A stretch of DNA of 32,784 nucleotides from the NCBI RefSeq assembly GCF_003946095.1, contig NZ_RHOD01000023.1:1-32784 (forward strand), read 5' to 3'. Source of the stretch: Levilactobacillus lindianensis. GTDB taxonomy: Bacteria > Bacillota > Bacilli > Lactobacillales > Lactobacillaceae. Positions 1-32,784 of this stretch are shown one piece after another. Each line of letters begins with the position of its first letter. Positions within the stretch are counted from its first letter, which is position 1. A program made the translations under genes and the position numbers. The notes under the pieces were generated by a model, which was given only the letters and a program-made list of their open reading frames with translations, was not told the origin of the DNA and did no database searches.

Positions 1-36
1 ATACCGTGGTGAAGCCGCTTGAGTAAAGACGCTAAA

Positions 37-66
37 ATTATAGTATTTCATCTGTCAACTTGACAG
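37..66 (-). promoter_or_regulatory. Possible promoter with overlapping palindrome, reading left out of the window
   Basis: On the minus strand a perfect TATAAT lies at 42-37. A perfect palindrome CTGTCAA-C-TTGACAG occupies 52-66, about where the -35 box would be (TGTCAA at 17 bp spacing). A promoter for a gene left of the window, controlled by a repressor at the palindrome, would fit, but the -35 is poor and the target gene is not visible. Confidence 0.3.
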
Positions 67-111
67 GGACTAGTACAATTGATTTTACAAGGGGTTTTCT
101 CGTTTAGTGAG

Positions 112-1263
112 TTAGTAGCCGTAGCCTGTGTTGTTGACGTTACTGTTATCGTAGCCACTGCCATCGGTCGTCCCATAGCTGGTATCCGTGGTGCCGTAAG
201 CCGAGGTATCGGCGTCGGTGGTAAAGTTCTTGGTTTCCGACAACTCCAGGGTCTTACGGATGTGGTTAGAAATCTTCTTTAATTCTTCGTTGGTTGGCAC
301 TTGGTAGGAAAGGCCATCAATCATCGCGTCTTGCCCCTGAAGGGTTTCGGACTTGATGTGGTGGGAGGCATCTCCGTACTTGGCCCGAATCTGCATCAGG
401 TCATCAAATGTCAGGTCGGTCTTGAGGTTTCCGTTGAGGGAAGTCAAGATTTGTTGGTAACGGGTGATAGAGGTCAGCCCAGCAGCCTTAACGACCAGCT
501 TCTGGAGCACTTGTCGTTGCCGTTTCTGGCGACCATAGTCTCCTTGAGGATCCTCGTGACGCATCCGTGAGTAGGCTAAGGCTTGTTTCCCATTTAAGTG
601 GGTTGTCTTGCCCTTGACCACGTTAGCCGTACCATATTGGAAGGTTAACGGTGGCTTGACGTCGACGCCATTGACGGCATCGACCATCTTCTCCAGGCCT
701 CCCATGTTGACGATGGCATAAAAATCAATAGGGATGTCCAGCAGGTCTTCAACGGTCTTCACGGCCGTCTTGGCACCACCAATCGTGTATGCCGCGTTAA
801 TCTTTTGAACGCTAGCATTGGCTCCAGAGCCCACGGTAACCCGAGTGTCCCGGGGGATACTCGTTAGATAGGCCGTTTCCTTAGTCGGGTTAATCGTGGC
901 TACCATCAGCGTATCGGTCCGGCCCATGTCAGAACGACCCAAAGCCCCGGTGTCGGTTCCCATCAGGAGAATTGAAAACGGTTTGTTCTTCTTGAGAACT
1001 GCGGCCACGTTACGACTCTTGGCGGTGTTAGATGACTCGTAGGTTTGACTGAAGGTCTTCTTGGCAGACCCCCAGGCGTGATACCCATAGGCGAGCCCCC
1101 CACTAATTAGAAAGAGTATCGTGAGTACGATGGTCCACATCACAGGGCGGTGCGGATGAACCTCGGGAGTTTTAAAGTGTGAGTGTCGATCAGAACGGCG
1201 ATCGTAGACTTGTTCGAAGTCCTCTGGAGATCGTTGCCGTTTGTTTCCGTTATTATTAGGCAT
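112..1263 (-). CDS. LytR-CpsA-Psr (LCP) family wall-polymer ligase
   Basis: LCP proteins transfer lipid-linked anionic polymers such as teichoic acid or capsule to peptidoglycan on the outer face of the membrane. The 383-residue protein has a charged cytoplasmic N terminus, one membrane segment at about 41-60 and an extracellular LCP domain from about 95 to 300. Typical LCP signatures are seen: RTDT (115-118), SIPRDTRV (136-142) and YSRMRHED followed by GDYGRQKRQR (231-250), whose Arg and Asp residues bind the pyrophosphate of the lipid donor. The tail after about 343 is low complexity, rich in Tyr, Gly, Thr, Asn and Asp. The ATG at 1263 follows GAGGAAATAAT. The gene is monocistronic here, diverging from the AEC carrier. 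The exact polymer cannot be told from sequence. Confidence 0.9.
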   Translation of the reverse strand: MPNNNGNKRQRSPEDFEQVYDRRSDRHSHFKTPEVHPHRPVMWTIVLTILFLISGGLAYGYHAWGSAKKTFSQTYESSNTAKSRNVAAVLKKNKPFSILLMGTDTGALGRSDMGRTDTLMVATINPTKETAYLTSIPRDTRVTVGSGANASVQKINAAYTIGGAKTAVKTVEDLLDIPIDFYAIVNMGGLEKMVDAVNGVDVKPPLTFQYGTANVVKGKTTHLNGKQALAYSRMRHEDPQGDYGRQKRQRQVLQKLVVKAAGLTSITRYQQILTSLNGNLKTDLTFDDLMQIRAKYGDASHHIKSETLQGQDAMIDGLSYQVPTNEELKKISNHIRKTLELSETKNFTTDADTSAYGTTDTSYGTTDGSGYDNSNVNNTGYGY

Positions 1264-1296
1264 ATTATTTCCTCATCCTCATTAAAATCTTTTTCC

Positions 1297-1302
1297 ATTA
1301 TA
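1297..1302 (-). promoter_or_regulatory. Candidate -10 box for the LCP gene
   Basis: A perfect TATAAT on the minus strand sits about 35 bases upstream of the LCP start. No good -35 is visible; a 10-bp palindrome GCGGTACCGC (1320-1329) occupies that position and could be an operator. Confidence 0.4.
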
Positions 1303-1440
1303 AACTGGTCTGTGGCGTAGCGGTACCGCCAGTCATTGATTTAATCAGATTTTAAAGTTCCGTGACCAGTTTGACTTGTGGCCTCAATTAATTCATTACA
1401 CCACAAAAATAGTTATTCGTAAACGGGTGGAAGAACGTGC

Positions 1441-1459
1441 CAACATTTCAGAAATGTTG
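1441..1459. promoter_or_regulatory. Perfect 19-bp palindrome, candidate operator
   Basis: CAACATTTC-A-GAAATGTTG is a perfect inverted repeat with 9-bp arms and one central base. A partial copy, CAACATTTCC, follows at 1478-1487. It lies about 110 bp upstream of the AEC carrier's -10 box. A dimeric repressor or activator site is a reasonable inference; the regulator is unknown. Confidence 0.4.
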
Positions 1460-1562
1460 ACAACTGGTAAAACTGGCAACATTTCCGGGCGTGTCAAGGT
1501 AGCAGAGATCCTATTGGAATCAGCGTTGAAACCGGTTACGAATCTGAGGGAATTGCTTCTTA

Positions 1563-1571
1563 TGCTATAAT
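1563..1571 (+). promoter_or_regulatory. Extended -10 promoter for the AEC carrier
   Basis: TGCTATAAT is a consensus extended -10 (TG-N-TATAAT). No clear -35 is present, as is common for extended -10 promoters. Transcription would begin near 1578, about 50 nt upstream of the carrier start. Confidence 0.55.
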
Positions 1572-1626
1572 AAGCAACGTTACTTAAGAAACAGTTATTT
1601 TTTTGAAATGGCAGGGAGGTTACCGT

Positions 1627-2574
1627 ATGGCCGTCTTTATCAGAAGTGTTTCAGGCGTGCTGATTATCCTGGTGATGATTGGCTTAGGTTACGTGCTGTC
1701 TCGCCGAGGCTGGTTTGATGACCAGGCGCCAAGGCTGATTGCCCGGTTGGTGACGCAGATTGCCTTACCCGCTTATATGATTAGTACGATTACCGCCAAA
1801 TTTTCGGCAGCAACCCTGAAGGCGACACTGCCGGACCTTCGCTTTCCAATCATTTCCATGACGATTATGTTTGGGTTGTCGATTGTGGCGTTTCATTTAT
1901 TTCGAATTCACGGGGAACATCGCGGTTTGTTTGAATCGATGTTCCTGAATTCCAACACGGTGTTCGTGGGCTTACCAGTTAACGAAGCGCTGTTTGGATC
2001 AAAAAGCTTGCCCTTCGTGCTAGTGTATTACATGGCTAACACGACCTTTTTCTGGACGTTGGGGGTCTACCTCATCCAGCGAGACGGAAAGGATCAAGCC
2101 AAATTTAATCTGAAGGATACCTTACAGAAGATTTTTTCACCGCCCTTATTGGGCTTTATTTTTGGGGTTATTCTGGTCTTACTGAATATTCAGCTACCTG
2201 CGTGGATCATGCAGGATTTCCAGTATGTGGGCGGTCTGACGATTCCGTTGTCCATGATTTTTATTGGGACAGCGATTGCCGGGGCCGGTTTGCAGAATAT
2301 TCGGATTGATCGTGATAGCCTGGGAATTCTGTTGGGCCGATTTATTATTGCCCCAACCCTGATGGCTTTTCTGGTGATTCCGACCGGGTTACCGGTCCTG
2401 ATGAAGCAAGTCTTTATCTTACAGGCGGCCATGCCCGTCATGACCAATGCTCCCGTCGTGGCTAAACTCTACCGAGCGGATGCCGACTATGCGGCAATTA
2501 TGGTCACTGAGACCACGCTTCTGAGTCTAGTGGTAATTCCAATCTTAATGGTTATTGTTCAGCAAATTGTCTAG
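1627..2574 (+). CDS. AEC (auxin efflux carrier) family transporter
   Basis: This is a 315-residue integral membrane protein of the AEC/BART type, a family that in lactic acid bacteria includes malate and other organic-acid permeases and many uncharacterised carriers. About ten hydrophobic segments run along the whole length, with the family's two-half organisation and a hydrophilic centre around DGKDQAKFNL. The N-terminal stretch with GYVLSRRGWFD and the LVTQIALPAYMIST segment is typical of the family. I chose ATG 1627 because GGGAGGT lies 7 nt upstream; an in-frame TTG at 1603 has no such site. It has its own extended -10 promoter, and the EamA gene follows 39 nt later. Substrate is unknown. 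Confidence 0.85.
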   Translation: MAVFIRSVSGVLIILVMIGLGYVLSRRGWFDDQAPRLIARLVTQIALPAYMISTITAKFSAATLKATLPDLRFPIISMTIMFGLSIVAFHLFRIHGEHRGLFESMFLNSNTVFVGLPVNEALFGSKSLPFVLVYYMANTTFFWTLGVYLIQRDGKDQAKFNLKDTLQKIFSPPLLGFIFGVILVLLNIQLPAWIMQDFQYVGGLTIPLSMIFIGTAIAGAGLQNIRIDRDSLGILLGRFIIAPTLMAFLVIPTGLPVLMKQVFILQAAMPVMTNAPVVAKLYRADADYAAIMVTETTLLSLVVIPILMVIVQQIV

Positions 2575-2613
2575 TTGTGTTTGCACATATTATAAGGAGG
2601 AACTAGTTTCGTT

Positions 2614-3708
2614 TTGAGAAAAACCATGTTGTACATCGCTTTTTCAACGCTAATGTTCAGTTCGATGGAAATCGCCTTAAAGGCCGCTGGTGGGGCGTTT
2701 AATCCCATTCAGTTGAACCTGATCCGGTTTCTCATTGGGGGAATCGTCTTGCTGCCAATCGCCTTACGGGCGCTTAGCAAACAGCAACACCATTTGACCA
2801 AGGCGGATTGGGGCCTGTTCTTCCTGACTGGATTGGTCTGCGTCATTGTTTCAATGACGCTGTACCAGTTGGCCATCACCGTCGATGAGGCGTCGACCGT
2901 GGCCGTACTCTTTAGCTGTAATCCAGTATTTGCACTTATTTTCTCGTACTTAATTCTGCACGAGCGTCTCGGTCGAGCGAACTTGATTGCCGTCGTCGTT
3001 TCCATTATTGGGTTGATTGTGATCGTTAACCCGGCGCACCTGACGAATCCATTAGGGTTAGTTTTGGCGATTAGCTCTGCTCTAACCTTCGGACTGTACA
3101 GTATTGTGTCCCGGTGGGGATCTGTTCGCCACCACTTTAATGGGATTACCATGACTTGCTTTACATTCTTGGCCGGCTCATTGGAACTCTTTGTCCTGAT
3201 GATGATCACCCACATTCCCGCCGTTGCTGGGGGAATGCGTCAGGTTGGTTGGCTCAGCAACTTCGCTGCCTTGCCAATCTTGAAGAACATCAGCATGCAA
3301 TACTTCTGGTTGCTCTTCTTCATCGGGGTTTGTGTGACCGGTGGGGGATTTGCCTTTTACTTCCTGGCCATGGAACGTTCCGACGTCTCCACGGCATCGC
3401 TGGTCTTCTTCATTAAGCCAGGACTGGCCCCCATCATGGCAGCTGTACTGATTCACGAGCACATCTTGCCAAATACGATTGTGGGGATTGTTATTATCCT
3501 GATCGGTTCCGTGATTACCTTCATGGGGAACCGGGTCAAGGCTCGCGAATCGCAATTGGCAGAACAAGATGCCACCGTTCCAGCCAGCGATTTTCAACAG
3601 TTGCCCACGGCTAAGGCCGATCAACTGGAAGCCAAGCTTGAAGCCGATTTGGAAGCTAAACTTGAAGCCAAGATGGATGCTAAACGTGATCCATCGTCGT
3701 TGGATTAA
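2614..3708 (+). CDS. EamA/DMT superfamily transporter with charged C-terminal tail
   Basis: A drug/metabolite transporter-type membrane protein of 364 residues with ten predicted membrane segments in two EamA repeats (about 1-140 and 145-305). The first repeat ends with the typical SCNPVFALIFSYLILHERLG, the second with FIKPGLAPIMAAVLIHEHIL. Such proteins usually export amino acids or metabolites; the substrate cannot be assigned. TTG at 2614 is used because AAGGAGG lies 13 nt upstream, whereas ATG 2626 is 25 nt away; this start is not certain. Residues 307-364 form an extra hydrophilic tail in which LEAK, LEAD, LEAK, LEAK and MDAK repeat in series (338-357), probably a short charged helix in the cytoplasm. 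Confidence 0.85.
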   Translation: MRKTMLYIAFSTLMFSSMEIALKAAGGAFNPIQLNLIRFLIGGIVLLPIALRALSKQQHHLTKADWGLFFLTGLVCVIVSMTLYQLAITVDEASTVAVLFSCNPVFALIFSYLILHERLGRANLIAVVVSIIGLIVIVNPAHLTNPLGLVLAISSALTFGLYSIVSRWGSVRHHFNGITMTCFTFLAGSLELFVLMMITHIPAVAGGMRQVGWLSNFAALPILKNISMQYFWLLFFIGVCVTGGGFAFYFLAMERSDVSTASLVFFIKPGLAPIMAAVLIHEHILPNTIVGIVIILIGSVITFMGNRVKARESQLAEQDATVPASDFQQLPTAKADQLEAKLEADLEAKLEAKMDAKRDPSSLD

Positions 3709-3721
3709 ATTTGATTAGATG

Positions 3722-3757
3722 GAGGATCTGAGGTTATGCCTCGGGTCCTTTTTTGTT
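3722..3757 (+). terminator. Rho-independent terminator after the EamA gene
   Basis: GAGGATCTGAGG and CCTCGGGTCC form an imperfect stem followed directly by a run of T (3750-3754). Confidence 0.7.
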
Positions 3758-3771
3758 TATGGTGGTGAAAC

Positions 3772-3882
3772 GTGCGCCAACAGGCAGCTGGCAAGCATTA
3801 ACCCCGTAAGCGGAAAAATCCAAGGTCGGGATTTTTTAACTTACGACGTTAATGCTTGCCAGCTAACCGCCTGTTGGCGCAC
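3772..3882. repeat. Long imperfect hairpin element, copy 1
   Basis: The arms 3772-3810 and 3840-3882 match at 37 of 39 paired positions apart from a 4-nt GGTT bulge in the right arm. Both ends are GTGCGCCAACAGGC or its complement. A second hairpin, AAAAATCC with GGATTTTT, lies within the loop. No open reading frame is present. A related element with the same ends and the same TTAACCCCG core is found at 8669-8777, so this is a dispersed repeat, perhaps a MITE-like or REP/BIME-like sequence. Confidence 0.75.
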
Positions 3883-3976
3883 TCTTACGTGAAAACTGAC
3901 ACAAATTCGACGATTCTCTAGGAACGCTATGTTATGATAATCCGTGAGAGTAAGAGCAGAGAAAGGGAGAATGATG

Positions 3977-4648
3977 ATGGCAACGTTAGTCATCCTACGG
4001 CACGGCGAGAGTGTCGCCAACCGAGACAATATCTTTACAGGATGGAGCGACGTCCCACTGACAGCTAAGGGGCGCCAGCAGGCACTGGCTGCGGGACAAC
4101 TCGTGGCACAGACCGGCTTGCGATTTGGTGCCTTGCATACCTCGATGTTGCAACGGGCCATTGTGACCGCAAACATTGTGTTAGAGGCGATTGACCAATT
4201 GGCGATTCCCGAATACAAGTCTTGGCGACTCAATGAACGCCACTATGGGGCCTTACGAGGGAAGAACAAGGCGGCAGTGCAGGCAAAAGTTGGCGAACGT
4301 CAGGTGAAGATTTGGCGGCGAAGTTTTGAGACCGTGCCACCACTCTTGGATCACGTGGTTCAGGATCGACGTTATGATCAGTTTGGTCCCCACACAGAGC
4401 CCTTGGGTGAAAGCCTTGAGATGGCCTATGACCGTCTGATGCCGTACTGGGAGGACCAGATTGCGCCACGTTTACTGGATGGTCATAACCAGCTGGTCGT
4501 GGCGCATGGGAGTACCTTGCGGGCCCTCATCAAGTACCTTGATCGGGTGCCGGATGCTGATATTAGCCAGGTTGAGGTCGCTAATGGTGAACCGATTCGC
4601 TATGATTTCGATGACCGGTTGCGGATCAAACGTAAATTAATATTGTGA
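3977..4648 (+). CDS. gpmA: 2,3-bisphosphoglycerate-dependent phosphoglycerate mutase
   Basis: Interconverts 3-phosphoglycerate and 2-phosphoglycerate in glycolysis through a phosphohistidine. The 223-residue length is close to the usual 228-250. The N terminus [12 protein letters not shown] carries the RHG catalytic motif, followed by [24 protein letters not shown] is the signature around the second active-site region, and [15 protein letters not shown] carries the second catalytic His, although most GpmA proteins have HGNS rather than HGST here. The start is the third of three consecutive ATG codons because GGGAG (3965-3969) is optimally spaced from it. It is monocistronic, with a terminator downstream. 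It may be a second, accessory mutase; a main paralogue may exist elsewhere. Confidence 0.88.
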
Positions 4649-4678
4649 CGATTACCTTAACAAAAGGATAAGTTAATA

Positions 4679-4729
4679 AGGTCGGACTAAACAATTGGGA
4701 AAAACGATTGTATTTGTCCGGCCTTTTCG
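4679..4729 (+). terminator. Terminator after the phosphoglycerate mutase gene
   Basis: AAGGTCGGAC and GTCCGGCCTT pair, with a further A/T-rich extension inside (CAATTG/CGATTG), followed by TTTTCG. Confidence 0.75.
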
Positions 4730-4774
4730 TATAATCAGATTTAGGAGTTGGGAACAGAGGGGAAGTCAGGGGAA

Positions 4775-6001
4775 ATGAATAAAAGAAATTTGGGCCACTG
4801 GGCAATTTTAATGTCTGTCATCGTGGTCATTATTGGGGCAGTTTCATGGATGCACGTCATCGATGCAAACGATAAGAAGCAGGTGGCGATTAGCAACCAA
4901 CATCATGCAGAAAAAACTAAAGATGCGATTACACGCTACGCTCTGAAGAGCCAGATGGATCGCCGAAATAAGGTCACTCAGTATGACCGCAAGAATCTAG
5001 GAGAGAAGAATCCTGTCTTTGCGGCTAAGCTGACCAAAGATCTACAGGCTAAAAAGTTTGTCGGATCAGCCATTGTTGTCAAAAACAATCACGTGGTTTA
5101 TCAACGGGCCTTTGGCTGGGCTAATATCAAAAAGCAACATAAGAACAAGGTTACATCACAATTTCTGATCAACTCCGTCCAGAAATCATTGACTGGTGCT
5201 TTGGTGATGCAAGCCGTCGAAAAGGGCCAGATCAAGTTATCCGATCATTTGAGCAAGTACTATCATATTAAACACAGTAGTCATGTGACGATTCGCCAGA
5301 TGTTAAACATGGAGGGCGGAATCAGCGGTAAGCTCGTACCTGGAACTATTTTGACCGAACCTGCCGTTTACAAGTATGCGAGTCAACAGGCCATCATCAA
5401 GAAGAAGCAGATCAAACAGTTCCATTATCAACCGATTAGCTATGTTTTGCTTGCTGGGATTCTGCACAAGGTGACGCACCAGTCTTATTACCAAGCTTTT
5501 TATCAGGACATGGTGACACCGTTGGACCTCAACCACACCGGCTTTAACCAGATTCGGAAGATTACGCCACACATGACGTTGGGTTATGGTGGCATGGAAC
5601 CCGGTCAATACAAGGAACCCCACGCACCGTTGAAGGCGACAACGGCGGTTCAGGTCGCTACCGGGAACGTCATCATGAGTACCGGGGATGCCTTCCAAGC
5701 AGAACGTGCGGTCATTCAAGGAACCACGTTGGATAATCCAGCCGGGGCTCAGGTCTTGCATCAAGCCGGCCAAGCCCGGCACTATACCGGCGGTTTGTAT
5801 CACCTCGATAACATCGGGTATTACAGCCACGGGATGGGGGACGATTACGAGAGTACGGTTGCCATGAGTAAGGATGGCAAGTCAGGTGTGATCTTCTTAT
5901 CAAACAACTTCGTTAAGAAGGCCATGTTCCCTCGTTGGTCGACGGAACAACTGGCTATTCAGACCTTCAGAGACATCAATGGCATGAAGGTCGTCAAGTA
6001 G
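4775..6001 (+). CDS. Membrane-anchored serine hydrolase, beta-lactamase/PBP class C fold
   Basis: A 408-residue protein with an N-terminal signal anchor (about 8-30) and an extracellular penicillin-binding-like domain from about 75 to 400. The class C SxxK motif is Ser134-Val-Gln-Lys137 in LINSVQKSLTG. The second motif, normally YxN, reads Tyr218-Gln-Pro220 in FHYQPISYVLLAGIL, so the Asn is replaced by Pro. A third His-Gly motif, H352-G-M-G, is in GYYSHGMGDDYES. Family members include FmtA-like D-Ala esterases, DD-peptidases and beta-lactamase-like enzymes; which reaction occurs here is open. ATG 4775 is preceded by AGGGGAA at 10 nt. It is flanked by terminators and is probably a single-gene unit. 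Confidence 0.82.
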   Translation: MNKRNLGHWAILMSVIVVIIGAVSWMHVIDANDKKQVAISNQHHAEKTKDAITRYALKSQMDRRNKVTQYDRKNLGEKNPVFAAKLTKDLQAKKFVGSAIVVKNNHVVYQRAFGWANIKKQHKNKVTSQFLINSVQKSLTGALVMQAVEKGQIKLSDHLSKYYHIKHSSHVTIRQMLNMEGGISGKLVPGTILTEPAVYKYASQQAIIKKKQIKQFHYQPISYVLLAGILHKVTHQSYYQAFYQDMVTPLDLNHTGFNQIRKITPHMTLGYGGMEPGQYKEPHAPLKATTAVQVATGNVIMSTGDAFQAERAVIQGTTLDNPAGAQVLHQAGQARHYTGGLYHLDNIGYYSHGMGDDYESTVAMSKDGKSGVIFLSNNFVKKAMFPRWSTEQLAIQTFRDINGMKVVK

Positions 6002-6026
6002 AGTCGGCTCAAAATTTAATTGCAAC

Positions 6027-6059
6027 AAAAGGTCGAAAGCGCTGGTTTTCGGCCTTTTT
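6027..6059 (+). terminator. Terminator after the serine hydrolase gene
   Basis: AAAAGGTCGAAAGC pairs with GGTTTTCGGCCTTTT, followed by a T run. Confidence 0.8.
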
Positions 6060-6140
6060 GGTGCAACTTAAAACGTTTTACCAGTCGCTTTCAGTGGCCT
6101 GACGGGGTGTTGGGGCCTTTTAATTGTTCAAGGATTGTTG

Positions 6141-6174
6141 TATCATTAGTTAGTTCTAAAAGTTCGTTAACTAA
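6141..6174 (+). promoter_or_regulatory. Possible -10 and operator of the glycerate operon
   Basis: TATCAT (6141-6146) is a candidate -10. Just downstream is an inverted repeat TTAGTTA (6146-6152) and TAACTAA (6168-6174), with 15 bases between the arms. The position, overlapping the likely transcription start and 33 nt before the permease start, suits a repressor operator. No convincing -35 was seen. Confidence 0.35.
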
Positions 6175-6206
6175 TTCACTTATTACATAGATAGGAGTGT
6201 CGTCAG

Positions 6207-7508
6207 ATGGGTGTTTCTGTTAGTTGGATTGGGGCGTTAATTGGGTTAGCCCTTGCCATTATTTTAATTTTACGTAAGTTGAACCCGGTCTATTCGCTCT
6301 TACTCGGAACAATTGTGGGGGCTCTGATTGGAGGAGCTAACCTCGTTCAGACGGTAAACATCGTGGTTACGGGATCCCAGAGTGTTATGGGGACTGTTAT
6401 TCGGGTGTTGGCCGCCGGGGTCTTTGCCGGAGTCATGATGGAGTCTGGGGCCGCTAATGCGATTGCCCGGGGCATCGTCAACAAGTTTGGTGAAAGCCTC
6501 GCGATTCTTTCACTGGCTTTGGCTACGATGATTATCACAGCCGTGGGGGTCTTCATTCCCGTTGCCGTCTTGATCGTTGCGCCAATTGCCCTGGAAGTTG
6601 GGAGTCGGATGAAGATTTCAAAGCTGGCTCTGTTGGTTGCTCTTTCCGGTGGTGGTAAGGCGGGGAACATTATCTCACCAAACCCTAACACGATCGCAGC
6701 CGCTCATGGATTCAATATCGAGTTGAGTCAATTGATGGTTGCGGACTTTATTCCAGCGGTCTTTGGTTTGTTAGCAACTGTCTTGATTGCCACGATGTTA
6801 CGCCATCATGGGTCAATCGCCACCATGGCGGATGTTCAGGCTAACCAAGAACAAGGCGCAACTACACCAACCGATTTGCCTTCGTTAAAGACGGCGATCG
6901 TGGCGCCAGTGCTTGCAGTTGTTCTGTTACTGCTGAATCCAGTTGGCAATATTTTACACATTAGCATTTTGGAAAAATTTGAAGTTGATGCGATGTATAT
7001 CTTACCAATCGCTGGGTTGGTTGGGATGTTGGCCATGCACCAAGGGAAAAAGGTCCTGGCGTACACGAAGTCAGGGATGGCACGGATGACCGATGTTGTT
7101 TTAATTCTGATCGGTGCCGGGGCTATCGGGGGCTTGATTACTACCTCGACGTTGCCAGCTGCTATTGTGCACTTAATTAAGATTTCCGGGATTTCCGGAA
7201 CCTTCTTGGCACCAATCGCCGGGATCTTGATGGCGGCTGCTACGGCATCTACCTCAACCGGTGTTATCTTAACGACCGGATCATTTGGTAAGGCGATCTT
7301 AGCCTTTGGTACGGCGCCATTGGCTGCTGCTGTCATGGTCCACACCGGTGCTACGGTGATTGACCACTTGCCACAAGGGAACTACTTCCACGTGACGGCC
7401 AACGCCATGAACATGTCGCTGAAGGAACGGATGAAGTCAGTTCCTTACGAAACGGCAGTTGGGTTAACCATGACGATTGTCGGAACAATTATGTTTACCC
7501 TCTTCTAG
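6207..7508 (+). CDS. GntP family permease, probably glycerate or gluconate uptake
   Basis: A 433-residue membrane protein of the GntP proton-symporter family. About twelve hydrophobic segments are visible. The sequence GGGKAGNIISPNPNTIAAA in the first half and STSTGVILTTGSFGKAIL in the second are typical of the family. ATG 6207 follows TAGGAGTG. A glycerate kinase starts 25 nt after the stop, so the two genes very probably form an operon and glycerate is a more likely substrate than gluconate. This substrate assignment is inferred from context. Confidence 0.88.
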   Translation: MGVSVSWIGALIGLALAIILILRKLNPVYSLLLGTIVGALIGGANLVQTVNIVVTGSQSVMGTVIRVLAAGVFAGVMMESGAANAIARGIVNKFGESLAILSLALATMIITAVGVFIPVAVLIVAPIALEVGSRMKISKLALLVALSGGGKAGNIISPNPNTIAAAHGFNIELSQLMVADFIPAVFGLLATVLIATMLRHHGSIATMADVQANQEQGATTPTDLPSLKTAIVAPVLAVVLLLLNPVGNILHISILEKFEVDAMYILPIAGLVGMLAMHQGKKVLAYTKSGMARMTDVVLILIGAGAIGGLITTSTLPAAIVHLIKISGISGTFLAPIAGILMAAATASTSTGVILTTGSFGKAILAFGTAPLAAAVMVHTGATVIDHLPQGNYFHVTANAMNMSLKERMKSVPYETAVGLTMTIVGTIMFTLF

Positions 7509-7533
7509 ACACGACGGAAAGGATGAAGTTTAA

Positions 7534-8664
7534 ATGAAATTTGTCATTGCCCCCGATTCTTTTAAAGGTAGTTTGACCGCGAAGCAAGCGGCAGACGCCA
7601 TTTATGCCGGTTTGAAACGGGTCTTCCCGGACGCCGACTATGAACTGGTTCCGATGGCCGACGGTGGGGAAGGCACGGTGCAATCTTTGGTCGATGCAAC
7701 CCACGGGACGTTGAAGACCGCATCTGTCTTGAACCCGTTGGAAGAAACTGTTGAGGCCCAATACGGCTTACTGGGTGATGGTCGGACGGCCGTGATCGAA
7801 ATGGCCGCGGCTAGTGGGATTCAATTCGTCAATGAACAGACGAAGGATCCCTTGGTTACGACGACCTATGGGACTGGCCAATTGATGCTGGACGCCATGC
7901 ATCACGGTGCCCGAGAGATCATCATTGGGATCGGTGGTTCAGCCACGACCGATGGTGGCCAAGGGATGGCGGAAGCTCTTGGAGCGAAGTTTCTCGATAA
8001 AGACGGTCAACCTATCAAACGTGGGGGTGGCGGTTTAGCCGACCTCGCTAAGATCGACGTCTCTGGTGTCGATCCACTGGTTGCCGAGACGAAAGTCCGG
8101 ATTGCTTCGGACGTGACGAATCCGCTAGTTGGACCTAAGGGTTCCGCTGCCGTCTTTGGTCCACAGAAGGGGGCCACGGCTGAAACGATTCCCGTGTTGG
8201 ATCGGAACCTGGGTCACTACGCGGCGATTATTAAGCGCGACCTGGGCAAAGATCTGGCAGATTATCCGGGTGCCGGTGCTGCCGGTGGCCTGGGTGCTGG
8301 CTTGCTGGCTTTTACCCAATCCGTGATGGAAAAAGGTGTCGAGATTGTGGTTAAGGAAACTCATCTGAAGGAACGGGCCGCCAATGCGGACTACGTCTTC
8401 ACGGGTGAGGGGGCCATTGACTTTCAGACGCAGTACGGCAAGACCCCAATGGGGACGGCACTGGCTGCTAAGGAAGCCAGCCCGCACGCCAAGGTAATCG
8501 GCTTAGCCGGCAACGTCGGCGACGGGATCGACCAACTTTATGATCTGGGCATTGACGCGATCTTCCCAATCCTGCCAGGGGTTGTCGACCTGCCAACGGC
8601 CATCAAGACCGGTGAGGCAAACCTGACCCGGACCGCAGAGAATATCGCCAGGGTATTAAAGTAA
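7534..8664 (+). CDS. Glycerate kinase, GlxK/GarK type
   Basis: Phosphorylates glycerate with ATP, feeding it into lower glycolysis as a phosphoglycerate; family members make either the 2- or the 3-phosphate. At 376 residues it is full length. Clear signatures are the N terminus FVIAPDSFKGSLTA, MADGGEGT (41-48), the Gly-rich GIGGSATTDGGQGM (132-145) and FTGEGAIDFQTQYGKTPMG in the second lobe. The start is preceded by AAAGGATGA. It is co-transcribed with the upstream GntP permease. It has no obvious own terminator, but a long hairpin repeat lies 4 bases downstream of the stop. Confidence 0.92.
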   Translation: MKFVIAPDSFKGSLTAKQAADAIYAGLKRVFPDADYELVPMADGGEGTVQSLVDATHGTLKTASVLNPLEETVEAQYGLLGDGRTAVIEMAAASGIQFVNEQTKDPLVTTTYGTGQLMLDAMHHGAREIIIGIGGSATTDGGQGMAEALGAKFLDKDGQPIKRGGGGLADLAKIDVSGVDPLVAETKVRIASDVTNPLVGPKGSAAVFGPQKGATAETIPVLDRNLGHYAAIIKRDLGKDLADYPGAGAAGGLGAGLLAFTQSVMEKGVEIVVKETHLKERAANADYVFTGEGAIDFQTQYGKTPMGTALAAKEASPHAKVIGLAGNVGDGIDQLYDLGIDAIFPILPGVVDLPTAIKTGEANLTRTAENIARVLK

Positions 8665-8668
8665 AGAG

Positions 8669-8777
8669 TGGGCCAGCAGGTGGTAGTCGGCGAGCATTAA
8701 CGTCGCTAAGCTGATAATCCTGGTTTTGGATTATTGGCTTAGCGGGGTTAAGCGGAACCGACTGCCTGCTGGCGCAC
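8669..8777. repeat. Long imperfect hairpin element, copy 2
   Basis: The left arm starts GTGGGCCAGCAGG and ends GCTAAGCTGATAATCC; the right arm is the imperfect complement and ends GCCTGCTGGCGCAC. The inner arms GATAATCC and GGATTATT are separated by a 7-base loop. It shares ends and the TTAACCCCG-TAAGC core with the element at 3772-3882. It sits between the convergent glycerate kinase and pepC genes and has no coding frame. Confidence 0.75.
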
Positions 8778-8812
8778 GTTTCGACCACATAAATTCAAAA
8801 AATTTCCAAAAC

Positions 8813-8848
8813 AAAACCGCCTCCCAAAATCATGGGAAGGCGGTTTTT
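8813..8848. terminator. Bidirectional terminator, mainly for pepC
   Basis: AAAACCGCCTCCC pairs with GGGAAGGCGGTTTT with one bulge. T runs flank it on both strands, so it can stop pepC (minus) and readthrough from the glycerate operon (plus). Confidence 0.85.
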
Positions 8849-8871
8849 AATTACAGTTAAAGTTCTAAACC

Positions 8872-10206
8872 TTAAGCTAAAGCACCCATTGGATCCCAAG
8901 GAGCCAAGACCGTTGGTTCTTCAGTTTCCTGAGTCTTCTTTAAGTCGTCAGGCAGGAATTGCTTGTTCACAACGACTTGGTAGCAATACTCGTCCATCCA
9001 AGCGTCGCTCATGACGAAGTAACCCTTTGTGCCGACCTTTTCACCCCAAGAGTTTTCAACTTTCCACTTGGTAGGTTGGCCATCGACTAAGTCGACACCA
9101 GTCAGAACCATGGCGTGAGTCATCATGCTTTCCCCGTAGTCCAGGCGTTCTGCCTTGGTCGTGGAGAAGTCAATGTTGAAGAGGGCATCCTTGTCGTAGT
9201 ACTTGGTGTCCATGATCCCCTTTTGCCGTTCTGAAGATTGACCAACGTCACAACCGAACCAGACGGATTGACCCGCTTGGAGTTGCTTGATGGCCAAGGC
9301 CTTGAAGTCCTTCATCGTGACGTTCAAGTGCTTGACTTGACGGCCGTTGACCACGTTACCCAGCATTTCAACCGTGTAGGTGTGGTTGTATGGCTTGTCA
9401 GCAGTAGGGGCGTTGATGATGGAGACGTAATCGGACAGATCCCAGTCGACATACTTGTCGAAGAAGGACTTAGGGGTTAAGCCCTTGTCGATGTGGTAGT
9501 TCTTGTCATTGTCGCGGTATTCGAAATCAAATTTGCTAACGGGTTCGCCGAGTGAGAAGCTCAGTAAGCGGTAAACTTCGCCGAGCATCTTGTCTTTAGC
9601 GGCGGCAATGTCAGCATCGCTGGTCTTGTCGGCAACTAATTTCCGTAATGTCACGGCATCCTTGCGCAACTTCAAGTTCAACGTGCTGTTAAGTTCGCTA
9701 GACTTGGAACTGTTGTAGGTTTCAGGCATAACGGACTTAGGCACGATCCCGTATTTTTCAATGATGGCACACAGCATGTCCCATTGACCACCGTCTTGTT
9801 GTGGGGTAGCCATTAAGAAGGCCACCTTACGGCTAGATGTTGGTTGGTCGGCAGTGGCCAAGACGTTTTCGTAGAAGTAGTTGGCTTTTTCGAATTTGTC
9901 CCAGAAGTTAGTGTAGTTTTGGGATAACTCAAAGTCACTCAAGTTAAACAGGTCGGCTAAATGATGACGCATGGTGTTCAATGCGGCAAACATCCAGCAA
10001 CGGCCACTTTGTTTTTGGTTGGCAACTTTCCCGGTATCCAAATCAATGGAGAAGACGGGAGTCATGTCGGTTTCAGAAGCGTAATCGGCAGAGGTTGCTA
10101 AGATTCCTTGATGGCTGACGGCGCGTTCTAAAACCTTCGCGGTGGGGTCAGTAGCTAAAGCTTGTTGATAACGGGCGGTTTGATCCGCCGTAATTTCTTT
10201 ACTCAA
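8872..10206 (-). CDS. pepC: Aminopeptidase C, bleomycin hydrolase family (C1B)
   Basis: Cytoplasmic cysteine aminopeptidase that trims peptides during nitrogen nutrition, a well-known lactic acid bacterial enzyme. The protein is 444 residues, the normal length. The papain-like active site is visible: Gln64 and Cys70 in QKQSGRCWMFAALN, His364 in MMTHAMVLTG and Asn385 in WKVENSWGEK. The start is a TTG at 10206 giving MSKEITADQ, as in other PepC proteins, with AGGAG about 10 nt upstream; a longer frame from 10254 adds a basic, unlikely extension. It is monocistronic. TACAAT on the minus strand (10240-10235) could be the -10 box. Confidence 0.95.
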   Translation of the reverse strand: MSKEITADQTARYQQALATDPTAKVLERAVSHQGILATSADYASETDMTPVFSIDLDTGKVANQKQSGRCWMFAALNTMRHHLADLFNLSDFELSQNYTNFWDKFEKANYFYENVLATADQPTSSRKVAFLMATPQQDGGQWDMLCAIIEKYGIVPKSVMPETYNSSKSSELNSTLNLKLRKDAVTLRKLVADKTSDADIAAAKDKMLGEVYRLLSFSLGEPVSKFDFEYRDNDKNYHIDKGLTPKSFFDKYVDWDLSDYVSIINAPTADKPYNHTYTVEMLGNVVNGRQVKHLNVTMKDFKALAIKQLQAGQSVWFGCDVGQSSERQKGIMDTKYYDKDALFNIDFSTTKAERLDYGESMMTHAMVLTGVDLVDGQPTKWKVENSWGEKVGTKGYFVMSDAWMDEYCYQVVVNKQFLPDDLKKTQETEEPTVLAPWDPMGALA

Positions 10207-10282
10207 TGACGTCACTCTCCTAACTATTCTCTCATTGTACCCCAATCTTCTCATTTTTTGTATAGGTGAGTTGAAAATTCAA

Positions 10283-10311
10283 TTGACAAGGCACTTGGAA
10301 CCGTTCATATT
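10283..10311 (+). promoter_or_regulatory. Promoter for a small membrane peptide gene
   Basis: A consensus TTGACA (10283-10288), a 17-bp spacer and CATATT (10306-10311). Transcription would start near 10318, just before the small gene at 10343. Confidence 0.5.
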
Positions 10312-10342
10312 GAAGGCGTTATGCACAAATAATGTTGGAATT

Positions 10343-10471
10343 ATGAGAGGCGGGGCGCCAATGTTCAGTGGGTCAGGTACCGGCATCACACTCATTCGAT
10401 TTGCCGTCGTTTTCTTTTTGGGAGCGGCCGTGGGGGAATTTGTTTTTGGGCGAAGTCATCAACATCTTTAA
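10343..10471 (+). CDS. Putative small single-span membrane protein
   Basis: A 42-codon frame, or 36 codons if the internal ATG at 10361 is used. The core GITLIRFAVVFFLGAAVGEF is a convincing membrane segment, followed by a short basic tail ending RSHQHL. A consensus promoter (10283-10311) lies just upstream and a strong terminator (10493-10531) just downstream. AGAGGCGGGG precedes the second ATG, a weak ribosome binding site. I do not recognise a family. It lies between two minus-strand genes and does not overlap them, so it is not a shadow frame. Confidence 0.45.
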   Translation: MRGGAPMFSGSGTGITLIRFAVVFFLGAAVGEFVFGRSHQHL

Positions 10472-10492
10472 AAAATGAATGGATTCAGATCA

Positions 10493-10531
10493 AAAGGGCC
10501 CCACAATACAGTTGGTATTGTGGGGCCCTTT
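10493..10531. terminator. Very strong perfect-stem terminator
   Basis: A perfect 17-bp stem, AAAGGGCCCCACAATAC and its complement, with a 5-base loop AGTTG. It lies between the small plus-strand frame and the convergent aldo/keto reductase gene and probably acts in both directions. Confidence 0.85.
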
Positions 10532-10566
10532 CTAAAATTTAGAGATTGACGCCCAATGCCATTAGG

Positions 10567-11373
10567 CTAGTCGTAGTTGAGGTGCTTGTCTTGGTCCAAA
10601 GCGTTAATTTCAGCAATTTCAGCGGCAGTTAAATTAAAGCCGGAAATTTCGAAGTTTTCGCGAACCCGGGCTGGTTTAGAGGACTTAGGGAAGACCACGA
10701 AGCCGGTATCAATTTGCCACCGTAAAACGATTTGAGCGGGTGACTTACCGTACTTGTCAGCCAACTTAGCAATCACGGGGTCCTCAAGAATCAAGTGGCC
10801 GTGGCCGATTGGGGAGTACCCTTCGTTGACCAGACCGTTGTCCGTGTCGAACTTGCCTAATTCGGCTTGAACCTTGTAAGGGTGGCGTTCGATTTGGTTG
10901 ACCATTGGCTTCACCTTAGCCATGGCAAAGACTTGGTTGAGTTGGTCTTCGGAGAAGTTGGAAACCCCGATAGCCCGAACCTTCTTTTGTTGGTAGAGGG
11001 TTTCTAAGGCGCGCCAAGTGTCCAAGGTCAGGTCGAAGTTTTCTTCATTTGGCCAGTGAATCAGGTAGAGATCCAGGTAGTCTAACTGTAAGTCGGATAA
11101 CGTTTGGTCAAAGGCGGCCAAAGTCTTGTCGTACCCTTGGTCAGCATTCCAGACTTTGGATGTGATGAACAGATCGGAGCGGTCAATGCCGGAAGCCTTG
11201 ATGGCTGCCCCCACGGCAGGTTCGTTGCCGTAAATGTGGGCACAGTCGAGATGCCGGTAGCCAGCATCTAAGGCCGTCTTGATGGAGACTGGGACGTCCT
11301 TACTATCGATCAAGTAAGTCCCAAAACCTAACATTGGGATGGTAACGCCGTTACTTAGTTGTGTCGTTTCCAT
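10567..11373 (-). CDS. Aldo/keto reductase, AKR5-like
   Basis: NADPH-dependent reductase of aldehydes or ketones, cytoplasmic, with a TIM-barrel fold. The 268-residue length is normal for prokaryotic AKR5-type enzymes. The catalytic tetrad is visible: Asp43 and Tyr48 in HLDCAHIYGNE, Lys73 in FITSKVWN and His106 in LYLIHWPNE. The GFGTYLI start and the late PKSSKPARVRENFEI cofactor-binding segment are also present. ATG 11373 has GAGGT 6 nt upstream. It is a single gene between terminators. The 2,5-diketogluconate reductase label often given to such proteins is not supported by sequence alone. Confidence 0.92.
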   Translation of the reverse strand: METTQLSNGVTIPMLGFGTYLIDSKDVPVSIKTALDAGYRHLDCAHIYGNEPAVGAAIKASGIDRSDLFITSKVWNADQGYDKTLAAFDQTLSDLQLDYLDLYLIHWPNEENFDLTLDTWRALETLYQQKKVRAIGVSNFSEDQLNQVFAMAKVKPMVNQIERHPYKVQAELGKFDTDNGLVNEGYSPIGHGHLILEDPVIAKLADKYGKSPAQIVLRWQIDTGFVVFPKSSKPARVRENFEISGFNLTAAEIAEINALDQDKHLNYD

Positions 11374-11568
11374 GTGATTACCTCGCTATATAATTATTTT
11401 TAAAATCACCGTACGTTTATCTATGATACACTGCCGGGCGAATAGTTTCAGGGATTGTCCCTTGGCGACTGCGCAACAACTAACGATGAATGGTGATGTA
11501 TCACAAGCCGATGGTCCAGAATTCTTTTAGTCATCGCTGTTTAGTATCACAGAGCGGTTCTGACAAAA

Positions 11569-11609
11569 ATCACCCACGCAATTCCGTTAGGAGAATTGGT
11601 GGGTGATCG
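11569..11609 (-). terminator. Terminator of the rpiA operon
   Basis: Arms ATCACCCAC-AATTC and GAATT-TGGGTGAT form an interrupted stem; on the minus strand it is followed by TTTTTG. Confidence 0.75.
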
Positions 11610-11631
11610 TTAGATCATAGTCAAATGAGAT

Positions 11632-12318
11632 TTAGTCGCGGGCATTCAACACTTCTGGGCCATCTTGACGGCCGACGATAACCGTGTTGACCGTGTCCAA
11701 GAACAGCCCGTGTTCCACGATACCAACGATACCATTTAAGGTATTGGCCAATTCGTGTGGGTGATCGATACGGCCCAGGTGCAGGTCGATGATGTAGTTC
11801 TTGGAGTCCGTCAAGACGTGGCTACCGTCTTCGTTCATCCGGAAGGCCGGGTGTAAGTCCATCTTGTCTAACTTTTCCAGAACGTGGCTGGAACCGAATG
11901 GGATGACTTCCAGAGGTAGTGGGAACTTACCTAAGTGGTGAACCATCTTGCTTTCATCAACGATCCACATATTCTTCGTGGAGTTGATGGCAACGATCTT
12001 TTCCCAGAGGTGAGCGGCACCGCCGCCCTTGATACCTTGGAAGTTGTCGTCGATTTCGTCGGCACCGTCGATGGTTAAATCAAGGTGGTCAACTTCGTCC
12101 AACTGCTTGATGGTAATCCCCAGAGATTCGGCTTGCTTAGCGGAACGGTCAGAAGTGGCAACCCCAACGATGCTGAGGCCTTCTTCCTTGACGCGCTTAC
12201 CTAAGGCGTCAATCATGTAGCGAACGGTCGAACCGGTTCCGATTCCGAGAATCATGCCATCTTTAACGTACTTGACAGCTTCTTGGCCCACGAGGGCTTT
12301 TAATGCGTTTTGATCCAT
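11632..12318 (-). CDS. rpiA: Ribose-5-phosphate isomerase A
   Basis: Interconverts ribose 5-phosphate and ribulose 5-phosphate in the pentose phosphate pathway. The 228-residue protein has the phosphate-binding [13 protein letters not shown] (25-37), ATSDRSA (54-60), the catalytic DGADEID with Asp84 and Asp87, and [14 protein letters not shown] with Lys98 and Glu106, matching the residue pattern of E. coli RpiA. ATG 12318 has GAGGAG 9 nt upstream. The stop of the GNAT-like gene lies only 6 nt before it, so the two are co-transcribed from a promoter at 12700-12728. Confidence 0.95.
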
Positions 12319-12324
12319 GCTGAA

Positions 12325-12666
12325 TTACTCCTCTTCTGTGTGACGTAAATTTAAGGCAACTGGTTGGACGGCGGTCGGCCCCGTTACTGGGAGCTGATGA
12401 GCCGCCAGTAAGTCGGGAACGGGATGTTGCGAGAAGTAGCGCTTGGCGTACGGATCCAGGACCTTGACAGTGACATCGTTGTCCCGCGCCAATTCAACGA
12501 AGCGGTCAATCAACTGCTGCGCAACGGTTGAAACGTCTTGAGAGGGGTGAACAAAGAGTTGTTCGAGAACCCAAGATGTGGGGCTTAATTGAAGGTAGTG
12601 TAGGCTCGCAATTAACTGTCCGGCAGACGTGATCGTTAGCCGTCCAGGATGTTCCGTAATGGTCAT
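12325..12666 (-). CDS. GNAT-like N-acetyltransferase, COG2388 type (tentative)
   Basis: A small 113-residue protein. The first 90 residues look like the short YjdJ/COG2388 acetyltransferase-like fold: a strand pair around LTITSAGQLIASLHYLQL, then WVLEQLFVHPSQDVSTVAQQLIDRFVELARDNDVTVKV and a conserved Tyr in DPYAKRYFSQHP. The acetyl-CoA loop normally containing RGxG is degenerate here (SQDVST). The C-terminal 25 residues are an unrelated tail. ATG 12666 follows GAAAGGAG. It is the first gene of a two-gene unit with rpiA. Activity and substrate are unknown. Confidence 0.6.
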   Translation of the reverse strand: MTITEHPGRLTITSAGQLIASLHYLQLSPTSWVLEQLFVHPSQDVSTVAQQLIDRFVELARDNDVTVKVLDPYAKRYFSQHPVPDLLAAHQLPVTGPTAVQPVALNLRHTEEE

Positions 12667-12699
12667 GCGTGACTCCTTTCCAAACCAGGCTTCCCCTCG

Positions 12700-12728
12700 A
12701 TTTTGGTCTATCCACGCCGGCTTGTCAA
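12700..12728 (-). promoter_or_regulatory. Promoter of the GNAT-rpiA unit
   Basis: On the minus strand: TTGACA (12728-12723), 17-bp spacer, CAAAAT (12705-12700). It lies 34 bases before the GNAT start codon. Confidence 0.65.
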
Positions 12729-12831
12729 CTAATTTTGGCCCACGAGACGATTTTACTGGTAATCAGGGAGAAAGGTGTTTACTCTGGTAACAGAGTGTCA
12801 AATACAGACTATAAGAAGAGGAAGTGCCAGT

Positions 12832-13371
12832 ATGCAACGGGGATTTGAAGTTGTCAGTAAGTACGCCAACCAGGGAGTAAAGTTACCCTACCGGACGACC
12901 CAACAGGCCGCCGGTTATGATTTCGAATGTGCCGAAGACTTTACGCTACCGTCAATTTGGCGACATGATCTTTTACATGCCTTCAAACGGCTGCGTCACC
13001 GAGAGACGTTGACCACAACCGAACTCATGGCGGGTCAGAGTGACTTAAAGCCTTGGCTGGTGCCAACGGGGATCAAGGCGTACATGCAGCCGGGCGAGGT
13101 GCTCATCTTGGCCAACCGGTCGAGCAATCCACTCAAACACAACCTGATTCTGCCAAATGGGGTCGGAGTGATCGATGCCGACTACTACAATAACGAAAAA
13201 AACGAAGGGGAAATCTTTGTTCAACTGGTGAATACTGGCTTAAGTGACGTCGTGATCAAGAAGGGCCAACGAATCGCTCAGGGGATTTTTATGCCGTATT
13301 TGTTAGCGGATGATGAACAAGCGCCACAGCAACAACGAACCGGTGGATTTGGGTCTTCTGATCGTAACTAA
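12832..13371 (+). CDS. dut: dUTP diphosphatase (trimeric dUTPase family) with insertion
   Basis: Hydrolyses dUTP to dUMP and pyrophosphate, keeping uracil out of DNA. Trimeric dUTPase motifs are present: motif 1 AAGYDF (26-31), motif 2 RSSNP (96-100), motif 3 NGVGVIDADYY (109-119), motif 4 KKGQRIAQGIF (143-153) and the Gly-rich motif 5 RTGGFGSSD (169-177). At 179 residues it is about 30 longer than a typical dUTPase; the extra length lies at about 41-74 between motifs 1 and 2. In motif 2 a His replaces the usual Gly. ATG 12832 has AAGAGGAAG at 8 nt, better than the upstream TTG at 12775. It is transcribed divergently from the GNAT gene. Confidence 0.88.
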   Translation: MQRGFEVVSKYANQGVKLPYRTTQQAAGYDFECAEDFTLPSIWRHDLLHAFKRLRHRETLTTTELMAGQSDLKPWLVPTGIKAYMQPGEVLILANRSSNPLKHNLILPNGVGVIDADYYNNEKNEGEIFVQLVNTGLSDVVIKKGQRIAQGIFMPYLLADDEQAPQQQRTGGFGSSDRN

Positions 13372-13420
13372 TTCTTTAGAAAATGGCCTAACGGACTAGT
13401 GGGGGATTGCCCGGTAAATA

Positions 13421-13429
13421 TGCTAGAAT
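13421..13429 (+). promoter_or_regulatory. Extended -10 promoter for radA
   Basis: TGCTAGAAT matches an extended -10 box 36 bases upstream of the radA start. No good -35 is seen. Confidence 0.45.
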
Positions 13430-13465
13430 AAAGATACGAAAACTGAACGGAATTGGGGGATGAAC

Positions 13466-14842
13466 GTGGCCAAAACGAAAACTAAATTTGTGTGTCAAAA
13501 TTGTGATTACAGTTCACCGCGTTACCTGGGTCGTTGCCCGAACTGTGGGGAATGGAACACCATGGTTGAAGAAGTTGTGGCCCCGGCTAACAAGAAGCCC
13601 CAGTCGACCCGTGTGACGGTCAGTGGCGAGCGTTCTCATCCGCAATTGATGAATGAGATCAAACACACCACTGAGAGTCGAGTTAAAACGCAAATGGAGG
13701 AACTGAATCGCGTCTTAGGGGGCGGCATTGTGCCAGGCTCTCTAATTTTGATCGGTGGGGATCCTGGTATCGGGAAGTCCACTTTGTTACTCCAGGTGTC
13801 CGGTCAGCTGAGTGCAACCGGGGGCAAGGTTCTCTACGTTTCTGGAGAAGAAAGTGCCTCACAGATTAAGATGCGCGCGGATCGGTTGGTCGTCAACAGT
13901 GACAACCTCTACCTGTATCCAGAAACGGACATGGCCAGCATCCGAGCCAACATTGAAGAGATGCGACCAGATTATGTGGTCATTGACTCTGTTCAAACCA
14001 TGCAAGCCCCCGGGATTGAATCCGCGATCGGATCTGTTTCGCAGATTCGGGAGGTAACGGCTGAACTGATGCAGATCGCTAAAACTAACAACATCACAAT
14101 TTTTGTGGTGGGTCATGTGACCAAGGGTGGCGCGATTGCCGGGCCTAAGATTCTAGAACACATGGTGGATACCGTCCTATACTTTGAAGGTGACTTGCAC
14201 CACACCTACCGGATTCTGCGGGCGGTCAAGAACCGTTTTGGCTCGACTAACGAGCTGGGGATCTTTGAGATGCGTGAAGGGGGCCTCTATGAGGTTGCTA
14301 ATCCATCGGAAATCTTTCTCGAGGAACGGCTAGCCGATGCGACTGGCTCGGCCATTGTGGTCTCTATGGAAGGCACGCGGCCAATTCTGGTCGAAGTCCA
14401 AGCGTTGGTAACCCCATCCGTCTTTGGGAACGCTCAGCGGACCTCAAGCGGCTTGGATCGCAACCGAGTGGCCTTGTTGATGGCGGTCTTGGAGAAACGG
14501 GCCAACTTGATGCTTCAAAACCAGGACGCCTTCTTGAAGGCCGCTGGGGGCGTTAAGCTTGATGAACCCGCCATTGATTTGGCGATTGCTATGAGTATCG
14601 CTTCTAGTTATCGCGATAAGGCGACGGCACCGACGGACTGTTTCGTCGGCGAAGTCGGGTTGACCGGTGAGATTCGCCGAGTTAGCCGCATTGAACAGCG
14701 CGTTGCGGAAGCCAAGAAGCTGGGATTCAAACGCATATTCGTTCCCAAAAACAATTTACAAGGCTGGAAGCCCCCACATGATATCGATGTGGTCGGGGTG
14801 ACCACCTTACGCCAGGCGTTGAAGTTGGCGCTGGGCGTCTAA
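13466..14842 (+). CDS. radA: DNA repair protein RadA
   Basis: ATP-driven branch-migration protein that helps RecA in recombination and repair. The 458-residue protein starts with a C4 zinc finger (Cys10, Cys13, Cys24, Cys27), followed by a RecA-like ATPase with Walker [11 protein letters not shown] (97-106), the RadA-specific KNRFG motif at about 255 and a C-terminal Lon-like domain with [11 protein letters not shown] chose GTG 13466, giving [13 protein letters not shown] as in other RadA proteins, because GGGGGA has proper spacing to it and touches the in-frame ATG 13460. The yacL gene follows 30 nt after the stop, as in other Firmicutes. Confidence 0.95.
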
Positions 14843-14872
14843 AAATTGGCAACTTTGAAAGGAGGTGAATTT

Positions 14873-16060
14873 ATGCGTAAGAAAACTGTTATTCTAGTAA
14901 TTTTTGCAGTTCTCGGTGGTGTTATGGGGGTGGCGTATCTGCCACGTCTCTGGCATCTTGTCGGCTTAACCAGTCCACTGGTAAATAATGCGTTAGCTAA
15001 TATCTTAATTGGTGCAATTATATTCCTTATTTTAGGCTTGCTATTTGCTGGACTGATTATGAACTTGATTCGCCGTCTTGAGTCCTATCTGAACAAGCAA
15101 GATCCGATGGTGTTAATCTTCGGCAGCTTGGGGGCCATCATTGGTTTGGCCTTGGCTCTGTTGATTTCTCAGTTCTTGTTCCGAGTCCCTTCATTCTTCA
15201 TTGGGACGTTGATTCCAGCGTTGCTCATGCTGCTCTTCGGCTATCTCGGTTTCCGAATCGGGATGCGTCTTAGTAAGATGCGCGGAGAAGAATGGCGGAA
15301 CCTGTTCACACCAAGGAGTAAGAAGGCGCCGGAAGAGGAACCTGAGAAAGTGTTGGATAAGCCAACGGAACCTAACTTTCATCACTACAAGATTCTGGAT
15401 ACTAACATCTTAATCGATGGTCGGATCTATGATTTGGCGAAGACGGGTTTCCTGGAAGGCACGTTATTGGTACCTAACTTCGTGCTCTATGAACTTCAAT
15501 ACATCGCGGATTCTAGCGATTCTATCAAACGTGTTCGAGGGCGGCGAGGATTAGACATTCTCAACAAACTCCAAAATGAACACATCATGCCAATCGAAAT
15601 GTATGAAGGGGACTATGAAGATATTCCCGAAGTCGATAGCAAGTTGATTCGTTTAGCTAAGGAAAACGGTGGGGTGATCGTCACTAACGATTACAACCTC
15701 AACAAGGTCATCCAGTTCCAAAATGTTCAAGTCTTGAATATTAATTCATTGGCGAACGCACTGAAGCCACGGGTCATTCCGGGTGAGAACCTGCACGTGA
15801 TGGTGGTTAAGAACGGAACCGAACGACAACAAGGGGTAGCTTATCTGGATGACGGCACGATGGTCGTCGTCGAAGATGGGCGTTACTTCATCAACAAGCA
15901 GTTGGATGTGGTGGTGACAAGTGCCATTCAAACCGATGCTGGGCGAATGATCTTCGCCAAACCGGCACACTCCAGCAAGAACATCGAAGAAGAAACCCAT
16001 ACCGAAAAGCCGAAGACTGGCGGTAAGGGAACTTCTAAGAAGACCAAGCGGTCCCGTTAG
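14873..16060 (+). CDS. yacL: YacL family PIN/TRAM domain membrane protein
   Basis: A 395-residue protein with four membrane segments in the first 130 residues, a PIN nuclease-like domain (about 172-290) and a C-terminal TRAM domain (about 300-365). PIN acidic residues are seen in LDTNILIDG (Asp176, Asp182), YELQ (Glu207), EVDSK (Asp255) and TNDYN (Asp273). The family is widespread in Firmicutes next to radA; an RNase activity is expected from the fold but its role is unclear. ATG 14873 has an excellent AAAGGAGGTG site. The last 25 residues are rich in Lys, Thr and Gly. In Bacillus, disA lies between radA and yacL; it is missing here. Confidence 0.92.
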   Translation: MRKKTVILVIFAVLGGVMGVAYLPRLWHLVGLTSPLVNNALANILIGAIIFLILGLLFAGLIMNLIRRLESYLNKQDPMVLIFGSLGAIIGLALALLISQFLFRVPSFFIGTLIPALLMLLFGYLGFRIGMRLSKMRGEEWRNLFTPRSKKAPEEEPEKVLDKPTEPNFHHYKILDTNILIDGRIYDLAKTGFLEGTLLVPNFVLYELQYIADSSDSIKRVRGRRGLDILNKLQNEHIMPIEMYEGDYEDIPEVDSKLIRLAKENGGVIVTNDYNLNKVIQFQNVQVLNINSLANALKPRVIPGENLHVMVVKNGTERQQGVAYLDDGTMVVVEDGRYFINKQLDVVVTSAIQTDAGRMIFAKPAHSSKNIEEETHTEKPKTGGKGTSKKTKRSR

Positions 16061-16080
16061 GTACAACGGCCGCAGCTTTT

Positions 16081-16113
16081 TAAGGGTGTTTACGAGGGCC
16101 ACCCCTTTATTTT
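16081..16113 (+). terminator. Terminator after yacL
   Basis: AAGGGTG and CACCCCTT pair around an 11-base loop and are followed by TATTTTT. Confidence 0.6.
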
Positions 16114-16211
16114 TCCGGGTGAGCATTGTACACTTAATACAATCTGTCATCAGCACTTGATGGCAATAAGTCTAAATTGACGTAAAAATTAAAGAAAGAG
16201 GCGCAAACGTT

Positions 16212-17702
16212 TTGGCAAAGAATTCAATTCGGGTTCGGTACGCACCGAGTCCTACCGGTCATCTGCACATTGGTAATGCCCGGACAGCGATCTTCAACTA
16301 CTTATTTGCCCGTCACAACAAGGGTAAGTTCATTATCAGAATCGAAGACACGGACACTAAACGCAATATCGCGGATGGTGAAAGAAGCCAACTTGACAAC
16401 TTAAAGTGGTTAGGTTTGGACTGGGATGAAGGTCCCGATGTCGGAGGAGACTACGGTCCCTACCGTCAATCCGAACGCCGTGAAATTTATGCGCCACTGA
16501 TCCAACAATTGTTGGATGAAGGCAAGGCTTACGAATCTTACCGGACGGAAGAAGAATTACAAGCCGACCGTGAAGCTCAAAAGGCTCGTAAGGAAATGCC
16601 ACATTACGAATACGAATACGCTGGCATGGACGAAGCCGAAAAGCAAGCGGCTATCGATGCCGCTAAGGCTAAGGGTTTGAAGCCCGTTATTCGTTTCCGC
16701 GTGCCCAAGGATGAAATCTTTGCCTGGGATGACATGGTTAAAGGGAACGTTTCCTTTAACTCTGACACCATTGGTGGGGACTTCGTCATCGCTAAGCGTG
16801 ATGGGATGCCAACGTACAACTTTGCCGTTGTCGTTGACGACCACAAGATGGCCATCAGCCACGTTTTCCGTGGAGACGACCACGTGGCCAACACGCCTAA
16901 GCAATTGATGATCTACCAAGCCTTTGGTTGGGAAGCTCCTAAGTTCGGCCACATGAGCCTGATCATCAGCAAGGACACTGGTAAGAAGTTGTCCAAGCGT
17001 GACGAATCCGTGCTCCAATTCATCGAACAATACCGGGACCTAGGTTACCTGCCAGAAGCCATGTTCAACTTCATTCTGTTGTTGGGCTGGTCACCAGTTG
17101 GGGAAGATGAAATCTTTAACCGTAAGCAATTCATCAAGATGTATGATGAAACGCGCCTGAGTTCCTCACCTGCCACCTTTGACAGTGACAAGCTGGACTG
17201 GTTGAATAACCGTTACGTCAAGGATGCCGATGAGAGCACCGTGATGGACCTAGCCTTGAAGCAATTGATCAAGGCGGGGAACGTGCCTGCTAACCCAGAC
17301 ACCAACACCATCGAATGGTCACGGCAACTGATCAACTTATACAAGCGGCAGATGAGTTACATGGCCCAAATCAATGACATGGCCTCGGTCTTCTTTGAAG
17401 AACCTGACCAAGTCACGGGTGAGGCCTTAGAAGAGATCAGCAACGAAACGGCTCCAGTTGTACTGAAGGCCTTCGCCGCTGAGATCGAAAAGCTCGATCT
17501 GTTTGACTCCGTTGAAATCTTCCACGTGATCAAGCGGGTCCAAGCACAGACCGGGATCAAGGGTCGTCAACTCTGGATGCCTATCCGGATTGCCGTTACC
17601 CATGAAATGCACGGTCCAGAATTACCAGAATCAATCGAATTAGTTGGCCGCGAAACGGCCTTACAACACATTCACCAAACTTTAGCGCAACTCGAAGACT
17701 AA
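16212..17702 (+). CDS. gltX: Glutamyl-tRNA synthetase
   Basis: Charges tRNA-Glu with glutamate; in lactobacilli it usually also charges tRNA-Gln, later corrected by GatCAB. The 496-residue protein has the class I signatures [14 protein letters not shown] (12-25) and the KMSKS variant KKLSKRDES at about 256-264. The anticodon-binding region fills the C-terminal third. The start is TTG 16212, with AAAGAGG about 10 nt upstream and the common N terminus [16 protein letters not shown]. An 8-bp inverted repeat TGTCATCA/TGATGGCA (16145-16165) lies in its leader. A terminator and a structured RNA separate it from cysS. Confidence 0.96.
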
Positions 17703-17711
17703 CGATTTGGT

Positions 17712-17757
17712 AAAGAAGCCGGATGAAGGGCCTATGGCCATCCATTCGGCTTCTTTG
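17712..17757 (+). terminator. Terminator after gltX
   Basis: AAAGAAGCCGGATG and CATTCGGCTTCTTT pair, with GGGCC/GGCC further in; the right arm ends in TTCTTTG. Confidence 0.8.
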
Positions 17758-17771
17758 TTATCGGGTGAATA

Positions 17772-17780
17772 TGCTACAAT
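17772..17780 (+). promoter_or_regulatory. Extended -10 promoter of the cysS leader RNA
   Basis: TGCTACAAT is an extended -10 box right after the gltX terminator. Transcription would start near 17787, about 510 nt before cysS. Confidence 0.55.
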
Positions 17781-17786
17781 AGACCT

Positions 17787-18297
17787 ATCTTACGCATGGT
17801 CTTGGTTTTGATGCTGCGATCGAGACGCCAAAGGCGGCTAGGACCTCCGTCCTATGAGGCCCGCCCGAAGCCAAAAAAGCGGTCTTCAGACTCGACGGCA
17901 AGCCCCACAAAAAAACGTGGGTCTCGTCGTCGGCCCGTGGTGTAAGTCCGGATGAATCACCGGACTAACGCCACCGACACAGGATTCCGTTCCTAGCCGC
18001 CTTCGGCTGATTGCAACATCCGTTAGGGTTAATTGACAGAAGGTAGAGAATTTTTCATTCGGCCGGAGGCAATTAGACAGAACCCCGTGGTAGTGGACTT
18101 AGTCGATGGGCTTGTCGACTTAGTCCACTGGCCAGCTTTGAAACTCACGGATTTTGTGAGGTTCAAAGTTGCCCTGAAGACCGTTTCTCAGGCTTCAGGT
18201 CTGCCTCATGGGGTGACGTCTAATGGTCGCAGGCGCTAGATGACATTTAATGACGACCATTGCGTTTTAATTCAAGTTACCCGAAAGGAGCCTCGTG
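17787..18297 (+). ncRNA. Unrecognised large structured RNA or leader upstream of cysS
   Basis: No supported gene lies in these 511 bases. At least eight stems can be drawn by eye. Domain 1 is closed by 17810-17821 with 18009-18020 (12 positions, one mismatch, one G-U) and encloses hairpins TAGGAC/GTCCTA (17839-17854), CCCAC/GTGGG (17904-17921), GTGG-GTCCGG/CCGGAC-CCAC (17937-17974) and AGCCG/CGGCT (17995-18008). Domain 2 has three hairpins: 18093-18128 (14 bp, one mismatch), 18133-18171 (about 15 bp) and 18173-18199 (7 bp). The end, 18222-18268, is a terminator-like stem. I found no T-box sequence (AGGGTGGNACCGCG) and no RNase P, tmRNA, SRP or 6S signature. It may be a cysS leader, a free RNA, or both. 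Confidence 0.5.
18222..18270 (+). terminator. Candidate attenuator terminator before cysS
   Basis: AATGGTCG (18222-18229) pairs with CGACCATT (18254-18261), 24-base loop, followed after GCG by TTTTAATT. It lies 28 bases before the cysS start. The left arm overlaps CTAATGG (18220-18226), which could instead pair with CCGTTAG (18020-18026). Confidence 0.4.
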
Positions 18298-19710
18298 ATG
18301 CTCAAAGTATTCAATACGATGACCCGCCAGAAAGAAACATTTGAACCCATCACTCCCGGAGTGGTGAACATGTACGTCTGTGGGCCAACGGTTTACAACT
18401 ACATTCATATCGGTAATGCGCGGAGTGCGATTGCCTTTGATACCATCCGCCGTTACTTCGAATATCGCGGCTATCAAGTGAAGTACGTGTCTAACTTCAC
18501 CGATGTCGATGACAAGATGATTAAACAGGCTAAAAAATTAGGGATTACGGTGCCAGAACTGGGTGATCGGTTTATCCAGGCCTTCAAGGAAGATACCGCC
18601 CAACTCAACATCGAACCAGCCACGGTTAACCCCCGGGCAACCGATCACATTCCCGAAATTATTACGTTTGTGGAGACCTTAATCGATAAGGGGTACGCCT
18701 ATCCAGTCGATGGGGATGTCTATTACCGGGCTCACAAGTTTGCCCACTATGGCGACCTGTCCCACCAGAACCTCGATGAACTTGAGGAAGGCGCGTCACA
18801 ACACACGAATGACGAGGAAACGGCGCGTAAGGAAGATCCCGTCGACTTTGCCCTCTGGAAGGGAGCGAAGCCCGGAGAAATTTCCTGGCCATCACCTTGG
18901 GGTGCCGGTCGTCCGGGCTGGCATATCGAATGTTCGGTGATGTCCACTCACTTCTTAGGCGATACCTTTGATATTCACGGTGGTGGTGAGGACCTCACGT
19001 TCCCACACCACGAAAATGAAATCGCTCAGAGTGAAGCCAAGACGGGTAAAACCTTTGTGCACTACTGGTTACACAACGGCTTCGTCACGGTTGGCGATGA
19101 GAATGAAAAGATGAGTAAGTCACTTGGGAACTTCGTAACGGTCCACGATCTCTTGAAGACCGTGGATGCCCAAACATTACGGTTCTTTATGGCGACGACT
19201 CAATATCGGCGGCCGATCCAATACAGCCAACGGAACCTCGATACTGCCGCGCGGAACCTGGAACGGTTACAAACGGCTTACAACAATATGGGGTACCGAC
19301 TGAAGGATGCCGAGGCCGGTAATGACCCTAAGGTGGAACAAGAGATTCGGCAGATTACGGCGGATTACATCGATGCCATGGATGACGACTTTAACGTTCA
19401 AAATGGGATCGCTGAGGTCCACGATTTGGCCCGCTTAGGGAACGTCTATGCCGAACGGCCAGTGGTCTTTGCTGGGACGCTCGTATTCATTCGCAAGACG
19501 CTCAGTGACCTCCTAGCCGTGTTTGGCGTGACCTTTACGGAGACTACCGAGTTAGACGATGACCATATCCAAGCTTTGATTGACGAACGAATCGCGGCCA
19601 GAAATGACCGGAACTTCGAACGTAGCGATGAGATTCGCGAACAACTCAAGAGTCAAGGCATCATTTTGGAAGACACGCCCCAAGGGACGCGCTGGAGAAA
19701 GGGAAATTAA
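18298..19710 (+). CDS. cysS: Cysteinyl-tRNA synthetase
   Basis: Charges tRNA-Cys with cysteine. The 470-residue class I enzyme has HIGN (37-40) and KMSKS (271-275). The zinc ligands used for cysteine selection are all there: Cys28, Cys212, His237 and Glu241. ATG 18298 has AAGGAG 7 nt upstream; a GTG codon directly before it is less well spaced. The stop codon overlaps the mrnC start (TAATG), so translation is coupled. It opens the cysS-mrnC-rlmB-yacP unit, which follows a long structured leader. The Bacillus partner cysE is not present. Confidence 0.97.
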
Positions 19711-20129
19711 TGACTGAACAAGCTGAAACAACTGATTTTCGACAATTAAACGGGGTGGCGCTAGCCTACATGGGAGACGCTACCTATGAGGTTCACATTC
19801 GTCAACACCTGATTGAAGCGGGCATTGCCAAGCCTAATCATTTGCAGAAGACGGCAACCCACTATGTCTCTGCCAAGGCGCAAGCGGCGCTCATCGCTCT
19901 GATGGAAGAGGATAATCTGCTCAGCGATGAAGAGTGGACCATGTTCAAGCGTGGTCGGAATGCGAAGAGTTACACCCACGCCAAGAATACCGACGTGGTG
20001 ACCTATCGGATCTCAACCGGGTTTGAAGCCCTGATGGGGTATTTGGCCCTCAGCGGTCAGGCCGATCGGGTCAATGAACTTAGTAATTGGTGTATTGAAC
20101 AAGTGGAAGCGGGGCGGACAAAGAAATGA
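19710..20129 (+). CDS. mrnC: Mini-ribonuclease III
   Basis: Dimeric RNase III-like enzyme without a dsRNA-binding domain; in B. subtilis it matures 23S rRNA ends. The 139-residue protein starts with [19 protein letters not shown], carrying catalytic Asp23, and has Glu106 in [11 protein letters not shown], both at the positions known for the family. It overlaps cysS by one base and rlmB by four bases (ATGA), a tightly coupled operon. Confidence 0.95.
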
Positions 20130-20899
20130 AACCAGAACAAAACGACTCTAAGGATACCGCGGCAGATTTCGTGATTGGTCGGCACCCAGCCGTTGCCGCA
20201 TTGCGGAGTCAACAAACGATTAACAAAGTTTTTCTGCAGAGTGGGTTGAAGGCCGAAGCCATTGACGAGATTCGTCAATTGGCGCATAAGCGTCACTTAG
20301 TGATTTCCGAAGTCCCTAAGCAGAAGCTGGATCAACTGACGGATCACGAGAATCACCAAGGGGTAGTCCTAGGTGTTGCTGCATTTGAGTACGCCACAAT
20401 TGACGATCTCTTTGCCAAGGCCGAAGCCGCCGGCGAACCGCCATTCTTCCTGATCTTAGACGGCGTGGAAGATCCCCATAACTTGGGATCAATCATGCGG
20501 ACGGCCGATGCTAGCGGTGTTCACGGGATTATTATTCCGAAACGCCGGGCTGTGGGACTGACGTCGGTAGTTGCCAAGACCTCGACTGGGGCCATCGAAA
20601 CGGTGCCAGTCGCCCGGGTGACCAATCTGGTCAATACCGTTAAGGACTTGAAGGAACGCGGGCTGTGGATTTTCGGGACTGACATGGCCGGTACCGACTA
20701 TCGTGACTGGAATGCCAAGGGGGCTACAGGCCTGATCATCGGCAATGAAGGCAAGGGAATTTCCCGTTTGCTGAAGGAAACGGTTGATGAGACACTGACC
20801 ATCCCCATGGTCGGTTCCGTTCAAAGCCTTAACGCCAGTGTGGCAGCTGGACTCTTGATGTATCAAGGGTTCAGTTCACGGCACCCCGTACAACACTAA
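20126..20899 (+). CDS. rlmB: 23S rRNA 2'-O-methyltransferase RlmB, SpoU family
   Basis: SPOUT methyltransferase that methylates a guanosine in the 23S rRNA peptidyl-transferase region (G2251 in E. coli). At 257 residues it has the N-terminal substrate-binding domain (about 12-85) and the knotted catalytic domain with [27 protein letters not shown] and [19 protein letters not shown] TrmH-type tRNA enzyme is the main alternative, but the neighbours (cysS, mrnC, yacP) match the RlmB position in Firmicutes. Confidence 0.94.
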
Positions 20900-20920
20900 T
20901 CGTAGAAATGGGCGAAGGAT

Positions 20921-21475
20921 ATGAAAGAAGATATTTTAATTGTCGATGCGTATAATATGATCGGCAACTGGCCTGAGCTCAATCGGTTAAAGTTGAAAGA
21001 CCGGTTACCGGAGGCCAGAGACCAGCTGTTGAGCATGTTGGCTAATTACCGTAAGTTGCGAGACGCCCAAATCACCGTGGTCTTTGATGCCATGTATGTG
21101 CCAGGAATCTCGAAGAGCTATCAGCAATTCGACCTGGAAGTGGTCTGGACGAATCGTGATGAGACGGCGGACAGCTATATCGAAAAGCTGGCCAAAGAGC
21201 GGCAGACACGCTTTACGCAAGTCACCGTGGCCACCAGTGATCAGGCCGAACAGTGGACGATCTTCTCGGAAGGGGCTCTGCGGATTCCCGCGGGAGAACT
21301 CCTCCGAGATATTGAGCGGGCTAAGAATGAAGTCAAACAGACTGCCCGTGAGTTTGCGGACAAGGGCTTGGTGCGTAAGTCGCCCTGGAATGATCAGCAA
21401 CTCTACAAGTTAGAGAAGCTTCGTGACCAGATGATGGCCAAACCACCACGAGCCAAGAAAACAAAACATAAATAA
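20921..21475 (+). CDS. rae1: YacP/Rae1 NYN-domain endoribonuclease
   Basis: A 184-residue protein of the YacP family. In B. subtilis this protein (Rae1) enters the ribosomal A site and cuts certain mRNAs during translation. The NYN/PIN fold is seen in ILIVDAYNMIG with Asp9, VVFDAMYVPG, ETADSYIEKLAKE and VATSDQAEQW. The C terminus is basic (KPPRAKKTKHK), suiting RNA or ribosome contact. It starts 21 nt after rlmB with GAAGGAT as ribosome binding site. A terminator follows. Confidence 0.92.
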   Translation: MKEDILIVDAYNMIGNWPELNRLKLKDRLPEARDQLLSMLANYRKLRDAQITVVFDAMYVPGISKSYQQFDLEVVWTNRDETADSYIEKLAKERQTRFTQVTVATSDQAEQWTIFSEGALRIPAGELLRDIERAKNEVKQTAREFADKGLVRKSPWNDQQLYKLEKLRDQMMAKPPRAKKTKHK

Positions 21476-21500
21476 AACACGCGTTCGCTCGGCGAACAGT

Positions 21501-21545
21501 TAGCCTTCCTTTAGACTGAAATTGCAGCTAAAGGGAGGCTATTTT
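21501..21545 (+). terminator. Terminator after yacP, overlapping the sigH ribosome binding site
   Basis: TAGCCTTCCTTTAG (21501-21514) pairs with CTAAAGGGAGGCTA (21528-21541), 14 positions with one mismatch, followed by TTTTAATT. The right arm contains GGGAGG, which is also the best ribosome binding site for the next gene at 21548. Confidence 0.8.
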
Positions 21546-21547
21546 AA

Positions 21548-22117
21548 TTGGGACAAATGACTGATTGGGCACTACTAACCTTGATTCGCCAAAGCTTGGA
21601 TTCACCGGCACTGATGGTCTTGTTTGAGCGGTACCGGCCGATTCTGTTACACCTACAGCAGCAATACTACATTCCGGGGCACGACAGTGAGGATTGGGAA
21701 CAGGAAGCCTTGTTAGTCTTTTGTCGGGCGACCACGACCTTTTCGCCCCGTCGGTCACCTAACTTTGGGGCGTTCTACCGCTTAATTTTGAGTCATCGGG
21801 TCTTTGACTTGATTCGCCAAAGCCAAGCGCAGAAACGACAGGCGGTGGGGCCGGAGGTGTCCTTGGAAGATCACCGTGAGTATCTCGCAGATACCGTTCC
21901 AGATCACCGGTTGGCCGTGCGCGAACAACTCGAAATTAAAGAGGCCCTCAGGGTATTTCCGGGACGGCTCTCACGGGTTGAAAAGGCCGTCTTTGCCGGG
22001 TTAATGCGCGGGGCGACGCCGGCTGACATTGGCGACTTGGAGCAGATGAACCGGCAGCAGGTGACCGCGGCGGTCCATCGCTGTCAGGTGAAGCTACGGG
22101 AGTTGTTAGCCGAATGA
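21548..22117 (+). CDS. sigH: SigH-like sigma-70 family factor
   Basis: A 189-residue alternative sigma factor. Region 2 includes HDSEDWEQEALLVFCRATTTF and FGAFYRLILSHRVFDLIRQSQ; region 4 is the C-terminal helix-turn-helix with LSRVEKAVFAGLMRGATPADIG and MNRQQVTAAVHRCQVKLREL. It occupies the SigH position of B. subtilis (yacP-sigH-rpmG-secE-nusG); in lactobacilli such as L. sakei the homologue drives competence genes rather than sporulation. TTG 21548 is taken because GGGAGG lies 9 nt upstream; ATG 21557 is an alternative. The ribosome binding site is buried in a hairpin, so expression may be limited. Confidence 0.85.
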   Translation: MGQMTDWALLTLIRQSLDSPALMVLFERYRPILLHLQQQYYIPGHDSEDWEQEALLVFCRATTTFSPRRSPNFGAFYRLILSHRVFDLIRQSQAQKRQAVGPEVSLEDHREYLADTVPDHRLAVREQLEIKEALRVFPGRLSRVEKAVFAGLMRGATPADIGDLEQMNRQQVTAAVHRCQVKLRELLAE

Positions 22118-22146
22118 TTGACGGGACTGGTAATTGATGGTAATCT
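22118..22146 (+). promoter_or_regulatory. Promoter for rpmG-secE
   Basis: TTGACG (22118-22123), 17-bp spacer, TAATCT (22141-22146), directly after the sigH stop codon. Confidence 0.5.
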
Positions 22147-22192
22147 AATGCAGTATGAGTTTGAACATGATTTAATTAAAGGTGGTGGCAAG

Positions 22193-22342
22193 ATGGCTCA
22201 GAAGAAGATTGCTTTGGCCTGCTCAGTTTGTGGGTCACGGAATTACACCATCACAGCAAGCGCAACCCGCACGGAACGACTTGAGGTTAAGAAGTTCTGT
22301 AAATATTGTGGGAAGTACACGTTACATCGTGAGACCCGTTAA
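22193..22342 (+). CDS. rpmG: Ribosomal protein bL33
   Basis: A 49-residue large-subunit protein with two CxxC pairs (CSVCGS and CKYCGK), the zinc-binding form of L33. ATG 22193 follows AAAGGTGG by 7 nt; an upstream in-frame start would add an unlikely N terminus. It precedes secE, the conserved Firmicutes order. Confidence 0.93.
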
Positions 22343-22391
22343 TTTAGACTAACAATTCCAACGAACATAGGACATTTTAGGAGGCAACAGC

Positions 22392-22568
22392 ATGCGTTTA
22401 TTCCGATTTTTCAAGTCAGTAGGGCAAGAAATGAAGCAGGTTTCTTGGCCAGGTGTTAAGCAAACACGGCACGACACGGGGACCGTTGTGGGGATTTCCA
22501 TTCTCTTCTCCATTTTCTTCGCTGTCGTTGACTGGGTCGTTCAGTACGGACTGAAGTTCCTCTCCTAA
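22392..22568 (+). CDS. secE: Preprotein translocase subunit SecE
   Basis: A 58-residue single-span form of SecE, which clamps SecY in the protein export channel. The cytoplasmic amphipathic helix with EMKQVSWPGVKQT (13-25) is diagnostic, followed by one membrane segment, VVGISILFSIFFAVVDWVVQYG (about 32-53). ATG 22392 follows AGGAGG by 7 nt. It lies between rpmG and nusG as expected. Confidence 0.95.
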   Translation: MRLFRFFKSVGQEMKQVSWPGVKQTRHDTGTVVGISILFSIFFAVVDWVVQYGLKFLS

Positions 22569-22581
22569 GTGGAATTGTCAG

Positions 22582-22610
22582 TGGTCAAACACGGTTAAAT
22601 ATGCTATATT
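22582..22610 (+). promoter_or_regulatory. Promoter for nusG
   Basis: TGGTCA (22582-22587), 17-bp spacer, TATATT (22605-22610), with an extended TG at 22602. Predicted start near 22617. Confidence 0.5.
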
Positions 22611-22623
22611 GGTAGGTAACAGG

Positions 22624-22649
22624 AACTTCGACTTGCGCGGAGTTTTTTT
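22624..22649 (+). terminator. Terminator or attenuator between secE and nusG
   Basis: A 7-bp stem AACTTCG/CGGAGTT (one G-U) with loop ACTTGCG and seven T. It lies downstream of the likely nusG promoter, so it could stop both secE readthrough and new nusG transcripts. Confidence 0.6.
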
Positions 22650-22693
22650 ATTTTGCTCGAAAAAGTCAATTATTTAAAGGAGTTGCACCAAAC

Positions 22694-23245
22694 ATGGTTG
22701 AGTCAGCGGAAAAGCAATGGTACGTCTTGCATACGTACGCCGGATACGAAAACAAGGTTATGGCAAACTTGGAATCCCGGTCAGAATCAATGGGCATGCA
22801 GGACAACATCTTCCGGGTTGTTGTCCCAGAAGAAGAAACCCACGAAGTCAAGAATGGTAAGGATAAGGTCTCAATGGAAAAGACTTTCCCTGGCTACGTC
22901 TTGTTGGAAATGGTCATGAGTGATCAGGCTTGGTACGTGGTTCGGAACACCCCTGGGGTTACCGGATTCTTAGGCTCTCACGGTCAAGGTAGTAAGCCAA
23001 CGCCACTGTTACCAGATGAAGTTGAACGGATCTTGCGTCGTGTGGGGATGTCTGCACGTCATGCCGATCTGGATGTAGCTCCTGGTGATTCAGTGACAAT
23101 TGTCGACGGGGCCTTCAGTGGCTTGGTCGGTAAGATTACCGAAGTTGACAACGAAAAGATGAAGCTCAAGGTGAACATCGACATGTTCGGTCGCGAAACC
23201 AGTACCGAATTAAACTTTGATCAAGTCGACCCAATCTTAGGGTAG
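22694..23245 (+). CDS. nusG: Transcription termination/antitermination protein NusG
   Basis: Binds RNA polymerase and modulates pausing and termination. The 183-residue protein has the NGN domain (about 8-115, starting KQWYVLHTYAGYENKV) and a C-terminal KOW domain (about 128-180: PGDSVTIVDGAFSGLVGKITEVD). ATG 22694 has AAAGGAG 11 nt upstream, a little long. Confidence 0.96.
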   Translation: MVESAEKQWYVLHTYAGYENKVMANLESRSESMGMQDNIFRVVVPEEETHEVKNGKDKVSMEKTFPGYVLLEMVMSDQAWYVVRNTPGVTGFLGSHGQGSKPTPLLPDEVERILRRVGMSARHADLDVAPGDSVTIVDGAFSGLVGKITEVDNEKMKLKVNIDMFGRETSTELNFDQVDPILG

Positions 23246-23319
23246 GCAAGCGTCAGCGGTTGTCGATAACCGGCTATAGTTAGGTGGCACGGTCATCTCA
23301 GCGATAGTTTAAAATGAAC

Positions 23320-23348
23320 TTGTTGTGGTTAGTAAAGTGTGGTATGAT
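23320..23348 (+). promoter_or_regulatory. Promoter of the rplK-rplA operon
   Basis: TTGTTG (23320-23325), 17-bp spacer, TATGAT (23343-23348), with a leader of about 85 nt before rplK. Confidence 0.6.
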
Positions 23349-23354
23349 TCTCTA

Positions 23355-23424
23355 GTATGCGTTAGAGCATACAGTCAACGTGGGAGGGGCAAACTAACAG
23401 CCCCACTTACCACACACGGACTCA
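23355..23424 (+). promoter_or_regulatory. Putative L1-binding leader of rplK
   Basis: The leader holds a hairpin GTATGC/GCATAC (23355-23372), then GTGGGAGG (23380-23387) leading into GGGGC/GCCCC. GTGGGAGG is the same sequence as in the L1-binding region of 23S rRNA. An L1 autoregulatory site is likely by analogy with other L11-L1 operons. Confidence 0.55.
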
Positions 23425-23439
23425 AGGAGGTATTGTCTC

Positions 23440-23865
23440 GTGGCTAAAAAAGTAGCTAATGTCGTTAAATTACAGATTCCTGCGGGTAAAGCAACCCCAG
23501 CTCCCCCAGTTGGACCAGCTTTAGGTCAAGCAGGTATCAACATCATGGGCTTCACTAAGGAATTCAACGCTCGTACCGCTGACCAAGCTGGTATGATCAT
23601 TCCTGTTGTGATCAGTGTCTATGAAGATCGTTCCTTTGATTTCATCACTAAGACTCCTCCAGCAGCAACGCTGTTGAAGAAGGCTGCTGGTGTTGAAAGT
23701 GGTTCTGGCGAACCTAACACGAAAAAGGTTGCTACGGTAACCAAGGATCAAGTTAAGCAAATCGCTGAAACTAAAATGCAAGATCTAAACGCAGCTGATG
23801 TTGAAGCAGCTATGCGCATGATTGAAGGTACTGCCCGGAGCATGGGCTTCACGGTCGAAGGTTAA
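23440..23865 (+). CDS. rplK: Ribosomal protein uL11
   Basis: A 141-residue protein of the GTPase-associated centre of the 50S subunit. The N-terminal domain [27 protein letters not shown] is diagnostic and the C-terminal rRNA-binding domain ends [19 protein letters not shown] start at 23440, with AAGGAGG upstream. First gene of the L11-L1 operon. Confidence 0.97.
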
Positions 23866-23875
23866 GCTCAGTTTT

Positions 23876-23939
23876 CGGATAGTCGGACACTTCACGAAAA
23901 TGAAATGTGTCAAGTGGGAGGTTTATCCGTTACAACCAC
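23876..23939 (+). promoter_or_regulatory. Structured rplK-rplA spacer with second L1-like motif
   Basis: CGGATA (23876-23881) can pair with TATCCG (23924-23929), enclosing the hairpin GACACTTCA/TGAAATGTGTC (23886-23911). GTGGGAGG (23914-23921) follows, running into GGTT/AACC (23920-23937). The same octamer is in the rplK leader. Confidence 0.45.
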
Positions 23940-23963
23940 ATTTGCAAGGAGGAATACACAAAA

Positions 23964-24662
23964 ATGGCTAACAAAAGAGGTAAAAAGTACCAGGACGCTG
24001 CCAAGCTGGTTGAAGCCGACAAGGTTTACAGCATGGACGACGCCGTGGCATTAGTAAAGAAGATGGACTTCGCTAAGTTTGATGCATCCGTAGAGGTTGC
24101 TTTCAAGCTTAACGTTGACACCAAGCAAGCGGACCAACAACTCCGTGGTGCCTTAGTATTACCTAACGGTACTGGTAAGGACACAACTGTTGTTGTATTT
24201 GCCAAGGGTGACCAAGCTAAGGCTGCTGAAGCAGCTGGTGCTGACGTCGTTGGTGAACAAGACTTAGTTGAACGTATCCAAGACGGCTGGTTAGACTTTG
24301 ACGTTGCCATTGCAACGCCAGACATGATGGCCCAAGTTGGTCGTTTAGGCCGGGTCTTAGGACCTAAGGGCTTAATGCCTAACCCTAAGACGGGTACGGT
24401 TACGATGAACGTCGAAAAGGCCGTTTCCGATGCTAAGAATGGTCAAGTTACCTACCGGACTGACCGCGATGGTAACGTTGCCGTTGCATTCGGTAAGGTT
24501 TCATTCGATGCTGACAAGTTAGCTGGTAACTTAAAGGCTATCGCTGAATTAATTGTTCGTGCACGTCCTGCCGCTGTTCGTGGCACTTACGTTCAACACG
24601 TTTCAATTTCTTCAACGTTTGGCCCTAGTGTTAACGTTGACTTGGCATCTATGATTGCCTAA
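23964..24662 (+). CDS. rplA: Ribosomal protein uL1
   Basis: A 232-residue protein of the L1 stalk; it also represses its own operon in many bacteria. Full length, with [17 protein letters not shown] as the family signature. ATG 23964 follows AAGGAGG; an upstream in-frame start at 23907 would cover the structured spacer and is not credible. Confidence 0.97.
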
Positions 24663-24697
24663 GTTTTATTGAGACTAAAAAAATCCCTAACAATACA

Positions 24698-24726
24698 TTG
24701 ACAGGTTTTGCCAAGTATTGTATACT
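24698..24726 (+). promoter_or_regulatory. Promoter of rplJ-rplL
   Basis: A consensus TTGACA (24698-24703), 17-bp spacer and TATACT (24721-24726): a strong housekeeping promoter. Confidence 0.85.
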
Positions 24727-24734
24727 ATTGAAGT

Positions 24735-24818
24735 TGTATTTAATAGATCTACCTAAGACTCAGGTGGCCTACTGGCCTTAATTTCCTGCCGAGGCAGAAG
24801 TTTACTTAAACTTTTGAC
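24735..24818 (+). ncRNA. L10 ribosomal protein leader
   Basis: The leader of rplJ carries ACCTAAGACTCAGGT, TGGCC/GGCC and TTAATTTCCTGCCGAGGCA, which agree with the L10 leader known in Firmicutes. The L10(L12)4 complex binds such leaders to reduce its own synthesis. A terminator follows directly. Confidence 0.75.
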
Positions 24819-24850
24819 TCCTTATGTCTTGGTGGCATAGGGATTTTTTT
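24819..24850 (+). terminator. Attenuator terminator of the L10 leader
   Basis: TCCTTATG pairs with CATAGGGA around TCTTGGTGG, followed by seven T, 33 bases before rplJ. Confidence 0.8.
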
Positions 24851-24882
24851 ATCCCACCAAACTACTCTGGGAGGTGAACAAT

Positions 24883-25389
24883 GTGAGTGAACAAGCTATT
24901 GCTGTCAAAGCAAAAATCGTCGATGAGGTTGTTGAAAAATTCAACAACGCCACCAGCGCTGTAGTTGTTGATTACCGTGGTTTAACGGTTGAACAAGCTA
25001 CTGAATTACGTAAGGAATTACGTGATGCTGGCGTTCAAATGAACGTCATCAAGAACAAGATTTTGGTTCGGGCTGCTGAAAAAGCTGGTTACGGTGACTT
25101 AAATGACATCTTTGCTGGCCCAACTGCCGTTGCTTTCTCTAACGAGGATGCAATTGCCCCTGCTAAAGTTTTGAAGAAGTTTGCAGATAGCGTCGACGCC
25201 CTTACGATTAAGGGTGGTTACATCGAAGGCAAGATTGCCTCTGTCGATGAAATCAACGTTTACGCTACCTTACCTAGCCGTGAAGACCTGCTCTCCATGC
25301 TTGCTAGTGAACTTCAAGCACCTGTACGGAACGTGGCCTACGCAATTAAGGCTATCGTTGACAAGGGTGACGAAGGCGACGCAGCCTAA
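24883..25389 (+). CDS. rplJ: Ribosomal protein uL10
   Basis: A 168-residue stalk base protein that carries L7/L12 dimers. Signature [21 protein letters not shown] in the N-terminal rRNA-binding domain, with a C-terminal helix for L12 binding. GTG 24883 is 6 nt after GGGAGGTG; another GTG at 24874 overlaps the ribosome binding site. Controlled by the L10 leader. Confidence 0.96.
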
Positions 25390-25437
25390 GTACCCAAGAA
25401 ACATAAAACTAAAACCCAACTATTGGAGGAAAATAAC

Positions 25438-25806
25438 ATGGCTTTTGATAAAGATGCTATCATTGCTTCCCTTAAAGAAGCATCCATTACTGACCTTAGC
25501 GACTTAGTTAAGGCAATTGAAGACGAATTCGGCGTTTCTGCTGCTGCACCAGTTGCTGCAGCCGGTGCTGCTGGTGGCGATGCTGCCGCAGCCAAGGACT
25601 CATTCGACGTTGAATTAACTGAATCTGGTGACGCCAAGGTTAAGGCCATCAAGGCTGTCCGTGAAATCACTGGTTTAGGCTTGAAGGACGCTAAGGGCCT
25701 CGTTGACAACGTACCATCTGTCATCAAGGAAGGCGTTTCTGAAGACGAAGCTAACGACATCAAGGAAAAGCTTGAAGCCGTTGGTGGTGTGGTTACTCTT
25801 AAGTAG
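25438..25806 (+). CDS. rplL: Ribosomal protein bL12 (L7/L12)
   Basis: A 122-residue acidic stalk protein that recruits translation GTPases. N-terminal dimerisation part, an Ala-rich hinge (about 38-52) and a C-terminal domain with [27 protein letters not shown] 25438 follows TTGGAGG. It is the last gene of the operon; rpoB does not follow in this genome. Confidence 0.97.
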
Positions 25807-25828
25807 TCACCTTCACTTACTAAAATCG

Positions 25829-25857
25829 AAAACGCCATCCTTGGGTGGCGTTTTTTT
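25829..25857 (+). terminator. Terminator after rplL
   Basis: AAAACGCCA and TGGCGTTTT pair, with a short loop and a T run. Confidence 0.9.
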
Positions 25858-26276
25858 GTACCTGTTTTTCGGTCATGTGGTTTAATTTTTAAACACCGAA
25901 ATAAATTAGCCATTAAGTTGGTTGCCTAACTGAGTTAGCGTGATTGACGGTAACCATCGGAACGGGGGACACTGCAAGTTGAATCGTTTTATTAAGAAAC
26001 GGTGGTGTTTCTGCCAAAGGCTAGTTTTTCTCGGTGCAGTCGCTTATTATAAATATAATACGGACTTTTGGTATCCAAATTTCGCCGTCGGGTGACGGGG
26101 AGTTGCCTGAATTGGCTGATTATGGTGAACTTAAGGACAGCCCAAGGGTCTAAACAAGTTGACAGATTTAATCGGGGACAATTTAAACCTGATCACTCAG
26201 CTGGCGAGAAGCGCTAGTTTTGTGGGATTAGACCAAGATTGAGAGAGCATGGCATATAGGAGCGGGGGAAATAAGA
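25858..26276. other. Intergenic region before the yfhO gene
   Basis: No gene is visible in about 420 bases. It contains a small perfect hairpin GTTTAA-TTT-TTAAAC (25880-25894), an isolated TATAAT (26054-26059) without a -35 and a better promoter at 26159-26187. The rest shows nothing I can name. Confidence 0.5.
26159..26187 (+). promoter_or_regulatory. Candidate promoter for the yfhO gene
   Basis: TTGACA (26159-26164), 17-bp spacer, TTTAAA (26182-26187), giving an 80-nt leader. Confidence 0.45.
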
Positions 26277-28901
26277 TTGGCAAGGTTTCATTTGAATCGT
26301 AGGTGGCAGAACGTAATTCTTGCGTTCTGTCTAGCCTTTATTTTAGTTGTGGGCGTGTTTGGTTATTGGAAGATCACGCCCTTTGGTAATCGAAGCTTGA
26401 TTTTTAGTGACATGGGGACCCAGTATGTGCCCATGTTAACGGACTTTCAACATGCCTTACGCACGCTGGATTTCCGAATGTTTTCGTTTACCCATGTGAT
26501 GGGTAGCAACTTGGCACCAACGTTGACCTACTATCTCATGAGTCCCTATAATCTCATGGTGCTGCTATTTAGCCCGGAGAATGTTCCGGTAGCAGTGACC
26601 ATCATCATCATGGCCAAAATCGCCAGCATTGCGGCTTCAATGACCTGGTATTTACAACGCCACTTTGCGACAACTGCTCGGATGAGCCTGCTCTTCGGGG
26701 TGGCCTTTGCCTTCTGCGGCTTCGTTGCGGTGAACTATTTTGACCTGATGTGGTTGGACGCCTTAATCGTCCTGCCACTCGTCGCCTTTGGCCTGGACCA
26801 ACTGGTTCGGAAGCTACGACCAGCTGCCTTTTTCTGGTGGTTATTGGTCAGCATGCTGGTTAACTATTACATGGGCTATATGACCTGCATCTTCAGTGTT
26901 TGCTATTTTGTCTATCTATTGGTGATTGACCGGCCAGAGGGCCTCAAGACCTGGTGGCAACCAATCAGACGATTCGTCGTGACGGCGATTCTTAGTGGGA
27001 TCAGCGCAGCGATTGTCCTGATTCCAACCGGGCTCGGAATGCTTCAAACAGCTAAGGGCGCCCCCTATGCGGCCAATTACAAGGTTGAGCCAACGTTTGG
27101 TCTGGAAGCCTTCGGTCAGTTCGTGGTCGGAGGGACCAATAACAGCCAACGCCTAGACCATGCCCCGACACTCTTTGTGTCTAGTGCGATCGTGCTTCTG
27201 GTTCTGGTTTACTGGGTTCACCCAGCGATCTCTCGTCGTAAGAAGTGGGCGGGAGCCGGATTCCTAACGGTGCTGTTCCTTGGGCTGTGGATTCGGCTGT
27301 TTAATACTTTCTGGCACTTGATGGCAGCCCCAGCAGGGTTCCCATTCCGGAACGTGTTTTTCTTTAGTTTTGTGATGGTTATCTTGGCCTTTGCGGCTTG
27401 GCAGGCTGAGCCGCGAGCGATTGCGACTAAATTTAAGTGGCTATTACCGGCGGGGCTATCGATATTAGCCGTCGTGGGGTCACTGTTGATTCCAGTCATG
27501 CTGCGCCTGGTGACGGGGCACTCGTCACGAATGGTGCACTATTATACCGATATTTCTCGCGTTCACTGGACGAGTTTGTTTTTAGGAATCTTTTACCTCT
27601 TCATGACGGCGGCCGTTATCTTTGGGACACGGCATCTGTGGCGCAAGTGGTTGCTGGGGGCTATCGTGACAACCGAGGTTGCCGGAAACTTTATCTTGGC
27701 GATGAGTACCAGTGAATTTGGTCATCACGATGTCTACACACGTAATTACATGTTGGAAAAGCAGCAGATGGCAAGTGTTCAGGCACCCGCTGGACAACTC
27801 TATCGGGTGGATAATGAGAATAGTATCATCAAACGCGCCTTTGAGTCTTCCTATAAGAGTTATAACGACAGCTTGTTGTTTGATTTTTATGGGGTATCGG
27901 GGTATAACTCCACTATCAATGACCGGACACGAAAGACGATGCACCGCTTGGGTCTGGGGAGTGATAACCCTCGTCGGATCAGTAGTGGTGGTCTCACGCC
28001 AGTCACGGACATGTTATTTGGGGTGAAGACCTCGGTCGAACTAGCCACGATTGGTGCAACGACGACGTCTAATTCTGGTTATGTGGGCATGGGCTTTGCC
28101 GTACCTAAGACCTTGACGCATACGAAATTGAGATTCGATGCCTTCGGGAACCAAGAAAAGATTCTCCAGGCCTTGAAGCCAAGCAAGACGGCTTACTGGT
28201 CATCGGCAACCAATATGGTTGATCAGGTTGAACATTCGCCTTACTGGGCGGGACAACCAACGGGTTATGCCTACCAACACACGATGTACGTCACTGCTAA
28301 AACGGCGGGACCAATGTATTTGTGGGCACCCAATGGTAGCATTAAGTATTCGACGATGTTGGTCAACCACATCCCTGTGGGTCCAGAGATAAACATGAAT
28401 CAACATACGACATTGATTAACCTGGGGACCTTTAAACCGGGTCAACGAATTCGGATTCGTTTCAGTGCCTACGATCGGGGAGCCGATCTGGGCTTGGAGC
28501 TCAAGACGCTACGTCAACCCAAGTTTAAACAGGTGGTCAAAACGGTTAAGAAGCATGCGCTGAACCTGCACATCACCGACAGTCATTGGCGGACCGAACT
28601 GACGGGGAATGTTACTGGAACCGCTAAGAAGCGCTGGCTGTATGTGAGTCTGCCCAATGACGGTGGCTGGCACGCTCAGGTCAATGGGCGGCCAGTGACG
28701 CCAAAGCGGATGTTGCACGGAATGACGGCCTTGCCAATTAAGGCCGGGAATAACGATATTCGACTGACTTACCGGGTTCCTGGTGGTCGGGCCGGCATCT
28801 TGCTCAGTGTCATTGGGATCGTGGCCTTCTCTGGCATGACCATCATTTGGCGGTGGCGCGACGACCGGGCATCAATGAAGAATGGACATTTTAAAAAATA
28901 G
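26277..28901 (+). CDS. YfhO family membrane protein (GT-C type glycosyltransferase-like)
   Basis: An 874-residue polytopic protein of the YfhO family. YfhO in Bacillus and Listeria adds sugars to lipoteichoic acid on the outer face of the membrane, using a lipid-linked sugar. A first membrane helix (12-31) is followed by the family motif SDMGTQYVPMLTDFQHAL, with an acidic residue in the first outer loop as in GT-C enzymes. About a dozen membrane segments run to around residue 470, then a soluble domain of about 370 residues and a final helix (about 838-858). TTG 26277 follows GGGGGAA. No partner CsbB/GtcA-like gene is adjacent. A single-gene unit with a terminator. Confidence 0.88.
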   Translation: MARFHLNRRWQNVILAFCLAFILVVGVFGYWKITPFGNRSLIFSDMGTQYVPMLTDFQHALRTLDFRMFSFTHVMGSNLAPTLTYYLMSPYNLMVLLFSPENVPVAVTIIIMAKIASIAASMTWYLQRHFATTARMSLLFGVAFAFCGFVAVNYFDLMWLDALIVLPLVAFGLDQLVRKLRPAAFFWWLLVSMLVNYYMGYMTCIFSVCYFVYLLVIDRPEGLKTWWQPIRRFVVTAILSGISAAIVLIPTGLGMLQTAKGAPYAANYKVEPTFGLEAFGQFVVGGTNNSQRLDHAPTLFVSSAIVLLVLVYWVHPAISRRKKWAGAGFLTVLFLGLWIRLFNTFWHLMAAPAGFPFRNVFFFSFVMVILAFAAWQAEPRAIATKFKWLLPAGLSILAVVGSLLIPVMLRLVTGHSSRMVHYYTDISRVHWTSLFLGIFYLFMTAAVIFGTRHLWRKWLLGAIVTTEVAGNFILAMSTSEFGHHDVYTRNYMLEKQQMASVQAPAGQLYRVDNENSIIKRAFESSYKSYNDSLLFDFYGVSGYNSTINDRTRKTMHRLGLGSDNPRRISSGGLTPVTDMLFGVKTSVELATIGATTTSNSGYVGMGFAVPKTLTHTKLRFDAFGNQEKILQALKPSKTAYWSSATNMVDQVEHSPYWAGQPTGYAYQHTMYVTAKTAGPMYLWAPNGSIKYSTMLVNHIPVGPEINMNQHTTLINLGTFKPGQRIRIRFSAYDRGADLGLELKTLRQPKFKQVVKTVKKHALNLHITDSHWRTELTGNVTGTAKKRWLYVSLPNDGGWHAQVNGRPVTPKRMLHGMTALPIKAGNNDIRLTYRVPGGRAGILLSVIGIVAFSGMTIIWRWRDDRASMKNGHFKK

Positions 28902-28930
28902 ATCGAACCAGTCGGTTTTTTCGACGGGTG

Positions 28931-28967
28931 AGTGGTACTGTCAGTTAACTGGCGGTGCCACTTTTTT
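28931..28967 (+). terminator. Terminator after the yfhO gene
   Basis: AGTGGTACTGTCAGTT pairs with AACTGGCGGTGCCACT (G-U pairs included), then TTTTTT. Confidence 0.85.
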
Positions 28968-29108
28968 GATCTGACGGGATATCTTTGTTAACAGATTTGT
29001 AAAAAATTCTGCTTCGGTAGTTTTAAGTGTATCAGCTATGGTAATCTGGACAAACAAGGGGCTGGTCGTCAGCACCTCATCTTCATAATTAATATAGGAG
29101 GTCATCAC

Positions 29109-29702
29109 ATGTCAGTTAAAATTGGGGTTATTCTCGGAACGACGCGGACTAATTCACTAGGGAGTCGGATCTTTACTTATCTTCAGCAACAGATCACGGT
29201 CCCAGATGTAACCTTTACTTGGATCAACTTGAAGGACTTTCCGTTGCCATTTTACGATCATCCAGAGACGCCCTTATCTGAACCCTTGCAGGGACTTGAT
29301 GCAGCTGAACAGCGCTGGTTGACTACGTTACGGGCACAGGATGGGTTCGTCATTCTCAGCCCAGAATATGACCATGCCATGACGGGGGTCTTGAAGAATG
29401 CCCTGGACTTTGTCGGCCCTGAGACGGACCACAAACCCGTCCAGATTGTCACGTACTCCAAGTATAGTGATGGTGGTGTCCTGGCGGCGGCCTCAATGGT
29501 TGGCGTTTTACAAATGCTAAAGATGATGGTGTTACCGACATCGGTCTTGCTGTGGAATGCTGAGGCTAACTTCACAGATCGCGGCGAGCTAGTGTCGTCG
29601 GCGGAAAACAGCGATCACTTTGCCCACCGGCTGCAAGCGGCATTCGCTGAAATCAGCCATTACGCCCGGGTGATGCGGGATAATCCGTATCGGCCAGAAT
29701 AG
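29109..29702 (+). CDS. NADPH-dependent FMN reductase-like flavoprotein
   Basis: A 197-residue flavodoxin-like protein. The FMN phosphate loop is GTTRTNSLG near the N terminus, and LSPEYDHAMTGVLKNALDFVG is the family signature for FMN and partner binding. Members reduce FMN, quinones or azo dyes with NADPH; the substrate is unknown. ATG 29109 follows AGGAGGT. It has its own gene unit, between the yfhO terminator and a hairpin. Confidence 0.9.
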   Translation: MSVKIGVILGTTRTNSLGSRIFTYLQQQITVPDVTFTWINLKDFPLPFYDHPETPLSEPLQGLDAAEQRWLTTLRAQDGFVILSPEYDHAMTGVLKNALDFVGPETDHKPVQIVTYSKYSDGGVLAAASMVGVLQMLKMMVLPTSVLLWNAEANFTDRGELVSSAENSDHFAHRLQAAFAEISHYARVMRDNPYRPE

Positions 29703-29721
29703 TGAAATAACGATAAAGCTT

Positions 29722-29748
29722 TAACCTTAGCGTGGGGACGCAAGGTTA
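29722..29748 (+). other. Stable hairpin without T run
   Basis: TAACCTT-A-GCGT, loop GGGG, ACGC-AAGGTTA: an 11-bp stem with one bulged A, 20 bases after the flavoprotein stop. With no T run on either side, it is more likely an mRNA 3' end stabiliser or processing site than a terminator. Confidence 0.5.
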
Positions 29749-29841
29749 GTCAGGTGACTTAACGGGGATAATCAGATAGCCACTTGATTGGTTTTTGGGG
29801 AAACGATTGCGATAATAAAGGACTACAGGGGGGAAATCATA

Positions 29842-32451
29842 ATGGGGAAAAGAGTCTGGGGTTTTATACAGAAGCGCTTAACGTGGATCAAGGGGATCTT
29901 CTTCTTCTCGATCCTGTTATTCATTATTCGTGAGGTCGGCCGTGTGGGTCACGAGATCAGTGGTGATCAGGTTCAAAGTGAGTTGGCTTCACTGAGTTGG
30001 GGGACACTGGGGCTTTTAATGGTGGGTGGCTTCATTGCGGTGTTACCCATGCTGGTCTATGACTTCACGATCGTTGAATTCTTGCCCGGTGAATTTTCCG
30101 CGGGCTATATCATCCGCAGTGGTTGGGTGACCAACACCTTCACAAACCTGATGGGGATGGGGGGCATCCTCGGTGCCAGTCTGCGGGCTAACTTCTATTC
30201 CCGCTCGGCATCCAAAAAACAAGTTCTTTATGCCATCTCTAAGATTGTCCTATTCCTTCTCTCTGGCTTGTCCTTGGCCTGTTGGATCGCGTTGATTTGC
30301 CTCTTTGGCTTTGACGTTGGTCAGCCCTTCCGTGGCTACTGGATCTGGTTGTTGGGTGGGGGACTGTACTTCCCTGGACTTTTTCTATTTACGCGCTTAA
30401 GCGATAATGATTTCTTCAAGGATCTGACGTGGTCTCGCGAACTCAAGCTGATTGGCGGATCGACATTGGAATGGGGAAGCTGTGCGGCTTTCTTTCTGGC
30501 CATTGGCTGGGCGTTACACATGCCAATTCCACTGATGGCCGTCTTCCCAATGTTTGTAGTGGCCTCGGTCGCCGGGGTAGTTTCGATGATTCCCGGTGGA
30601 CTGGGATCGTTTGACGTCTTCATGATTCTGGGATTGGGTTTGTTAGGGGTCGGTCGTGCGGATGCCGCGGGCTGGCTAATTCTCTATCGGTTATTCTATT
30701 ATTTCTTACCGTTTGGTTTAGGGGTAGGACTGTTCATCCACGATGCTGGACGGCGGATCAATACCTTTCTTAATGGGTTACCGGTTGCCGTGATTCGCCG
30801 AGGTGCGCATCTCTTCGTGACGGTCTTCATGTACTTCTCCGGAATTATGATGTTGTTGTACGCAACGATTCCGGATGTCGTCTTAATGAATACGTTCTAT
30901 ATTCGCTTAGTGCCCTACATGTTTTACTTCTTAGACCAGGTCTCCAACATCATCATGGCCTTCCTGCTCATCGGATTGGCCCGGGGTGTCGGAGCTCGAG
31001 TCAAATTAGCCTACTGGCCGACGATGGTGGTGCTGGTCATCGCCATTGGTAATACGCTCTGGCGCGAAAACTTTCCAGGTGGTTTGGCCGTCTTATTGGG
31101 ACTGGTTTTACTCTGCCTTATCTTGGCCCGTCCAGAACTCTATCGTCAGGGCTTCCACTATTCTTGGGGGGGCTTACTGGTTGATGGAACCATCTTTGTC
31201 GGCACCTTCGTGGTTTATACGATTCTAGGTATTTCGACCTTTAGGGTTCAGCATCATCATTCTTGGATTCCCAAGACGTGGCTCTTTCCTTCGACTCAGG
31301 TCTGGTTAAATGGCCTGGGAGGCCTGCTAGTGGCCTTATTGATTCTCGGGGGTATTTACCGGTATTTAGCTAAACCAGAGCCAGAATGGCTTCATACGCC
31401 CTTTGATGGCGACCGAATCCGGGGGATCATCAAACGATTCGGGGGCAATGAAATCAGCCACCTTGCCTTTCTGAAGGATAAACAAGTTTATTACTATCAA
31501 GAGGCTGGCGAGGATCAGCTCTTCCTCCTATTCCGGCAAAGCGCCGACAAGCTCTTGGTGATGGGAGAACCTATCGGAAATCAGGCGCTCATTGGGCCGG
31601 CGCTCCAGGCATTCATGCATGATGCGGATCAGGCCGGGTTGCGACCGGTGTTCTACGAGATCACGGAAAAGCTCACGCTGCGGCTTCACGAGATGGGATT
31701 TGACTTCATCAAGGTCGGAGAGGAAGGTCACGTCGATCTCGCGACCTTCAACCTGGCGGGTAAGGCTCACCGTGGTGAACGGTCGGTGGTGAATAAATTC
31801 CACCGGGAAGGCTATACCTGTGAGCTCCTACAGCCACCGTTGAGTGATGAGAACTATCAAAAGCTCAAGACCATTTCCGATGCTTGGCTGGGGGATGCTA
31901 CAGAGAAGGGCTTTTCCATGGGGTTCTTCGACCGCCAGTATTTAGATGAATCTCCGGTAGCCGTTATGCGAGATGCGACGGGTGAAATTCAAGCCTTTGC
32001 CAACCTCATGCCAACCGGTGAACACGTGATGACATCTATCGATCTGATGCGTGAGAGTCCCCATGCACCCTCGGGCATCATGGATGGGCTGTTCGTCTTT
32101 CTTTTCGACTTGTGTCGCGAGGAAGGCTATCAGACCTTCAACCTGGGAATGGCCCCACTGTCCAACGTGGGTTTGTCCGAATTCAGTTTCATTGAGGAAC
32201 GGATGGCCCATCTGATTTACGAATATGGGTCCAGCATCTACAGTTTCCAAGGCTTGCGGGCCTACAAGGAGAAGTATGTGGCGACTTGGCAACCGAAATA
32301 TCTGGCGTATCGGCGGCGTGCCTCACTGATCTTCACCATGCTCCAGTTGGTCTTGGCCATCAATCACCGGGCAACTGCCGCGACAACCAAATTGGTTCCG
32401 CGTTGGATGAGCGGTTGGTTGACGGATGAGATTGATTGGAATCAGAAATAA
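29842..32451 (+). CDS. mprF: MprF, phosphatidylglycerol aminoacyltransferase and flippase
   Basis: Bifunctional membrane protein that transfers lysine (or alanine) from tRNA to phosphatidylglycerol and moves the product to the outer leaflet, reducing sensitivity to cationic peptides. The 869-residue length fits the full two-domain form. The flippase part (about 15-320) includes SMIPGGLGSFDVFMILGLG; further membrane segments run to about 510; the cytosolic GNAT-fold synthase (about 530-845) has GERSVVNKFHREGY, SGIMDGLFVFLF, TFNLGMAPLSNVG and FQGLRAYKEKYVATWQPKYLAY. ATG 29842 follows GGGGGGA. The amino acid used cannot be told. No clear terminator precedes the IS end. Confidence 0.93.
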   Translation: MGKRVWGFIQKRLTWIKGIFFFSILLFIIREVGRVGHEISGDQVQSELASLSWGTLGLLMVGGFIAVLPMLVYDFTIVEFLPGEFSAGYIIRSGWVTNTFTNLMGMGGILGASLRANFYSRSASKKQVLYAISKIVLFLLSGLSLACWIALICLFGFDVGQPFRGYWIWLLGGGLYFPGLFLFTRLSDNDFFKDLTWSRELKLIGGSTLEWGSCAAFFLAIGWALHMPIPLMAVFPMFVVASVAGVVSMIPGGLGSFDVFMILGLGLLGVGRADAAGWLILYRLFYYFLPFGLGVGLFIHDAGRRINTFLNGLPVAVIRRGAHLFVTVFMYFSGIMMLLYATIPDVVLMNTFYIRLVPYMFYFLDQVSNIIMAFLLIGLARGVGARVKLAYWPTMVVLVIAIGNTLWRENFPGGLAVLLGLVLLCLILARPELYRQGFHYSWGGLLVDGTIFVGTFVVYTILGISTFRVQHHHSWIPKTWLFPSTQVWLNGLGGLLVALLILGGIYRYLAKPEPEWLHTPFDGDRIRGIIKRFGGNEISHLAFLKDKQVYYYQEAGEDQLFLLFRQSADKLLVMGEPIGNQALIGPALQAFMHDADQAGLRPVFYEITEKLTLRLHEMGFDFIKVGEEGHVDLATFNLAGKAHRGERSVVNKFHREGYTCELLQPPLSDENYQKLKTISDAWLGDATEKGFSMGFFDRQYLDESPVAVMRDATGEIQAFANLMPTGEHVMTSIDLMRESPHAPSGIMDGLFVFLFDLCREEGYQTFNLGMAPLSNVGLSEFSFIEERMAHLIYEYGSSIYSFQGLRAYKEKYVATWQPKYLAYRRRASLIFTMLQLVLAINHRATAATTKLVPRWMSGWLTDEIDWNQK

Positions 32452-32503
32452 AAGATGCCGTTAATTGTATTTTAGAAGCAAGAGGCTGTGACATAACTGA
32501 CCT

Positions 32504-32784
32504 CTATAGAACAAGAATAAGGCACGAAACCGAATTTTGGTTTCGTGCCTTATTTCTATGCTCTTGATTCTTAATCCATTTTTCTCTAGTAGAGACTAAC
32601 TTGAGGATGTTCAATGCCAGAACGAGGATTCCAGTTTCTTTTTTGACCTTTTCTAGGCCGCGTACCGAATAGCGATGGAAATGCAAATAAGCCTTCGTCT
32701 TGCCAAAAATTGGCTCTACATCAATCTTTCGACGCCCATAGATAGCCTTGTTTTCTGGTTTTGAAAGCTGTGTGCGTTCCTTAG
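32504..32784 (-). CDS. IS1182-type transposase, C-terminal fragment (partial)
   Basis: The visible 90-odd codons, running in from the right edge, end with ENKAIYGRRKIDVEPIFGK, KAYLHFHRYSVRGLEKVKKE and LVLALNILKL. These are the conserved C-terminal part of IS1182-type DDE transposases, where the Glu of VEPIFG is the last catalytic acid. The final 25 codons are encoded by a 16-bp inverted repeat and are likely not conserved. The start lies outside the window. Confidence 0.85.
   Translation of the reverse strand, partial: KERTQLSKPENKAIYGRRKIDVEPIFGKTKAYLHFHRYSVRGLEKVKKETGILVLALNILKLVSTREKWIKNQEHRNKARNQNSVSCLILVL
32516..32554. terminator. Perfect 16-bp hairpin at the transposase end
   Basis: AATAAGGCACGAAACC (32516-32531) pairs perfectly with 32539-32554, with a 7-base loop. 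It overlaps the last transposase codons and could stop transcription from outside entering the IS, or from the IS leaving it. Confidence 0.6.

Follow-up and report, generated by a model that had tools for sequence, protein, structure and literature searches.

A high-copy intergenic repeat of Lactobacillaceae with a conserved fold lies in the cysS leader of Levilactobacillus lindianensis

Folded repeats in bacteria and the gltX-cysS interval

Structured RNA families of a layout comparable to that of the element described here include the T-box, riboswitches, ROOL, GOLLD and RNase P in Rfam, and among repeats, BIMEs and terminator-like elements have been proposed to stabilise or end the 3' ends of transcripts. 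The present repeat resembles the Rfam RNAs in its covarying multi-stem layout and comparable size, but has no match in Rfam 15. It also resembles the REPINs, which in the cited passages comprise two units inverted around a variable spacer, are extragenic, occur in many copies alongside singlets, and carry compensatory changes (PMC3116915); REPINs are predicted there to fold in single-stranded DNA, and a figure legend mentions an alternative 'clover' fold. However, the unit here is ∼180 nt long with three hairpins, whereas that of the REPIN, as described in the same passages (PMC3116915), is a short REP palindrome, for which the GTAG and CGTC tags are named in the title of a further paper (PMC3733652). 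Moreover, the Y1 transposase (PF01797) was found in 23 of the 34 genomes sampled in the genus and is missing from 11, and no RAYT-like recurrent neighbour was seen. The family is thus REPIN-like in layout, but unlike the REPINs in its transposase.

Two further groups of repeats are similar in part. The MITEs ERIC, RUP, Correia/NEMIS and CIR are small folded repeats with units of ∼100 to 200 bp, and in the portions cited, CIR consists of two arms that fold independently and are connected by a linker, most such MITEs are a long stem-loop of paired ends, and target-site duplication is given for four of seven families (PMC2229807). Our elements differ in having three-armed units in inverted pairs, and no duplication was established at four sites compared by eye. 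BOX, RUP, and SPRITE of Streptococcus pneumoniae, with which the comparison is by description only, are likewise folded repeats of a low-GC Gram-positive that are over-represented between convergent genes; the cited parts of that study describe a BOX element combined with T-box riboswitches into one composite structure, and read the over-representation between convergent genes as the mark of parasitic elements, with new insertions now slow (PMC3049150).

The window analysed is the whole 32,784-nt stretch of L. lindianensis contig NZ_RHOD01000023.1, in which the gltX stop codon ends at 17702 and a gap of 592 nt separates gltX from cysS (Table 1). The initial annotation had reported a long stretch without a gene before cysS, strong multi-hairpin folding, and the absence of a T-box, and each of these observations stands. 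The longest mechanical ORF in the gap is 68 aa among those listed; positions 17787-18297 fold at -226.3 kcal/mol (z -8.6, with none of 100 shuffles as good), and 17 inverted-repeat pairs are listed in 17703-18294. No Rfam T-box reaches the gathering score over the window, and none appears at E ≤5 in 17600-18450. That annotation had also proposed an Rfam search and a check of covariation among relatives. In the former (Rfam 15), no family reaches threshold on the interval and no known hit renames the element, the only sub-threshold match being a microRNA model at E 2.4; 20 further repeat loci gave no match to the repeats at the gathering score. A known RNA family was rejected on the searches of the window, of the interval (E ≤5), and of these loci. 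The other Rfam matches, elsewhere than the element, are an L10 leader, a TPP riboswitch, and a tRNA; the L10 ribosomal protein leader (RF00557), at window positions 24734-24858, is an ordinary known element.

Table 1. Features of the gltX-cysS interval in window coordinates. Units I and II were both among the sequences from which covariance model R1 was built.
Feature	Position	Strand	Remarks
gltX intrinsic-terminator-like hairpin	17712..17756	+	inverted repeat 17712-17732/17736-17756, then T-rich stretch
cysS promoter, extended -10 (TG-n-TACAAT)	17772..17780	+	TG 17772-17773, TACAAT 17775-17780
Repeat unit I	17826..18008	+	R1, 164.2 bits, E 4.2e-34
Unit I closing stem P1	17828-17841/17993-18006	+	mapped by hand from alignment A1
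Unit I stem P2	17849-17852/17982-17985	+	mapped by hand from A1
Unit I hairpins H1, H2, H3	17864-17890, 17893-17932, 17937-17974	+	mapped by hand from A1
Spacer between units I and II	18009..18060		its initial 12 nt form an imperfect helix with 17810-17821, which lies outside unit I
Repeat unit II, inverted relative to unit I, same layout	18061..18235	-	R1, 158 bits, E 1.0e-32; row 2 of A1
cysS ribosome-binding site AAAGGAG	18284..18290	+	G-rich counterpart in relatives
cysS coding region	18298..19710	+	ATG 18298 by eye; ORF listing starts at GTG 18295

Comparison with the gltX-cysS intervals of relatives (20 others, with 18 distinct sequences, 151 to 529 nt long) separates the conserved parts of the interval from the repeat. 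The gltX terminator-like hairpin is an upstream neighbour outside the repeat, and its 5' arm, AAAGAAGCCG, is present in 19 of the 20; a G-rich site lies 10 to 12 nt from the end of the interval in all 20. The extended -10 had been assigned to the element itself, but the sequence TATGCTACAAT occurs in all 20 other intervals, and only two of the ten relatives' loci tested (L130 and L131) have an R1 unit inside the interval; because the motif is common to intervals that mostly lack a unit where tested, it belongs to cysS. The start of cysS at ATG 18298 suits the AAAGGAG site better than 18295 (by eye), and the gene is 89% identical to that of L. suantsaiihabitans and 84% to that of L. suantsaii. 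The whole repeat element thus occupies window positions 17826-18235, between the cysS promoter and ribosome-binding site. A 12-position closing helix (17810-17821 with 18009-18020) had been described as well; it does pair at 11 of 12 positions by eye, it lengthens the unit I stem outward, and the inner arm is matched with at best 5/12 mismatches at the cysS site in genomes G012, G013, and G020. In several relatives a short hairpin of varying sequence, such as ATTTAGTC...GGCTGAAT (by eye), lies just 3' of the cysS promoter and may form a 5'-terminal stem of the cysS mRNA.

Copy number, arrangement and genomic location

The structured element is repetitive, and BLAST of the interval gives 23 matches in its own genome, itself included. 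Matches to R1, the covariance model of the unit, counted in this genome (G000) at E ≤0.01, number at least 81 at no fewer than 77 places, four of the 81 being antisense repeats of another match, and the loci fetched contain 66 distinct units. Copy counts are lower bounds, with at most 79 or 150 candidates scored per genome: G030 has 147 R1 matches among 150 candidates scored, and there are at least 138 in G013, 124 in G020, 135 in G011, and 128 in G028. Alignment A2 leaves out 13 of 79 rows as overlapping antisense matches, and alignment A3 takes in 150 of 161 matches. At least 32 of the 34 genomes in the genus sample have units by R1, and G012 and G024 yielded none among the R1 candidates scored; BLAST of the interval has matches in 32 of 35 genus genomes, partly through the conserved flank alone. 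The wider samples, with 7 or 10 candidates per genome and stricter filters, also give lower bounds, of at least 56 of 251 genomes and 10 of 40 genera in the family, and at least 15 of 345 genomes in the order, all within Lactobacillaceae. Plasmid or phage carriage was rejected on blastn searches, in which the window element had no match in plasmid and phage collections, nor a G030 element in the plasmid collection. As a single copy the cysS element is ordinary; the family is sizeable and structure-conserved, and a literature search made mostly outside subscription journals did not find it described. With dozens to more than 100 copies per genome in several Lactobacillaceae genera, it makes up a sizeable unannotated fraction of intergenic DNA.

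These copies bear directly on the proposal in the initial annotation that the cysS leader may sense cysteine or tRNA, or harbour an independent RNA specific to the locus. The element is highly structured and its position between promoter and ribosome-binding site would suit such a role, but dozens of copies stand beside unrelated genes, the cysS leader of the near relative G012 has no copy, a different one occupies the site in G013 and G020, and the Rfam searches gave no T-box match. A sensor specific to cysS is thus very unlikely, and we find the locus-specific proposal as a whole scarcely credible; it is a warning that hairpin-rich leaders can be repeat insertions instead of riboswitches. 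What lies before cysS is one of many copies of an intergenic Lactobacillaceae repeat, and we lean towards reading this repeat as folded DNA under selection. The element beside cysS would then be a passenger in the leader, with any effect on cysS expression incidental.

The units are arranged with a strong directional bias. Neighbouring units less than 450 nt apart are in the order + then - in 22 of 23 pairs at G000 loci and 51 of 56 at G030 loci, and the order - then + never occurs within this distance in either. Simple inverted pairs account for 22 of 43 elements in G000 and 49 of 94 in G030, with gaps mostly of 43 to 362 nt, and single units are also common (20/43 and 40/94, respectively). 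The pair in the window combines what we call subtypes I and II, the two main subtypes of the family. In other genera, 6 of 16 loci have two or more units within 450 nt, in each case with the first on the + and the last on the - strand. A full G030 element is ∼480 nt, with a unit, ∼100 nt of variable spacer, and the partner unit (39 elements), and elements overall span ∼300 to 700 bp. Four sets of + then - neighbours 450 to 4000 nt apart were considered as large elements with a cargo gene; besides L118, two of the four are without a called gene, none repeats a gene, and nothing convincing emerged.

No element overlaps or contains a called gene (0/42 in G000 and 0/94 in G030, with both neighbours called), the calls being hexamer-scored ORFs made in this analysis. 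The neighbours are varied: nine of ten searched genes have Pfam families, among them oligopeptidase F, ribose-phosphate pyrophosphokinase, alpha-amylase, response regulator, and ABC transporter. In G030, elements are enriched at convergent sites (24/94, vs 10/126 repeat-free intergenic stretches; Fisher p 5e-4) and depleted at divergent sites (7/94 vs 38/126; p 3e-5). In G000 the convergent excess is weak (9/42 vs 5/66, p 0.04), and there is no divergent depletion (7/42 vs 14/66, p 0.63). Simple tolerance of insertions would account for the convergent enrichment as well. Among solo units at co-directional sites there is no consistent preference, with 11 sense and 3 antisense in G000, and 12 and 13 in G030.

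Covariation and evolution in place

The repeat unit has a closing stem enclosing three hairpins, with a consensus fold of 46 pairs in alignment A1 (49 units). Compensating base changes are abundant: 39 of the 46 stem pairs have substitutions in both partners among the 49 units, 93.9% of cells are paired as opposed to 77.9% when shuffled (the formal count of A1), and there are 425 double-change cells vs 138 shuffled, with none of 500 shuffles as good. If partners are shifted by one to three columns, pairing falls to 28 to 48%. G030 alone (74 units) has 371 compensated cells vs 148 mispaired (24 G.T, 76 A.C, 48 other). With covarying stems and zero Rfam family matches, the earlier description of an unrecognised structured non-coding element is borne out. 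Hairpin irregularities are also retained: of the 49 units, 45 have an additional T in H1, 44 a C.T in H2, and 44 an A.A in H3. In the terminal inverted repeats that bound each unit, the share of paired cells is 97.9% for helix 1 and 91.8% for helix 2. It is the fold more than the sequence that is the conserved trait of the family. Just beyond the unit ends, pairing exceeds chance in G000 (z -3.3) and G020 (z -3.1) and weakly in G013 (z -1.7), with no excess in G030 or other genera; self-pairing of the G030 spacer is modest (median z -1.0 against mononucleotide shuffles, with 11 of 48 below -2).

Matching flanks identify orthologous unit pairs between species, 45 for G000-G013, 44 for G013-G020, and 28 for G000-G020, numbers that are not genome-wide rates, as the relatives' loci were picked around known matches. 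Nine of the 117 pairs were left out for flank identity above 98%, and of the remaining 108, 19 were removed because identity or coverage was low. In each of the three species comparisons, units have a higher median identity than flanks: 94.4 vs 91.5% (G000-G013), 94.7 vs 92.8% (G013-G020), and 92.5 vs 89.7% (G000-G020; 19 pairs, with recently shared segments dropped). Among the 89 retained pairs, which are not fully independent since one unit may enter up to three species pairs, changes affect 460 of 10625 stem sites and 476 of 4463 loop sites, and there are 69 compensated double changes vs 10.3 shuffled. Restricting the set to 72 pairs with identity ≥92%, which removes most replacements, leaves 225 of 8630 stem sites changed (2.6%) and 328 of 3584 loop sites (9.2%), a stem rate 3.5-fold below the loop rate, with 24 compensated double changes vs a shuffled mean of 2.5 (maximum 8 in 1000 shuffles).

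The simplest reading of this pattern is purifying selection on the fold, because templated repair could yield double changes but would not be expected to lower the stem rate. A neutral process of hairpin-templated repair or gene conversion, acting between arms or copies, would produce paired changes without selection, and has some appeal in that whole stems differ yet are paired between orthologous sites in a second repeat family, and in that, between species, the type I units of the cysS, pepF, and L127/L318/L339 sites differ about as much as paralogues do. We nonetheless consider it improbable, as it should not push the stem rate below that of the loops, and the irregularities kept in H1, H2, and H3 would tend to be repaired away. 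A second neutral account is that the repeats are a non-autonomous transposon (MITE) in decay that has no function today, its pairing inherited from master copies. Their dispersed, intergenic distribution would suit this, as would enrichment where insertions are tolerated, the failure to find units in G012 and G024, and missing or degraded copies at four syntenic G012 sites. This reading is strained, and we rate it as quite unlikely: orthologous copies stay in place between species, as in the 45 G000-G013 unit pairs, units are more alike than their flanks in all three comparisons, the rate of change in stems is 3.5-fold below that in loops, and the compensated double changes number about ten times the shuffled mean. 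Under the favoured folded-DNA reading, selection on the fold would keep copies in shape, and copies would now mostly stay put, occasionally being replaced or deleted.

Probable instances of replacement are seen at three sites where the unit in one species is in the opposite orientation relative to the flanks (cysS in G000, pepF in G013, and L127/L318/L339 in G020). At cysS, unit I of G000 is 76.5% identical to the oppositely oriented unit of G013 and G020, while these two are 96.6% identical to one another; type I identity is 80.0 to 80.6% at the pepF site and 78.3 to 83.7% at L127/L318/L339. These values are about at the paralogue level (69.9 to 83.5%) and below that of orthologues, and replacement or re-insertion therefore fits better than simple inversion; sites are reused, or copies replaced. 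Loss is probable in G012, which is syntenic with a 20-kb stretch of G000 and where intact copies are missing at all four elements aligned. Short remnants of the outer ends are retained at two of these four sites, which suggests loss by internal deletion, and alignment by eye revealed no clear target-site duplication among the four, nor was any clean insertion established.

Several unit flanks of G000 match those of G020 at 98.6 to 100% identity, compared with a divergence of ∼10% in other flanks. They lie on G000 contigs C1, C15, and C22 (L118, L246, and L129) and, on the G020 side, on C114, C145-C146, C139, and the C143 region (loci L343 and L345), and the repeats on G000 C1 and G020 C114 share one common offset. 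These near-identical segments probably reflect recent exchange or shared recent ancestry.

Strand asymmetry, partner genes and modes of action

Selection on an mRNA fold predicts more G.U than A.C on the transcribed strand, with the ratio reversing for antisense units. Standing G.T:A.C mispairs in G030 are 24:83 for sense and 23:94 for antisense units (p 0.63), those in G000 are 28:27 and 12:17 (p 0.49), and one-sided in-place changes are 19:19 and 15:28, sense and antisense to co-directional genes (p 0.18), so that none of the three comparisons shows a significant dependence on the direction of transcription. All three ratios lean towards RNA (odds ratios 1.2, 1.5, and 1.9), and because of this shared lean there may be a weak RNA contribution to selection. 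A second asymmetry is intrinsic to the unit. In unit orientation, A.C exceeds G.T in all six unit sets, from 19:17 (A4) to 186:62 (A3), and pair columns with an A.C excess are also the more numerous in each. When 38 aligned G030 elements are read on one strand (one of 39 rows was left out), left units have 44 A.C vs 14 G.T, and right units 76 G.T vs 12 A.C; as copies share ancestry, mispair cells are not independent events. The sign of the mispairs thus flips between left and right units, and the wobble-tolerant strand runs outward from the centre in both arms. For 44 of 49 units, RNA of this strand is more stable than that of the opposite strand. The evidence favours folded DNA, or a strand running outward from the centre, over an mRNA switch, and the A.C excess would also fit RNA transcribed outward.

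A rival reading is action as RNA, in which read-through transcripts fold the repeat, stabilising or ending 3' ends in both directions, with selection acting on the RNA. Convergent enrichment and divergent depletion in G030 are as this would have it, the wobble-tolerant strand of both arms is the one met last by a crossing transcript and gives the more stable RNA, and the wobble ratios lean the predicted way each time. However, that lean is small and far from the reversal expected of a transcribed fold, sense and antisense units at co-directional G030 sites are about equally well paired, though one of them would be idle, and the copy in the window occupies a 5' leader instead of a 3' end. We therefore regard RNA-level action as unlikely, although it deserves to be kept in mind. 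A further candidate is an element akin to an inverted terminal repeat, with the two units forming the 3'-terminal folds of the two strands. It is suggested by the outward orientation of the wobble-tolerant strand in both units, with A.C above G.T in six of six sets. Parvovirus terminal repeats have self-priming or nicked hairpin ends, and by analogy an outward tolerant strand is what such ends would require. We hold this possibility to be doubtful; if true, it would represent a chromosomal bacterial element that replicates or transposes through hairpin ends with an undescribed enzyme.

On the reading that we favour, the repeat would act as DNA, in a REPIN- or BIME-like manner. A structure-specific protein may recognise a unit as a folded strand or as an extruded cruciform, and copies may have spread through a putative trans-acting factor. 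Selection on the fold in static copies, without significant dependence on gene direction in the three comparisons, would be unusual for a bacterial interspersed repeat. The role of folded chromosomal DNA is directly testable here, because G012 and G024 show no unit while their near relatives are full of them.

Two enzymes were considered, and neither explains the presence or absence of the repeats, because Y1 does not track them and SbcD is universal in the sample. G020 has no PF01797 despite its many R1 matches, and G012 has five PF01797 matches, fragments included, yet no unit was found there; RAYT-type mobilisation was rejected on this distribution. SbcD is present in all 34 genus genomes, including G012 and G024, and loss of a palindrome nuclease as the reason for tolerance was set aside accordingly. 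No transposase-like gene recurs beside the units, save for one that we take, by eye, to be insertion-sequence-like; with occurrences near two G030 units only, it was rejected as a general partner. Of 45 ORFs in the 16 loci from other genera, 14 resemble genes beside Levilactobacillus units. A thiamine-pyrophosphate enzyme gene adjoins a unit in G000, G013, and G030, and in L153 and L161 of other genera (sites include L119 12821-14897 and L278 near 8556-10900). This adjacency may be due to chance or to a conserved site; the gene, an ordinary metabolic one, was likewise rejected as a general partner.

Elements are unevenly spread in G000, with ∼13 in 51 kb of contig C1 (∼14.6 to 65.7 kb), much denser than genome-wide. 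The second palindromic intergenic repeat family, of ∼120 to 140 nt (GGCGGTTAG...GAGCATTAACGTCG...), occurs on the same contig (L119 9793-9913 and 15070-15208), with similar matches in G012, and also in the gltX-cysS interval of L034 (by eye). At one orthologous site of this family, G000 and G013 have quite dissimilar apical stems, both of them paired.
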